DNA of 64,000 nucleotides from positions 372,001-436,000 of the forward strand of contig NZ_CP036537.1 of assembly GCF_021184025.1 (NCBI RefSeq), written 5' to 3'. Shown here in pieces: positions 1-64,000 of this stretch. The translations under genes were made by a program, and so were the position numbers. Positions within the stretch are counted from its first letter, which is position 1; each line of letters begins with the position of its first letter. The notes under the pieces are model-generated. The model saw nothing but the letters and a program-made list of their open reading frames with translations, made no database searches and was not told the origin of the DNA. This DNA is from Rhodopseudomonas boonkerdii (lineage in GTDB: Bacteria > Pseudomonadota > Alphaproteobacteria > Rhizobiales > Xanthobacteraceae).

Positions 1-58
1 GCAACGGCGGCTTAATAAACAAAGCCTGCGTGCTTTTCCATTGTCGTCGCCCGTCCGT

Positions 59-74
59 GCGCGCAATTGCGCGC
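59..74. repeat. perfect 16-bp palindrome
   Basis: A perfect palindrome, GCGCGCAATTGCGCGC, in the non-coding left edge of the window. No gene is supported in bases 1-173. It could be a protein-binding site or part of an extragenic repeat; nothing in the sequence decides this. Confidence 0.5.
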
Positions 75-120
75 TAGGACCAGGCGATCCAGTAAACTCG
101 GTCTGCTCGGCGTGTACTGG

Positions 121-143
121 GTCACCCGGAAAAGCCGGCTGAC
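121..143. repeat. small REP-like hairpin (CCGG-loop-CCGG type)
   Basis: Imperfect inverted repeat GTCA-c-CCGG, short loop, CCGG-c-TGAC. The same pattern (a gtcacccgg arm, a short loop such as tcaag, and the complementary arm) recurs between genes elsewhere in the window, for example at 5468-5488 and 7045-7067. Confidence 0.5.
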
Positions 144-173
144 GACAGACAGAGTACATCATCGACTCAAGGC

Positions 174-686
174 TTAAGCCGCAAATTCCTTCGACTCGCC
201 ACGGGCGGCCTGACGGCCGCCGGCAAGCGGTACGAGTTCGGTGACCATTTCCGGATTGCCGTCCACCTGCTGCTCCGCGCGCAGCGCTTCGGCCTCTTCG
301 GCCGCAGCCACGGCACGCGATGAAGCGGCCATACGCAGCGCGGTCTGGATTTCGTTTGCGTCGGCGCCGTTCTTCAACAGCATCAGCGTGATCAGCGCCT
401 TGATATCCGAATTCATCGCCTCGGCGTTTTGCCTCATACGGCGCACGGAGGCAGAAGTCTCGGGCACGTTGTTGGCGTTCGGACGCAGCTTGGCGACATT
501 GCTGGCGGTTGCGTCGGCCTGGTTGCGCGACGGGTTTGCATGTTCTTCCGCCATCATCACGCGAGACGCGGCTGCGAGCTGCAGCGCGTGATGGATTTCC
601 GGCGACGTGGTGCCGGTCTTGAGGGCGAGAAGCGTGAGGAGGGCTTTGATATCCGAGTTCATCGCTGCGGTGTTCTGCATGTTCAT
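174..686 (-). CDS. hypothetical protein with an internal duplication
   Basis: I do not recognise this 170-residue protein. It contains two copies of a roughly 37-residue helical unit, one at residues 9-45 and one at about 90-126. Both begin MNSDIKAL, continue through TL..LK.G...EI..AL, and end AA.SR. A polar linker rich in Asn, Ala and Arg joins them, and the tail is acidic. It has no signal peptide or membrane segment. The start has only a weak purine-rich stretch upstream. It lies 27 bases after the membrane-anchored gene at 713-1327 on the same strand, so the two may be co-transcribed. Codon use matches the neighbours and the reading frame is clean, so I believe it is real; the function is unknown. 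Confidence 0.6.
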   Translation of the reverse strand: MNMQNTAAMNSDIKALLTLLALKTGTTSPEIHHALQLAAASRVMMAEEHANPSRNQADATASNVAKLRPNANNVPETSASVRRMRQNAEAMNSDIKALITLMLLKNGADANEIQTALRMAASSRAVAAAEEAEALRAEQQVDGNPEMVTELVPLAGGRQAARGESKEFAA

Positions 687-712
687 GCTCGCTTGTTTGG
701 ATGGTGGCGGAG

Positions 713-1327
713 TTAGTTCTGACGCGTCCCGAAGAGTTTCTCTAAAAAATTCGGTTCTGGTAGTTCGGGCATTGGCGTGGCTTCAGCGACATGGATGGGC
801 GGCGCGCGCCGTGCATGTCGTTTGGGGCGGGGCATTGCGGGGGTAGGGTCCGGCTCGATGGCGGCTGCCGCCTCGGCAACGGGCGTCTCATGTGACGCTG
901 CGTCGGTGAAGGTCGTGATGGTGCCGTCTTCGAGACAGCCGCGGATCGCCATGGGTTGAAGAAAATCTGCATCTTCAGCGACGGTCGCATTGGCTGCGCG
1001 CAGCTCCTGTTGCGCTTCGAGCCGGGTGCTCGCCTCCGAGCTCCATTGATCGAGCGGCAATCGATCGGATTTTACGACGGCAGGCGCATCGTTGTGAGCC
1101 ATAACCAGCGGCGGTAAGGTGCCGTCGCTGCGCAGCAGAAACGCCGCTGCCGCGGCGCAACCTGGCGCAAAGACGAAGAAAGCAAGACAGGCGGCGACCA
1201 CGGGCCTACGATCCAAGCGGCGGCGTGATGCGACATTATCGTTGGCATGCGCCGTGCTGAAGCTATGCAGCAGGCTTTCGATCTGAACGATTTGCGCCTG
1301 GGATGATCCAACCACCGATTCAGTCAT
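713..1327 (-). CDS. hypothetical single-pass membrane protein
   Basis: Predicted 204-residue protein of unknown function. The start at 1327 is chosen because GAGGT lies 6-7 bases upstream; the frame stays open further upstream to 1660, but that part is poor in coding character. After a cytoplasmic N-terminus of about 45 residues with a basic RRRLDRR stretch there is one hydrophobic segment (about residues 46-68, rich in Ala, Phe and Val). A variable region and a Pro/Glu-rich C-terminus ending in NFLEKLFGTRQN follow. The topology suggests an inner-membrane protein with a periplasmic tail. It probably forms a transcription unit with the gene at 174-686. No family is recognised. Confidence 0.5.
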   Translation of the reverse strand: MTESVVGSSQAQIVQIESLLHSFSTAHANDNVASRRRLDRRPVVAACLAFFVFAPGCAAAAAFLLRSDGTLPPLVMAHNDAPAVVKSDRLPLDQWSSEASTRLEAQQELRAANATVAEDADFLQPMAIRGCLEDGTITTFTDAASHETPVAEAAAAIEPDPTPAMPRPKRHARRAPPIHVAEATPMPELPEPNFLEKLFGTRQN

Positions 1328-1704
1328 GGCGACCTCGAATCTTGTTATGACCAGACTTTCACCAGTCATGGTGAATGGGTGGTCACCATTCGCTTCGTTC
1401 GGGGGCGCAGCGCGATCAGCCACGATGAAGACATCGCAACAGATGCTCAGATTGAATGTGATGGGGGGATCAGTTTTGTGGATGCCGTCTATGCATGCGA
1501 ACCGAATCGACCAGCACAGGATACGGTAGTGGCATCGACGACGGGTTAAAGATACCCACCGCATCGTCGCTGCGAAGCCGGGAAAGCCGGTTGGTTTTTC
1601 CCTTAACGTGATGATGCCTGGTTTTCCGGATTGCTTCGCCCAAACGAATTGCTGGTGCAATCCGTCAGGGCTCGCAATGACGGTGTTAGCTTGGGCGCTT
1701 CACC
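1328..1704. other. intergenic stretch, no gene supported
   Basis: 377 bases between the DUF1150 gene and the membrane protein gene, both on the minus strand. The minus frame of the downstream gene is open through much of it but has no convincing start or coding character. It includes GC-rich inverted segments around 1575-1605 (gccgggaaagccgg) that resemble the small extragenic palindromes of this genome. No terminator or RNA gene is recognised. Confidence 0.5.
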
Positions 1705-1974
1705 TCAGTGAACGCTGACAGCCTGCAATTCCTGGCTCCATGCATTCGCGATCGCCGTTTCGCGGCTGTCGGTGAGCATGATCGGGGTGCCATCGGCGGC
1801 GTGCAGCGCGAACAGCTGCAGACCCGGCGCAATCTGCGGCGCCTGCGGAAACAGGCCGGGCACGTCTTCGGACCGCACAGGCTTTACATAGGCGATCAAA
1901 CCTTCGCCCAGATGCGCCAGCGCTTCGGTCGTGATGGCGGCATTCTTCACGGCAGCAATTTCAACTTCAGTCAT
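1705..1974 (-). CDS. DUF1150 family protein
   Basis: Small 89-residue protein matching the DUF1150 family as I know it: a central ALAHLGEGLIAYVKP segment, then SEDVPGLFP, and a C-terminal stretch HAADGTPIMLTDSRETAIAN. Family members are commonly encoded next to small heat-shock proteins in Rhizobiales, as here: it lies 55 bases downstream of hsp20 on the same strand. It is therefore probably expressed from the heat-shock promoter. A clear ribosome-binding site (GAGGAG, 8 bases before the ATG) supports the start. The biochemical role is unknown. The protein is soluble, with no signal peptide. Confidence 0.85.
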   Translation of the reverse strand: MTEVEIAAVKNAAITTEALAHLGEGLIAYVKPVRSEDVPGLFPQAPQIAPGLQLFALHAADGTPIMLTDSRETAIANAWSQELQAVSVH

Positions 1975-2029
1975 CGTCTCGACTCCTCAACTGATTCAAG
2001 CGGTCGAGTCCGCTACTCGTTCCATACAA

Positions 2030-2455
2030 TTAGTCGTGCTCATTGATGGCGATTGTCTTAATGACCCGTTCAGGCTCCGGCCTTGCGAGGTCGATCGACA
2101 GCAACCCGTTCTTCAGGTCCGCACCCAGCACCAGCATCCCCTCCGCCAGCACGAAGGTGCGCTGGAAGTGGCGCGCGGCAATGCCGCGATGGATGAACTG
2201 CCGGGTCTTGTCGTCCTGCTGGCGGCCGCGGATGACGAGCTGGTTCTCCTCGGTGGTGACATCGAGTTGTTCGCGGGTGAAGCCGGCGACAGCCAGCGTA
2301 ATCCGCAGCTTTTCGGGCTGGCCGTTTTCACGGTCGCACCGCTCGATATTGTAAGGAGGATAACCGTCGGCACCTTTGACGACGCGGTCGAGCGCACGCT
2401 CGATCTCGTCGAATCCCAAAAGGAACGGACTGGACAACGAAGGAACACGAGACAT
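2030..2455 (-). CDS. hsp20: Hsp20/alpha-crystallin family small heat-shock protein
   Basis: A 141-residue ATP-independent holdase chaperone of the IbpA/HspA class. The alpha-crystallin domain spans about residues 35-130. It holds the typical LRITLAVAGF strand and a GLLSIDLARPEPE motif near the end of the domain, followed by a short VIKTIAI tail in the place of the oligomerisation motif. I start it at the ATG at 2455 (MSRVPSL), as in rhizobial homologues; the longer frame to 2518 lies inside the leader. The SD, GAGAGGG, is 10 bases upstream and can be paired by a CCCCTC segment. An RpoH-type promoter lies at 2541-2568. The DUF1150 gene follows downstream. Confidence 0.93.
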   Translation of the reverse strand: MSRVPSLSSPFLLGFDEIERALDRVVKGADGYPPYNIERCDRENGQPEKLRITLAVAGFTREQLDVTTEENQLVIRGRQQDDKTRQFIHRGIAARHFQRTFVLAEGMLVLGADLKNGLLSIDLARPEPERVIKTIAINEHD

Positions 2456-2535
2456 CGGTACAAAGCCCTCTCGAAGCGACTTTGAGGGGCCCTTACGGCA
2501 CCCCTGGCCGATCGGCACTGTGCCAACCGGTCTGT
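2456..2535 (-). promoter_or_regulatory. hsp20 5' leader, possible ROSE-like RNA thermometer
   Basis: The roughly 80-nt leader expected from the RpoH promoter can fold into successive hairpins. A 10-bp stem (with two G-U pairs) forms between CCGGTTGGCA and TGCCGATCGG, and an AGGGG/CCCCT stem follows. Finally CCCCTC (complement of 2484-2489) can pair with the SD GAGAGGG (complement of 2466-2472), leaving one bulged A. Masked SDs of this kind are known in rhizobial ROSE elements. I made the pairing by eye and ran no folding. Confidence 0.4.
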
Positions 2536-2540
2536 CAAAG

Positions 2541-2568
2541 ATATGGGGATCGCCGGGTCCGGTTCAAG
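2541..2568 (-). promoter_or_regulatory. RpoH (sigma-32) type heat-shock promoter of hsp20
   Basis: Read on the minus strand, CTTGAA (complement of 2563-2568) is followed after 14 bases by CCCCATAT (complement of 2541-2548). This matches the sigma-32 consensus CTTGAA - 11 to 16 bases - CCCCATnT. It points at hsp20 and the DUF1150 gene. The spacer overlaps the palindrome at 2549-2579. Confidence 0.8.
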
Positions 2569-2579
2569 CACCCGGCGAT
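2549..2579. terminator. 10-bp stem hairpin after ugpC, possible terminator
   Basis: Perfect arms ATCGCCGGGT (2549-2558) and ACCCGGCGAT (2570-2579) around an 11-base loop, placed just past the ugpC stop on the minus strand. There is no proper T-run (the following minus-strand bases are ccccatatcttt). It overlaps the -35 and spacer of the hsp20 promoter, so a regulatory role is also possible. Confidence 0.4.
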
Positions 2580-2613
2580 TGCAGGGTAAACAGTGTCAAC
2601 AGCTTGAAAAGGA

Positions 2614-3693
2614 TCACTTTTCGATCCGGTTTCGGCCATCCGCCGAGAACAGGTGCAGCTTGACGCGCGGCGCCACCGCGCGGATATGGGCACCGATGGC
2701 GGGGGCATCCAGGCCGGGGATGCGGACGATCATCTCACCCTCCGGCAATTCGCCCGGCGTGGCGCTGATGGCCGTCTCGCGGCCTGCGCGACGGCCATAG
2801 ACATAGGTCTCGGCGCCGACCCGCTCGATCGTGTCCACGGTGAGATCCAGCGCGATGCCGCCCTCCGGCGCGGTATCAGCAAGCACGAGGTCTTCGGGTC
2901 TGATGCCGAGAATGCCGGCGCCGGTGCCGGCGACGCTGGTGCTGACCGCATCGTCGCGCAGGCGGATCAGGTTCATCGGCGGAGCGCCGATGAAGGACGC
3001 GACGAAGGTGGTCTTCGGCTTGCTGTAGATGTCGAGCGGGCTGCCGATCTGCTCGACCACGCCGCCATTCATGACAACGAGAATATCAGCCAGCGTCATC
3101 GCCTCGAGCTGGTCATGGGTCACATAGATCGAGGTCGTCTTCAGCCGTCGTTGCAGCTTTCGGATTTCGACGCGCATGGCGACGCGGAGCTTTGCATCGA
3201 GATTGGACAGCGGCTCGTCGAACAGGAACACTTTTGGCTGCCGCACGATGGCGCGGCCCATGGCGACGCGCTGGCGCTGGCCGCCGGAGAGCTGGCGCGG
3301 CTTGCGATCCAGCATGGTGGAAAGTTCGAGCGTCTGCGCGGCCTCGCGCACGCGCGTATCGATCTCATCCCTCGCCATGCCGCGATTGCGCAGCCCGTAG
3401 GCCATGTTGTTGTAGACGGTCATATGCGGATAGAGCGCATAGTTCTGGAACACCATCGCGATGTCGCGATCCGCGGGCTCCACCTGGTTGACCACGCGGC
3501 CGCCAATATCGACCTCGCCGGATGTCACCGTCTCCAGCCCCGCCACCATGCGCAGCAGCGTGGACTTGCCGCAGCCGGAGGGGCCGACCAGCACACAGAA
3601 CTGGCCATCGGCAATCGCGAAATCGATTCCCTTGATAGCTTCGAAGCCGCCGGCATAGGTCTTGTGTAGATTCCGCAGCGTCACGCCGGCCAT
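2614..3693 (-). CDS. ugpC: sn-glycerol-3-phosphate ABC importer, ATP-binding protein
   Basis: ATPase of the MalK/UgpC class (359 residues), driving import through UgpAE. Walker A is GPSGCGKST (residues 37-45), the Q-loop follows in [13 protein letters not shown], the signature is [14 protein letters not shown], Walker B is [14 protein letters not shown], and the switch His is in YVTHDQ. The last third is the regulatory TOBE/OB domain (GIRPEDLVL onward). It begins 3 bases after the ugpE stop, with its SD inside the ugpE end. Assignment to glycerol-3-phosphate rather than another sugar rests on the whole ugpBAEC set. Confidence 0.93.
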
Positions 3694-3696
3694 CGC

Positions 3697-4545
3697 TTAC
3701 TTCTCCGTCTCGACCAAACCGCGCACGAACAGTCGCTGCATGAAGATCACCACCGCCACCGGCGGCAACATCGCCAGAACGGCGGTTGCCATTGCGAGCT
3801 GCCATTCCGCCAGTTCGTCCGTCGTGGTCAGCATTTTCTTGATGCCGGTGACGATCGTCTGCATCGAATCCTGTGTGGTGATCAGCAGCGGCCACAGATA
3901 CTGGTTCCAGCCATAGATGAACTGGATCACGAACAATGCCGCCATGGTGGTCACCGACAGCGGCAGCAGCGTATCCTTGAAGAAGCGATAAGGTCCCGCG
4001 CCGTCGATCCGTGAGGCTTCCAGCAGTTCATCGGGAACGGTCATGAAGAACTGCCGGAACAGCAGCGTGCCCGTGGCGGAGGCGATCAGCGGCAGGATCA
4101 GGCCACCGTAAGAATCGAGCATCTTTAGATCGGCGATGACCTTGTAGGTCGGATAGATGCGCACCTCGACGGGCAGCATCAGCGTGATGAAGATGATCCA
4201 GAACGCCGTCATGCGGAACGGGAAACGGAAGTAGACGACGGCATAGGCCGACAGGATCGAGATGAAGATTTTTCCGAGCGCAATTCCCATCGCCATGATG
4301 AAGGAATTGATCAGCATATGCCCGACCGGCTCGCGGCTCGCGCGCGATCCGCCGACGAAGATGGCGCGATAGTAGTTCTCCAGCATGTGGCCGCCCGGCA
4401 GCATCGGCATATTGCCGTTCACCACTGTGGCCGCGTCATGGGTTGAGGCGATGAAGGCGATATAGACGGGGAAGACGACCAGCAGCACGCCGAGCGTCAG
4501 GATCAGATAAGCAACGATATCGTTCCAGCGGCGGTGCTCGACCAT
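3697..4545 (-). CDS. ugpE: sn-glycerol-3-phosphate ABC importer, permease UgpE
   Basis: Inner-membrane permease (282 residues) of the carbohydrate-uptake type 1 family, paired with UgpA. About six hydrophobic segments are visible, beginning at IVAYLILTLGVLLVVFPVYI. The cytoplasmic EAA loop reads DELLEASRIDGAGPYRFF and is the coupling site for the ATPase. The N-terminal region with HDAATVVNGNMPMLPGG is typical of UgpE. The ATG overlaps the ugpA stop (TGATG), indicating translational coupling. Confidence 0.93.
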   Translation of the reverse strand: MVEHRRWNDIVAYLILTLGVLLVVFPVYIAFIASTHDAATVVNGNMPMLPGGHMLENYYRAIFVGGSRASREPVGHMLINSFIMAMGIALGKIFISILSAYAVVYFRFPFRMTAFWIIFITLMLPVEVRIYPTYKVIADLKMLDSYGGLILPLIASATGTLLFRQFFMTVPDELLEASRIDGAGPYRFFKDTLLPLSVTTMAALFVIQFIYGWNQYLWPLLITTQDSMQTIVTGIKKMLTTTDELAEWQLAMATAVLAMLPPVAVVIFMQRLFVRGLVETEK

Positions 4546-5426
4546 CAGTACTGCACCTTGCGTTCAACATAGCGGAACTGAATCGCGGTGAGCGCGATGA
4601 CGATCGCCATCAGCACCACGGATTGCGCCGCGGAGCCGCCAAGATCGCCGCCGAGGCGGCCGTCGGCATAGACCTTGTAGACCATGGTGGTGGTCGATCC
4701 CGCCGGGCCGCCCGATGTCACCGCATCGATAATGCCGAATGTGTCGAAGAAGACGTAAACGACATTGACGACGAGCAGGAAGAAGGTCGTCGGCGACAGC
4801 AGCGGGAAGGTGATGGTCCAGAACCGGCGCAGCGGCCCGGCGCCATCGATGGCGCCGGCTTCGAGCACGCTGCGCGGGATCGATTGCAGGCCGGCGAGGA
4901 AGAACAGGAAATTATAGGCGATCTGCTTCCACACCGCGGCCATCACGATCAGCGCCATCGCGTGGTTGCCGTCGAGCAGCGGATTCCAGTTGAAGCCGAT
5001 GATGCGCATCGGCCGCGCCAGCGTGCCGAGGGTCGGGTGAAACATGAACAGCCACAGCACGCCGGCCACCGCGGGGGCCACGGCATAAGGCCAGATCATC
5101 ATCACCTTGAACACGGGAGCGGCCTTGAGCTGCTTGTCCGCCTGTGTGGCAAACAGCAGGGCGATGGCAAGCGAGAGGCCTGCTACCAGTGACGAGAACA
5201 CCAGCGTCGTCGCCATTGCCTTGTAGTATTCCGGCTGCGCGAACAGCGCCTGGTAGTTCTCCAGCCCGACGAAATCGGAATTCAGCCCGAACGCGTCCTC
5301 GCGCAGGAAGCTCTGCCACACGGCTTGGCTTGCCGGCCAATAGAAGAACACCAGCGTGATGACGAGCTGCGGCAGCAGCAGCGCATAGGGCAGCGCCTTG
5401 TTGCCGAAGATGGCGGATTTTTCCAT
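4545..5426 (-). CDS. ugpA: sn-glycerol-3-phosphate ABC importer, permease UgpA
   Basis: Inner-membrane permease (293 residues with this start). It opens [20 protein letters not shown], as UgpA proteins do. The EAA loop is [17 protein letters not shown]. An upstream GTG at 5471 keeps the frame open for 15 more residues, but it lies inside a REP-like hairpin (5468-5488) and has no SD, so the ATG at 5426 is preferred. It is second in the ugpB-A-E-C order, coupled to ugpE by an overlapping stop and start. Confidence 0.92.
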
Positions 5427-5467
5427 GCGGTGTCGTGTCCCGGAAGTCGCCTCGTTCTCTGATGCCA

Positions 5468-5488
5468 TCACCCGGTCAAGCCGGGTGA
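5468..5488. repeat. small REP-like hairpin between ugpB and ugpA
   Basis: Arms TCACCCGG and CCGGGTGA around TCAAG, an 8-bp perfect stem. It is in the short gap between the binding-protein gene and the first permease gene, where a stem could stabilise the upstream ugpB message. Related units lie at 121-143 and 7045-7067. Confidence 0.7.
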
Positions 5489-5499
5489 CGACAATCGTA

Positions 5500-6813
5500 T
5501 TACTTCACCGCCTTCTCGAACGTCCGCAACATCGCATTGCCGCGCGAGACCGCGGCATCCAGCGCCTGCTGCGCCGTCTTCTGTCCGCCGAGTGCCGCCT
5601 CGATCTCCTCCGACCAGATATCGCGCAGCTGCACCATATTGCCGAAGCGGAGCCCGCGCGAATTCTCGGTGGGCTCCTTGTTGGTCAGCTCTTTCAACGG
5701 CGTTTCCAGCGTCGGGTTCTTGTCATAGAAGCCCGACGCCTTTGTCTTTTCATAAGCTGCCTTGGTGATCGGCAGATAACCGGACTCCTGATGCAGCTTT
5801 GCCTGCCGGTCGGTGTCCGAGAGGAAGGCGAAGAACTTTGCGACACCCTTGTACTCATCGGGCTTCTTGCCACCCATCACCCAGAGCGAGGCGCCGCCGA
5901 TGATCGAATTCTGTGGTGCGCCCTTGGCTTCCGGGTAATAGGGCATGGGCGCCGAGGTGAAGGCGAATTTCGCCGTGCTCTTGGCCGTCGCATAATAGCC
6001 CGACGAGGTCAGAAACAACGGGCATTCGCCGGAACCGAACCGCGCCTCGCTGGCATTCCCGCGGCCGGAATAGTCGTAGGTCTTGTCTTTCACCAGCCCC
6101 GTCAGCGTCTGCAGGTGCTTCACATGCAGCGGTGTGTTGAACTGCAGCACGGTGTCGAAACCGTCGAGGCCGTTCGCCCTGCTGCCGATCGGCACGTTAT
6201 GCCAGGCGGAGAATTGTTCGATATTGGCCCAGGTTGCCCAGGCATTGGAAAAGCCGCAGGTGGTGTAGCCAGCCGCCCTGAGTTTCTTTGCGCTGTCGAA
6301 CACTTCGGGCCAGGTCTTCGGGATTTCCGCGATGTTGGCTTTCTTCAGCGCGTCGAGATTGACCCACATCACCATGGATGAGGAATTGAAGGGGAACGAC
6401 AGCATCTCGCCCTTCGAGGTCGAATAGTAACCGGTGATCGCCGGCAGATAGGCATTCGGATCGAATGGCTCGCCGGCGTCCTTCATCAATTGATAGACCG
6501 GCTTGATGGCCCCCTTGGCGCTCATCATGGTCGCGGTACCGACTTCGAACACTTGCAAAATATGCGGCGCGGTGCCGGCGCGAAACGCAGCGATGCCGGC
6601 ATTCATCGTGTCGGGATAGGCGCCCTTGTAGGTAGGCACCACTTTATAGTCGCTCTGCGATGCGTTGAATTCGGCGGCGAGCTTGTTGACGATGTCGTTG
6701 TTGCCGCCGCTCATCGCATGCCACCATTGGATTTCGGTCACCGCCTGCGCAGGCGCGGCGAAGGCCACCATGGAGGCGAACAGAGCGGCGAATGCGAGAT
6801 GTGGACGGTTCAT
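5500..6813 (-). CDS. ugpB: sn-glycerol-3-phosphate periplasmic binding protein
   Basis: Substrate-binding lipid-precursor scavenging protein (437 residues) of extracellular solute-binding family 1. A Sec signal peptide ends at about residue 24 (FAAPAQA). The mature part starts [19 protein letters not shown], as in UgpB, and contains the family stretches [19 protein letters not shown] and [14 protein letters not shown]. It is the first gene of ugpBAEC, with a strong SD (GGGAGG). In Enterobacteria this system is under phosphate-starvation control; I did not find a convincing Pho box here. It delivers glycerol-3-phosphate, and possibly glycerophosphodiesters, to UgpAEC. Confidence 0.94.
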
Positions 6814-6977
6814 TCAGCGCCTCCCGTTAGCTGTCATCTTTCCGGCAGCCGGGCGGCCGCCGATGACATGCGCGCGATTTTGTCGCAGATGCTAGGCGGG
6901 AAATGGCTTCCTTGGGAAGCCGCAAAAAGTCTGAGACGGTTTGTGTCGTGTGGCCTGTTCCGTACTCATTCTGTCAC

Positions 6978-6991
6978 CCCGCGAAAGCGGG
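6978..6991. repeat. small REP-like hairpin
   Basis: CCCGC-gaaa-GCGGG, set in the context gtcaccccgcgaaagcggga, a common extragenic motif in this bacterial group. It lies between the CoA-transferase gene and ugpB. Confidence 0.6.
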
Positions 6992-7044
6992 AATCCAGCA
7001 CGCGCCGGCTTTGCGGCTCTGTCGCAGCCATCCGTGTTGACTGG

Positions 7045-7067
7045 GCCGCCCGGTCAAGCCGGGCGGC
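7045..7067. repeat. REP-like hairpin after the CoA-transferase gene
   Basis: Perfect 9-bp arms GCCGCCCGG and CCGGGCGGC around a 5-base loop (tcaag), 19 bases beyond the stop of the minus-strand CoA-transferase gene. It may act as a transcription end or RNA stabiliser; there is no T-run. Confidence 0.7.
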
Positions 7068-7085
7068 GACAGCTATGGTTTGGCC

Positions 7086-8294
7086 TTAGCGCTTCCGCTC
7101 GGCGCCACTCACAGTTCCCTTGGCAACGAGGTCTGCGATCTCATCGGCCGAATAGCCGAATTCGGTGAGGATCTCGTTGAAGTGCTCGTTGAACTTCGGC
7201 GGCACGCGGCGCAGGCTCGCTTTGGTGCGGTCGAAACGGACTGGCGAGGCGACGCCCTTGTACCAGTCCTTCTCGATGACATCGCCGCGATGCCGGGTGT
7301 GCGCGTTGGCGAGCGCCTTGTCGATCGACTGCACGGGACCGGCCGGCAGGCCGGCGCCGAGCAGGCGCTCGCAGAGCGGCGCCGAGTCGTACTGGGCGAG
7401 GATCGTTTCCAGTTCGGCCCTGAGCGCATCGCGATTCACCACACGGTCGCGATTGCGCGCAAAGCGCTCATCGGTGCCGAGATCCGGCTTGCCGAGTTCG
7501 CGGCACAGCTTGCGGAAGGTGGCGTCGTTGCCGACCCCCATGAAGATATTGCCGTCGCGCGCCTTGAACACGGCATAGGGCACCAGGTTCGGATGCTCGT
7601 TGCCGGTGAGGGCCGGCGGCTTGCCGCCATTGTAGAAGTAGTTCGAGGTGTGCGGGTGCATGATCGCGAGACCGGTCTCATACAATGTCGCTTCCACGAA
7701 CTGGCCGAGGCCCGATTTCGCACGCTCGGCAAGCGCCATCAGGATGCCGACGCAAGCATAGAGGCCGGTTGCCATATCGACGAGCGCAACGCCGATGCGG
7801 GTCGGGCCTGATTCCTGCGAACCGGTGGAAGCCATCAGACCGACCATCGACTGGATGATGGCGTCATAGCCGGGATGGCCGCCATGCGGACCGTCGGCGC
7901 CGAAGCCGGAGATGCGGCAATGGATCAGCTGCGGAAATTTTTCGCGCAGAAAGTCATTGCCGATGCCCCATTTATCGAGCGTTCCCGGCTTGAAGTTCTC
8001 GATCATGACGTCGGCGTCTTCCAGCATCCGCATCAGCACCTTGCGTCCGCCCTCGGAGGCGAGGTCGAGGCCGATGGAGCGCTTATTGCGATTGGCGCCG
8101 ACGAAATAGGCTGCGTCATCGTCATGGAACGGGGGGCCCCAATCGCGGGTCTCGTCGCCGGCGGGCGGCTCGACCTTGACGATGTCAGCGCCGTGGTCGC
8201 CCAGAATCTGCGTGCAGTAGGGGCCACCGAGCACACGCGACAGATCGATCACGCGCAGGCCGGCAATGGCGCCGGGGGCTACGGGTAAACTCAT
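7086..8294 (-). CDS. class III (CaiB/BaiF) CoA-transferase
   Basis: 402-residue CoA-transferase of family III, which moves CoA from one acyl-CoA to another carboxylic acid. The N-terminus GLRVIDLSRVLGGPYCTQILGDHGAD is the family hallmark. The expected catalytic Asp lies in GVALVDMATGLYA (around residue 166-170). GYDAIIQSMVGLMASTG and the PAGPVQSIDKAL segment also fit. The substrate is not deducible: the gene stands alone between ugpB and ohr. The ATG follows AGAAGG at a suitable distance. Annotations such as formyl-CoA or succinyl-CoA transferase would be guesses. Confidence 0.9.
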   Translation of the reverse strand: MSLPVAPGAIAGLRVIDLSRVLGGPYCTQILGDHGADIVKVEPPAGDETRDWGPPFHDDDAAYFVGANRNKRSIGLDLASEGGRKVLMRMLEDADVMIENFKPGTLDKWGIGNDFLREKFPQLIHCRISGFGADGPHGGHPGYDAIIQSMVGLMASTGSQESGPTRIGVALVDMATGLYACVGILMALAERAKSGLGQFVEATLYETGLAIMHPHTSNYFYNGGKPPALTGNEHPNLVPYAVFKARDGNIFMGVGNDATFRKLCRELGKPDLGTDERFARNRDRVVNRDALRAELETILAQYDSAPLCERLLGAGLPAGPVQSIDKALANAHTRHRGDVIEKDWYKGVASPVRFDRTKASLRRVPPKFNEHFNEILTEFGYSADEIADLVAKGTVSGAERKR

Positions 8295-8612
8295 TCAATC
8301 AGCCTTCTCTTGAGTGTCGTTGTTATTATGCCGGAGAATATCGTGAAGGCTGTCAGAGCTAGCGGGCTTCGGCGCAAGCGGCAATGGCGTTATCCGGGTA
8401 GCCGATATGAGCGCGGGGCGAACGCAAAAGGTCCGACGGGTGCCGGGCCTTTTTGTGGGGTGATCTCTTTTACTCCGCCCTCATCCTGAGGAGCCGCGCA
8501 GCGGCGTCTCGAAGGATGGCCGAAAAGGCTTCGAGCCAAGCCGGTTCATGGTTCGAGACGGCGCCTGAAAGGCGCCTCCTCACCATGAGCGACGGAGACT
8601 GGTTGGACCGTC
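8295..8612. other. intergenic stretch holding dispersed repeat copy A
   Basis: 318 bases between two minus-strand genes. The right part (8479-8590) is a copy of the large two-hairpin repeat. Before it lies a GC-rich segment with gccgggccttttt (8441-8455), which resembles a weak terminator on the plus strand, although no plus-strand gene ends here. No coding potential is seen. Confidence 0.6.
8479..8590 (+). repeat. dispersed two-hairpin repeat, copy A
   Basis: First hairpin unit opens CCTCATCCTGAGGAG and closes CTCGAAGGATGG. The second opens CATGGTTCGAGAC and closes CTCCTCACCATGAG. Each unit is an inverted repeat with a variable GC-rich centre. The same composite occurs at 14881, 22203, 23262, 30609, 36379 and 44881. 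Confidence 0.9.
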
Positions 8613-9038
8613 TCACAGAATGACCGACCGCACCTCGATATTCCCGCGCGTGGCATTCGAATACGGGCAGACTTGGTGTGCCTTCTCGACCAGTGCTTCT
8701 GCGTCAGCGCGATCGAGGCCCGGTAGCGCGATGGCGAGTTCGACATCGAGGCCGAATCCGCCAGCCGAACGAGGGCCAATGCCGACGGTTGCGGTCACCG
8801 AGACGTCAGCCGGCACCTTCAGTCCGCCCTGCGACGATACGAACTTCATGGCGCCGATGAAGCAGGCGGCGTAGCCGGCCGCGAACAGTTGCTCGGGATT
8901 GTTGCCTTCGCCGCCGGCGCCGCCGAGTTCCTTCGGCGTGACGAGCTTGACGTCGAGCGCGCCATCGGTGGTGGCGGCGCGGCCGTCACGGCCGCCGGTG
9001 GCCTTGGCGCTGGTCTTGTAGAGAACGTTCACGGACAT
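8613..9038 (-). CDS. ohr: organic hydroperoxide resistance protein (Ohr)
   Basis: 141-residue thiol peroxidase of the OsmC/Ohr family that reduces organic and fatty-acid hydroperoxides with lipoylated proteins or dithiols. The two redox cysteines are visible: Cys59 in FAAGYAACF and Cys124 in HQVCPYSNATRGN. The N-terminus VLYKTSAKATGGRDG is Ohr-like. It is divergent from the MarR-type gene at 9221, and two palindromic boxes lie between them, the standard ohr/ohrR arrangement. Cytoplasmic. Expression is expected to be derepressed when OhrR is oxidised. Confidence 0.95.
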   Translation of the reverse strand: MSVNVLYKTSAKATGGRDGRAATTDGALDVKLVTPKELGGAGGEGNNPEQLFAAGYAACFIGAMKFVSSQGGLKVPADVSVTATVGIGPRSAGGFGLDVELAIALPGLDRADAEALVEKAHQVCPYSNATRGNIEVRSVIL

Positions 9039-9092
9039 GGTGGGTCTCCTTCAGGCTGTGACGCTTGCGCGTCGTTGATTGGTGTCTGCATA

Positions 9093-9119
9093 ATTGCGCA
9101 CAATTAGATTGTGTGCAAT
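9093..9119. promoter_or_regulatory. OhrR operator, box 1
   Basis: Near-perfect inverted repeat ATTGCGCACAAT - TAG - ATTGTGTGCAAT (one mismatch pair) in the ohr/ohrR intergenic region. AT-rich 12-bp arms suit a MarR-family dimer, and position suggests control of both divergent genes. Confidence 0.75.
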
Positions 9120-9131
9120 ATAAAAAGGATG

Positions 9132-9156
9132 ATTGCGCGATTAAATTGTGCTCAAT
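9132..9156. promoter_or_regulatory. OhrR operator, box 2 (degenerate)
   Basis: A second, weaker copy of the same motif: ATTGCGCGAT - TAA - ATTGTGCTCAAT, with several mismatches. It lies 12 bases past box 1 towards ohrR, suggesting cooperative binding or separate control of the repressor gene. Confidence 0.6.
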
Positions 9157-9220
9157 AGATCGTGAAGAGGCCTTGGCGGCGACGGCGACCCGTGACCAGA
9201 TGGTGAGCGTGGAGAAGACG

Positions 9221-9679
9221 ATGGCGAAGAAAACGGCCCCCGCGGGCCTGCTGCAGCTCGATAACCAAATCTGCTTTGCGATCTATTCCGCAAGCCACGC
9301 GTTCAACCGCGTCTACAAGCAGCTGCTCGACAAGCTCGGGCTGACTTATCCGCAATATCTGGTGATGCTGGTGCTCTGGGAGCGCGATCGGGTGCCCGTG
9401 AAAGAGATCGGCGAAAAGCTGTTTCTCGATTCGGGTACGCTGACGCCGCTGCTGAAGCGGCTGGAGGCGGCCGGCCTCGTCAAGCGCACCCGCGGCGCGG
9501 AGGACGAGCGGACGGTGATCGTGACGCTGACGGCGCAGGGGCAGGCCATGCGGGAAAAGGCGAAGTCGGTGCCGCAGGGAATTCTGGATGCCTCGGCCTG
9601 CACCGCGGACGAGCTGGTGGCGATGAAAAACGAGATCGTCGCGCTGCGGGATCGGTTGAACAGGGCGCTGGATGAGTAG
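9221..9679 (+). CDS. ohrR: MarR-family peroxide-sensing repressor (OhrR)
   Basis: 152-residue winged-helix regulator. The start at 9221 (MAKKTAPAG) is preferred because GGAGA lies 8 bases upstream and the length fits OhrR; ATGs at 9200 and further upstream are alternatives. The sensing cysteine is Cys18 in LDNQICFAIYSASHAFNR, as in OhrR proteins. The helix-turn-helix runs through VPVKEIGEKLFLDSGTLTPLLKRLE, and the wing through RTRGAEDERTVIVTLT. The divergent partner is ohr. Oxidation of the Cys by organic peroxides should release the operator boxes at 9093-9156. Confidence 0.93.
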   Translation: MAKKTAPAGLLQLDNQICFAIYSASHAFNRVYKQLLDKLGLTYPQYLVMLVLWERDRVPVKEIGEKLFLDSGTLTPLLKRLEAAGLVKRTRGAEDERTVIVTLTAQGQAMREKAKSVPQGILDASACTADELVAMKNEIVALRDRLNRALDE

Positions 9680-9685
9680 CGCAGG

Positions 9686-9925
9686 CTAGAGGCGCTTCTT
9701 CGCGAAGGCGCGGCCGGAATGTGATTTCAGGTATTTCTCGAATGCCAGCGCGCGATGTTTGTCGGGAAATGCGCAATACCAGACAGGCTGCCAGGGCATG
9801 AACTTCGCCGTGTGCGTGGATCGGCCGGCATTGTGCTCTGCGATTCGCTTTCTCAGATCGGCAGTTGCGCCGATGTATTCCTGGTCAGGAAGCGGAATGC
9901 TCCGGAGAATGTAGACGTACCACAT
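9686..9925 (-). CDS. GIY-YIG nuclease superfamily protein
   Basis: 79-residue protein made of a single GIY-YIG domain. The first motif is degenerate (WYVYILRS), the second is EYIGATADLRKRIAEHN with the expected Arg, and FEKYLKSHSGRAF closes the domain near the C-terminus. Proteins of this size are common in alphaproteobacteria; no cellular role is established. It is convergent with ohrR (6 bases apart) and stands next to tRNA-Ala. Confidence 0.88.
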   Translation of the reverse strand: MWYVYILRSIPLPDQEYIGATADLRKRIAEHNAGRSTHTAKFMPWQPVWYCAFPDKHRALAFEKYLKSHSGRAFAKKRL

Positions 9926-10027
9926 GACGGCGTTCGCCTGGGATCGTCGGACGGGAGCGGATAGGGCATGCCAGAAAAATCAGAGCAAAGCTTCAGTCCG
10001 TCTTCGCCCTGCGGGCTTCGCCGGACA

Positions 10028-10085
10028 CCACGCTTCGCCAATCGGCTCTGCGCGGCTGCGCCACGCGTAGCCAACTGGCGAAGCG

Positions 10086-10088
<3 letters not shown>
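10028..10088. repeat. 13-bp inverted repeat overlapping the tRNA-Ala 3' end
   Basis: Perfect arms CCACGCTTCGCCA (10028-10040) and TGGCGAAGCGTGG (10076-10088) with a 35-base spacer. The right arm includes the CCA end of the minus-strand tRNA, so the primary transcript could fold into a 13-bp stem directly at the mature 3' end. The spacer is GC-rich and has further small stems. Confidence 0.7.
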
Positions 10089-10161
<73 letters not shown>

Positions 10162-10273
10162 GAAACCTGCGACGAACTGGGTCGTCGTCGCGCGGCAAAC
10201 CCAAACCACATGTTCGGGCAGATCACAAGTCCCAAGTCGATATCAAGTCGGGATCTTGTCAGGTTCTTGTCAC

Positions 10274-10675
10274 TTAACCTTCTTCATCGTTCGAATGATC
10301 GCCGATGATGTCGGTGACGTCGTCATCACCTTCCTCTTCGTCGGCGATGAAGGTTGAATCGTCGTCGTCATCGTCGATCGTATCGTCGACCTCGATGTCA
10401 TCCTCGGATTCCAGCACGGCAGCCTTCTTGCCGGTGTTCTCCTCGGCATCGGCTTCCTCGAGGGACACCATCTCCTCGTTGTCCAGCGTCTCGTTTTCGT
10501 CGGTCGCGTTGGCGGCCGCGGCGCGGTCGGCGGTGCGGCCGCGGGTCGGCGCAACGGGAGCGATCGGCACCACCTCACCGGTATAGGGCGAAATCACCGG
10601 GGTTTTGTTGAGGTCGTAGAACTTCTTGCCCGTGGTCGGGCAAATGCGTTTGGTTCCGAGGTCGGATTTGGCCAC
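10274..10675 (-). CDS. FYDLN acidic domain protein (TIGR02300 type)
   Basis: 133-residue protein with the conserved N-terminus KSDLGTKRICPTTGKKFYDLNKTPVISPYTGE. A long, very acidic, low-complexity tail rich in Asp and Glu follows. It starts with GTG at 10675. The function is unknown. The gene lies divergently upstream of aroA, a conserved position in Rhizobiales. The two cytoplasmic features, a short possible nucleic-acid- or metal-interacting head and a polyacidic tail, are all that can be seen. Confidence 0.92.
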   Translation of the reverse strand: MAKSDLGTKRICPTTGKKFYDLNKTPVISPYTGEVVPIAPVAPTRGRTADRAAAANATDENETLDNEEMVSLEEADAEENTGKKAAVLESEDDIEVDDTIDDDDDDSTFIADEEEGDDDVTDIIGDHSNDEEG

Positions 10676-10824
10676 GTGCAGGTGTCCTGGGGATTTCTTG
10701 AAAAACGGTGCTTCACTTGGCTAGTTGAGACGCGCATGTCAATAGCGGTTTCCACGAGAATGACGGGCGGGTGACGCGCCGTGGCCCATATGCTACGAGC
10801 CCGCCTGCGCAAGGGAACACCATT

Positions 10825-12174
10825 TTGAGCCATCCAGACACACCTGCCACCCCGCCGACGCCCCTGACCGCGCGCAAAAGCGGCGCCTTGCGGGGGGCGG
10901 CGCGCGTGCCGGGCGACAAATCGATCTCGCATCGGGCTCTCATTCTCGGCGCGCTGGCGGTCGGCGAGACCCGAATCAGCGGTCTTCTCGAAGGCGAGGA
11001 TGTTCTGAATACCGCCAAATCCATGCAGGCGCTCGGTGCCAAAGTCGAGCGGACCGGTGATTTCGCGTGGAAAGTCAATGGGGTGGGCGTTGCCGGCTTT
11101 GCGCAGCCGCTGGCGCCGCTGGATTTCGGTAATGCCGGTACCGGTTCGCGGCTGGTGATGGGCGCCGTCGCCGGCTGTCCGATTACCGTGACCTTCGATG
11201 GCGATGCCTCGCTGCGCAGCCGTCCGATGCGTCGCATCGTCGATCCCCTGGAGCTGATGGGCGCCAAGGTCGTTGCCAGCCAGGAAGGCGGCCGGCTGCC
11301 GCTGACCCTGCAGGGGGCCCGCGATCCCCTGCCGATCGTCTACAAGACGCCGGTGGCCTCCGCGCAGATCAAGTCCGCCGTGTTGCTCGCGGGCCTGTCG
11401 GCCCCCGGCGCCACGACGGTGATCGAAGCCGAGGCCAGCCGCGATCATACCGAGCTGATGCTCAGGCATTTCGGCGCCGACATCGTCTCCGAGAAGGAAG
11501 GTCCCCACGGCCGCAGGATCACCCTGCAGGGCCAGCCCGAGCTGAAGGGCGCAGATGTTGTCGTGCCCGCCGATCCCTCTTCGGCCGCCTTCCCGATGGT
11601 GGCGGCGCTGATCACGCCCGGCTCGGAGATCGAGCTGACGGATGTGATGACCAATCCGCTGCGCACGGGCCTGTTCACGACGCTGCGCGAGATGGGCGCC
11701 GCTATCGAGGAAACCGATGTTCGCGGCGATGCCGGCGAGCCGATGGCCAAATTCCGCATCAAGGCGTCGAAGCTGCGTGGCGTCGAAGTGCCGCCCGAGC
11801 GCGCACCATCGATGATCGACGAATATCTGGTGCTGGCAGTGGCGGCGAGCTTCGCCGAAGGCACAACGATCATGCGCGGATTGCAGGAGCTGCGCGTCAA
11901 GGAATCCGACCGTCTGGAAGCCACCGCTGCGATGATCCGCGTCAATGGCGTGAAGGTCGAGATCGTCGGCGACGATCTGATCGTTCACGGCGCCGGCCGG
12001 GTCCCAGGTGGCGGCACGGTCGCCACCCATATGGATCACCGCATCGCCATGTCGGCTCTCGTGATGGGCTGCGCTTCGGACGCGCCGGTCACCATCGACG
12101 ACACCACCTTCATCGCCACCAGCTTCCCCGACTTCATTCCGATGATGCGCCGTCTGGGCGCTGATTTTGCTTAA
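10825..12174 (+). CDS. aroA: 3-phosphoshikimate 1-carboxyvinyltransferase (EPSP synthase)
   Basis: Sixth step of the shikimate pathway: shikimate-3-phosphate plus PEP gives EPSP. The N-terminal motif [15 protein letters not shown] and the later [29 protein letters not shown] and [11 protein letters not shown] are characteristic. The sequence resembles the class II (Agrobacterium CP4-like) enzymes. The position of CP4 Ala100 is Gly here ([11 protein letters not shown]). I use the TTG start at 10825 (SHPDTPAT), which has AGGGA 8 bases upstream; a GTG at 10771 would add 18 residues. cmk and rpsA follow. Confidence 0.93.
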
Positions 12175-12207
12175 GCGTCACGCAATTTCTCAGGTACTGA
12201 CACGCGT

Positions 12208-12846
12208 ATGATCATCGCCATCGACGGACCCGCCGCATCTGGAAAAGGCACGCTCGGCAAGCGGCTGGCGAAGCACTATGGGTATCGTCATCTTGATACC
12301 GGTGTGCTCTATCGCGCGGTGGGCTTTGCGCTGATCGAACGCGGGATCGATCTCAATAACGAGATCGAGGCCGTCCACGCCGCCGAAAGCCTCGATCCCG
12401 AGCATTTCGGGAACCCGGCCCTCAAGACCCAGCAGGCCGGCGACGCGGCTTCGATCGTTTCGGCTTTTCCGCGGGTTCGCGAGGTGCTGCTCAACTTCCA
12501 GCGTCATTTTGCGGAGGAACCGCCCGGCGCCGTGCTCGATGGCCGCGACATTGGAACCGTGATCTGCCCGAATGCGGATGTGAAGATCTTTGTGGTGGCC
12601 GATCCCGCCGTCCGTGCCCGCCGTCGCACGCTGGAGGCCAAAGCGCGCGGCGAGGACGCCGACGAGGCGCTGGTGCTGGCCGATATCCTCAAGCGCGACG
12701 AGCGTGATCAGAACCGCCCGGTCGCGCCTTTAAAACCGGCCAAAGATGCATACTTGCTGGATAATTCCAATTTGGATATAGAAGGCGGCGTCCGGGCCGC
12801 CATCGACATTGTCGAGGCCGTCCGAGCGGGCCGGCAGCGGGTCTGA
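12208..12846 (+). CDS. cmk: cytidylate kinase
   Basis: 212-residue (d)CMP kinase: phosphorylates CMP and dCMP with ATP. The P-loop is [16 protein letters not shown], close to the N-terminus. [14 protein letters not shown] is the conserved nucleotide-binding segment, and [19 protein letters not shown] is the family signature. It sits 33 bases after aroA and ahead of rpsA, the usual aroA-cmk-rpsA cluster. Confidence 0.95.
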
Positions 12847-13110
12847 TCGATCTCTCCCATCGGAGGGGCATCAAGGCGAAACCGCAGCCGTCATTGGAGG
12901 AGCGCCCGCTCCCGGTCTCGAGCTGCGATACGCTCTTTTCTGGTTCCGGACATTCAAGCTGAACATACGCATCATTTGCGAAGGCATCCTGCCGGCCCGT
13001 TATTGCACCTCCATGCAAGGCGGTCGTCAGAGGTTGCGGACCTTTGACCCTTCGCAAGCGCTGCGCCCCTTAACCCGAACGGCCGGCAAGATACCGCATC
13101 TGGAGAACAA

Positions 13111-14811
13111 ATGGCTTCTGTTGATTCCTACAATCCCTCGCGTGACGATTTCGCCGCGATGCTCGATGAGTCCTTCTCGGGCGGCAACCTTCAGGAAAGC
13201 TCGGTCATCAAGGGCCGCGTGGTTGCGATTGAAAAGGACATGGCCGTCATCGACGTCGGCCTGAAGACCGAAGGCCGCGTGGCGCTGCGCGAATTCGCCG
13301 GCCCGGGCCGTGAAAGCGATTTGAAGGTGGGCGACGAAGTCGAGGTGTTCCTCGACCGGATCGAGAACGCGCTCGGCGAAGCCGTGCTGTCGCGTGACAA
13401 GGCCCGCCGTGAAGAAAGCTGGGGCAAGCTCGAGAAGGCGTTCAACGCCAACGAGAAGGTCAACGGCGTCATCTTCAACCAGGTCAAGGGTGGCTTCACC
13501 GTCGATCTCGACGGCGCCGTGGCCTTCCTGCCGCGCTCGCAGGTGGATATCCGTCCGATCCGCGACGTCGCTCCGCTGATGAACAACTCGCAGCCGTTCC
13601 AGATCCTCAAGATGGATCGTCGCCGCGGCAACATCGTCGTGTCGCGCCGCACCGTTCTCGAAGAGACCCGCGCCGAACAGCGTCAGGAACTCGTCCAGAA
13701 CCTCGAAGAGGGGCAGGTCATTGACGGCGTCGTCAAGAACATCACCGATTACGGTGCGTTCGTTGACCTCGGCGGCATCGACGGCCTGCTGCATGTCACC
13801 GACATCGCGTGGCGCCGCGTCAACCATCCGACCGAAGTGCTCACCATCGGTCAGACGGTCAAGGTCAAGATCATCAAGATCAACCACGAGACCCACCGTA
13901 TCTCGCTCGGCATGAAGCAGCTGCTCGACGATCCGTGGCAGGGCATCGAGGCGAAGTACCCGCTGAACGCGCGCTTCTCGGGTCGCGTCACCAACATCAC
14001 CGACTACGGCGCATTCGTCGAACTGGAGCCGGGCATCGAAGGCCTGATCCACGTCTCGGAGATGTCGTGGACCAAGAAGAACATGCACCCCGGCAAGATC
14101 GTTTCGACCTCGCAGGAAGTCGAAGTGCAGGTGCTTGAGGTCGACAGCGTCAAGCGTCGTATTTCGCTCGGTCTCAAGCAGACCATGCGCAATCCGTGGG
14201 AAGTGTTCGTCGAGAAGTTCCCGGTCGGCGCCACCGTCGAAGGCGAAGTCAAGAACAAGACCGAGTTCGGTCTGTTCCTGGGTCTCGATGGCGACGTGGA
14301 CGGCATGGTCCATCTCTCGGATCTCGACTGGAAGCAGCCGGGTGAACAGGTCATCGACAACTTCAAGAAGGGCGACATGGTCAAGGCCATCGTCCTCGAT
14401 GTGGATGTCGAGAAGGAGCGCATCTCGCTCGGCGTCAAGCAGCTCGAAGGCGACCCCTTCGCAGAGCCGGGCGACGTCAAGAAGGGCGCTGTCGTGACCT
14501 GCGAAGTGCTCGATGTGAAGGACTCGGGTATCGACGTCCAGATCGCCGGCACCGACTTCACGACCTTCATCAAGCGCTCGGAACTCGCGCGTGACCGCAA
14601 CGATCAGCGCGCCGAGCGTTTCGCCGTCGGCGAGAAGGTTGATGCCCGCGTGATCCAGTTCGACAAGAAGGCCCGCAAGGTCCAGGTGTCGATCAAGGCG
14701 CTCGAAGTGGCCGAAGAGAAGGAAGCAATCGCACAGTACGGTTCGTCCGATTCGGGCGCGACCCTGGGCGACATTCTCGGCAAGGCGCTCAAGCAGAGCG
14801 GCGACAAGTAA
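13111..14811 (+). CDS. rpsA: 30S ribosomal protein S1
   Basis: 566 residues, the normal length for alphaproteobacterial S1. It contains six S1 OB-fold repeats; the best conserved ones carry GxxxxITDYGAFVDLG-type motifs (about residues 205-275 and 290-365). It binds mRNA on the 30S platform and is needed to initiate on poorly structured or weak-SD messages. Its own SD, GGAG, precedes the ATG by 7 bases. A 264-base leader region separates it from cmk and may carry its own promoter. A strong terminator follows at 14839. Confidence 0.97.
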   Translation: MASVDSYNPSRDDFAAMLDESFSGGNLQESSVIKGRVVAIEKDMAVIDVGLKTEGRVALREFAGPGRESDLKVGDEVEVFLDRIENALGEAVLSRDKARREESWGKLEKAFNANEKVNGVIFNQVKGGFTVDLDGAVAFLPRSQVDIRPIRDVAPLMNNSQPFQILKMDRRRGNIVVSRRTVLEETRAEQRQELVQNLEEGQVIDGVVKNITDYGAFVDLGGIDGLLHVTDIAWRRVNHPTEVLTIGQTVKVKIIKINHETHRISLGMKQLLDDPWQGIEAKYPLNARFSGRVTNITDYGAFVELEPGIEGLIHVSEMSWTKKNMHPGKIVSTSQEVEVQVLEVDSVKRRISLGLKQTMRNPWEVFVEKFPVGATVEGEVKNKTEFGLFLGLDGDVDGMVHLSDLDWKQPGEQVIDNFKKGDMVKAIVLDVDVEKERISLGVKQLEGDPFAEPGDVKKGAVVTCEVLDVKDSGIDVQIAGTDFTTFIKRSELARDRNDQRAERFAVGEKVDARVIQFDKKARKVQVSIKALEVAEEKEAIAQYGSSDSGATLGDILGKALKQSGDK

Positions 14812-14838
14812 GTCCCTGCTTACCTGTGGTGACAAATC

Positions 14839-14867
14839 GGGGCTCCGGCATTGCCGGGGCCCTTTTT
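14839..14867 (+). terminator. intrinsic terminator of rpsA
   Basis: GGGGCTCCGGCA-TTGCCGGGGCCC forms a GC-rich stem of about 11 bp followed by TTTTT, 28 bases after the rpsA stop. Confidence 0.85.
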
Positions 14868-14880
14868 GTTTCTATTCCAC

Positions 14881-14990
14881 TCTCATCCTGAGGAGCGGCC
14901 AACGGCCGCGTCTCGAAGGATGGCGGCGCACTCCCGGGGTCAGGCCATCTCATGGTTCGAGACGGCGCTTCGCGCCTCCTCACCATGAGG
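14881..14990 (+). repeat. dispersed two-hairpin repeat, copy B
   Basis: Begins TCTCATCCTGAGGAG, closes the first unit with CTCGAAGGATGG, and ends the second unit with CTCCTCACCATGAGG. Same orientation as copies A, C and F. It occupies the gap between the rpsA terminator and sppA. Confidence 0.9.
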
Positions 14991-15120
14991 GACGGAGAAT
15001 GTGCGACACCCCCGTCACCTTGTTTTCTTCATATTGCCTCGCAATTGAGGTATTCCAGAAACCTCACCGAAAGGCTGCGCAGACGATGGATGCAGCCCCG
15101 CCGCTGTTCAGGAGCCCCTC
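14991..15120. other. sppA upstream region
   Basis: Remainder of the 309-base gap between rpsA and sppA after the terminator and repeat copy B. It should contain the sppA promoter, but I cannot pick out a convincing -35/-10 pair. A short inverted repeat GAGGT...ACCTC is present near 15045-15065. Confidence 0.4.
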
Positions 15121-16095
15121 ATGTCGCTTGAATCGGATGTGATCGTCGATCGTCGCAGACTCCGTCGCAAGCTGACGTTCTGGCGAACCATTGCAGTCCT
15201 CGTGGCGGCGGTGGCGATTGTCGGCGGCGGCCTCTATGTGACGCGCTTTTCGAAGCAGGTCTCATCCGGCGCCATTGCACGCATCAAGATCGAAGGGCTT
15301 ATCCAGAGCAACAACGAACGCATCGAGGCGCTGGAGCGGCTGGAGAAGTCGTCGGCTGCCGCGGTCGTCGTGCATATCAATTCACCCGGCGGCACCGTTG
15401 CCGGTTCCGAGCAGCTCTATGACGCGCTGAGCCGGCTGAAGGCCAAGAAGCCCATGGTGGTGGTGGTCGAAGGCGTGGCTGCGTCCGGCGCCTATATCGC
15501 GGCGCTCGCCTCGGATCAGATCGTGGCGCAGCAGACGTCGATGGTCGGTTCCATCGGCGTGCTGGTGCAGTTTCCCGTTCTCAGCGGCCTGATGAAGACG
15601 ATCGGCGTGCAGCTCGACGAAGTAAAATCGTCGCCGCTGAAAGCATCGCCGAACGGTGTCGATGCGCCCTCGCCGGAGGCGCGCGCTGCGCTGGAAGCGC
15701 TGGTGAAGGATAACTACGCCTGGTTCCGGGGCCTCGTGCAGAATCGCCGGGCGATGGACGATACGCAGATCGAGAAAGTTGCCGATGGCCGCGTTTTCAC
15801 CGGTCGTCAGGCGATCGGACTCAAGCTGATCGATCAGATCGGCGACGAAAAGACTGCCGTTGCGTGGCTTGTGGCTGAAAAGAAGATCAAGAGCGATCTG
15901 CCCGTTCGCGACTACAAGCTGTCGCCGAAGTTCGGAGATCTGAGTTTCCTGCGTGCGGCCACGTCGATTGCGCTGGATGCGGTGGGTCTGTCATCCATCG
16001 CGCGTCAGGTGGAGCAGGGCGGCTTTGCGCAAGCCATGGATGGTATGGGTCTCGACGGGATGCTGGCGCTGTGGCGGCCGGTATCGTTGAACTGA
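15121..16095 (+). CDS. sppA: signal peptide peptidase SppA (short form)
   Basis: 324-residue membrane-anchored serine protease of family S49, which digests cleaved signal peptides in the periplasm. There is one N-terminal transmembrane helix (about residues 21-42). The nucleophile Ser is in GVAASGAYIAALA, and a candidate general-base Lys lies in DEVKSSPLKASPN. The substrate-groove motif HINSPGGTVAGSEQLYD is intact. The length fits the single-domain 36-kDa type, not the 67-kDa double type. Followed by ihfB. Confidence 0.93.
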   Translation: MSLESDVIVDRRRLRRKLTFWRTIAVLVAAVAIVGGGLYVTRFSKQVSSGAIARIKIEGLIQSNNERIEALERLEKSSAAAVVVHINSPGGTVAGSEQLYDALSRLKAKKPMVVVVEGVAASGAYIAALASDQIVAQQTSMVGSIGVLVQFPVLSGLMKTIGVQLDEVKSSPLKASPNGVDAPSPEARAALEALVKDNYAWFRGLVQNRRAMDDTQIEKVADGRVFTGRQAIGLKLIDQIGDEKTAVAWLVAEKKIKSDLPVRDYKLSPKFGDLSFLRAATSIALDAVGLSSIARQVEQGGFAQAMDGMGLDGMLALWRPVSLN

Positions 16096-16280
16096 GCTTG
16101 AATCCTGAAGATGTCGCCCGGTTGGGCCGCAACCCGCCTTTCTGTGCCGGAAGTTGGAGGCCAAGCTTCTTTTCAGGCGTTTGTCACGCGTTTTCCGGGC
16201 CGCTCTCAGTCATTTAGCGTCTTGACAGCTCAACGCTTTTTCACGGAAATGCATCTCCCAATCCAAAGTCCAACGTCTCG

Positions 16281-16607
16281 ATGATCAAATCCGAACTCGT
16301 CCAACGCATCGCTGAACACAACCCGCACCTCTATCAGCGGGATGTGGAGAACATCGTGAATGCGATCCTCGACGAAATCGTCGCGGCGCTGGCGCGGGGC
16401 GATCGCGTCGAGCTGCGCGGCTTCGGCGCCTTTTCGGTCAAGCATCGTCCGGCGCGCGCGGGTCGCAATCCGCGCACTGGCGAGCATGTTCCGGTCGATC
16501 AGAAGAGCGTGCCTTTCTTCAAGACCGGCAAGGAAATGCGCGAGCGCCTGAACCGCGATCCGTCCGCGCCGGAGCCGGACCGGGCATCGGAAGCCAGCGC
16601 TTCCTGA
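16281..16607 (+). CDS. ihfB: integration host factor, beta subunit
   Basis: 108-residue DNA-bending protein of the HU/IHF family. It opens [26 protein letters not shown]. The DNA-inserting arm contains the Pro of [12 protein letters not shown], which intercalates and kinks DNA. The C-terminal tail is acidic and slightly longer than in E. coli. It would pair with an IHF alpha subunit encoded elsewhere. Located between sppA and the LapA-domain gene, a common alphaproteobacterial order. Confidence 0.95.
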
Positions 16608-16667
16608 GCGGTTCTGCTCAACGCGATCGCTAGGCGGCTTCGTTTCTGCTTCGCTGTTACGTGAGAG

Positions 16668-17060
16668 ATGTCGATGCGCAAATTCCTCACGGCTCTGGTC
16701 GTTGTTCCCGTTGCGATCCTCTTCATCGTGTTCGCCGTGGCCAATCGCCATCCGGTGACGATCTCGTTCGATCCCTTCAACAGCAGCGATCCCGCCATCG
16801 GTGCGACATTGCCGCTTTTCGTGGTGTTGATCGTCGTCGCCATTCTCGGCGTTATCGCCGGCGGTATTGCCACCTGGATCGGGCAGCGCCACTGGCGTCG
16901 CGCGGCTCGCCGGCACGAGGCGGATGTGCGCCGCGCCCGCAGCGAACTGGCCGATCTGCGGGCCGAGATGGCGACAGCCACAGCCACCCAGCGGCCAGTG
17001 CCAGGCCTGCCGGCCCCCTATGTGGCCGGCGAGCGAGACAAGGCCGGCGCGACGTTGTAG
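16668..17060 (+). CDS. LapA (DUF1049) domain membrane protein
   Basis: 130-residue inner-membrane protein. It has two hydrophobic segments: about residues 7-25 (ALVVVPVAILFIVFAVAN) and 48-70 (LPLFVVLIVVAILGVIAGGIATW). Between them is the short NRHPVTISFDPF loop typical of the LPS-assembly protein A domain. A charged, coiled-coil-like cytoplasmic tail with RRARSELADLRAEMA follows. In E. coli LapA/LapB tune LPS synthesis; the role here is inferred only from the domain. It sits between ihfB and trpF. Confidence 0.85.
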   Translation: MSMRKFLTALVVVPVAILFIVFAVANRHPVTISFDPFNSSDPAIGATLPLFVVLIVVAILGVIAGGIATWIGQRHWRRAARRHEADVRRARSELADLRAEMATATATQRPVPGLPAPYVAGERDKAGATL

Positions 17061-17135
17061 AACCCGCCCGGCTGTGTGCCAGTCGGCGCCTGCTTTACCG
17101 TTCATCCCGTTCCATTGCCTGCGGCCACTTTGAGC

Positions 17136-17788
17136 ATGCCCCTGATCGTTAAAATATGCGGCCTGTCCACACCGGAGACGCTCGATGCGGCTCTGATGGC
17201 CGGTGCCGATATGGTCGGCTTCGTGTTCTTCCCGCCATCGCCGCGGCACGTCTCGCTGGATGTTGCCGAAAAGCTTGGCCGTCAGGCGAAGAAGGCGGTG
17301 AAAGTCGCGCTGTCGGTGGATGCCGACGATGCGTTGCTCGCCAACAGCATCGAGGCGCTGCGTCCGCAGATCCTGCAGCTGCACGGCAAGGAAAGCGTCG
17401 CGCGCATTCGCGATATCAAACAGAAGTTCGGCCTGCCGGTCATGAAGGCCATCGCTGTCGAGACCAAGGCCGACCTCGCTGCGCTGTCCGGCTATGCCGC
17501 TGTCTGCGATCGCATCCTGTTCGATGCCAAGCCGCCGAAGGACGCGACGCGCCCCGGCGGTCTCGGTGCGGCCTTCGACTGGCATCTGCTCGAAGGGCTC
17601 GATCTCAAGCTGCCCTTCATGGTGTCGGGTGGATTGAACGCAGAGAACGTCGCCGATGCCGTGCGGATCACGCGCGCAGGCGGTGTCGATATTTCGTCCG
17701 GCGTGGAAAGCGCGCCGGGCATCAAGGATCCCGATATGATCCGCGCCTTCATCCGCGCCGCGCGCGCAACGGAAGAACTGACGACCTG

Positions 17789-17789
<1 letters not shown>
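17136..17789 (+). CDS. trpF: phosphoribosylanthranilate isomerase
   Basis: 217-residue TIM-barrel enzyme converting PRA to CdRP in tryptophan synthesis. The catalytic Cys is in VKICGL (near residue 7), and the general acid Asp is in ILFDAKPPK. The phosphate-binding end reads [12 protein letters not shown] and [16 protein letters not shown]. The start at 17136 ([10 protein letters not shown]) fits the family; an upstream ATG adds 20 unlikely residues. The stop overlaps the trpB start (TGATG). Confidence 0.95.
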
Positions 17790-19002
<1,213 letters not shown>

Positions 19003-19006
<4 letters not shown>

Positions 19007-19839
19007 CCACCCGCATCGATACCCGTTTCGCTGAACTCGCCGCCGAAGGCCGCTCCGCTTTTGTCACCTTCGTGATGGCCGGCGATCCCGATCTTGCCAC
19101 CTCGCTCGAGATCGTGAAGGCGCTGCCCAAGGCTGGCGCTGACATCATCGAACTCGGCATGCCCTTCACCGATCCGATGGCCGATGGTCCGTCGATCCAG
19201 GCGGCGGGGCTGCGCGCGCTCAATGTCGGCATGACCCTGCGCAAGACGCTGCAGCTCGTGCGCGACTTCCGCAAGACCGACGACAAGACCCCCATCGTGC
19301 TGATGGGCTACTACAATCCGATCTATATCTACGGCGTCGACAAGTTTTTGCCCGACGCCAAGGAAGCCGGCGTCGATGGCCTGATCATCGTCGACCTGCC
19401 GCCGGAGGAAGACAACGAGCTCTGCATTCCCGCCATGAAGGCTGGCCTCAACTTCATCCGTCTCGCGACGCCCACCACCGACGACAAGCGTTTGCCGGCG
19501 GTGCTCGCGAACACCTCGGGCTTTGTTTATTACGTCTCGATCACCGGCATCACCGGAGCCGCCAGCGCTGATACGTCCGCCGTGAGTGCGGCCGTCGCGC
19601 GCATCAAGCGTCACACCGAACTGCCGGTCTGCGTCGGATTCGGCATTCGGACGCCGGAGGCTGCGCAGGCGATCGCCAGCCACGCCAATGGCGCGGTGGT
19701 CGGCACGGCACTGGTCGATGCGCTCAAGAATTCGCTCGATGCCGACGGCAAGGCTACGGCCCGGACGGTAACGGCGGTTGCGGATCTCACTGCGGCGCTT
19801 GCTGCGGGAGTCCGTGGGGCAAAACAGGCCGCAGAATAA
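19003..19839 (+). CDS. trpA: tryptophan synthase, alpha subunit
   Basis: 278-residue TIM barrel cleaving indole-3-glycerol phosphate to indole. The catalytic Glu and Asp are in [16 protein letters not shown]. The loop-6 region [10 protein letters not shown] and the phosphate-binding [10 protein letters not shown] are present. The GTG start overlaps the trpB stop (GTGA). The trpFBA group is followed by accD and folC, as in many alphaproteobacteria. Confidence 0.96.
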
Positions 19840-19944
19840 GCCCAATTAGGCCCTAACCGGCCGGAACCACGGTTGCCGGTCCCCACCCGGACCGCCATAT
19901 GTATCGGAACAGCGACGCCCGACCAACGCGACGCGGAGACTGAA

Positions 19945-20868
19945 ATGAACTGGCTCACCAATGTCGTCCGTCCCAAGATCCGTAACATCTTGCGACGGGA
20001 GACGCCGGAGAATCTCTGGATCAAATGTCCGGATACCGGCCAGCTCGTGTTCTACAAGGACGTCGAGAGCAATCAGTTCGTCATTCCCGGATCGAACTAT
20101 CATATGCGCATGGGCGCCACCGCGCGCCTGAAGTCGATCTTCGATCACGAAACCTGGTACGACGTCGCGCTGCCCGAAGTGATTGCCGATCCGCTCAAGT
20201 TTCGCGACGAGCGCAAATATGTCGACCGCATCAAGGATGCCCGCACCAAGACGGGCATGCAGGATTCCGTGAAGGTCGGTTACGGCAAGATGGAAGGCAT
20301 GGGCACCGTGGTGGCCGTGCAGGATTTCGATTTCATGGGCGGTTCGCTCGGCATGGCGGCCGGGGAAGCGCTGGTCCGCGGTCTCGAGCTCGCTGTCGAG
20401 AAGAAGTCGCCTTTCATCGTCTTCGCGGCTTCAGGTGGCGCGCGCATGCAGGAAGGCATTTTGTCGCTGATGCAGTTGCCGCGCACCACGGTGGGCGTGC
20501 AGATGCTGCGCGAAGCCAAGCTTCCCTACATCGTCGTGCTCACCAATCCGACCACCGGCGGCGTCACCGCGTCCTATGCGATGCTGGGCGACATTCATAT
20601 CGCCGAGCCCGGTGCGTTGATCGGCTTCGCCGGCGCCCGCGTGATCGAGCAGACCATTCGCGAAAAGCTCCCCGAAGGCTTCCAGCGCGCCGAATATCTG
20701 CGCGATCACGGCATGGTGGACATGGTGGTGCATCGCCACGACCTGAAGCCGACGCTGGCACGCCTGTGCCGCCTGCTCACCAAATCGCCGGCTGTCGAAA
20801 CCGCACCGCGCGTGGCCCCCGAGCAGATCGCCGTGGCTCCGGATGCGGTTTCGGCCCCGCAAGCGTGA
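19945..20868 (+). CDS. accD: acetyl-CoA carboxylase carboxyltransferase, beta subunit
   Basis: 307-residue subunit that, with AccA, transfers CO2 from carboxybiotin to acetyl-CoA to make malonyl-CoA. The crotonase-like core is intact: [38 protein letters not shown] and [17 protein letters not shown]. The N-terminal zinc ribbon is degenerate: of the four cysteines known in E. coli AccD only the first remains (WIKCPDTGQ). The other three positions are Thr, Ile and Ser. The start at 19945 has GGAG upstream. The folC GTG overlaps its stop. Confidence 0.95.
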
Positions 20869-22193
20869 GCGAGACCGCGCCGACATCATCGCCGCTCGGC
20901 GAGATTCTGGCGCGAATCTCGTCGCTGCATCCGAGCACGATCGATCTGTCGCTGGAGCGCATGCAGCGACTGATGGCGCAGCTTGGCCATCCCGAGCGCA
21001 GGCTGCCTGACACCATTCATGTCGCCGGGACCAACGGCAAGGGTTCGACCATCGCCTATCTGCGCGCGATCCTCGAAGCCGCCGGCCTCAGCGTCCACGT
21101 TTACACCTCGCCGCATCTCGTGCGTATGAACGAGAGCATCCGCCTTGGCGGCATGCTGGTGAGCGACGACGATCTGCGCGATGCCTTCGCTCATGTCGAA
21201 GCCGTCAATGCCGGGGCGCCGATCACGCTGTTCGAGGCGGAGACGGCGGTTGCCTTCCATATCTTCGCCAATCATCCAGCCGACGTGCTGCTGCTCGAAG
21301 TCGGCCTCGGCGGCCGGCTCGATGCAACCAATGTCATCGAGAAGCCGATGGCCAGCGTCTTCACGCCGATCGCGATCGATCACACGGATTTCCTCGGCGA
21401 TAGCGGCGAAAAGATCGCGATGGAAAAGGCTGGTATCATCAAGCGCCGCGTGCCCGTCATCAGTGCCGGGCAATCGCCCGACGTTGCTGCCGTCCTGGAA
21501 CGTGCGGCGCGCAGGGCGCATGCACCGGTTCACAGCGCCGGGGAGCAATGGCACATCAGCGTCGAGCGCGGCCGGCTCGTCTATCAGGATGATCGTGGCC
21601 TGATGGATCTCGCCGCACCGCGGCTGTTCGGCCGTCACCAGTTCGGCAATGCCGGCCTTGCCATCGCGGCGCTGCGCGCGCTGCCGCAGTTCAGGTTCGA
21701 TCCGTCGATCTACGAACGCGGCGTTGCCGGCGCCGAATGGCCTGCCCGCATGCAGCGGCTGACCTCCGGCAAACTGCTCGCGCTCGCGCCGGACGATTCC
21801 GAACTCTGGCTCGATGGCGGCCACAATGTCGAAGGCGGCCGTGTCATCGCCGAAGCGCTCGGCGATCTCGAGGAGCGCGTGCCGCGACCTCTCGTGGTCA
21901 TTGTCGGCATGATGGCGAACAAGGACGCGAGCGGCTTCCTCGCCAATTTCGCGGGACTTACGCGCCACATCATCGCCGTGCCGATTCCCGATCGCGCTGG
22001 CGTCATGCCGGTGGAGACGCTGGCCGACGCGGGGCGCGCGCTCGGCATGCGCGTGGAGACGGCGGACAGCGCCGGTGCTGCGCTGCAGTCATTGCGCCGG
22101 CTTGCTTACGAGGTGCCGCCGCGGGTGCTGATCTGCGGCTCGCTCTATCTGGCGGGCCATGTTCTTGCGGAAAACGGCACGCTGCCGACATAA
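20865..22193 (+). CDS. folC: folylpolyglutamate synthase / dihydrofolate synthase
   Basis: 442-residue bifunctional Mur-ligase-family enzyme that adds Glu to dihydropteroate and further Glu to folates. The P-loop is GTNGKGST (residues 55-62). [23 protein letters not shown] and [13 protein letters not shown] are family motifs. Starts with GTG overlapping the accD stop (GTGA). The last ten codons, reading [10 protein letters not shown], are echoed 264 bases downstream at 22434-22457, beyond a dispersed repeat. Confidence 0.94.
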
Positions 22194-22202
22194 CCTCCGC
22201 CC

Positions 22203-22332
22203 GTCATCCTAAGGAGCCGCGTAGCGGCGTCTCCCAGCGAATGGCGTAGCCATTCGCAAGGGATGGCCGAAGAGCGCCGGGCCAAGCCATCTCATGGTTC
22301 GAGACGGCGCTGCGCGCCTCCTCACCATGAGG
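22203..22332 (+). repeat. dispersed two-hairpin repeat, copy C (with extra palindrome)
   Basis: Begins GTCATCCTAAGGAG and ends CTCCTCACCATGAGG. The first unit carries an additional segment with a perfect 9-bp hairpin, GCGAATGGC-GTA-GCCATTCGC (about 22238-22258). It interrupts the usual CTCGAAGGATGG close. It follows the folC stop by 10 bases. Confidence 0.88.
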
Positions 22333-22514
22333 GGCGGTGTGTCGCGCTCCGTCTGGGCGACCAGCAGCGCCAAACGACGGACTGCATTTCCAGTCAGACT
22401 CTCAGGATAAGGGGGCGGAGTTTTGTACTTTGTGAAAACGGCACGCTACCTGCATAAAAACACATCGATATCAGTCATCTCTGATTGATTCCTGCTTGAT
22501 TCTGGGGAGGTTCG
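22333..22514. other. rest of the folC-metallophosphoesterase gap
   Basis: The gap from 22194 to 22514 holds repeat copy C, then a non-coding segment that ends in a near-copy of the folC 3' end (22434-22457: GAAAACGGCACGCT, then CATAA). The SD GGGGAGG of the next gene closes it. No separate promoter is recognised. Confidence 0.5.
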
Positions 22515-23255
22515 ATGCGCTTCGCTGCTATTGCCGACGTTCACGGCAATCATTTTGCCCTTGAGGCTGTTGTCGCCGATATCCGTGCGCAAGGCATCGC
22601 CGACATCGTCAATCTTGGCGACATGGCCAGCGGTGCGCTCGATGCGCGCCGTGCGGTCGAGGTCATGATGGGCCTCAATGCCGCCAATGTCCGCGGCAAT
22701 CATGATCGTTACATCACCGACTACAAGCTTGATGACATGTGGCCGTCCGATCGGCTGGCACACAGCCAGCTCGAACCGGCGCAGATGGAATGGCTGCGTG
22801 CGCTACCCTTCAGCGCGATCTATCGCGATGAGGTCTATCTCTGTCACGCGTCGCCGGATGACGACAACGCTTACTGGACGGAAGCGGTGACGCCTGAAGG
22901 CGTGGTCCATATGGCTTCGATCGAATCCATCGAGGAGAAGGCCAAGGGCATCACGCAATCGCTCATCCTGTGCGCGCACACCCATATCGCCCGCTCGGTG
23001 CGGCTCCGCGATGGCCGCATGATCGTCAATCCCGGCAGCGTCGGCGGCCCCGGCTATCGCGATGTCGCGCCTTATCCGCACACGCTCGAAGTCGGCACGC
23101 CCGATGCGTGCTACGCAATTCTGGATTCCACCTCAGGACGCTGGGACGTGACATTCCGTCAGGTGCCCTATGACCACGAAGCGATGGCTGCACTGGCGCG
23201 GCAGAACGGGCGGCCCGAATGGGCGAGCGCGCTGGCAACAGGATGGATCAGATAA
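22515..23255 (+). CDS. metallophosphoesterase family protein
   Basis: 246-residue calcineurin-like phosphoesterase. The metal-binding motifs run in order: DVHGNHFAL (residues 8-16), NLGDMASG, RGNHDRYI and, towards the C-terminus, CAHTHI followed by NPGSVGGPGY. The last combination resembles the YfcE/MJ0936-like and ApaH-like branch that acts on phosphodiesters or nucleotides; the substrate cannot be told. Strong SD, GGGGAGG. A single gene with repeats on both sides. Cytoplasmic, no signal peptide. Confidence 0.9.
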   Translation: MRFAAIADVHGNHFALEAVVADIRAQGIADIVNLGDMASGALDARRAVEVMMGLNAANVRGNHDRYITDYKLDDMWPSDRLAHSQLEPAQMEWLRALPFSAIYRDEVYLCHASPDDDNAYWTEAVTPEGVVHMASIESIEEKAKGITQSLILCAHTHIARSVRLRDGRMIVNPGSVGGPGYRDVAPYPHTLEVGTPDACYAILDSTSGRWDVTFRQVPYDHEAMAALARQNGRPEWASALATGWIR

Positions 23256-23261
23256 CTCTGC

Positions 23262-23368
23262 CCCTCATGGTGAGGAGCGCGCCCTTGCGCGCGTCTCGAA
23301 CCATGAGTTGACCGAACTCCGTCACCATCCTTCGAGACGCGGCCTGCGGCCGCTCCTCAGGATGAGGG
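23262..23368 (-). repeat. dispersed two-hairpin repeat, copy D (reverse orientation)
   Basis: Begins CCCTCATGGTGAGGAG and ends CTCCTCAGGATGAGG, so it is inverted relative to copies A, B, C and F. It fills the convergent gap between the metallophosphoesterase gene and trxA. Confidence 0.9.
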
Positions 23369-23379
23369 GGAGCAGCAAA

Positions 23380-23411
23380 CAAAAACGGCCGGCGAGATAC
23401 TCACCGGCCGT
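23380..23411 (-). terminator. intrinsic terminator of trxA (and the operon)
   Basis: On the minus strand ACGGCCGGTGAG - TAT - CTCGCCGGCCGT is followed by a T-run (complement of the A-run at 23381-23385). The stem is 12 bp with one T-G pair. It lies 26 bases past the trxA stop. Confidence 0.9.
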
Positions 23412-23436
23412 CCTTCAAACTCACATCGTCCGCAGC

Positions 23437-23757
23437 TTATACCGCCGACGAAATCCACTGCTGCAGTTTCGCCTTCGGCGCAGCGCCGACCTGACGGGAG
23501 GCCATTTCGCCGCCCTTGAAGATCATCAGCGTCGGGATCGACATCACGCCGTATTTCGAGGCGGTCTTCGGGTTCTCGTCCACATTCAGCTTCACGATGG
23601 TGACTTTCTCGCCCATCGCGGCCGAAATCTCGTCGAGGGCCGGGGCGATCATGCGGCAGGGGCCGCACCATTCGGCCCAGAAATCGACGACCACCGGGCC
23701 CGGCGCGCCGAGCACCGCGGTTTCGAAATCGGCGTCTGAAACCTTGCCAACACCCAT
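23437..23757 (-). CDS. trxA: thioredoxin
   Basis: 106-residue disulfide reductase. The active site WCGPC is at residues 30-34, in [15 protein letters not shown]; the cis-Pro is in [11 protein letters not shown]. The start at 23757 ([11 protein letters not shown]) has GAGGA 8 bases upstream and gives the standard length; the longer frame is spurious. It is the last gene of the minus-strand block, 100 bases after addA, and is followed by a strong terminator. Confidence 0.96.
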
Positions 23758-23857
23758 GATCTTGTCCTCGTTCTCGTCAATGAAGGCGCCTCGGGAATCG
23801 TGCGCCAGAAATGATGCATCCAACCTATGAATGCCCCCTTGCCGGGTCAAGGCATGG

Positions 23858-26800
23858 TCACGCAGCGATGATGGCGGCCAGCTCCGCGTCCAGCGCGGCG
23901 CTGGAAATCTCCATCATCTCAATGGTTTCCGTCCAGAGCAGGGCGGCGCGCACGGGCCGGTCGGGATACAGTTTCGCCAGCACCCCGCGATACAGGGCGA
24001 GCTGCCGGATATAGGCTTTTGGCGCGGCCACGAGCTTGCGGGGCGGATTGTGGTTGGTCTTGTAATCGACGATTCGCACTTCTGTGGATTTCGCCACCAG
24101 CCGATCAATCTGCCCCGACACGAGAAAGGTCGAGCCGTCGAGGCGCTTGAGGCGGCCGGCCACCGCGACCTCCGCCCGGCTGCCCGGTGCGAACAGCGCA
24201 GCGAGACCTGGCTCGGCCAGCAACGTGAGCACCTGCCGGGCCAGGGTGCCGCGCTCGATTTCGGTCCAGTTGCTGGCGTTACGGGCGAGAAACGCCATCG
24301 CCGTGTCCTGTCGCTTGTCCGCGGCGATGTCGGGCAGCGATTGCAGCAGCCGATGCACCAGATTGCCGCGCTGCCGGGCCATCTTCCGTTGCCGTTCCGT
24401 GTCGTCGCCGCGCGGTGCGAAGCGGTCGTCATCCTCCGCGTCCGAAGGCCGCAGCAGGCTTTCGCGCCGCGGCTGATCGCCGGCCGTTCCGCGTAGCCAA
24501 GCCGGCTGTTCGATCGGCGCAGCCGCCGTTACGGTCGCCGCGGTGCTCCGCGCCGGCGCGGTGTCGCCCGGCTTGGTATAGCGCTTCACCACGCCGTCCG
24601 GCGCGCGCACCTCTTGCAGATGCAGGCCGGATGTTTCCAGTCCCTTCTGGATCAGGTCATACCAGGAATGCTCGCGCACGGCGTTGCGGTTGCCCGGCAT
24701 GCAGCCGCCGACAATCAGCCGGTCTGCCGCACGCGTCATTGCCACATAGAGCAGCCGCCGATATTCGTCCTCGGTGTCCTTGATCATCGCGGCGCGGGCC
24801 GTCGCGACCGCTTCCGGATCATCGCTCTTCTTGCCGGCCCAAACCACGACGCCGGCCGCGCCTGGCGCGGCATTGCCTGTCGGTAGCTGGATCAGGTTCA
24901 TCCGCTGCGAGTCAGATGGGGACGAGGTCGTGTCCACCATGAACACAACCGGTGCTTCCAGACCTTTCGCACCATGCACGGTCATCACCCGCACCTCGTC
25001 GCGCGTGATCTCCATGTCGCGTTTCACTTCAGTATCCGCCGCGCGCAGCCAGGTGACGAACCCTTGCAGTGACGCTGGCGCCTTGCGCTCGTAACCGAGC
25101 GCAAGTTCGAGGAATTCGTCGAGCGCATCATTGGCCTCATGGCCGAGCCGCCGCAGGATGCGCGCCCGCCCCCCATCGCCGCCGAGCAGCCACGCATAGA
25201 AGGCGAACGGCGTCTCGCTGGCGAAGTGTCGTTCGCAGGCGATCAATCGTGCCAGCGCGCCATTCAGCTTGGCATCGCCGGCCGCCTTTTCGCCGAGCGA
25301 GGCGCGCAGCGACAGTCCATTCCGGTCCCACGCGATCTTGAACAGGTCGTCGTCGTCGAGTCCGAACAGCGGGCTTTTCAGCGCCGTGGCGAGCGCGAGG
25401 TCGTCCTGTGGCAGCAGCAGCGCATCGGCGAGGTTCATCAGATCGATGATGGCAATGTGCTCGGTCAGTTTCAGCCGGTCGGCGCCGGCCACGGGAATAT
25501 CGGCATGTTTCAGCGCCTGGATGATCGCATCGAACGCCGCACCGCGCCGCCGCACCAGGATCAGGATGTCGCCATAAGACAGCCGGCGCCGCTTGCCGAG
25601 CGGTCCTGTCTCTGTTCTTGCCGCGAGCAGCGCCTTGATCTCCGCCTGAACGCGCCGCGCCAGCTTCACCTCAGGGCTGGTCTCGGAACGCTTGTCGAAC
25701 GGCGCGTCCCAGCCCTCGATGCTCGGTCGCTCGTCGGGCTGTTCCAGTTCCCACAGGTCGATCAGGCTCGGTCCGGCATCCTCCAGCGATTCATGGCCGG
25801 GCGGCGCGCTGTCATTGTGAATGCTGCGATAGATCGCTTCATCGCGAAACACGTGATCGACCGACTGCAGGATCGCTGCGCCGGTACGAAACGAATAGGT
25901 GAAGGCGACCGGATCGAATCTCAGTCCGGCATTGGTGAAGCGTGTCTGCAGCGCGCGCCGGCGTTCGTCGAACTCGCGCGGTGCCGCGCCCTGGAACGAG
26001 AAGATCGACTGCTTCTCGTCGCCGACGGCGAAGATCGTCCGCTTGACGCCGTCGCGCGCGCCTTCGCCGGAGGTGAATTCCGCGATCAGATGCGTGAGAA
26101 TATCCCATTGCCGCGGGCTCGTATCCTGTGCCTCGTCGATCAGCACGTGATCGACACCGCGATCGAGCTTGTAATGTACCCAGCCTGCGGCGCCGCTATC
26201 GAGCAGCGCCAGCGTCCGGTCGATCAGGTCGTCATAATCGAGCAGCCCGCGTTCGATCTTCTCGCGGCGATAATTTTCCGCCACCTGGCTTGCGATCGCC
26301 AGCAGAGCCTCCGTGCGTTCGCGCGTGGCGACGCCGCGGCGGCGGTCCAGCAGCGGGATGATGCGCTCGCCCTCGCGCTGCAGAGTGGCCAGCACATCGG
26401 GGCGGTCATCCGAAATCTTCTTGGTCGCCAGCGATTTTCGCAGGCTCTGCTCCTTGGTCAGGAACAGTTCGAGATACTTTTCGACCTGCTCGGTGCCGAA
26501 GAGAACGAGCGCGTCGCGCAGCCGCGTTGCCTGATCGCCATCGGTCTTGCTGCCGGTCGCAAGAATGTCGGCGGTGGCGATCCAGTCCCTGCGCGGCAAA
26601 TGCGGGCCATCGACGATCTCAAGCTCGATCGCCTCGCGTGTATCGGTCGCGGACACGCCGAGCGTCGCGCAAAGCTGCGCCATCGCGATCTCGGTCGAGC
26701 CGGCATGAGCGATCCACGCCAGAAACTTATCGCGGCTCAGGCTCGCTTCGCGCACGACTTCGCGGAAGGTGACATCGGCGGCCGAAGTCATAGCGACAGT

Positions 26801-27349
26801 CAACGCCCTGCCTTCGGCGCTATCGGGCGCAGCTGCGGCTTGCAGCAGCACCTTGAGCGACGCGCGCTCCATCATCTCGTTCTGGTCGCGATCGTCGAGC
26901 ACGCTGAAGCGGGCCGGCACGTTCGACTCGAACGGAAATTGCTGCAGCAGCCGTGTGCAGAGGGCGTGGATGGTCTGCACCTTGAGTCCGCCCGGCGTCT
27001 CCAGCGCGCTTGCGAACAGTTCGCGGGCTCGTGCGCGCATCCGCGCATTCGGCGTGGCTACGCCCGCATTGCGAATTTCTGTATCGAGCGCGGCGTCATC
27101 CAGCGTGACCCAATGCCCGAGCCGCGAAAATACGCGTTCCGCCATATTCGCTGCGGCGGCCTTGGTGAAGGTCACGCACAGAATTTTCTCCGGCGGCACG
27201 CCGTCGAGCAGCAGACGGATCACGCGGTTGACCAGCACATAGGTTTTGCCAGAGCCGGCATTGGCCGAAACGAATACCGAGGATGACGGGTCCGAAGCCA
27301 GCTTCTGCCTTGCCGTCGCGGCGTCGGGAATGTTGCGTGGGCCGCTCAT
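23858..27349 (-). CDS. addA: double-strand break repair helicase AddA
   Basis: 1163-residue UvrD-type helicase and nuclease, the 3'-5' motor of the AddAB complex that resects DNA ends for RecA loading. Walker A is [12 protein letters not shown] (about residues 28-39). Walker B is [15 protein letters not shown], and [14 protein letters not shown] (motif III) and [16 protein letters not shown] (motif V) follow. The C-terminal RecB-family nuclease is at about 1070-1130, with SGQIDRLV and VDYKTN. The ATG overlaps the addB stop (ATGA), so the subunits are translationally coupled. Confidence 0.96.
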
Positions 27350-30300
27350 GCCTCGGCTCCCCCGGAGGTGCCGCCATTGGCGGACCACTCCTTGATGCGA
27401 GCGAGATCGTCATAGGTGCCGTAGCGGTTCGACCACATGGACAGCGCGAGGGATGTGTAGCCCTGCGTTTCGTCCTCGAATTTTCGAATGAGGCCTTCGA
27501 GACGTGCGCGCGCCTCGATCGCGGCATCGTCGGGATGCTGCGGCTCGTCCTTGCGCTCGATACGCAGCTCGATGGGACGTTCCTCACCTGGTGGGTTGTT
27601 GCCGCTGAGGCGAACATAAGTGAGTTCGCTCACCGAGCTGCCTGCGGCAATGCCCGGGAAGCCGCCTTCGCGCAGGATCGCGGCTTCCAGCGTGAGCTGC
27701 GGCGACAGCCCCATCCTCACCTGTTTGCCCGTTGGCGGATTGCCGGTTTTGTAGTCGAGCAGCGCGAAGGTGCGGTCCGTGCGATGCTCGATACGGTCGG
27801 CGCGCGCTGTCAGCGTAAAGATCCGGCCTTGATCGAGCGGAATCCTGATTTCGCCTCCCACTTCCGCATCGATGCTGGCAACATTGATACGCCGTTCGAT
27901 CTCCCAGTTCGCAAACCAGGATGCGATGCGCAGGAACCGCGGCCACCACAGCGCTTGCGCCTCCGGGCGGTTCATCAGTGGAGCGAAATGCGCTTTGCCG
28001 ATGTTGCGAAGCGCCGCAGCAGGGTCGGGCGGCAGCGCCTTGCTGAACTCCAGCGTGAAATCGCCGATCGCATTGTGGATCGCCGAGCCGCGATCGGCGG
28101 CGGACAGCGGCATGTCCACGGGATCGAGCGGCGCGAGACCGAGAATGTATTTCGCATAGATCGAATAGGGATCGCGCAGCCAGTCCTCGATGGCAGTGAC
28201 CGAGAGGCGCAGCGGCCGCGCGATCAGTGGCGGCTTCGGCTCCGGCTGCGTGATCGGCGTGACCTTGTCGGGCTGGTCCAGCGTTTCAGCATAGCGCACA
28301 TAGGTCTCGCCGGCCTTGACCGCGGCTGCCCAGCGGTCCTCGCCCGCCACCGCTTCCAGGCGATGCAGGAACCGCGAGGCGACCGCCGGCGCACCGCCGA
28401 CCTTTGCGGCATGGCTGAGGATCACTTCGTCATGGCCGAGCAACTGCACGAAGTCGTGGGCGGTGAGGCCGATGCGGCGCTCCGGCAGGTCGAGGCCGAG
28501 CTGGTTACGCATCGGCCGGCTCAGCCACGGGTCGATTCGTGGCGACGGCGGCCAGACACCCTCGACAAGGCCGCCGAGAATGACGCGATCGGATTGTGTG
28601 AGACGTGCCTCGAGCTGACCAAAGATGCGGAGCTTGGCATCGGCGACCTCCGGCCGTCGCACGATGCGATCGCCGAAGGCGGTCTGAAACACTTCCGGGT
28701 AGTCGCGCAGTTGCAGCGTAAGCCCGGAGAGGCGCAGCCGGTCCGCGCCGCCATCCTCCGGCGTCTCCATGACGCAGAGATCTTCGAACGCGTTCGCTAG
28801 CGCATTGCCACCTGTCCGGCCGGCCAGCGCAATGGCGCCGCCTTTGTCGTCGCGCGACAATCGCTCGATCGCCTCGCGGTGTCGCCTTGCGACCTCGGCG
28901 AAATCGATGGGGCGGGTCGGATGGATGCTCTCCAGCGGCGCCAGCGCCGTCTGCAGTTCCGCGATCAGATCTTCGGTACGGTCGAGCCTCTCGCCAGCGA
29001 GCTTCGCCCTCGGCTCTGCCGCGTGCAACATCGAGGCCTCACGGCGATGCAGCTTGCCGAGTTCGTCGCGGAAACGCGCGAAATCCTGTTTGAGTCCCGC
29101 AGTGCCCGGCGCCGGTCGCGTGCCGCGCAGCAATGCCAGCTCCAGCGTTTCGATAGCGTCCTTCCAGCCGTATGCCTGCTTGCCGAGCCGAAACAACGGA
29201 TGTTTCAGCAGCGCGAGCAGCGTTGCCGGCTCGAACTGTTCGGCCGCAGCCTCGGCAACGAGTCGCGTGAAAATGCCTGCAGATGTTTCGGTCAGCGAAT
29301 CGCCGCCGGAATCGTCGAACAACAGGTTCCAGCGTCCCAATGCCGCCATCACGCGCCGCGCCAGCGCGCGATCCGGCGTCACCAGCGCGGCGGATTTGTT
29401 CTGCTCATGGGCCTCGCGCATCGCGATCGCTATGCTGAGCGCTTCCATTTCCGGATTGGCGGCGGCAATGACAGAGAGTTTCGTCATGCCCGCAGCGATC
29501 TTCTGCTGAACGACGGGCTCGGCAAGGCGCTGATGCCATTGCGCCGTCGCATTGGACGGCCGCATCGCCTCCGAAGCCAGCAATTCGCGCCCATGTGGCG
29601 AAGGCGTGCCGAGGACGGTCACATCGCTGCGCTTGATATCGAAACGTTCCAGCAGCGCATGCAGCGCATATTGCGGATGGTTCGATGCAGAGGATTCGAC
29701 GAAGCCCAGCACGTCCCTGCTGCCGCCGATCAGCTGCCACGAGGCCTCGTCCAGATCGGTGTCGAGGCCCGGTAGCACCACGGCGCCGTGCGGAAGCTGC
29801 GCCACTGCGTGCAAAAACTTCGCCGTGGTCGGCATCGAGCCGGTGGAGCCTGCGGCGATAATCGGCCCGCCTTTGTGCGCCTTCAGCCGCGCCGCTTCTG
29901 CATCGATCAGGAGGTCGCGCCGCACCGCCGGCTCGATGGCGTCGTGCGCCGTCATGATGTTCGGCCACACCTCCCTGGCGATGGAAAGGAATTGCAGCGT
30001 CAGTTGCCAGTAGCGGTCGAGCGCATCGGGCACGAGGCCGTCGAGCGCGCTCCACTTGACCTGGCGTGTCGCCATGTCATCCATCAGCCGCCCCAGATCG
30101 TCGGCCAGCGCGAGTGTAGAGGCGGGGCCGCCCACCACCAGCGGTGCCTGTGCGGGATCGCCGGGCGCGAGCCGCTTGGCCCAGGCGCCGATCAGTTGCG
30201 CCAGCAGCAGGCGGCGCTGCAGGCCATCGAGCGCGCGTGGCATGTCGGGGAGGTCCAGCGTCTCGGGCGCCGCCGCGTGCGCGAAAACGAGTTCTTCTTC

Positions 30301-30537
30301 ATCCACATCGCCGAGCGGTACGATGCGTGGCAACAGCACGGCATCGCCGCCAAGCACGTCGAGAAACGCTTCCTGCGCCATGCGTCCCGCGCGCCGCGTC
30401 GGCAGGTACAGCGTGACGGTGGCGAGCTTTTCGCGATCATCGCGCGCCGAGAAGCCATCGATCAGCGTGCCATCCACCAGCGCCGCGACCAGCGTGCGCA
30501 GAAACGGCGCGGAAGGTGGAATGGTGAAAACGCGCAT
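27346..30537 (-). CDS. addB: double-strand break repair protein AddB
   Basis: 1063-residue partner of AddA with a degenerate helicase-like region and a C-terminal nuclease. The nuclease motif is FALLDYKTGNPPTGKQV (about residues 920-936). In the alphaproteobacterial form the Walker A of B. subtilis AddB is not recognisable near the N-terminus. The segment SVTAIEDWLRDPYSIYAKYIL marks the nuclease entry. The cysteine that starts the B. subtilis iron-sulfur site is absent from it (RDPYSIY where RCPF is typical). It lies downstream of murU and upstream of addA. Confidence 0.93.
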   Translation of the reverse strand: MRVFTIPPSAPFLRTLVAALVDGTLIDGFSARDDREKLATVTLYLPTRRAGRMAQEAFLDVLGGDAVLLPRIVPLGDVDEEELVFAHAAAPETLDLPDMPRALDGLQRRLLLAQLIGAWAKRLAPGDPAQAPLVVGGPASTLALADDLGRLMDDMATRQVKWSALDGLVPDALDRYWQLTLQFLSIAREVWPNIMTAHDAIEPAVRRDLLIDAEAARLKAHKGGPIIAAGSTGSMPTTAKFLHAVAQLPHGAVVLPGLDTDLDEASWQLIGGSRDVLGFVESSASNHPQYALHALLERFDIKRSDVTVLGTPSPHGRELLASEAMRPSNATAQWHQRLAEPVVQQKIAAGMTKLSVIAAANPEMEALSIAIAMREAHEQNKSAALVTPDRALARRVMAALGRWNLLFDDSGGDSLTETSAGIFTRLVAEAAAEQFEPATLLALLKHPLFRLGKQAYGWKDAIETLELALLRGTRPAPGTAGLKQDFARFRDELGKLHRREASMLHAAEPRAKLAGERLDRTEDLIAELQTALAPLESIHPTRPIDFAEVARRHREAIERLSRDDKGGAIALAGRTGGNALANAFEDLCVMETPEDGGADRLRLSGLTLQLRDYPEVFQTAFGDRIVRRPEVADAKLRIFGQLEARLTQSDRVILGGLVEGVWPPSPRIDPWLSRPMRNQLGLDLPERRIGLTAHDFVQLLGHDEVILSHAAKVGGAPAVASRFLHRLEAVAGEDRWAAAVKAGETYVRYAETLDQPDKVTPITQPEPKPPLIARPLRLSVTAIEDWLRDPYSIYAKYILGLAPLDPVDMPLSAADRGSAIHNAIGDFTLEFSKALPPDPAAALRNIGKAHFAPLMNRPEAQALWWPRFLRIASWFANWEIERRINVASIDAEVGGEIRIPLDQGRIFTLTARADRIEHRTDRTFALLDYKTGNPPTGKQVRMGLSPQLTLEAAILREGGFPGIAAGSSVSELTYVRLSGNNPPGEERPIELRIERKDEPQHPDDAAIEARARLEGLIRKFEDETQGYTSLALSMWSNRYGTYDDLARIKEWSANGGTSGGAEA

Positions 30538-30608
30538 GATCGGCCCGATTCGGAGAACCGGTGCATCATGGCATGGGCGGCGCCGCTAAGGGAGTCGCGT
30601 GCTCCGAA

Positions 30609-30719
30609 CCTCATGGTGAGGAGCGCGCCCTTTGCGCGCGTCTCGAACCATAAGCTGGCCGGTTCGGAGCGTAGCAACCATCCTTCGAGACGCCGCTACG
30701 CGACTCCTCAGGATGAGGG
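30609..30719 (-). repeat. dispersed two-hairpin repeat, copy E (reverse orientation)
   Basis: Begins CCTCATGGTGAGGAG and ends CTCCTCAGGATGAGG. It fills the gap between murU and addB, splitting what would otherwise be one minus-strand operon. Confidence 0.9.
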
Positions 30720-30738
30720 TGGAACTCAGGGCTGCTCG

Positions 30739-31461
30739 CTAAGCCACGCTTGCCAGGAACGCATCTTCCGCGGCGCGCACCGCGTCCGGCGTGCCGACAT
30801 GCATCCACACACCGTCCAAACGCAGGCCGTAAAGACGCTCGGCTTCATTGGCGCGGTCGAACAGCTTTGTCAGCGCAAACTCACCGGAGGGCGCATCGGC
30901 AAAAATCGCAGGCGAAAGAATCGCGACGCCGGCATAGACGAACGGCACCACCTGATTCTCTTTCCGGCGGCGCAGCGTGCCATCGGCACGCATCTCGTAA
31001 TCGCCCTTGCCGCTATAGCCGATGCTGTTCGCGGTCGGTGCCATCAGCAGCAGGATATCCATCTTCGCCGGATCGAAATTCTCTGCGAGGCGCACGAGAT
31101 TGGAGCGCGCGCCGTCGATCCACAGGGTGTCGGCATTGAGATGATAGAACGGCGCGTCGCCCAGCAGCGGCAGCGCCTTCTTGACGCCGCCACCGGTGCC
31201 GAGCACCTGGTCGCGTTCGTCGGAGATGATGATCTTCGGCGCGGTGCGCGACTTGACGTGATCGATAATCTGATCCGGCAGGTAATGTACATTGACCACG
31301 GCCTCGCCAATATCGGCGGCAGCGAGCTTGTCGAGCACGTGATCGAGCAGCGGCTGGCCGGCGACGGCAACGAGTGGTTTCGGCATGGTCTCGGTGAGCG
31401 GGCGCATGCGCAGCCCGAGGCCGGCAGCGAGAACCATGGCTTTGGTGGGCTTCACGGACAT
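30739..31461 (-). CDS. murU: nucleotidyltransferase, probable MurNAc-1-P uridylyltransferase
   Basis: 240-residue NDP-sugar pyrophosphorylase. The signature AAGLGLRMRPLTETMPKPLV is at residues 12-31. The later VNVHYLPDQIIDHV and GTGGGVKKALPLLG (with the acceptor-binding NADTLWIDG) fit MurU. In Pseudomonas MurU makes UDP-MurNAc from MurNAc-1-P supplied by AmgK, a recycling route that bypasses de novo synthesis. An AmgK-like kinase is encoded two genes upstream on the same strand, supporting the assignment. Without it, mannose-1-P guanylyltransferase would be an alternative. The start at 31461 is preferred; its SD is weak. Confidence 0.8.
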   Translation of the reverse strand: MSVKPTKAMVLAAGLGLRMRPLTETMPKPLVAVAGQPLLDHVLDKLAAADIGEAVVNVHYLPDQIIDHVKSRTAPKIIISDERDQVLGTGGGVKKALPLLGDAPFYHLNADTLWIDGARSNLVRLAENFDPAKMDILLLMAPTANSIGYSGKGDYEMRADGTLRRRKENQVVPFVYAGVAILSPAIFADAPSGEFALTKLFDRANEAERLYGLRLDGVWMHVGTPDAVRAAEDAFLASVA

Positions 31462-31594
31462 GACGATGCGTCTTTGGGTTCGACTCGGATGACGATTGGA
31501 GTGTAGCACGCCGTGCGGTATCGCGCATAAATTGATCGAGCAATAAGCGGACGATGTGACGACGATGCGACACCGTAACGCGCGTCAACAGCGC

Positions 31595-31918
31595 TTAGGC
31601 GTTCGCTGCTTCGCTCTCCTGCGGTCTGGAATTTTTCTTCTTCTTGTCGCCGGGTTTGAGGAAATTCACGCCGATCTGGTCGCCATTCACCCAGCCGAGT
31701 TCGCAGCGTCGATAAGCCAGGCCGGTGGATGACAGCAGCAGGAAGAATTCTTTCAGGTTAAGTCCTTCGACCGAGCTTCCGACGGTCAGCTTCGCACCGG
31801 TTTCGGATACGTCTTCGAGAACGCAGGCGCGGCGCCAAGTGCCGTCGATGCCCATCATCTGCGCGGGAAAGCCGCGCTCGAATACGACCCGATGATCCGT
31901 TCGTCGTTCCGTCGTCAT
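31595..31918 (-). CDS. PilZ domain protein
   Basis: 107-residue protein made of one PilZ domain, the cyclic-di-GMP-binding fold. The motif VLEDVSETGAKLTV matches the (D/N)xSxxG core, and an Arg-containing TTERRTDHRVVFERGF precedes it. A basic KKKKNS tail ends the protein. A good SD (AAGGA) lies 8 bases upstream. It sits between the tsaE-amgK gene and murU. Binding of c-di-GMP is plausible but the first Arg motif is not the full RxxxR form at the usual place. Confidence 0.85.
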   Translation of the reverse strand: MTTERRTDHRVVFERGFPAQMMGIDGTWRRACVLEDVSETGAKLTVGSSVEGLNLKEFFLLLSSTGLAYRRCELGWVNGDQIGVNFLKPGDKKKKNSRPQESEAANA

Positions 31919-32087
31919 GCTGACCGATCCTTACGCAACACCGCATGCCCATCACGCGAGGCATGGCCGATCCAGACGACAAGAGTAAGGCGATCGTGGC
32001 TAAGATTGCGTTAAGGATTGGGGGATGGGTGCACGTGACTGTTGCCGCCCGGCTTCTGCGATTAGACTGCACAGACGTCGTTTACTG

Positions 32088-32109
32088 GATCTCCGCTTTT
32101 GCGGGGATC
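32088..32109. repeat. small REP-like hairpin
   Basis: GATCTCCGC-TTTT-GCGGGGATC (9-bp stem with one mismatch/G-T pair) between the PilZ gene and the tsaE-amgK gene. It resembles the tggatcccccgc type of extragenic palindrome common in this group. Confidence 0.6.
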
Positions 32110-32132
32110 GCATGCGGGGCAGACGGATCGTG

Positions 32133-33656
32133 CTATCCCCCCGGCGCCGGTACATACCGCTCATACCATGCGCGAAATTCAGCCAGCCGCGGATGCGCCA
32201 GCGAACGGGTGAGATAGGTCCAGATGCGCGGCTGGTGTTTCAGATAGTGTGGCTTGCCGTCGCGGCGGTTCAAACGTGCGAACGTTCCCAGCAGCCGTGT
32301 GTTCCGCTGCGCGGACATGATCGCATAGAGCTCCGCAAAGCCGGCGGCGTCGAAATCCGGCGCCGCTGTGCGCCGTGCCTTGATGTAGCGCGACAGCAGG
32401 GCGAGCTCGGTGGCCTCGGGCACGTCGATGCGCGCATCCTGTAGCAGCGAGACGACATCATAGGCCGGCGGACCCAGCACCGTATCCTGGAAGTCGATGA
32501 CACCGATCCGGTTGATCCCGTCGCGCTCCGGCAGCCAGATCATGTTCGGCGAATGGAAGTCGCGCAGCACCCAGGTGCGCACCGTGACTTCGATCGAGGT
32601 GAGAAGATCGCGCCAGAGCGCGATGAACTCCGCCTGCAGTACCTCACTCGGCGCTGCACCGCGATCCGGCAGATACCATTCCGGCATCAGACCCACTTCG
32701 ATCAGCAGCGCTTCAGTGTCGAAGACTGGGATCGCATAATCTCGATGCGGCAACAGCGGCAGCGTGTCCGGTAACGTCTTGCTGTGCAGCATGGCAAGCA
32801 TGTCCGTCGCCGCCTGATAGCGCTCGACCATTGGCGCGGGAGGCGATCCCGCGATCACGCCTTCCGTACCGAAGTCCTCGGTGATCAGAAAGCCTGTATC
32901 GAGGTCGGCATGATGGATGACGGGTGCGGAGATGCCTTGCGCGCGCAACCCATTGGCGATGGCGACAAACGGCTTCACGTCTTCGGCCAGATGCACCGCG
33001 GCACTATACGACTTGCCGGCATAGATGGGCGCGCCGTCCGGCCGCTTCGGCGCATTCATCAGGATGAAAACGCCGTCATCCCTGATCAGCCGCGCATAGG
33101 AGCGTGTCGACGCGTCGCCCGCCATGCGTCTGCGGTTGGCCTCGAGATAGCCCGCCTGTTCGAGAAATTCCCGCAGCGCCTGCAGCCGCTGCACGATCGT
33201 TGCGGCCTTGCCATAACCGGTAATCTCTGCGGCGCGCGCCAGCGAGCCGAGCGCCGGGCGATGCGTCAATGCAATGTCGATGCGGTCGGCGGGCAGATCG
33301 CCCGCGGCGCGCTCCGGCCATTCGATCAGCGCGACGGTGCCGTCGGGCAACGGGGAGAGGCCGATCTCCTCCATCTCGGCGGGATCGGTAATGCGATAGA
33401 GATCCGCATGCACCAGCGGGAACGATGGCAGGTCGTAGCTCTGCGCCAGCGTGAAGGTCGGGCTCGGCACTTCCAGTTCGTCGTCGTCCGCGAGATAGCG
33501 GATCATCGCCCGTGCCGCAGAGGTCTTGCCGGCGCCAAGATCGCCGGACAGCGTGATCACATCGCCGGCGCCGATCAGCAGCGCGAGATCGGCCATCAAT
33601 GCTGCTGTGGCCACTTCATTGGGCAATGCGAGCGAAAAGGTAAAAGGCGTGCTCAT
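32133..33656 (-). CDS. tsaE: TsaE / AmgK-type phosphotransferase fusion
   Basis: 507-residue two-domain protein. Residues 1 to about 155 are TsaE, the ATPase needed for t6A37 modification of tRNA: Walker A GDLGAGKTS (about 38-46), VPSPTFTLAQ and HADLYRITDP. Residues of about 160-507 are an APH-like kinase, with WVLRDFHSPNMIWL as catalytic loop and VIDFQDTVLGPPAYDV as the metal-binding segment. This half resembles AmgK, the anomeric MurNAc/GlcNAc kinase. murU is two genes downstream. The ATG overlaps the divL stop by 4 bases. Both domains look intact. Confidence 0.9.
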   Translation of the reverse strand: MSTPFTFSLALPNEVATAALMADLALLIGAGDVITLSGDLGAGKTSAARAMIRYLADDDELEVPSPTFTLAQSYDLPSFPLVHADLYRITDPAEMEEIGLSPLPDGTVALIEWPERAAGDLPADRIDIALTHRPALGSLARAAEITGYGKAATIVQRLQALREFLEQAGYLEANRRRMAGDASTRSYARLIRDDGVFILMNAPKRPDGAPIYAGKSYSAAVHLAEDVKPFVAIANGLRAQGISAPVIHHADLDTGFLITEDFGTEGVIAGSPPAPMVERYQAATDMLAMLHSKTLPDTLPLLPHRDYAIPVFDTEALLIEVGLMPEWYLPDRGAAPSEVLQAEFIALWRDLLTSIEVTVRTWVLRDFHSPNMIWLPERDGINRIGVIDFQDTVLGPPAYDVVSLLQDARIDVPEATELALLSRYIKARRTAAPDFDAAGFAELYAIMSAQRNTRLLGTFARLNRRDGKPHYLKHQPRIWTYLTRSLAHPRLAEFRAWYERYVPAPGG

Positions 33657-36169
33657 TCGGCCGCGTTGCGGTGCGCGGACTGGTCGAGTGGGAAGTCGCA
33701 GCTCACCGTGGTGCCGCGTCCCACCACGGAGTCGATCCGTACCTTGCCGCCATGCAGTTCGACGAAGGAACGCACCAGCGAAAGGCCGAGGCCGGCGCCG
33801 CGATGGCGCGATCCGTTGGCGTGGCTCTCGAACCAGTCGAACACCTTGTCCTGCTTGTCCGGGGGGATGCCGGGGCCGCGGTCGGTCACCGAGAAGGTGA
33901 TCATGTGTTCGCTGCGGGCAGCCTTCAGGGTTACCGCAGAATCATGTGGTGCGAAGCCGACCGCATTGGCGAGCAGATTGTACAGCACCTGCACCACGCG
34001 GCTCTCGTCGCCGATGAAGCTGCCGATATCGGCACCGACATCCACCTGCAGCGCGATGCGGTCGCGCGCGAGGCGGTCCTGCACGCCTTCGGCCGCGGCA
34101 TCGATGGTCTTGCGGATGTCGATCGGGCCGAGATTGAGCGACATGGCGCCGGCGTCGATGGTGGCGAGATCGAGAATGTTATTGATGATCGCCAGAAGCG
34201 CCGAGGTAGAGGTGGTGATGTAGTCGAGATATTCGGCCTGCTTGGCCAGCAGCGGGCCGGTCGAGGAATCGCTGAGCAGGTGTGCGAAGCCGATGATGGT
34301 GGTGAGCGGCGAGCGCAGCTCGTAGGAGACGTGGTGGACGAAATCCACCTTCATCTGGTCGGCTGCCTCCAGCGCCTCGTTGCGCTCGCGCAGAGCACGT
34401 TCGACATTCTCGGCATCGGAAATATCCTGGAATGTGAGCATAGTGGCGCCGTCGGGAAGCGGCATGCACATGCAGGCCAGCACGCTGCCGTCCTTGCGTT
34501 CCATCTTCAGCGGCACCGGCGCGCGATTGTCGATGGAGGTGATGGCGCCGCGGATCGTCTGCCACACCAGAGGTTCGTCGAACAGCGGCTTGCACCATGT
34601 CTCGACCATCTCAATATGCGGCTGCTGTTCCAGCGCCTCGTTCGACAGCCGCCACATCCGGCCGAACGCGGGGTTGAACAGTTGTGCGCGGCCGTTGCTG
34701 CCGAACACGGCGACGGCCTCGCCGAGCGCATCGAGCGTTTCGCGCTGAACGCGGATCAGGCCGTCAAAGCGGCGGGCGAGATCGAGCCGTTCGGTGACAT
34801 CGTCGAACAGATAGGTGACGCCGCCTTCGGGATTCGGCGTGGTGACGATGGAGAGCGCGCGGCCATCCGGCAGATACCAGATATCCTTGTGCGCTTCGTT
34901 GGCGTGATAGGCTTCGTGCAGCTTCGTCTTCCAAGTGCGGAAATTCGGCTGCTCCGGCAGTTTTCGTGCAGCACGGAGGCGGTCCAGCACGCTGGAATCG
35001 TCGGGATTGCTGTCCAGAAAGACCCGATCGAGATCCCATAGTCGTCGATAGGCGTCGTTATAGAAGGCGAGGCGGCGCTGGGCGTCGAACACGGCGACGC
35101 CGGACGAGAGCTGATCCAGCGTGCGGCGATGGGCCTCCGCCATGCGGATCAGCGCCGTCTTCAGCGTGGCGGCTTCCGAAGCGTCGATCGCCATGCCCGC
35201 GCTGCCGCTGCCGATGCGTGCGGCGTGCACGTCAAAGATCTTGCGCTCGCCGGAGATCACGATCGGCACGCGCGCGGTGAACGGCTGGTTGTCGTTGAGG
35301 GCACGCGCGAGACTGGCACGATGGTCGCTGTCGAGCAGTTCCAGATTGCGGGCGATGGCGTCCGCGGTATCGGCCGCCTCGGTGGCACGCACATAGGCGG
35401 CATTGGCGAAAGCCAGCTTGCCGTCGGCGTGGCGGGCCCAGATTGGAGATGGCGCCGCGTTGGCGAAACCGCGCAGCGTGTCGCTCTCTTCCACCAGTTC
35501 CCGGTAACGCAGCGTCATTTCGGCGAGCTCGCGACGCAGGCCAGAAAGCTCGCGGATGCGCAGGATGGCCTGTCCGCCGATGGCACGGCCCATCGCTTCG
35601 ATGGCGCGGCCGGTCGTGGTGGTGAGATTGAGGACGAAGCCTTCGCCGGCGTCGAGCAGCGCATCGATGGCGTGATCCATGCGCAGCGCCGGCTCCGGCG
35701 GCAGCCAGGTGCCGAACGCGAGAATGCGCTGCGGCTGATGCGCCTGCGGATCCTGCGACATCATGATCGCGGTGTCGCCGGAAATTTCGGGGCGGGTTTC
35801 ACCGGCGGCCCAGGAGATCAGCACCTGCGGTTCCGTGAACAGCAGCGCGCGATAGCGGTCGGTTTCGGTCTGCAGCGCGTGCAGTTCGTTGCGCAGCCTG
35901 GTCTCGGTGCGCGCGGCGCGCTGGCGATTGCGCATCAGCAGGATCGCGCAGACCACGGAAAAGCCGAGTACCGCGCCGCCGGTGGTGAGCGCCGCGATCT
36001 CCTGACGGTCGAGGTCGAGCAGCCCGGCCACCGTCAACGGCACGTCTTCAGTGGCGAGTGCACGGGTGGTGGCGAGTATTGCGGACGCACCGACGCCGAC
36101 GAGCCCGTCACGCACCATGGCAGTGCATGAGAGCAAGGTCCGACGCATCGCCGCGATCACGCCTGACAT
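33653..36169 (-). CDS. divL: PAS-domain pseudo-histidine kinase, DivL-type
   Basis: 838-residue membrane protein. A transmembrane segment at about residues 63-81 (TTGGAVLGFSVVCAILLM) is followed by several PAS domains (roughly 195-600). The dimerisation helix is FVHHVSYELRSPLTTI: the usual phospho-acceptor His is Tyr616, as in Caulobacter DivL. The ATPase part keeps its N box (LYNLLANAVGF), G1 (DRGPGIPP) and G2 (GAGLGLSLVRS). DivL controls the CckA-ChpT-CtrA cell-cycle pathway. The start at 36169 is inferred; 36148 and 36289 are alternatives. The stop overlaps tsaE. Confidence 0.85.
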   Translation of the reverse strand: MSGVIAAMRRTLLSCTAMVRDGLVGVGASAILATTRALATEDVPLTVAGLLDLDRQEIAALTTGGAVLGFSVVCAILLMRNRQRAARTETRLRNELHALQTETDRYRALLFTEPQVLISWAAGETRPEISGDTAIMMSQDPQAHQPQRILAFGTWLPPEPALRMDHAIDALLDAGEGFVLNLTTTTGRAIEAMGRAIGGQAILRIRELSGLRRELAEMTLRYRELVEESDTLRGFANAAPSPIWARHADGKLAFANAAYVRATEAADTADAIARNLELLDSDHRASLARALNDNQPFTARVPIVISGERKIFDVHAARIGSGSAGMAIDASEAATLKTALIRMAEAHRRTLDQLSSGVAVFDAQRRLAFYNDAYRRLWDLDRVFLDSNPDDSSVLDRLRAARKLPEQPNFRTWKTKLHEAYHANEAHKDIWYLPDGRALSIVTTPNPEGGVTYLFDDVTERLDLARRFDGLIRVQRETLDALGEAVAVFGSNGRAQLFNPAFGRMWRLSNEALEQQPHIEMVETWCKPLFDEPLVWQTIRGAITSIDNRAPVPLKMERKDGSVLACMCMPLPDGATMLTFQDISDAENVERALRERNEALEAADQMKVDFVHHVSYELRSPLTTIIGFAHLLSDSSTGPLLAKQAEYLDYITTSTSALLAIINNILDLATIDAGAMSLNLGPIDIRKTIDAAAEGVQDRLARDRIALQVDVGADIGSFIGDESRVVQVLYNLLANAVGFAPHDSAVTLKAARSEHMITFSVTDRGPGIPPDKQDKVFDWFESHANGSRHRGAGLGLSLVRSFVELHGGKVRIDSVVGRGTTVSCDFPLDQSAHRNAAE

Positions 36170-36497
36170 CCTTCGCCCCAAAACTGCACGACTCCCCAGG
36201 CGGTTCCTGCGCACCGCCGCAACGAATCGGAGGAGAATATCTGCTTCGGGAGTCGCCGGGTAAGAGTCCAGACCGTGAACGTGAATCAAGGGGTTAAGAA
36301 AAGGGCCGGTGTTTGAATCGAATTGCGGAGAGTGTGGCGAAAAGACTCTGCACTACTCCTTCCTCATCCGGAACTTCGCCCTCATCCTGAGGAGCGGCGT
36401 CTTCGCCGCGTCTCGAAGGATGGCCGCAAGCTCAGAGCCCGGCCATCTCATGGTTCGAGACGCGCGCAAGTGCGCTCCTCACCATGAGGGATGGAGA
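36170..36497. other. divL upstream region with repeat copy F
   Basis: 328 bases between divL and the end of dut, both minus strand. Bases 36379-36490 are repeat copy F, ending 8 bases before the dut stop. The rest should contain the divL promoter. I see no clear CtrA box (TTAA-N7-TTAA) and no other gene. Confidence 0.5.
36379..36490 (+). repeat. dispersed two-hairpin repeat, copy F
   Basis: Begins CCTCATCCTGAGGAG, closes unit one with CTCGAAGGATGG, and ends CTCCTCACCATGAGG. It directly follows dut on the minus strand and could end or protect the ubiE-ubiB-coaBC-dut message. Confidence 0.9.
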
Positions 36498-36956
36498 TTA
36501 CCTGCCTGTCGACCCAAACCCGCCGCTACCGCGCTCTGTCTCGCCCAGAGCCTGTACCACCATGAGTTCCGCCTGGCTCACCGGTGCGATCACCATCTGC
36601 GCGATTCTTTCTCCGCGCCGGATCGTGAAGGCTGCGCTGCCGTGATTGATCAGCAGCACCGAGATCTCGCCGCGATAATCCGCATCGATCGTGCCAGGCG
36701 AATTCAGCACCGTGACGCCGTGCTTCGCCGCCAGCCCCGACCGCGGACGCACCTGCGCCTCATAGCCATCAGGCAGCGCAATGCTCAGGGCTGTCGGTAC
36801 CATCGCGTACTGGCCGGGTTCGAGGGTCACAGGCGCGGAATCCGGTACTGCCGCCAGCAGGTCCATGCCGGCGGCATGCGCGGTCTGATAGGCCGGCAGC
36901 GGCAGGCCCGCGCCATGGGGCAATTGCTGGACATCGACGGTGATGGCGGCGGTCAT
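36498..36956 (-). CDS. dut: dUTP diphosphatase
   Basis: 152-residue trimeric dUTPase, which removes dUTP and supplies dUMP for thymidylate. Five motifs are visible: [41 protein letters not shown] and, at the C-terminus, [11 protein letters not shown]. The start at 36956 overlaps the coaBC stop (ATGA). The dfp/coaBC-dut pairing is known from E. coli. A TGTCCC-rich region precedes it inside coaBC, so translation is probably coupled. Confidence 0.96.
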
Positions 36957-38407
36957 GCAGTGTCCCTCGTCACGGCGGAAGCGATGCGCGCGACCAGGGT
37001 CGCGGCGACATCCTCCTTGCTCATCGGCGCCCATGAATCAACGGCGATCTCGCCCGTTGCCTTGTCGCGCGTGAGCAGGTTCACGGTATTGCTGTCGCCA
37101 CCCATGATACCGGTGGCCGGCGAGACGTCGTTGGCGACGATCCAGTCGCAGCCCTTGCGCTTGATCTTGGCTGTCGCGTTGTCGATCAGGTGTTCGGTCT
37201 CGGCGGCGAAGCCGATCACCAGCGGCGGACGATTGGTGTCGAGCTTCGAGATCGTCGCGAGGATGTCCGGGTTCTCGGTGAGCTGCAGCGGCGCCATCGT
37301 CTCGCCGGCTTTCTTCTTCAGCTTCTGCGCGCCTTCATTGACGACGCGCCAATCCGCGACAGCTGCAGCGAAGATCGCGATATCGACCGGTAACGTCGCT
37401 TCGACGGCGCTCAGCATGTCACGCGCAGATTCAACGTGCCTCACATTCACGCCGCGTGGTTCATCGAGCTCGACCGGCCCCGAAACCAGAATCACTTCAG
37501 CTCCCGCAGCACGCGCGGCATCGGCGATCGCGTAGCCCTGCTTGCCCGACGAACGATTGGCGATATAGCGGACCGGATCGATCGGCTCATGGGTCGGTCC
37601 GGCGGTGATCAGCACGCGCTTGCCCTTCAGCGGCTGCGGCCGCTGCGGTCGCAGCAGCACGTTGGCGGCGTCCGAGATTTCCGTCGGCTCCGCCATCCGT
37701 CCGACGCCGGCTTCGTTCCGCTCCGCCATCTCGCCGGCATTCGGCCCGATCATTCGGACGCCATCGTGCAGGAGCTGCGCGACATTGCGTTTCGTTGCGG
37801 CATTGCTCCACATCAGCGGATTCATCGCCGGCGCGATCAAAATCGGTTTGTTCGATGCGAGCAGGATCGCGGACGCAAGATCGTCCGCATGGCCGTTTGC
37901 CATCTTGGCCATCAGGTCCGCGGTGGCCGGCGCGACGACGATGAGATCGCACTCGCGCGCGAGGCGGATATGCCCGGCATCGAACTCGCTCTGCGGATCG
38001 AACAGGTCGGTATAGGCGCGTTCGTTGGAAAGCGCCGAGGCGGCGAGCGCGGTGACGAATTTCTGCGCCGCCTGGGTCAGGACGACGCGGACATGGATGC
38101 CGCGTTCCTTGATCCGGCGGATCAGGTCGAGCGATTTATAGGCGGCGATACCGCCGCCGATGATCAGCGTGACCTTCGGCTGGCTGCCACTGTGTTGCCG
38201 CAAGATTTCACGTGCATGCGGGGCTGCCGAGGCAGTTTCGGCGGCCGGCTCTGGGGGAAAACCAGAGGCAGACATGTGGCCGCCTTGCGATGCCTCACGC
38301 AAGATGACCCGGACCTCGTCCTCCACCGACCGCCCGTTGCGGGCCGCCCGGAGCCGCAATTCGTCGCGGATGGCATCGTCGAGCTTGCGGATGGTGAGAT
38401 TGGCCAT
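36953..38407 (-). CDS. coaBC: CoaBC with N-terminal ribbon-helix-helix (FitA-like) domain
   Basis: 484-residue protein. Residues of about 75-245 are CoaC (4'-phosphopantothenoylcysteine decarboxylase): [34 protein letters not shown] and APAMNPLMW. Residues of about 260-475 are CoaB (phosphopantothenate-cysteine ligase): [20 protein letters not shown] and the CTP-site AAVADWR. Residues 1-42 match FitA/VapB-type antitoxins ([30 protein letters not shown]). Both the ATG at 38407 (SD GAGG) and an internal ATG at 38275 ([14 protein letters not shown]) have ribosome-binding sites, so a short form is possible. A 35-bp palindrome lies at 38428-38462. Confidence 0.92.
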
Positions 38408-38427
38408 GGGCGCCTCGCGCTATTCTG

Positions 38428-38462
38428 ATTGCAATGCTAGCATGATATGCTGGCATTGCAAT
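38428..38462. promoter_or_regulatory. 35-bp palindrome upstream of coaBC, candidate RHH operator
   Basis: ATTGCAATGCTAGCAT - GAT - ATGCTGGCATTGCAAT: two 16-bp arms with one mismatch. It is 20 bases upstream of the RHH-CoaBC start and ends at the ubiB stop. Autoregulatory palindromes just upstream are usual for FitA/VapB antitoxins, so this may be the binding site of the fused domain. Confidence 0.6.
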
Positions 38463-40030
38463 CATCGCACGGTGAGCAAAATCCCGATGAATGTGAGCGC
38501 GATCACCCAGATGCCGATGGTCCGCCAGCGCGTCTGCCTTGCGCGGATTCTCCCAATGGCGGCAATGGTTTCATTGTCGAGCCGGACGCCGTTCCGGGTC
38601 ATGGTTTCGAGCTGTTCGAGCACGGCGAGCGCCCGTGTCGCCAGCGCCGGCAGACCGGACGCCGCCTTGCCGAGCTCGCCGGCACCCGCGAGGGCGCCCT
38701 GGATCTTGCCCAGCGGCCCCAGATTACGCTCGATCCACTCGCGGACCACGGGATCGGCGACCTTCCAGATGTCCAGCTTCGGATCGAAAGTGCGCGCGAC
38801 GCCTTCGACCACGACCATGGTTTTCTGCAACAGAATCAATTCCGGCCGTGTCTGCATGTCGAACAGGCCGGTGACTTCCAGCAGCAAGGTCAACAGCTTG
38901 GCCATGGAGATTTCCTCGGCCGTGCGATTGTGAATCGGCTCGCCGATGGCACGGATGGCCTGCGCGAAATTCTCCACCGAGTGATGGCCGGGCACATAGC
39001 CGGCCTCGAAATGCACTTCCGCGACCCGGCGATAATTGCGTGTGATGAAGCCGAGCAGGATTTCCGCGAGGAATCTCCGCTCCTTGAGCCCCAGCCGGCC
39101 CATGATGCCGAAGTCGACGGCCACCAGCCGACCGTCATCGCCGAGGAACAGGTTTCCCGGATGCATGTCGGCATGGAAGAAGCCGTCGCGCAGCGCATGG
39201 CGCAGAAAGCTCTGGATCACCTTGCGGCCGAGATCGGGCAGGTCGACATTGGCCGCCGCCAGTTTGGCGTGGTCGTTCAGCGCGATGCCGTCGATCCACT
39301 CCATCGTCAGCACATTGTGCGAGGTACGGTCCCAATCGACCGCGGGGACGCGGAAATCCGGATCGTTCTTCGTATTCTCCGCCATCTCGGAGAGTGCGGC
39401 AGCTTCAAGCCGGAGATCCATCTCCATCGCCACCGAGCGCGACATCACGGTGATGATTTCGACGAGCCGCAGGCGGCGCGCTTCGGTCGAATAGTGCTCG
39501 GCATTGCGTGCGACGAAGAAGAAGTCGCCGAGGTCGCGACGGAATTGCGCGGATACGTTCGGCCGCAGCACCTTCACGGCAACCATCTTGCGGACGCCGT
39601 CCTTGATCACTTCGGCGCGATGCACCTGCGCGATCGAGGCTGCAGCCACCGGCGGGGAAAAGCTCGCATAGAGCTGTGCCATCGGCCGCTCCAGCGAGGC
39701 CGCAACCACATGCTCGGCTTCGGTCAGCGAGAATGGGGGAAGGCGGTCCTGCAGATTCTCCAGATCGCGCGCCATGGCTATGCCGACGACGTCGGGGCGC
39801 GTGGCGAGAAATTGGCCGAGCTTCAGATAGGCCGGTCCCAAGCGTGTCAACGCGCGTGAGAGCTTCGGGCCGGTCTGCGCATTCTTGCGCTCGATCAGCC
39901 GCGCGATCTTCACGGCCAGCAGCGCCGGCGGCGGAATCAGCGCGGGATCGACGGCGCCGAACACCCCCTCGCGTGCGAACACGATGCCGGCGCGGGCCAG
40001 CCGCGTCATATGCGAAAGTGCGGAGATCAC
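38462..40030 (-). CDS. ubiB: ubiquinone biosynthesis protein UbiB
   Basis: 522-residue ABC1/ADCK-type atypical kinase needed for ubiquinone synthesis. The KxGQ motif is [12 protein letters not shown]; the A-rich loop is [15 protein letters not shown]. The catalytic loop is [28 protein letters not shown]. Two C-terminal hydrophobic segments (from about residue 495, [18 protein letters not shown]) anchor it in the membrane. It starts with GTG overlapping the ubiE stop (GTGA), and coaBC follows after the palindrome. Confidence 0.95.
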
Positions 40031-40797
40031 AAACGCCAGCCCGAATGCAGCGCGACAATGCCGCCGGAGAGCAGTTCGTATTTCATCCGCGCAAATCCGG
40101 CGTCGCGGATCATGTCGGCGAATGCATTCGGCTTCGGAAACTTGCGGATGGATTCGACGAGATACTGATAGGACTCGGAATCACCGGTCACCGCCTTGCC
40201 CATCGGCGGGATCACCTTGAACGAGAACAGGTCATAGATCTTGTCGAGGCCGGGCACGTCCACCGTCGAGAATTCGAGGCAGAGGAAACGGCTGCCGGGT
40301 TTCAGCACGCGATAGGCTTCCCTCAGCGCACGATCGATCCGCGGCACGTTACGGATACCGAACGCGATCGTATAGGCGTCAAAACTCTTGTCCGCGAAAG
40401 GCAATTCTTCGGCATTGCCCTCGATGAACGACACCTGATGTTCGAGATGCTGCTTGATGGCGCGCTCGCGGCCGACTTCCAGCATGCCGGTATTGATGTC
40501 GCAGACCGTGGCCGCGAAGCCGAGCCCACTCGCCTTGGCGGCGCGAAAGGAGATGTCGCCGGTGCCGCCGGCCACGTCGAGCAGCGCGAAGGGGGCGTCG
40601 GAGCGCGGCGGGTTGAGGGTGTTGATCATCACGTCCTTCCAGACGCGATGCATGCCGCCGGACATCAGGTCGTTCATCAGGTCGTAGCGTCGCGCCACGC
40701 TGTGGAACACCTCGTTCACCAGCGTCTGCTTGTCATCGACCGGAACGTCCCGGAAGCCGAAATGCGTGGTTTCGCCGGGCTGATCCATGCTGTTCAT
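40027..40797 (-). CDS. ubiE: ubiquinone/menaquinone methyltransferase UbiE
   Basis: 256-residue SAM-dependent C-methyltransferase acting on the quinone ring. Motif I is [14 protein letters not shown] (about residues 66-79), and the UbiE-specific [35 protein letters not shown] region precedes it (cited in parts: FGFRDVP, YDLMND). The C-terminus contains [10 protein letters not shown]. The start at 40797 (MNSMDQPGE) is inferred; 40788 is possible. It is the first gene of ubiE-ubiB-coaBC-dut and is divergent from mutM. Confidence 0.95.
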
Positions 40798-40884
40798 CTC
40801 AAAAAACCTCGAATGCGGCGGACCATAGCGCGCCGGCGGCAAAGGGGCTATCACGTCAGCCTCTCAAGGTGAATGACCCATCTC

Positions 40885-41766
40885 ATGCCTGAACTCCCCG
40901 AAGTCGAAACCGTTCGGCGCGGCCTACAGCCGGCCATGGAAGGTGCCCGGATCGACCGGCTGGAGCTCCGCCGCGGCGACCTCAGATTTCCGTTCCAGGG
41001 CGATTTTGCAGAGCGTCTGCAGGGGCGCGTCATTACCAGCCTCGGCCGCCGGGCCAAATATCTGCTCGCCGATCTCGATTCCGGCGACGTTCTGCTGATG
41101 CATCTCGGCATGTCCGGCTCGTTCCGGGTCGTCTCCGATGAAGCGAATGTGATGCCTGGCGCATTCCATCATCCGCGCGGCGACGAACGCGCGCACGATC
41201 ATGTGGTCTTCCACATGTCGTCGGGCCCCTCGGTGATCTACAACGATCCCCGCCGCTTCGGCTTCATGAAGATCTTTGCCCGCAGCGAGGCGGATCAGGA
41301 GCCTTTCATCAAGGACATCGGCCCGGAGCCGCTCGGCAACGAATTCGATGCGACGATGCTGGCGGCCGCCTGTCGCAACAAGAAGACGAGCCTGAAAGCG
41401 GCGTTGCTCGATCAGACCGTGGTCGCCGGTCTCGGCAATATCTATGTCTGCGAAGCGCTGTTCCGCTCGCATCTGTCGCCACGCCGCCTCGCCGCGACGC
41501 TCTCGACCAAGAAGGGAGAGCCGACCGAGCGCGCGGCGTTGCTCGTCGACGCCATCCACGACGTGCTCAATCTCGCCATCAAGGCCGGCGGCTCGTCGCT
41601 GCGTGACCATCGCCAGACGTCTGGAGAGCTCGGCTATTTCCAGCACTCGTTTCAGGTCTATGACCGCGAGGGTGAGCCCTGCAGAACCGATGGCTGCTCG
41701 GGAATCGTCAAGCGCTTCGTGCAGAACGGGCGATCGACCTTCTGGTGCCCGAAGTGTCAGAAGTGA
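40885..41766 (+). CDS. mutM: formamidopyrimidine-DNA glycosylase (Fpg)
   Basis: 293-residue base-excision enzyme removing 8-oxoguanine. It needs Pro2 as its nucleophile, so the start must be the ATG at 40885 ([10 protein letters not shown]); an ATG at 40873 is 4 codons upstream and would bury it. Glu3 follows, a basic RRAKYLL helix contains the catalytic Lys, and the zinc finger C-x4-C...C-x2-C ends the protein ([14 protein letters not shown]). Divergent from ubiE with an 87-base gap. Confidence 0.96.
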
Positions 41767-41810
41767 GCGGTGGGCCTGTGCTCGCAATGACGGCGTAAGG
41801 AGTTCTCGCC

Positions 41811-42608
41811 ATGACCGATGCTTCCATTCCTTCCGTCCGCTTCAACGATGGTGCTGCCTATGAGCGTATGATGGGCGTGTGGAGCAGGCTTGCCGGGGAG
41901 GTGTTTCTCGACTGGCTTGGGCCGACGCAGAATCTCGCCTGGGCCGATGTCGGCTGCGGCAATGGCGCGTTCACCGAGCTGATCGTGCAGCGCTGCGCGC
42001 CGCGGGCGGTGGATGGTGTCGATCCGTCCGAAGGCCAGCTCGATTATGCGCGCAAGCGGCAGGGCACGCAGACCGCTATCTATCATCAGGGTGACGCGAT
42101 GGCTTTGCCATTCGGCGATGACACCTTCGATGTTGCCGTGATGGCGCTTGTCATCTTCTTCGTGCCGGAGCCGCCGCGCGGCGTCGCTGAAATGGCGCGG
42201 GTGGTGAAACCGGGCGGTCTGGTCGCGGCCTATGCCTGGGACATGGATGGCGGCGGCTTTCCGCTGCAGCCGGTGATGCGCGAGTTGCGGGCGATGGGTT
42301 TTGTGCCGCAGCCGCCGCCCCATCCGGATGCGTCCCGGACCGAGAACCTTGTCGCGCTGTGGCAGGGCGCCGGGCTCGTCGATATCGCAACGCGCCGGAT
42401 CGATGTGACCCGCCGTTTCGAGAGTTTCGAGGATTTCTGGGTGGCCTCGACATCGGGCTCCACGGTGAGGCCAGCGGTGGCCGCAATGGCGCCTGAGGTC
42501 TTGGCCGAGTTGCAGCACCGCGTGCGGGCGCATCTCACGGAGCTGCCCGGTGGGGCGGTCAGCTACGACGCGTTTGCCAATGCCGTCAAAGGACGGGTGC
42601 CGGCCTGA
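41811..42608 (+). CDS. class I SAM-dependent methyltransferase
   Basis: 265-residue Rossmann-fold methyltransferase. Motif I is WADVGCGNGAFTELI (about residues 45-59). DPSEGQLDYARKRQ is the acidic loop, and GDAMALPFGDDTFDVAVMALVIFF the motif II/III region. The fold resembles the UbiE/COQ5 and Methyltransf_11 groups, which act on small molecules. The substrate cannot be inferred from the sequence or neighbours. SD AAGGAG is 8 bases upstream. It follows mutM by 44 bases. Confidence 0.88.
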   Translation: MTDASIPSVRFNDGAAYERMMGVWSRLAGEVFLDWLGPTQNLAWADVGCGNGAFTELIVQRCAPRAVDGVDPSEGQLDYARKRQGTQTAIYHQGDAMALPFGDDTFDVAVMALVIFFVPEPPRGVAEMARVVKPGGLVAAYAWDMDGGGFPLQPVMRELRAMGFVPQPPPHPDASRTENLVALWQGAGLVDIATRRIDVTRRFESFEDFWVASTSGSTVRPAVAAMAPEVLAELQHRVRAHLTELPGGAVSYDAFANAVKGRVPA

Positions 42609-42744
42609 AATTTACGACAAATGCGCGGTAATATTATCTCAACTAGGGCGGGTGTATAAATACCAGAGATAACCACGGCGCGCGCAAATGCTCGCCTGGC
42701 GACCATTTCTATGCTGGTTGCGAGGTCCCGCAGGAGCCCTATTC

Positions 42745-43419
42745 GTGTCCGTCGAGAAATTCCTCAGGCAGCGCGCCGTCAATGTCGTGGTCGGTGGCCA
42801 ATATACGTTGTCGAACTGGCTCGACCCCGAGGGGAAGCCGCGCAGCTTTGCCTGCCGCACCAGCCGGGTGTCGCCATTCCGGATGATTGTGGACGTGCCT
42901 GTCGTGGGCCGGGTCGGCGATCGCATCGCTACCTACTTCGGCGATTTCGGCAAGCTGGAGGGCGAGATCAGCGACACGGTATCGGGCAGCTTCCTGCTCG
43001 AACTGATGCTGACGCGACCGATGCGGCAGAAGATGTCGGATCAGCTGACCTGGCTGGAAAAGAAGCAGAAGGATCCGACCCTCAAGGACGGACGCAGGCA
43101 GGCCCGTATCGTGCCCGCGAACCCGCATTCGATGCTCACCTTCGCCGATGGATCGATGAAGAGCTGCTTCGTGATCGACATGTCGTCCTCCGGCGCTGCG
43201 GTATCTTCCGACGTGCAGCCGGAGATCGGCACGCCGTTGGCCGTCGGGGCGTGCGTCGGTCGTGTGGTGCGTCATCTCGATGGTGGTTTCGCCATCAAAT
43301 TCATCGAAGAGCAGGGACGCGACGTGCTGGAGCGCCGCGTCATCCGTCCGATGCAGGCGTCTCGCGTTCCGCGCAAGGTGACGCTGGATCAGCGTATGGA
43401 TCGAATGGAAGACGCGTAG
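42745..43419 (+). CDS. PilZ domain protein
   Basis: 224-residue protein. I choose the GTG at 42745 (SVEKFLRQ), which has AGGAG 8 bases upstream; an in-frame ATG at 42688 would add 19 residues. The N-terminal half (residues of about 15-100) has a PilZ-like strand pattern (GQYTLSNWLDPEGKPRSFACRTSRVSPFRMIV). The C-terminal half has RRQARIVPANPHSMLTFADG and VIDMSSSGAAVSSDV, the c-di-GMP-binding PilZ core with (D/N)xSxxG. Two tandem domains suggest a c-di-GMP effector. Its partner is unknown. It is AT-richer upstream, and there may be a promoter at 42610-42680. Confidence 0.8.
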   Translation: MSVEKFLRQRAVNVVVGGQYTLSNWLDPEGKPRSFACRTSRVSPFRMIVDVPVVGRVGDRIATYFGDFGKLEGEISDTVSGSFLLELMLTRPMRQKMSDQLTWLEKKQKDPTLKDGRRQARIVPANPHSMLTFADGSMKSCFVIDMSSSGAAVSSDVQPEIGTPLAVGACVGRVVRHLDGGFAIKFIEEQGRDVLERRVIRPMQASRVPRKVTLDQRMDRMEDA

Positions 43420-43433
43420 GCAAACGTCCCGGT

Positions 43434-44786
43434 TTATTTGCGTACGCAGATCAGACGAAGCATCGATGTCTTCGCATCGCCGGCTTTGCCGACGTCGATC
43501 ATCACGCCCTTTGCCTTAACGAAGTCGCGCACAGTATCCACCGGGGCCATCGCGGCCTGCGTGACTCCAGGCGCGGGGCCGGCGACGAGCACCGGCTTCA
43601 ATTGAACGAGTCCGGCGAAGATGCCCTCGTTATCGAAGGCCGCGGCGCCGGCAAAGCCGATGCCGGGAGTGGGCGACAACAAGATTTCGCCGTTTGCGCC
43701 TGCGGTCGTCGATGCCTTGACACTGCTGATGGCCGCACCGCCGTCCTGGTTCTGCGGATCGGCGATGCCGACAAGCGTGAGATCAGGTTTCGCCGTGTTT
43801 GCACCGAGCGGAAGCGGCTTGAGATCGCGCGCGCCATAGATCCGCAGCAATGCGAGATCGTGTGTCCTGTCCTCCGCGATCTTGTCGGCATTGCCATAGC
43901 CGGCCACGGTGATGGACTGGCAGCCGTCAACGGCCTGGCGGTCGGTCACGATGGCGCCGTCGGTGCTGATCACGATGCCCGAGGCATATTCGACTTTCTT
44001 GCGCGGCGGGGGCCCCATCGCCAGTGTTCCTGCGGGGAATGCATCGAAGGCCGACGACATGGCGATCACCACCGGCGCCATGGTGCCTTCGGTGGCCTGA
44101 TCGTAGAGAACGGTGAGGACACGAGCCTCGTCGCCCTTGAGCTGGCCGCGGACATAGAACTTCTTCTGGTTCTGCAGGCCGGACAGCACGAAGAAATCCG
44201 GCTTCACGGCGCTGTAGTCCAGCTTGCGGCCTGCCTGCTTGCGTTCGGCCTCGGCGAGTTTCGCAGAGGACAGCGCGTCTTCCTTGCGGCGCGTCAGCGC
44301 GATCTGGATGGTGCCGGTGGAGGACTGCCATTTGCTGCCGCCTGCATCCGAAGTGTGCTGCGGCACCAGTTTGCCGGGAATCCCAAGCTTCGTACCCGTC
44401 ATCATGTCGGTAACGATCTTCCAGCCGACATTGTCGCGTGGCTTCTTTGCAGCTGCGGCGAGAAGGCTGCGTTCCTGGGGATTCAGAACACCGGTCTCTT
44501 TGCCGCCATTGTTTTTCTGGAACGCCTTGATGCTTGCCACCATGCGATCGGAGACCTCGCCATTGATGGCGCCGTTATAGTGCCCGGTCCAGGCGAGATC
44601 GGATTGGATCGATAGGCGCTCGGCCTGGGTCATGCTCTTGGCGGTGTCGGCCGGCGTTTGCAGTGCGGGGCGCACCGGCACGGTGGTGACGGGTTTTGGC
44701 TTCACCGGCGTGTTCGATGCGGGGGCCTGCGCGTGAGCCGCGGAGGCCAGCAGGATTATCGCGGTTGCCGACAGCATCGATCTCAT
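43434..44786 (-). CDS. trypsin-like domain protein with missing catalytic residues
   Basis: 450-residue exported protein. Signal peptide residues 1-20 (MLSATAIILLASAAHAQA). A peptidoglycan-binding-like region covers about 50-120 (RLSIQSDLAWTGHYNGAING, VASIKAFQKNNGG). A trypsin-2-type fold covers about 265-435: ASGIVISTDGAIVTDRQAVDG, THDLALLRI, TPGIGFAGAAAFD. The catalytic Asp stays, but the His position is Gln (DRQAV for NHVV) and the Ser position is Ala (GFAGA for GNSGG). It is likely an inactive, binding-only protein. The start at 44786 follows AGGA by 6 bases. Confidence 0.82.
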   Translation of the reverse strand: MRSMLSATAIILLASAAHAQAPASNTPVKPKPVTTVPVRPALQTPADTAKSMTQAERLSIQSDLAWTGHYNGAINGEVSDRMVASIKAFQKNNGGKETGVLNPQERSLLAAAAKKPRDNVGWKIVTDMMTGTKLGIPGKLVPQHTSDAGGSKWQSSTGTIQIALTRRKEDALSSAKLAEAERKQAGRKLDYSAVKPDFFVLSGLQNQKKFYVRGQLKGDEARVLTVLYDQATEGTMAPVVIAMSSAFDAFPAGTLAMGPPPRKKVEYASGIVISTDGAIVTDRQAVDGCQSITVAGYGNADKIAEDRTHDLALLRIYGARDLKPLPLGANTAKPDLTLVGIADPQNQDGGAAISSVKASTTAGANGEILLSPTPGIGFAGAAAFDNEGIFAGLVQLKPVLVAGPAPGVTQAAMAPVDTVRDFVKAKGVMIDVGKAGDAKTSMLRLICVRK

Positions 44787-44880
44787 GACATGTCCTGATG
44801 GTGGACCCGACAATTGATTTTGTTGCAACTAAGCACATCTGCTGGGTCGGTGACAGCGATCTGCGGGTTCAACACCGGCT

Positions 44881-44978
44881 TCATGGTGAGGAGCACGCCA
44901 GGGGCGTGCATCTCGAACCATGGATGCGTAGCTCTCGTGGTTCGAGACGCGCGCAAGAGCGCGCTCCTCACCATGAGG
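44881..44978. repeat. dispersed two-hairpin repeat, copy G (hybrid)
   Basis: Begins TCATGGTGAGGAG and ends CTCCTCACCATGAG, so both units are of the CATGGT/ACCATG type, facing each other. The CATCCT/AGGATG unit seen in the other copies is missing. It lies in the divergent region between the trypsin-like gene and the MoeB-like gene. Confidence 0.88.
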
Positions 44979-44997
44979 GGAGAGTTTGGAGCGAGAA

Positions 44998-45804
44998 ATG
45001 ACCCTGCTGAGCGGCGATGAACTCGAGCGCTATGCGCGCCACATCGTGTTGCGCGAGATCGGTGGCCCCGGCCAGGCGAAGCTGCGCGCGGCAAAAGTGC
45101 TGGTGATCGGCGCCGGCGGGCTCGGTGCGCCGGCGCTGATGTATCTGGCAGCGGCGGGTGTCGGCACGCTGGGTGTGGTGGATGACGACGAGGTGTCGCT
45201 GTCGAATCTGCAACGCCAGATCATTCATGCGACGCCGGATATCGGCGCGCTGAAAGTGGATAGCGCGGCAGCGAAGATTCACGCGCTCAATCCGTATGTG
45301 AGCTTCGTCGGCCATGGCGAACGGCTGACGGCGAACAATGCGATGGCGATGATATCGGCGTATGATCTGGTGCTCGACGGCTCGGATAATTTCACCACGC
45401 GCTATCTGGTGTCGGATGCCTGTTATCTTGCGGGCAAGCCGCTGATATCAGCCGCGCTCGGCACATTCGATGCCTCGCTGACGACGCTGCGCCCGCATGA
45501 GCGCAACGACAAGGGCGCGCTTAATCCGACCTATCGCTGTCTGTTCCCTGAAGCACCGCCGCCGGGCACGGTGCCGAGCTGTCAGGAAGCCGGCGTGATG
45601 GGCGCGCTGGCCGGCATGGTCGGTTCGATGATGGCGCTGGAGGCGATCCGCGAGATCGTCGGCTTCGGCGAGGGGCTGGTCGGGCGCCTCTTGATGATCG
45701 ACGCCCGTGCGATGCGCTTCGAGACGTTGCGTTATGCGCGCGATCCCGCCAATCCGCTCAACGGCGATGCGCCGACGATTACGGATCTCAGCGGGCATCG
45801 CTGA
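44998..45804 (+). CDS. moeB: HesA/MoeB/ThiF family adenylyltransferase
   Basis: 268-residue E1-like protein that would adenylate the C-terminal Gly of a sulfur-carrier such as MoaD or ThiS. The ATP site is VIGAGGLGAPALMYLAAAGVG (about residues 36-56, cited in part), with the Arg of NLQRQIIH and the Asp of DGSDNF. Cys pairs are incomplete: CLFPEA and SCQEAG are present, but the C-terminal zinc Cys pair of E. coli MoeB is not evident. The SD is GGAG. MoeB versus a thiazole ThiF role is not decided by the context; the symbol is a best guess. Confidence 0.8.
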   Translation: MTLLSGDELERYARHIVLREIGGPGQAKLRAAKVLVIGAGGLGAPALMYLAAAGVGTLGVVDDDEVSLSNLQRQIIHATPDIGALKVDSAAAKIHALNPYVSFVGHGERLTANNAMAMISAYDLVLDGSDNFTTRYLVSDACYLAGKPLISAALGTFDASLTTLRPHERNDKGALNPTYRCLFPEAPPPGTVPSCQEAGVMGALAGMVGSMMALEAIREIVGFGEGLVGRLLMIDARAMRFETLRYARDPANPLNGDAPTITDLSGHR

Positions 45805-45976
45805 GGGCGCTTGGCGTTTATCCGTTTGTATCCCAGGCGCGCTGCAGCGTGTAACGCTGCCGCGCAGAACCGGGACCGTAACGAACTCTGTCACCTGATA
45901 CGGTGCCGGCTCTGCGAAGCGGCATAAGAATGCCGTGTCGTGTCCGGGACACAATTCCAACGTTATGAACCGGACT

Positions 45977-46933
45977 CTAGCCGCTCGCGGCTGCGACGAG
46001 CTTGCCGTAGCGCTCCGCATCGCTGCGCAGTTCTGCTCCGAAGGCTTCGGGCGCCGAACTGGTGATGGTGACGCCCTGCGCTTGATATTGCTGGATCAAA
46101 GCGGGGTCGGTCAGCGTCTCGGCAAGGTCGCGCGCAATCTGGCTCACGATTGGCTTCGGCGTGGCACCGGCGGCGAGCATGCCAAACCAGCTGTCATAGG
46201 CGAAGTCCGGCAATCCGGCCTCGGCGAAAGTCGGTACGTCCGGCAGTTGCGGCAGGCGTGTCTTGCCGGTGACTGCGAGTGCGCGCAGCTTGCCGGACTG
46301 GATCAGATCGCCACCGACATTGAAGAATGTGAAGGCCATGCTGGTATCGCCGCGCATGACGCTCACCTGCGATTCCGGCTGCCCGCGATGCGGTACCAGC
46401 ACCATCTTCGTTCCGGTGAGGTGCTTGAACAATTCGGCGGCGATGCCGGTCGAGCTGCCGACGCCGGCGGAACTGTAGCTCAAGCCGTCCGGTTTGGCCT
46501 TCGCGGCGGAGATGAACTCAGCCAGCGTCTTGAACGGCGCGTCGGGAGGCACGATCAGGATCACTGCGGTGGTCGCGACACGGCTGATGGCGACGAAATC
46601 CTTCACCGGATCGAAGCCGAGATTCTTGTTCACCACGCCGACCACGCTGTGGCCGTTCGACGTCAGCATGATCTGCGATCCGTCCGCGGGGCCCTTCGCG
46701 ATGCTGCTGACCCCGGCGATGCCTGGCCGGTTCTCGACGATGACCTGCTGCTTCCATTTCGCGCTAAGCTTCTCGGCCACCGTGCGCGCGAGAATGTCGG
46801 TCATGCTGCCGCCCGAGAAGGGCACGACGATGCGGACGAGCTGGGTCGGGTAGGTCTGTGCGGCAGCCTGGCTGCCGACCATCGCTGCCGTCGCAGCGAG
46901 GCCGGAGCCGATCATGAATTGTCGGCGATCCAT
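45977..46933 (-). CDS. tripartite tricarboxylate transporter substrate-binding protein (Bug family)
   Basis: 318-residue periplasmic binding protein of the Bug/TctC family. A twin-arginine-like signal (DRRQFMIGSG, then hydrophobic to AAAQ at about residue 26) exports it. The family motifs YPTQLVRIVVPFSGGSMTDILAR and LPDVPTFAEAGLP are clear. No TctAB membrane partners are encoded in the window. It is the last gene of the LacI-linked catabolic cluster, where it presumably captures a carboxylate or aromatic acid entering the route. Spacing to the cupin gene is 34 bases. Confidence 0.9.
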   Translation of the reverse strand: MDRRQFMIGSGLAATAAMVGSQAAAQTYPTQLVRIVVPFSGGSMTDILARTVAEKLSAKWKQQVIVENRPGIAGVSSIAKGPADGSQIMLTSNGHSVVGVVNKNLGFDPVKDFVAISRVATTAVILIVPPDAPFKTLAEFISAAKAKPDGLSYSSAGVGSSTGIAAELFKHLTGTKMVLVPHRGQPESQVSVMRGDTSMAFTFFNVGGDLIQSGKLRALAVTGKTRLPQLPDVPTFAEAGLPDFAYDSWFGMLAAGATPKPIVSQIARDLAETLTDPALIQQYQAQGVTITSSAPEAFGAELRSDAERYGKLVAAASG

Positions 46934-46967
46934 TGGTTTCCTCCGTGTGAACGCAAGTGCCGGGCTT

Positions 46968-47318
46968 TCAGCCTCTGGCGGTGTCAGGCAGTGGCATTGC
47001 GAGCAGCACCACGGCCGGTTTCTTCGTCTCGTTGCGCAGCGCGCGAATCTCGTTCGGCGCGATGCGGCAGGAATCCCAGGTGCTGAGCGTGGCGATGCCG
47101 TCCGGCGTCTCGAACGTCACCTCGCCTTCGAGCACCACATAGAACTTCTCTTCCGGCGAAGCGGATGGCGTGATGCCGCCGCCGGGCAGGATCTGGCTCA
47201 TGCCGAGCCACATCACGTCGCTGGGGCCGGCATCGCGGCCCTGCAGGCGAAACATCCGCATGTCGGTGTGGCCGGGCGCCTCGTAGCGCGGTGCGTCATT
47301 CAGGCGGACGACATGCAT
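46968..47318 (-). CDS. cupin domain protein
   Basis: 116-residue single-domain cupin. The first cupin motif is partly degenerate: GGGITPSASPEEKFYVVLEGEVTFETP, with the usual two His replaced (SASPEEKFY). The second motif is DSCRIAPNEIRALRN. With few metal-binding His left, it may bind a metal poorly or act as a non-metal isomerase or binding protein. It lies between the zinc/quinone dehydrogenase gene and the Bug gene in a minus-strand row and is probably part of the catabolic operon. The function is not known. Confidence 0.82.
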   Translation of the reverse strand: MHVVRLNDAPRYEAPGHTDMRMFRLQGRDAGPSDVMWLGMSQILPGGGITPSASPEEKFYVVLEGEVTFETPDGIATLSTWDSCRIAPNEIRALRNETKKPAVVLLAMPLPDTARG

Positions 47319-47323
47319 GGCGG

Positions 47324-48331
47324 CTATCCGTTGGGTTTGAAGACAAGACGATCGCGCGACGAGCCCAGCACCGCGACATAGGCCTCTGCGGCCCGCTCGA
47401 GCGGATAGATGGCGTTCGGTTCAATTGGATAAGGCTTCAAGGCGCCGCTGGCGAAACCCGGCACCAGATCGCGAAGGATCTCGGCGGCTTCCGGTGATGA
47501 CAGCGACAGCGAGTCTACGCCGAAAAACGTATGCTTGCCGCGATAGAAGGCGAAGATATCGAACGGCACTGTCGCTTTGGTCGAGGCGATGAATATCTGG
47601 CGGCCGAGATGCGCCAATGATTTCGTGCCAGCCTCGTAATAGGGCTCGCCGACCGTGTTGTAGACGATGTCAGCGCCCTTGCCGCCGGTAAGATCGCGCA
47701 CAGCAGCAGCGACGTCATCGCGGCTGGAGTTGATCACCGTCACGTTTCCATGTGCGTAGCCGGCATAGGACTCGTCCTTGCGCACGACGCCAATCACGCG
47801 TGCACCCTGCCAGGATGCGATCTGGGTGGCGGCCTGCCCGACCTTCCCGTTAAGGCCCAGAATCAGCACGGTCTCGCCCGATCTCGGCATGCCGCTGCGG
47901 CGAAAGCCTTCCTGCGCCGTAACGAACGGCACGCCGATGCCGGCCGCTTCCGCAAGGCTGATATTGGCGGGCTTCTCGACCAGCGCCGAAGCCTCGACCA
48001 CCAAATGCGTGGCGTGGGTGCCGTCGCGCCTGATGCCGAGCTCGCCCGACGAGCCGAACACCTCCTTGCCGACCAGTTCGGCCGGGCCGTCGATCACGAC
48101 GCCCGCAAAATCGCGGCCGGGCGTGCGCGGAAAGACCGCATGCGGCATAAGGCCGAGCGTCGCCTTGGCATCGGACGGATTGATCGCTGCGGCCCGGATC
48201 TCGACCAGCGCGTCGCCCGGACCAGTGCAGGCCAGCGACCGACGCTCCGTCGCGAGCGCGACGTCCTCGATCCGCGCGACCTTCGTGGTGACCCGCAGGC
48301 AAGTTGCGGTGACAGTGACAGCGGGGCTCAT
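47324..48331 (-). CDS. zinc-binding/quinone-type alcohol dehydrogenase family protein
   Basis: 335-residue medium-chain dehydrogenase/reductase. An N-terminal GroES-like domain (LVEIRAAAINPSDAKATLG, GRDFAGVVIDG) is followed by an NAD(P)-binding Rossmann domain with LILGLNGKVGQAATQIASW. It lacks the Cys/His set of zinc alcohol dehydrogenases, so a quinone-oxidoreductase or enoyl-reductase type reaction is likelier. The start at 48331 overlaps the BKACE stop (ATGA). In the cluster it could reduce an intermediate such as maleylacetate, but this is inference. Confidence 0.88.
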   Translation of the reverse strand: MSPAVTVTATCLRVTTKVARIEDVALATERRSLACTGPGDALVEIRAAAINPSDAKATLGLMPHAVFPRTPGRDFAGVVIDGPAELVGKEVFGSSGELGIRRDGTHATHLVVEASALVEKPANISLAEAAGIGVPFVTAQEGFRRSGMPRSGETVLILGLNGKVGQAATQIASWQGARVIGVVRKDESYAGYAHGNVTVINSSRDDVAAAVRDLTGGKGADIVYNTVGEPYYEAGTKSLAHLGRQIFIASTKATVPFDIFAFYRGKHTFFGVDSLSLSSPEAAEILRDLVPGFASGALKPYPIEPNAIYPLERAAEAYVAVLGSSRDRLVFKPNG

Positions 48332-49230
48332 GCGGTGGCTCCGATGCTCGGCAGGCCAAATAGGGCGCGGGCTTCGGCAGGCTTGGCGATCTGCGCGCCG
48401 ATTTCCTCGATGATGCGCCGGGCCTTCTCGACCATGGCGGCGTTGGATGGCGCCAGCACGCCGCGTTCCAGATAGACGCCGTCCTCGATGCCGGTGCGGG
48501 CATGTCCGCCAGCCAGCACGGACTGCGCCACCATCGGGAAGGTGGAGCGGCCGATCCCGATGGCGGTGAAATGAGCGCCGGGCGGCAACAGGCCGCGCGC
48601 ATAGAGCACCGTCTCGGGCGATGGTTGGAAACCGTATTTCACGCCCATTACGAAGGAGGTCAGCGCCGGGCCACCAAGCGTGCCATCGGCGAGCAGATCG
48701 TGCAGCAACGCGATGTCGCCGGAGTCGAACAGTTCGATCTCGGGCTTCACGCCGGCTTCGCGGATCACCTTTGCCATGCGGCGCACATTGCCCGGCGTGT
48801 TGATCACGACCTGTGCGCCGGAATTCATCGTGTTGAGATCGAGTGTGCAGATGTCCGGCTTCAGCGCCGTGATATGCGCGACACGCTCTTCCGGGTTCAT
48901 CAGGGTGGTGCCGGCATCGGCGATCTTGGGGTCGTCCTTTGACGGGACGAAACGTCCGCCCGGACCCGTCGTGATGTTCAGGATCAGGTCGCGGTTGCGG
49001 GCGCGGATACGTGCGACGACGTCCTGATAATATTCGAGCTTCATCGACGGCGCACCCGAGCCGGGCTCGCGCACATGGATGTGGGCGATTGCCGCGCCGG
49101 CCTCTGCGGCGCCGAGGCATGCGTCCGCGATCTCTTCCGGCGTGATCGGCAGATGCGGCGTCGCATCCGGCCGCGTCAGATTGCCTGTCACGGCGCAGGT
49201 GATGACGACCTTGTCGAGCATCGGACGCAT
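48328..49230 (-). CDS. BKACE family beta-keto acid cleavage enzyme
   Basis: 300-residue TIM-barrel protein of the BKACE (DUF849, 3-keto-5-aminohexanoate cleavage) family. These enzymes convert a beta-keto acid plus acetyl-CoA into acetoacetate plus a new acyl-CoA. The metal-binding HIHVRE is at about residues 50-55. KVVITCAVTGNLTRP, LNITTGPGG and MNSGAQVVINTPGNVRRM fit the family. The true substrate is unknown; known members act on several beta-keto acids, including beta-ketoadipate. The cluster has an intradiol dioxygenase two genes upstream, which makes a 3-oxoadipate-like substrate plausible. The stop overlaps the next gene. Confidence 0.92.
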   Translation of the reverse strand: MRPMLDKVVITCAVTGNLTRPDATPHLPITPEEIADACLGAAEAGAAIAHIHVREPGSGAPSMKLEYYQDVVARIRARNRDLILNITTGPGGRFVPSKDDPKIADAGTTLMNPEERVAHITALKPDICTLDLNTMNSGAQVVINTPGNVRRMAKVIREAGVKPEIELFDSGDIALLHDLLADGTLGGPALTSFVMGVKYGFQPSPETVLYARGLLPPGAHFTAIGIGRSTFPMVAQSVLAGGHARTGIEDGVYLERGVLAPSNAAMVEKARRIIEEIGAQIAKPAEARALFGLPSIGATA

Positions 49231-49240
49231 TGTGGTCTCC

Positions 49241-49987
49241 TTACAAAGCCCGGCCGCCGTCGACGACGATCAGCGATCCCGTGGAGTAGGTGAGGTGAGT
49301 GGCGCAGGCCGCGATGGCGCGGCCGACATCGTCGGCGGTGGCGACACGCTTGAGCGGAATGGTGGGTGCCACCTTGTCGAGCGCGGCGGCATCGCGGCCC
49401 GGCACGAAATCGGTGGCGACCACGCCGGGCGAAACCGACATCACACGCACGCTTGGCGCCAGCGCGCGGGCCAGCGATTTGGTCATGGTGTCGATACCCG
49501 CCTTGATGGCTGCATAAGCGAGGTTCGAGCCGACGCCGTTCAGGCCGGCGATCGAGGATACGTTGACGATCAGCCCGTCTCCGGACGCCTTGAGCATGGG
49601 GGCGAAAGCACGGATGGCGGCGAACTGCCCCCGCCAGTTCACCTTGAACATATCGTCGATGAAATCGTCGGTGAGTGCGTCGAGGTCGGCAATGGGAATC
49701 GGCTTAGTGTAGCCGGCCGTGTTAACGAGGATATCGCAGCGGTCGAAGGCACGCTGGACGTCGGCTGCGAGATCAATGAGCGTCGCAGTGTCCTCGATCA
49801 CGGCACGACGGGCGATATGACCGCTGCCGGGAAGCTTTGCGAGCAGCGCATTCGCGTGTGCTTCACCGGAGCGCCACGTCACGACAACCGTTGCGCCCTC
49901 GGTTGCGAGCATCTGCGCCGCGGCCGCGCCGATGCCGCCCGAGCCGCCGATGACGACGGCGATCTTGCCTGCGAGAATCTGTGTCAT
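49241..49987 (-). CDS. SDR family oxidoreductase
   Basis: 248-residue classical short-chain dehydrogenase. The cofactor motif is VIGGSGGIGAAAAQ (about residues 10-23), followed by NTAGYT, the catalytic Ser in VNVSSIAG, and YAAIKAGI as YxxxK. The WRSGEAH region after beta-2 hints at NADP(H). It sits between the dioxygenase and BKACE genes in the same direction. FabG or 3-hydroxyacyl dehydrogenase labels would be guesses; a role in the catabolic route is implied by position only. Confidence 0.9.
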   Translation of the reverse strand: MTQILAGKIAVVIGGSGGIGAAAAQMLATEGATVVVTWRSGEAHANALLAKLPGSGHIARRAVIEDTATLIDLAADVQRAFDRCDILVNTAGYTKPIPIADLDALTDDFIDDMFKVNWRGQFAAIRAFAPMLKASGDGLIVNVSSIAGLNGVGSNLAYAAIKAGIDTMTKSLARALAPSVRVMSVSPGVVATDFVPGRDAAALDKVAPTIPLKRVATADDVGRAIAACATHLTYSTGSLIVVDGGRAL

Positions 49988-49994
49988 AAGTGAC

Positions 49995-50885
49995 TCACTT
50001 GATGGGGGGCTGCGGGAGCACGGCTTCGCCGGGCTCCATCACGAATGTGTAGTTGAGGCTGAACCATTCGCCGCTGACGTCCGGCGCAGGCGGCGATCCC
50101 TCGCCTTTGCGAAAATCGCCGATCAACGCACGGGTCACGCCGAACACGACATCGCTCTCCAGATGTTCGTCGTCATCGACGAAGATCTGGGTGATCAATG
50201 TCTTGAAGCCGGGTTTGTAAGCGAGGACATGCAGATGCGCCGGCCGGTAGGGATGACGGCGCTGCGCGGCCAGCAACTCGCCGGTCGGGCCATGGGTCGG
50301 CACCGGATAGCCCGCCGGCTTCACCGAGCGAAAACCGAAGCGGCCGTCCGCGTCGGTCTCGAACACGCCGCGCAGGTTCATGTCGGCCTGTCCGGCATCC
50401 TGGTTCTCGTACATGCCTGACGGGGACGCCTGCCAGACATCGACGCGGACGCCTGGGATCGGGGCGCCCCGACCATCGCGAATACGGCAATCGACAAAAA
50501 GCGGCGCTCCTGGAGTGGGCGAGCGCACGATAGATGCGCCGTTCGCCGTATGCGGCGCGTTGGCGCGCCAGAACGGGCCGAGCAGCGCTGCGGCGGTCTC
50601 GCTGGCGCCGTCCTGCCCGTTGTTCAGCAGGCACACCAGCGTGGACAGGCCGACGGCATCGCTGAACAGCACGCCCTCGTTGTGGGTGTCGTTGGTCGCC
50701 TGGCCGATCCGGTTGAGGAAATCGATGGCGAATTCGAACTCGGTTTCGGTCAGCCGGACTTCGCGGGCGAATTCATGGAGATGGCGCACGAAGGCCGCCA
50801 TGACCGTGCGCAGCCGGTCGTCCGGCGCACGACTCATGGCGTCGAGAACGACGTCGGTAACGTCCTGCTGACGTGTGATGATCAT
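49995..50885 (-). CDS. intradiol ring-cleavage dioxygenase
   Basis: 296-residue non-haem Fe(III) dioxygenase of the catechol / hydroxyquinol 1,2-dioxygenase type. The N-terminal dimerisation helices (LTETEFEFAIDFLNRIG) are followed by the catalytic domain. The four iron ligands are visible as in the family: Tyr in SGMYENQD, Tyr in AGYPVPT, and two His in RPAHLHVL. The start at 50885 has GGGAGG 5 bases upstream. It is the first gene of the minus-strand catabolic cluster, divergent from the LacI-type gene. Hydroxyquinol is the likeliest substrate class, but this is not certain. Confidence 0.9.
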   Translation of the reverse strand: MIITRQQDVTDVVLDAMSRAPDDRLRTVMAAFVRHLHEFAREVRLTETEFEFAIDFLNRIGQATNDTHNEGVLFSDAVGLSTLVCLLNNGQDGASETAAALLGPFWRANAPHTANGASIVRSPTPGAPLFVDCRIRDGRGAPIPGVRVDVWQASPSGMYENQDAGQADMNLRGVFETDADGRFGFRSVKPAGYPVPTHGPTGELLAAQRRHPYRPAHLHVLAYKPGFKTLITQIFVDDDEHLESDVVFGVTRALIGDFRKGEGSPPAPDVSGEWFSLNYTFVMEPGEAVLPQPPIK

Positions 50886-50946
50886 GGGGGCCTCCCGGTC
50901 GATCAAGCTGTTGCGTCTTGTCGCGCATGGGGACGGCGCGTTGTGC

Positions 50947-50958
50947 GCAATCGATTGC
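50947..50958. promoter_or_regulatory. LacI-family operator, site 1
   Basis: Perfect palindrome GCAATCGATTGC in the divergent dioxygenase/LacI gene gap. The centre-to-centre spacing to site 2 is 24 bp. The central CG and AT-rich flanks match LacI-family operators. Confidence 0.7.
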
Positions 50959-50970
50959 ATTGACGTTAAT

Positions 50971-50982
50971 GCAAACGTTTGC
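50971..50982. promoter_or_regulatory. LacI-family operator, site 2
   Basis: Perfect palindrome GCAAACGTTTGC in the same intergenic region, close to the LacI-type gene start at 51014. The AACGTT core is typical of the family. Confidence 0.75.
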
Positions 50983-51013
50983 GCACGTCAAGGGGAGCGT
51001 TTAGGATGCCGGC

Positions 51014-52036
51014 ATGGCAGCTGTTGTGACGATCAAGGACGTGGCACGGGAGGTGGGGGTTCATCCATCCACGGTATCGCGCGCGCTAGATCCGGCACGC
51101 CGCGACCGGCTCGGCGAGCCCGTGGTTCGCCGGGTGCTGGAAGCGGCGGAGCGGCTCGGCTACCGGCCAGACGTGGTCGCCGCGAGCTTGCGCAGCGGCC
51201 GGTCCCGGCTCATCGGCATCGTCGTTCCTGACATCGCCAATCCCGTGTTTTCGCCGATCATCAGCGGGCTCGAGCGCGCACTGGCGGCGCGGGGGTATGC
51301 CTTGATCGTGGCCGACCAGCGGCCGGACCTCGCTGGCGGAAACGATCTCGTCCAGATGCTGATCGCCCGCCGGGTCGACGGGCTGGTGCTTGCCAATGTC
51401 GCCTTGAAGGACGACGCCGTGGAGCGCTGCCTGCGCGCGCAGATTCCGGTGGTGCTGGTCAACCGCGCCGAGGGGCAGACGCGGGTGCCGTCCGTGGTGT
51501 CGGACGATTTAGCCGGCATTACGCTGGCGGTGGATCATCTGATCGCGTCTGGGCACCGACGCATCGTTCATGTGGCGGGTCCGCAGTCCCTATCCACGGG
51601 CATGCTCCGCCGTCGCGGATTTGTTACCGCGATGCGGGCTGCCGGCCTCGATCCCGACGAAGACGATATCGAGGAAGCCGCGGCCTTCACGCGGGAGGCC
51701 GGGTTGCCCGCAGCGCGGGCCCTGCTGGCGCGGCGGCCGGACGCCACGGCTGTCGTCGCTGCCAACGATCTGCTCGCGCTCGGCGTCTATGAGGCGCTGC
51801 GCGAACAGGGGCGGCGTTGCCCGGAGGATGTGTCGGTGATCGGCCACAACGACATGCCGCTGGTCGATCTCGTCAATCCGCCACTTTCCACTGTGCGCAT
51901 CAGCCACCACGAAATGGGCGAACGGACCGGGGAACTGCTGCTCGATCTGATCGCTGGCACCCATCAGGGCGCGCTGCAGATCGTCACCTCGCCGGTGCTT
52001 GTCGCCCGCGCATCGACGCGACCGTTGGAAAACTGA
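51014..52036 (+). CDS. LacI-family transcriptional regulator
   Basis: 340-residue repressor. The helix-turn-helix is VTIKDVAREVGVHPSTVSRALDP (about residues 5-27, cited in part). The hinge helix region is RPDVVAASLRSGRSRLIG, and a periplasmic-binding-protein-like sensor domain fills the rest (IVVPDIANPVFSPI, VSVIGHNDMPLVDLVNPPLSTV). It is divergent from the dioxygenase operon, with two palindromes between. It probably represses the cluster until the inducer, perhaps a ring-cleavage substrate or product, is bound. The inducer is unknown. AGGA lies 8 bases upstream of the ATG. Confidence 0.93.
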   Translation: MAAVVTIKDVAREVGVHPSTVSRALDPARRDRLGEPVVRRVLEAAERLGYRPDVVAASLRSGRSRLIGIVVPDIANPVFSPIISGLERALAARGYALIVADQRPDLAGGNDLVQMLIARRVDGLVLANVALKDDAVERCLRAQIPVVLVNRAEGQTRVPSVVSDDLAGITLAVDHLIASGHRRIVHVAGPQSLSTGMLRRRGFVTAMRAAGLDPDEDDIEEAAAFTREAGLPAARALLARRPDATAVVAANDLLALGVYEALREQGRRCPEDVSVIGHNDMPLVDLVNPPLSTVRISHHEMGERTGELLLDLIAGTHQGALQIVTSPVLVARASTRPLEN

Positions 52037-52468
52037 AGTCGCTCAAGGAAGGTGCCATGACCCGTGCTGCGATGCACAAAAGCGTGTGAGCCTACGTAGG
52101 AAATTGCTGCGCACAAAATCGTCGAATCTTGCTCGTCCGGTTATGCTGCGTCGCAACATGAGGTGCTGATCCCGCGCATTCTCGCCTTCGCCCGGCGCTG
52201 ATGGCGATCGCGTCCGGACCAGCATCGAGCTTTCCTATTGAAATCATTGCAGTAATGATCCCCGTCAAGCCGGCGCTATTCCAAACATATTCCGTCTGCG
52301 GTCGCCATTGACCGGCGGTTTGTTGTGCTGCGGGTTGTCCAGGTGCCGCATGTTGCGCAGCATCCGCGCCTAAGAGGCGGATGATTTGCTGCAGCATTGC
52401 TGCAGCAAACGGGCGGCCCTGATCCGCCGCCAGCGCCGGCAGCCTGTTCTGCCGTGGGAGTGGCGAGG
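52037..52468. other. intergenic stretch, no gene supported
   Basis: 432 bases between the LacI-type gene and the DUF2336 gene (convergent). A minus frame of about 100 residues is open (52092-52397), but its composition and lack of a SD make it unconvincing. The main feature is a perfect 10-bp hairpin (52385-52409). It may be where transcription of the DUF2336 gene ends. Confidence 0.5.
52385..52409. terminator. 10-bp hairpin after the DUF2336 gene, possible terminator
   Basis: TTTGCTGCAG-CATTG-CTGCAGCAAA. The stem is perfect but no T-run follows on the minus strand, so it may be only an RNA-stabilising or pausing hairpin. It lies 60 bases past the DUF2336 stop. Confidence 0.4.
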
Positions 52469-53569
52469 CTAGCTTGGGATGTCTGCGGTCGGTTCCCGGG
52501 TCTGCCAGAACGTCAGGACGCGTTGTGCTGTTGCGGGCACCAGCCGTTCGAAATTCTGTCGGGCTTCTTCGACGTCATGCGGCGCCGGCGAGCGGCCGGG
52601 GCCGACCCGGAGCGCGATCAATGCACGGACCGTGGCCCAGGAAATGCCGATCGATTTGCCGAGAATCAGCATCGGATCGTCGCGGTCGCCCTTCAAAAGC
52701 TGGTCGATGGTGGCGATGCGAACGCCGGACATGGCGGCCAATGCGGCAGCCGTTTCCTCATATTGATGGGCGCGGGCGAAGCGCAACAGCGCCCCCTCAT
52801 TGAGTTCGTCGCTCTGTTGCAGCTTGCGCACGCTGCGCTCGGCGCTGGCGAAATCGCGCGTCAGCGCAAGATGCTGTTGTGCACCGGAGATGTCCTGCAT
52901 GGCGCGTTTGATGGCTGCACGCAGCTCCGGCGCGGCAGCGTCAAACAGCCGGCGTCGAACGACCTCGACGGATTGCGCGAGCAGGAACTTGAGCTGTTCG
53001 GTGGAGAGGTCGTCGCGCTGGCCCACGGCGACGGCGAGCGCGCCGTCGTCTCCAGCGCGGCGGATCAGGCCGTGATAACCGAGTTGCGAAAAGGCCGCTC
53101 CGGCATTGGCGGCGATACGGCGGATCACCTCGCGGTCGCCGCGGCGGATGATGACGTCGGTGATGCGGGGGCTCAGCGTCGGCCGGTCCGAGATGGCCAG
53201 AAGATGTAGCTGGCCCTTGGCCTTCGCGATATCCACCAGGGTCGTCTCGTCGATCTGCGGCGAACGGCGCAGCAGCGGACCGGCGATGACGATTTCGTCG
53301 TCGCGCACCAGCATCGAGATCAACTGCGGGGGCGCGTTGACCAGCTCTGCCAGCAGTTCGGCCAGCGCGCGACGCGTCTCGACCTCGGTCTGCGGGACCA
53401 GGCTGGTCAGGATGCTGTCGAACAGGTCCACATGGGACGGCTGGAACCGGGATGCGCCCTGCAGGAAAAGGTCGGTGATCTTCCGGGCTGCCTCGCCCCG
53501 GCGCGCCGGATCTCCGTTGCGGACGATTTCCTCAAGCCCCGGAATGAGGGATCTGGCCTCTGCCATCAA
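52469..53569 (-). CDS. DUF2336 domain protein
   Basis: 366-residue soluble alpha-helical repeat protein. It matches DUF2336 as I know it: IVRNGDPARRGEAARKITDLFL near the N-terminus, ELVNAPPQLISMLVRDDEIVIAGPLL, and RDFASAERSVRKLQQSDELNEGALLRFA. The family is restricted to alphaproteobacteria and has no known function. The helical repeats suggest a protein-interaction scaffold. It is encoded upstream of rimP on the opposite strand, a divergent arrangement with 287 bases between. Confidence 0.85.
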   Translation of the reverse strand: MMAEARSLIPGLEEIVRNGDPARRGEAARKITDLFLQGASRFQPSHVDLFDSILTSLVPQTEVETRRALAELLAELVNAPPQLISMLVRDDEIVIAGPLLRRSPQIDETTLVDIAKAKGQLHLLAISDRPTLSPRITDVIIRRGDREVIRRIAANAGAAFSQLGYHGLIRRAGDDGALAVAVGQRDDLSTEQLKFLLAQSVEVVRRRLFDAAAPELRAAIKRAMQDISGAQQHLALTRDFASAERSVRKLQQSDELNEGALLRFARAHQYEETAAALAAMSGVRIATIDQLLKGDRDDPMLILGKSIGISWATVRALIALRVGPGRSPAPHDVEEARQNFERLVPATAQRVLTFWQTREPTADIPS

Positions 53570-53783
53570 GAATACTCAACTACGCCAAACACAAAGGCTT
53601 GCGCAGCCTAAAGGGGCTTTGTGAAGGAAGGGTTAGTCCGGAAGGCATAGATATCAGAGGTTACAGTGACTTAACGCGGAGTGGCAGCCGGTGCGGGCGT
53701 CATCGCCCCGAATCCCGCCCTTGCCGTGGCGCCGAAAAAGGGCTATATCGGCCGCAACTTACAGTTCTCATACGATCCGTTTG

Positions 53784-53815
53784 AGAGTGGGGCCCCCGGG
53801 GACCCGCTCTTTTTT
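53784..53815 (+). terminator. terminator/attenuator hairpin in the rimP leader
   Basis: AGAGTGGG...CCCGCTCT forms an 8-bp stem (one T-G pair) with further GC pairs inside, followed by TTTTTT at 53810-53815. It lies 41 bases before the rimP ATG. Because the gene on this strand starts downstream, it is either the end of an unseen leader RNA or an attenuator of the rimP-nusA operon. Confidence 0.6.
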
Positions 53816-53856
53816 ATTACCTGAATCGACCCCGAATCCGGACTGCTGCGCGCCAT

Positions 53857-54639
53857 ATGACAGACCCGATCGAGCCCACCATGGATGATGCCGAGCTGCT
53901 CGCTGAGCCGCGTCTGGTCGTCGAGCCCGGTGCCGGCGCGCGCGTGGCGGCTATCGCGACGCCGGTGCTGGAAGCCATGGGCTATCGGCTGGTGCGCATC
54001 AAGATTTCGGCCGAGGCCGGCTGCACCGTGCAGATCATGGCCGAGCGGCCCGACGGCTCGATGAATGTCGAGGACTGCGAGGCGATCTCGCATGCGCTGT
54101 CGCCGGTGCTCGACATCGAGGATCCGATCCAGCGCGCCTATCGGCTGGAGATTTCATCGCCGGGTATCGATCGTCCGCTGGTGCGTCGCTCGGACTTTCA
54201 GCGCTATCAGGGCCATCTCGTGAAGGTCGAGATGGCTGTCGCAGTCGGCGGCCGGAAGCGTTTCCGCGGCTGGATCAGCGCCATCGAGGGCGGCGAAGTT
54301 CTGATCGATCGCGAAGGCGCGCGCGACGGCGAAGACCCGATCACGCGTCTGCCGATGGAAGATATCGGCAGCGCTAATCTCGTGCTGACCGACGAGCTGG
54401 TCGCCGAGTCGATGCGCCGTGGCAAGCACGCCGAGGAAGATCTCAAGCGCGAGCTTGGTCTCGCGCCGCCACCGGCGCCGCATGCCAAGCGCAGCGATCC
54501 CAAGAAGAGTTTTGCGCCGAAGCCGAAGGGCAAGGCTGCGAAGACTGCCAAGAAGCCGCCGCCGAAGAACACCAAGGCCCACCGCCTCGCCGCCGAAGCT
54601 GCGCGCCGCGGCGATATCGATCCCACCGAAGGAGACTGA
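53857..54639 (+). CDS. rimP: ribosome maturation factor RimP
   Basis: 260-residue protein needed for 30S assembly. The N-terminal alpha/beta domain (about residues 25-110) has the family stretches [25 protein letters not shown] and [16 protein letters not shown]; the C-terminal SH3-like part follows. The tail after about residue 185 is long, basic and Pro/Lys/Ala-rich, absent in the ~150-residue E. coli protein but usual in Rhizobiales. It leads the operon rimP-nusA-ylxR-infB-rbfA-truB-rpsO. Confidence 0.95.
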
Positions 54640-54642
54640 GCC

Positions 54643-56250
<1,608 letters not shown>

Positions 56251-56265
56251 GGATATGCGCAGCGC

Positions 56266-56997
56266 ATGCTCGCCATTGCTGACCCCGCAGATCTTGATCG
56301 CGGCCCCCGAGACACCAAATCGGGGACTGAGCGGATGTGCGTGGTCACGCGGCGTGTGCGTCCGACCGATGAGCTGATCCGTTTCGTCCTGTCGCCCGCG
56401 GGCGAGCCTGTTCCCGATCTCAAGCGCAAGCTGCCGGGCCGGGGTTTGTGGGTTTCGGCGTCACATGACGCCGTCGCCGAGGCGGTGAAGCGGAATTTGT
56501 TCGCCCGGGGGTTCAAGAAGAACGTCAAGCCGTCGGCCGATCTCGCCGACGAAACCGATAAACTGATACTGCGCGGCGTGATCGAGGCGCTGGCCATGGT
56601 GGCCAAGGCCGGTCAGGTCGTCTCCGGATTCGCCAAGGTCGAGGACGCCTTGCGGCGCAATACGGCCGGAATTCTGTTGCATGCTACCAATGGAGCCGCC
56701 GACGGCATCCGCAAGCTGGACGGCCTCGCCCGCCAAAACGCAGCATTCGGCGACGAAACCGATCTGTTGCCCATCATATCGTTGCTCAGCAGCGACGAAT
56801 TGGATTTGGCATTGGGGCGGTCAAATGTGATACATGCTGCCGTGCTGACAGGCCCGGCGGGCAAAACGTTCCTGTCGCGCAGCCAGAACCTGGTCCGATA
56901 CCGGATGGCTGACGCTGACATCAACGCAAGAGCCAAACCTTCGCTGACCCATGCGTCGCCGGACACGGCGCCGCCTGACGGTGATTTCGCCGATTGA
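56266..56997 (+). CDS. RNA-binding protein, YlxR plus L7Ae-like domains
   Basis: 243-residue protein. The N-terminal YlxR/DUF448 domain has RMCVVTRRVRPTDELIRFV and LPGRGLWVSAS. The second half (about residues 100-200) has the L7Ae/L30e-like fold (AKAGQVVSGFAKVEDALRRN, ILLHATNGAADG). Such proteins occur between nusA and infB in alphaproteobacteria and are thought to bind RNA, but their target is unknown. It is 15 bases after nusA and 57 before infB. Confident as a gene and for the domain set. Confidence 0.9.
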   Translation: MLAIADPADLDRGPRDTKSGTERMCVVTRRVRPTDELIRFVLSPAGEPVPDLKRKLPGRGLWVSASHDAVAEAVKRNLFARGFKKNVKPSADLADETDKLILRGVIEALAMVAKAGQVVSGFAKVEDALRRNTAGILLHATNGAADGIRKLDGLARQNAAFGDETDLLPIISLLSSDELDLALGRSNVIHAAVLTGPAGKTFLSRSQNLVRYRMADADINARAKPSLTHASPDTAPPDGDFAD

Positions 56998-57054
56998 ATT
57001 CGAACGATGACGAATGTGCGACCGCGCACACCCGAAAAGGACTAGGACTGCTGA

Positions 57055-59847
57055 ATGGTTGATACGAAAACGCCTGGCGACAAGACTCTGAGCGTTCCCA
57101 GCAAGACCTTGACGCTGAAGCCGCGCGTCGAGCAGAGCACCGTGCGTCAGAGCTTCAGCCAGGGCCGTAGCAAGCAGGTGGTGGTCGAGAAACGCGGCAA
57201 GCGCCGCATTCCCGGCGAGAGCAGCACCGAAGCCGCGGCGCCGGCGCCCGCTCCGGCGGCCCCTGTTGCCGTCGCGCCAGCGCCTGCTGCGCCCAAGGCC
57301 GCTCCGGCTCCTGTCGCTGCAGCCCCGGCGCCCGCGCCGGCAGCACCGGTGCGCCCCGCGGCGCCTGCCGCTCCTGCTGCTCCGGTCCGCACCTCGTCAT
57401 CCGGCGCTCCGGCGCGCAGTTCGGCGCCGGTTGCTCCCTCGCGTTCGGCTTCGCCGCCGCCGCGTGGTGGTTCGTCGCGTCCGCAGCCGCCGCAGCGCAG
57501 TGGCTCCGGTGTCGTGCTGCGTACGTTGACCGAGGATGAGCGCGCCGCCCGCGCCAGCGCGCTCGCTGACGCGCGTGCCCGCGAAGTCGAAGAGCGCCGT
57601 CTCGCCGAGGAAGAAGCGGCCCGGCGCAATACCAAGGAATACAAGGAGCAGATGGAGCGCGAAGCTGCCGAGGCCCGTCGCAAGGCCGAGGAAGAGCGCC
57701 ACCGTCAGGAAGAAGAAGCCAAGCGCAAGGCGGAAGCCGAAGCCAAGCGCCGCGAGGCCGAGGCTGAAGCAAAGGCCAAGGCCGCTGCCCGCACCGTCAC
57801 CACAGCGCGCGCGCCGATCGCGACGACGTCTGGCCGTCCGGCCGTTGCTGCCGATGGCAGCGACGAGGACGAGGCGCCGCGTGTCATCCGCCGCCCGGGC
57901 AGCCCGGCACGTCCGGTGATTGCGCCGAAGCCTGCTGCCAAGCCCGGTCCACAGAAGCAGCGCGGTCGCCTCACCGTCGTCACCGCGCTGTCGGCTGACG
58001 ATGTGCGTGAGCGCTCGGTCGCGTCGTTCCGTCGCCGTACCCAGCGTCTCAAGGGTCATCAATCGAACGAGCCGAAGGAAAAGCTCGTCCGCGAAGTGAC
58101 GATCCCGGAAGCGATCACCATTCAGGAACTCGCGAACCGCATGGCGGAGCGTGCGGTGGACATCATCCGCATGCTGATGAAGCAGGGCGCGATGCACAAG
58201 ATCACCGACGTGATCGATGCCGATACGGCGCAGCTCATCGCTGAAGAACTCGGCCACACCGTCAAGCGCGTCGCCGCGTCGGACGTCGAGGAAGGTCTGT
58301 TCGATGTCGTGGACGATTCCACCGATACCGAGCCGCGTTCGCCGGTGGTCACCGTCATGGGCCATGTCGACCATGGCAAGACGTCGCTGCTCGACGCGCT
58401 GCGTCAGGCGAATGTTGTGTCGGGTGAAGCCGGTGGCATCACCCAGCATATCGGCGCCTATCAGGTCACTTCGCCGCTCGGTGGCAAGATCACCTTCATC
58501 GATACGCCCGGCCACGCCGCGTTCACCGCGATGCGCGCCCGCGGCGCCAAGGTCACCGACATCGTCATCCTCGTGGTGGCGGCCGATGACGGCGTGATGC
58601 CGCAGACCATCGAAGCCATCAACCACGCGAAGGCGGCGGGCGTGCCGATGATTGTGGCGATCAACAAGATCGACAAGCCCGATGCCAAGCCGGAACGCGT
58701 GCGTACCGAACTGCTGCAGCATGACGTGCAGGTTGAATCGTTCGGCGGCGACGTCGTCGACGTGGAAGTGTCGGCGAAGAACAAGACCAATCTCGACAAA
58801 CTGCTCGAGATGATCTCGCTGCAGGCGGAAATCCTCGATCTGAAGACCAATTCGGAGCGTCCGGCCGAAGGTACCGTCATCGAAGCGAAGCTCGATCGCG
58901 GCCGTGGTCCGGTGGCTACCGTGCTGGTTCAGCGCGGCACCCTGCGCGTGGGCGACATCATCGTCGCCGGCGCCGAAATGGGCCGTGTCCGCGCGCTGAT
59001 CTCCGATCAGGGCGATACGCTGCAGGAAGCCGGTCCCTCGGTGCCGGTGGAAGTGCTCGGCTTCAATGGTCCGCCGGAAGCCGGTGATCGTATGGCCGTG
59101 GTCGAGAACGAGGCCCGCGCCCGCCAGATCACCGATTACCGCACCCATCAGAAGCGCGAGAAGCTGGCCGCATCCGCCTCCGGCATGCGCGGCTCGCTCG
59201 AGCAGATGATGAGCCAGCTCAAGACATCGGGCCGCAAGGACTTCCCGCTGGTCGTCAAGGCCGACGTGCAGGGCTCGCTCGAAGCGATCCTCGGTTCGCT
59301 GGAGAAGCTTGGCACGGACGAAGTTGCCGCGCGCATCCTGCATGCGGGTGTCGGCGGTATCTCGGAATCGGACGTCACGCTGGCGGAAGGTTTCAACGCC
59401 GCGATCATCGGCTTCTCGGTTCGAGCGAACAAGGAAGCTGCGGCGCTCGCCAAGCGCAACGGCATCGAGATCCGCTACTACAACATCATCTACGATCTCG
59501 TGGATGACGTGAAAAAGGCCATGTCCGGCTTGCTCGCGCCGACGCTGCGCGAAACCATGCTGGGCAATGCGCAGATCCTCGAAGTGTTCAACATTTCGAA
59601 GGTCGGCAAGGTCGCGGGTTGCCGCGTCACCGACGGCACCGTGGAACGCGGCGCCAATGTGCGCCTGATCCGCGACAACGTCGTCGTACACGAAGGCAAG
59701 CTGTCGACGTTGAAGCGCTTCAAGGACGAAGTGAAGGAAGTGGCGTCAGGCCAGGAATGCGGCATGGCGTTCGAGAACTATTCCGACATGCGTGTCGGCG
59801 ACGTGATCGAGTGTTATCGCATCGAGACCATCCAGCGCTCGCTGTAA
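57055..59847 (+). CDS. infB: translation initiation factor IF-2
   Basis: 930-residue GTPase that delivers fMet-tRNA and joins the ribosomal subunits. A long low-complexity N-terminus (residues of about 50-310) contains Pro/Ala runs and a charged, coiled-coil-like Glu/Arg/Lys region. The GTPase has G1 GHVDHGKTS (about 438-446), G3 DTPGHAAF and G4 NKIDKPD. The C-terminal domains include [17 protein letters not shown] and [12 protein letters not shown]. The N-terminus is GC-rich and repetitive, prone to length variation. An alternative internal start, as in E. coli, is possible but not tested. Confidence 0.97.
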
Positions 59848-59886
59848 GTCCAAGTCTTACAGAGAGCCGGATTTGAGTGAGGCGTC

Positions 59887-59908
59887 ATGCCCGGCAAGTG
59901 CCGGGCAT
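59887..59908. repeat. REP-like hairpin between infB and rbfA, unit 1
   Basis: ATGCCCGGCA-AG-TGCCGGGCAT, a 10-bp perfect stem. It is inside an operon, so it may be a processing or stability element rather than a terminator (no T-run directly after). Confidence 0.7.
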
Positions 59909-59940
59909 CCACGTCTTTGATTTTTCACAGAACAGGCGTG

Positions 59941-59962
59941 GATGGCCGGGATAACCCGGCCA
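59941..59962. repeat. REP-like hairpin between infB and rbfA, unit 2
   Basis: ATGGCCGGG-ATAA-CCCGGCCAT, a 9-bp perfect stem. It ends 28 bases before the rbfA start and forms a pair with the unit at 59887-59908. Confidence 0.7.
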
Positions 59963-59990
59963 TGGCGTCGTTTATTGTTGGCTAGGAAAG

Positions 59991-60407
59991 ATGCCCAAGC
60001 ATCACAAGAAGACGGCGACGCCGGGCGGCTCGCAGCGTCAGTTGCGTGTCGGCGAACTGATGCGCCACGCGATCGCCGATATCCTTGCGCAGGGTGGGGT
60101 CTACGATCCCGTCCTGCAGAGCAACATCGTCACCGTGCCGGAGGTGCGGATGTCCCCGGATCTCAAGCTCGCCACCGTCTATGTCATGCCGCTCGGCGGC
60201 AAGAACACCGAGCCGGTGCTGAAAGCTCTGGCGGCGAACAAGACGTTTCTGCGCACCGAAGCGGCGCATCGCGTGAACCTGAAATACGCGCCCGATCTGC
60301 GCTTCCGCATTGATGAGCGTTTCGACGAAGCCGAACGCATCGACAAACTCCTGCGCACCCCCGCGGTAGCGCGTGACCTCAAACAAGACTCGGATAACGA
60401 AGAATGA
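59991..60407 (+). CDS. rbfA: 30S ribosome-binding factor A
   Basis: 138-residue KH-like protein binding 16S rRNA during late 30S maturation and cold adaptation. [21 protein letters not shown] near the N-terminus and [19 protein letters not shown] are family motifs. The C-terminal helix region ends with a charged tail. The SD is AGGAA, 6 bases upstream. The stop overlaps the truB start (ATGA). Confidence 0.95.
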
Positions 60408-61474
60408 CTGTGACGACGACCAAGACCGAACATGGCCTTGAGGTAAGCCCGCTTCCGCAGGCGCCGCGCGGCAATAACGATCCGCGCCACCAGCAGGGCC
60501 GTCAGCGCCAGGGTCAGGTGCGTCGCGACAAGCGCGACGTCCATGGCTGGGTCATTCTCGACAAGCCCATCGGCATGACCTCGACCCAGGCGGTCGCTGT
60601 CGCCAAGCGGCTGTTTCAGGCCAAGCGCGCCGGTCATGCCGGCACCCTCGATCCGCTCGCCTCCGGCGGCCTGCCGATCGCGCTAGGCGAGGCCACAAAG
60701 ACGGTTCCCTTCGTGATGGACGGCCGCAAGCGCTATCGCTTCACCGTCGCATGGGGCGCCGAACGCGATACCGACGACACCGAAGGTCGCGTCACCCAGA
60801 CCTCCGACGCTCGGCCAACGGCCGACCAGATCCGGGCCCTGCTGCCGCAATTTACCGGCGAGATCGAACAGATCCCTCCGCAATATTCGGCCATCAAGAT
60901 CCAGGGCGAGCGTGCCTATGACCTTGCGCGCGACGGCGAGGTTGTCCCGCTGGTGCCGCGTCCCGTCGTGATTCATGAATTAGTGCTGACAGAACAACCA
61001 GATAACGACCATGCCGTGTTCGAGGCCGAATGCGGCAAGGGCACCTATGTACGCGCGCTCGCCCGTGACATCGGCCGTCTGCTCGGCTGCTACGGCCATA
61101 TCAGTGCGCTGCGTCGGACCCTGGTCGGTCCCTTCGCCGAGCCTGACATGATTCCACTGGCAGAATTGGAGGCTTTGTGCGATAGAGCCGCGTCTGGCGA
61201 GGGAAGCCTCGCCGACGCGCTACTGCCCGTTGAGACCGCGCTGGACGACATCCCGGCGCTGGCCGTCACACGGTCAGATGCGGCCAGGCTCCATCGGGGT
61301 CAGGCCGTCTTGTTGCGCGGACGGGATGCGCCTCATTGCAATGGCACGGTTTATGTCACGGTGTCGGGCCGGTTGCTGGCCCTCGCCGAACTCAGTAATG
61401 GCGAGCTCATCCCCAAGCGCGTGTTCAACCTTTCCGGATTGACTGCCAATCCGGTGCAAAAAGAAAGTCATTGA
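60404..61474 (+). CDS. truB: tRNA pseudouridine(55) synthase TruB
   Basis: 356-residue enzyme making pseudouridine 55 in the tRNA T-loop. The catalytic Asp is in [39 protein letters not shown] and [12 protein letters not shown] are family motifs. An N-terminal extension of about 45 polar residues (Arg/Gln-rich) precedes the core and is not present in E. coli TruB. The C-terminal PUA-like part is short. The ATG overlaps the rbfA stop. Confidence 0.95.
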
Positions 61475-61476
61475 CG

Positions 61477-61746
61477 ATGTCGATTGCCGCAGAACGCAAA
61501 GCGGAAGTCATCAAGAACAGCGCCCTCAAGGCCGGCGATACCGGTTCGCCCGAGGTTCAGGTTGCCATCCTCTCGGAGCGCATCGCGAATCTCACCGAAC
61601 ACTTCAAGACCCACACCAAGGACAACCATTCCCGTCGTGGTCTGCTGAAGCTGGTGTCGACCCGTCGTTCGCTTCTCGATTACATCAAGAAGAAGGACGA
61701 GGCCCGCTACAAGGCCCTGCTCGAAAAGCACGGTATTCGCCGCTAA
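61477..61746 (+). CDS. rpsO: 30S ribosomal protein S15
   Basis: 89 residues, the standard length. [29 protein letters not shown] and the [24 protein letters not shown] segment are typical. I start it at 61477; a TTG two codons upstream (61471) is unlikely. It is one of the primary 16S-binding proteins and, in E. coli, represses its own translation. A terminator follows at 61756. Confidence 0.97.
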
Positions 61747-61755
61747 GCGAACCGA

Positions 61756-61780
61756 CGCGCGCAGCTTCTGCGCGCGTTTT
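61756..61780 (+). terminator. intrinsic terminator after rpsO
   Basis: CGCGCGCAG-CTT-CTGCGCGCG, a 9-bp GC stem, followed by TTTT, 9 bases after the rpsO stop. Transcription may partly pass into pnp. Confidence 0.8.
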
Positions 61781-62115
61781 CGCATGGACGGTTTCACATA
61801 ACCAAACCATGCCATCACGTAGTGCAGGCCACAGTGGCCCGCACGATAGCGTCCAGCGGCAATCCGGCGGCTGGGCGATGACGGGCAAGGAGCCCGTCGC
61901 GCGGTGCGAAGCCAGAAGCTTCGCCTGCGACCATCGGAAGGATGGACGTCATTCGAATTCCAGAGGCCAGAACTCCAGAAGGTTTGGCAGGATCGCCGGA
62001 CGCTGACTTCGCGGTTGCGCGAGCAGCTTCTTGCCGTCTTGCGCAATCCTTCCGGATGTCTGGCCTTTGTTTTTTCGGCGCCGCGCCTTCCGTGAACCCA
62101 TGAAAGATATCCAAG
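61781..62115 (+). other. pnp leader region, no gene supported
   Basis: About 335 bases between the rpsO terminator and pnp. It has two adjacent hairpins: ACGGGC-AAGGA-GCCCGT (61881-61897) and GCGAAGC-CAGAA-GCTTCGC (61906-61924). In other bacteria the pnp leader holds a hairpin used for autoregulation through RNase III and PNPase; the same may apply here. No small gene or sRNA family is recognised. Confidence 0.5.
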
Positions 62116-64000
62116 ATGTTTAATCCTCATTCCGTCGAGATCGATTGGGGCGGCCGTCCGCTCAAGCTGGAAACCGGCAAGATCGCCCGCCAGGCTGATG
62201 GCGCGGTCATGGCCACCTATGGCGAGACCGTCGTGCTCGCCACCGTCGTGGCCGCGAAGGCGCCGCGCGATGGCGTCGACTTCCTGCCGCTCACTGTCGA
62301 CTATCAGGAGAAGGCCTACGCAGCCGGTCGCATTCCCGGCGGTTACTTCAAGCGCGAAGGCCGTCCGACCGAGAAGGAAACGCTGGTTTCCCGCCTGATC
62401 GACCGCCCGATCCGCCCGTTGTTCGCCGAAGGCTGGCGCAACGAGACCCAGGTGATCGTCACCGTGCTCTCGCACGACATGGAGAACGATCCCGACGTGT
62501 TGTCGATGGTCGCTGCTTCCGCTGCCTTGACCCTGTCGGGCGCTCCGTTCAAAGGCCCGATCGGCGCCGCCCGCGTCGCCTTCCAGAACGACGAATACAT
62601 CCTCAATCCGACCCTCGACGAGATGGCCGACACCCAGCTTGAGCTGGTCGTCGCCGGCACCGCCGATGCCGTGTTGATGGTGGAATCGGAAGCCAAGGAG
62701 CTTTCGGAAGAAATCATGCTCGGCGCCGTGATGTTCGGTCACCGCCACTTCCAGCCGGTGATCAAGGCGATCATCGAGCTCGCCGAAAAAGCCGCCAAGG
62801 AGCCGCGCGAAGTCGCCGTCGTCGATGACAGCGCGCTCGAAAAGGAAATGCTCGGTCTCGTCGAGCAGGAGCTGCGCAAGGCTTATGCCATCCCGGTGAA
62901 GCAGGACCGTTACGCTGCGGTCGGCGCCGTGAAGGAAAAGGTGATGGCACACTACTTCCCGGAAGGGAAGGAGCCCGCTTACGACAAGCTGCGCGTCGCC
63001 GGCGTGTTCAAGGAACTCGAATCCAAGATCGTGCGCTGGAACATCCTCGATACCGGCAAGCGCATCGACGGCCGCGATTCCAAGACCGTCCGCAGCATTC
63101 TCGCCGAAGTCGGCGTGCTGCCGCGTGCGCATGGTTCGGCGCTGTTCACCCGCGGTGAAACCCAGGCGATGGTCGTCACCACGCTCGGCACCGGCGAAGA
63201 CGAACAGTATATCGACTCGCTGTCGGGAACGTACAAAGAGACGTTCCTGCTGCACTACAACTTCCCTCCCTATTCGGTCGGTGAGACCGGCCGCCTCGGC
63301 GGCACCAAGCGCCGCGAAATCGGCCACGGCAAACTCGCCTGGCGCGCGATCCATCCGGTGCTGCCGGGTCATCACGAATTCCCCTACACCATCCGCGTGG
63401 TGTCGGAGATCACCGAGTCGAATGGTTCGTCCTCGATGGCCTCGGTCTGCGGCGCTTCGCTGGCGCTGATGGATGCCGGCGTGCCCTTGAAGCGCCCGAC
63501 GGCGGGTATCGCCATGGGCCTGATCCTGGAAGGTTCGCGCTACGCGGTCCTGTCGGACATCCTGGGTGACGAAGATCACCTCGGCGACATGGACTTCAAG
63601 GTGGCCGGCACCGAAGCGGGCATCACTTCGCTGCAGATGGACATCAAGATTGCGGGGATCACCGAGGAGATCATGAAGGTCGCCCTCGCACAGGCGAAGG
63701 ATGGTCGTATCCACATCCTCGGCGAAATGGCGAAGGCGCTCACCAATGCCCGCGCCGAACTCGGCGAATACGCCCCGCGCATCGAAACCTTCAAGATCGC
63801 CACCGACAAGATCCGTGAAGTGATCGGCACCGGTGGCAAGGTGATCCGTGAGATCGTCGAAAAGACTGGTGCCAAGGTCAACATTGAAGATGACGGCACC
63901 GTGAAGGTGGCATCGTCGGACGGCGAAGCCATGAAGGCGGCGATCAAGTGGATCAAGTCGATCGCTTCCGATCCGGAAGTCGGCCAGATCTATGAAGGCA
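62116..64000 (+). CDS. pnp: polyribonucleotide nucleotidyltransferase (PNPase), 3' part cut by window edge
   Basis: Starts with ATG at 62116 ([21 protein letters not shown]), continues in one frame without a stop to base 64000, and is incomplete. The two RNase PH-like cores are present: [22 protein letters not shown] and, later, [15 protein letters not shown]. The KH domain begins in the last 60 codons ([18 protein letters not shown]), and the S1 domain is outside. PNPase degrades RNA phosphorolytically with RNase E in the degradosome. The operon-linked rpsO-pnp order is standard. Confidence 0.97.

Follow-up and report, generated by a model that had tools for sequence, protein, structure and literature searches.

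A close parallel to the protein considered here is PutA. According to PMC5293562, the trifunctional PutA is a flavoenzyme whose N-terminal ribbon-helix-helix (RHH) domain makes it an autogenous repressor of its own regulon, and RHH grafting confers DNA binding. Toxin-antitoxin modules of the FitAB/VapBC type are another point of comparison, in which an RHH of family PF22513 goes together with upstream palindromic sites; some relatives carry a module of this kind on the 5' side of coaBC. For CoaBC itself, the mycobacterial enzyme is a dodecamer in which CoaB is inhibited by CoA and CoA thioesters (passages of PMC7794376), and coaBC is essential in B. subtilis (passages of PMC11487621). The latter passages describe no transcriptional self-control of CoaBC, and a search of the open-licence PMC literature found no paper in which CoaBC binds DNA or controls its own transcription.

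The coaBC gene examined here lies in a 64-kb stretch of DNA (the window). An earlier note on this DNA had read its product as a 484-residue CoaBC with a FitA-type RHH at the N terminus, and the open reading frame, Pfam and NCBIfam all confirm this (Table 1). The NCBIfam model coaBC_dfp (TIGR00521) scores 389.3 bits against a cut-off of 219.7, which places both CoaBC domains above the curated cut-off, and the N-terminal part belongs to the FitA-like RHH family, with a PF22513 score above the gathering cut-off. Residues 2-38 also match the structures 2bsq and 2h1o of FitA from Neisseria gonorrhoeae (E 0.0026-0.0028). In the CoaC part, H146, P193, M195, N196, M199 and W200, residues with catalytic roles, are invariant in a 40-row alignment (A1).

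Table 1. Positions in the window of coaBC, its domains, its neighbours and the proposed operator; the start codon of dut was chosen by us.
Feature	Position	Strand	Remarks
coaBC, RHH-CoaC-CoaB fusion	36953..38407	-	ATG start, 484 codons + stop
FitA-like RHH domain, residues 2-39	38291..38404	-	PF22513, 56.2 bits (cut-off 27)
Variable linker, residues 40-76	38180..38290	-	Pairwise identity 0.18, dN/dS 0.46
CoaC decarboxylase (Flavoprotein), residues 78-242	37682..38176	-	Pfam
CoaB ligase (DFP), residues 260-444	37076..37630	-	Pfam
ubiB-like, ABC1 kinase-like, PF03109	38462..40030	-	Neighbour 5' of coaBC, 54-nt gap
dut, dUTPase, PF00692	36498..36956	-	Start overlaps coaBC stop (ATGA)
In-frame ATG (M45), proposed second start	38273..38275	-	Not conserved
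Proposed operator, 39-bp palindrome	38426..38464	.	Two 17-bp units 5 bp apart; overlaps ubiB stop codon
Operator unit TGATTGCAATGCCAGCA	38448..38464	-	Half-length pattern
Operator unit TGATTGCAATGCTAGCA	38426..38442	+	Half-length pattern

Canonical CoaBC, such as 6tgv of M. smegmatis or the E. coli protein, has the same two catalytic domains, but the 19 PDB sequence matches in this comparison all start at residue 75 or later, and none covers the RHH. PutA is another enzyme and works in a catabolic pathway, whereas the RHH of CoaBC is FitA-type and probably comes from a toxin-antitoxin module. Unlike FitAB/VapBC, the fusion lacks the toxin and has the antitoxin domain joined to a metabolic enzyme; by eye, the antitoxin tail is not recognised in it. 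The locus itself does not qualify as a type II toxin-antitoxin system: the neighbours of coaBC are the ubiB-like gene and dut, and no toxin gene is adjacent.

The palindrome that the earlier note had placed upstream of coaBC is present and slightly longer than described there. Its 18-nt arms (38426-38443 and 38447-38464) are 94% complementary with 3 nt between them, and it sits 18 bases 5' of the coaBC ATG, taking in the ubiB stop codon. It scores 15.5, whereas the best palindrome reached at most 14.0 when the entire window was dinucleotide-shuffled 20 times. Two other palindromes of the window score higher (18.5 and 16.0). The units TGATTGCAATGCCAGCA and TGATTGCAATGCTAGCA face each other and are made of TGATNGCA-type half-sites. 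For FitA, we take the operator half-site to be TGATAGCA/TGCTATCA. Passages of PMC3325190 and PMC6265470 do not give its sequence.

The half-sites can be followed across relatives by searching the 120 bp that precede the RHH start. After loci with shorter or identical upstreams had been left out, 96 distinct RHH loci were compared (88 fused, five with an antitoxin and a toxin or toxin remnant, and three with a separate RHH; L032 and L128 are included). An exact TGATWGCA/TGCWATCA is present in 80 of them, versus 0 of 76 CoaBC loci without RHH, although these are not 80 independent events, because related loci share history. At least two exact half-sites are found in 60 of the 96, and after shuffling of the RHH-locus upstreams the motif turns up in 2.9 of 96 on average and in 8 at most. 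The looser TGATNGCA/TGCNATCA gives 82/96 versus 2/76. Start-to-start distances between half-sites are mostly 9, 14, 18, 22, 23, 31 and 32 bp, and 68 of 100 RHH loci contain a pair of sites at the 9-bp distance. Among 93 fused upstreams, TGATNNCA is present in 85 and not found in eight, including L002, L023, L173 and L174; the nearest relative, L002, has a degenerate palindrome instead, and no site is seen by eye in the upstreams of L023, L173 and L174. Outside the family, in a set separate from the 96, TGATNNCA sites occur at seven of ten RHH-coaBC or RHH-PIN-coaBC loci, and the remaining three (L230, L295 and L307) have TGAY variants by eye. Of six free-standing FitA-PIN loci elsewhere, two have TGATNNCA upstream, so the antitoxin family as a whole does not share the motif.

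CoaBC carries a DNA-binding piece and has a matching site next to its gene, and therefore probably controls that gene. As with PutA, a DNA-binding domain is fused to an enzyme and conserved operator-like sites accompany the enzyme's own gene, and the best reading is that RHH-CoaBC would fall within the known PutA-like class of autogenously regulated enzymes. We consider it likely that the CoaBC enzyme also binds DNA and regulates its own gene, and that the RHH and operator came from a FitA-PIN module, located between ubiB and coaBC, whose toxin was lost and whose antitoxin became joined in frame to coaBC. The idea of self-repression put forward in the earlier note is thus well supported by comparative data, with the fusion conserved and the half-sites tracking the RHH.

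The protein might instead be a wider regulator of several promoters and not mainly of its own. In the genome that contains the window (G000), the long operator pattern has one occurrence at up to three mismatches, and the half-length pattern matches both operator units and one further place. This further match to an operator unit, with one mismatch, is at G000:C1:2502786-2502802 (locus L195). We scanned 20 genomes (16 fused, 4 unfused) for a strict 17-bp palindrome, TGATNGCRNYGCNATCA, which 12 of them contain. The 16 fused genomes contain 17 strict sites, nine at coaBC (G024 2/2, G025 1/1, G045 1/1, G086 2/3, G064 2/4 and G040 1/2) and eight away from it; none is at coaBC in G000 (0/1), G088 (0/2) or G034 (0/1), and seven fused genomes have no strict site. 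In 10 of the 16 fused genomes, among them G000, the strict pattern does not pick up the site at coaBC. In the four unfused genomes there are 10 strict sites, seven of them in G022. When sites are split by whether both variable half-site positions are A or T, a split chosen post hoc, all nine fused-genome sites at coaBC have A/T at both and all eight off-coaBC sites have C or G at one; the same restriction, likewise post hoc, leaves six sites in the unfused genomes, five of them in G022. The 8 of 17 strict sites away from coaBC speak for a wider regulator, but the A/T-restricted sites of the fused genomes are all at coaBC and the long operator is unique in G000, and we regard this explanation as unlikely. 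From the genome-wide TGATNGCRNYGCNATCA counts, local control of coaBC is favoured over a regulon, and a small regulon is possible.

It is less likely still that another regulator binds the palindrome and that the RHH has some other role, such as oligomerisation. The motif tracks the RHH, including in fused lineages on separate branches, and it precedes the antitoxin of L114, an unfused locus; moreover, the RHH of coaBC is the only PF22513 match in the window genome. When 219 CoaBC cores were placed in a quick tree, 86 rows (83 fused) fell into the main fused clade (SH-aLRT 92), and the fused label needs nine changes, of which at least four are forced by well-supported branches. A careful 58-row tree, with rows outside family f16 hand-picked to include odd cases, also needs nine, at least seven of them forced; in either tree, a change is a gain or a loss, with repeated fusion, loss and transfer lumped together.

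The RHH could also be a passive toxin-antitoxin leftover with no present function. The earlier note had asked whether relatives keep the fusion, and they do: 117 of 119 genomes of the window organism's family match the CoaBC query, and 66 of the 119 have the full-length fusion, with the alignment starting at residue 1-3 (counted by hand from the listing, with G020 and G006, split or partial cases, left out). Every one of the best 120 of 8000 scored proteins contains PF22513 and both CoaBC domains. The ubiB-like gene is immediately 5' in 81 of 93 fused loci. Fusions are also found in Phyllobacterium sp. 628 and one f24 genus, and none is seen in other orders of the class among the genomes listed. 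The sole listed out-of-order match that begins inside the RHH part (G420, from residue 25) was rejected as a fusion, the locus having no RHH match and just out-of-frame letters. Three apparent split intermediates were likewise set aside: L116/L117 are two contig ends of one genome, L128 is a fragmented gene and L032 is out of frame in a MAG.

Among the 93 distinct fused proteins compared, mean pairwise identity is 0.70 for the RHH, 0.77 for CoaC, 0.71 for CoaB and 0.18 for the linker, and R7, S27, E29 and R33 of the RHH are present in 93/93. Over 310 close pairs, dN/dS is 0.134 for the RHH, 0.464 for the linker and 0.111 for the enzyme core. Because its constraint is close to that of the enzyme and the identities follow the same pattern, the RHH looks like a retained functional part of CoaBC. 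An antitoxin origin is likely and eight of the 93 fused upstreams lack TGATNNCA, as a passive leftover would allow, but the domain is under enzyme-like constraint next to a drifting linker and the sites recur at 9 and 22-23 bp spacings, which makes this explanation very unlikely.

The earlier note had further proposed a second start at 38275, from which an RHH-less enzyme would be made alongside the regulator-enzyme. The in-frame ATG exists, with a purine-rich stretch upstream, but it is not conserved, and as a general feature the second start was rejected. Any Met in the linker is found in 16 of 93 fused homologues and a native-start-like Met in five of 93 (Met only was counted, with GTG and TTG starts outside the count), and the nearest of the loci compared, L002 (92% identical), has Thr at the M45 position. 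The short form is unsupported because the ATG is absent in this nearest relative, and production of two forms is very doubtful.

FitA-PIN modules directly 5' of coaBC recur, in L114, L163, L168 and L169 and in L294, L295, L299 and L307. The order in L114 is ubiB, a TGATTGCAATGCAATCA site, a FitA antitoxin, a PIN toxin (PF01850, 45 bits) and unfused coaBC. L163, L168 and L169 have the antitoxin and a full-length PIN 5' of coaBC, in L113 the PIN that accompanies the antitoxin has an internal deletion, and L115 has the antitoxin with, by eye, an apparent toxin end. A ubiB-like gene is 5' of all five antitoxin-plus-PIN-class loci and of both separate-RHH loci. Family f16 (28 genomes) includes loci with antitoxin and PIN before coaBC (L294, L295, L299 and L307), loci with PIN and no recognised RHH (L297, L300 and L309) and RHH-CoaBC fusions (L291 and L298). 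Upstream motifs of the ubiB-like kind are found in L291, L294, L299 and L307 and were not found in L295 and L298, where the stretch searched may be too short.

It is plausible that the L114-type arrangement is ancestral. Because relatives keep the FitA-PIN pair or toxin remnants, the most likely origin of the fusion is that the toxin was lost and the antitoxin captured, and the suggestion that an antitoxin was captured in place of its toxin partner is well supported by these arrangements. The earlier note had offered self-repression and antitoxin capture as alternatives; both are supported, but the choice between them falls away, since they are two sides of one story. That the fused RHH is still an antitoxin neutralising a PIN toxin, as its membership in an antitoxin family (PF22513) might suggest, is extremely improbable because a search with PF01850 found no FitB-type partner: the sole PF01850 match of the window genome is 2.2 Mb away beside a MazE-like gene (just below cut-off, at 23.7 of 24.7 bits), and the antitoxin tail of L114 and L115 is not recognised by eye in the fused linkers.

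For self-regulation by CoaBC, a mechanism can be proposed. The RHH would dimerise and contact the 39-bp palindrome lying between ubiB and coaBC at its TGATNGCA-type half-sites, and the bound RHH-CoaBC would most likely repress coaBC-dut transcription. A scan of 38300-38700 found no sigma-70-like promoter; because no promoter consensus was found, repression may come from an overlap of operator and promoter, or the bound protein may block transcription that reads through from ubiB. If the dodecamer of the mycobacterial enzyme holds here, each particle would have twelve RHH copies and up to six RHH dimers, which might, more speculatively, co-bind the multi-site operator. If the inhibition by CoA holds as well, the regulator would have a built-in contact with the end product, and it is conceivable that DNA binding responds to CoA or substrate state. 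Should this be true, a domesticated antitoxin controls a housekeeping enzyme, with module, decaying and fused stages all in living relatives; one could then observe and test how a toxin-antitoxin module becomes a metabolic regulator, and CoA synthesis would gain a possible gene-level feedback loop.

Unrelated N-termini, of HTH_3 or HTH-like type, are found on other CoaBC proteins of Hyphomicrobiales. In part of family f32, CoaBC begins with HTH_3 (PF01381; three proteins profiled), a domain seen by eye on 41 of 120 CoaBC proteins among the matches listed. Nine distinct loci were compared (L045, L052, L056, L196-L198, L265, L268 and L286), with L264, L266 and L267 dropped as copies of L052, L056 and L045 with identical upstreams. 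Just 5' of the ATG, an exact TTAC-N7-GTAA is present in six of the nine, in none of 48 controls lacking the domain and in at most one of the shuffled HTH_3-locus upstreams; with up to one mismatch, all nine match, but the matches in L045 and L268 look fortuitous. Like RHH-CoaBC, these proteins have an N-terminal DNA-binding domain, and most of their loci have a palindrome ahead of the ATG, but both the domain and the site are unrelated, and HTH_3-CoaBC is a putative second DNA-binding CoaBC. One genome (L226/L290) has a different HTH_3 domain on CoaBC, with GGATATATCC twice just upstream. L238/L303 and L302, from two genomes of two genera, have a common N-terminal CoaBC domain with no Pfam match, which we read as HTH-like; TAGGATAAATCCTA is upstream of L302. 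We give even chances to the broader idea that CoaBC of Hyphomicrobiales is a recurrent capture site for DNA-binding domains (FitA-RHH in several lineages, two kinds of HTH_3 and the unnamed HTH-like one in others), for which neighbouring toxin-antitoxin modules supply the raw material; through capture, the CoA-inhibited dodecamer would come to sense CoA status and repress its own operon in the manner of PutA.

Elsewhere in the window, the strongest palindrome is at 10026-10090 (65 bp, score 18.5). A strong palindrome at 50943-50986 lies where a catechol dioxygenase-like gene (49995-50960, - strand) begins and also precedes a divergent LacI-type regulator gene (51014-52036, + strand); it looks like an ordinary LacI operator.
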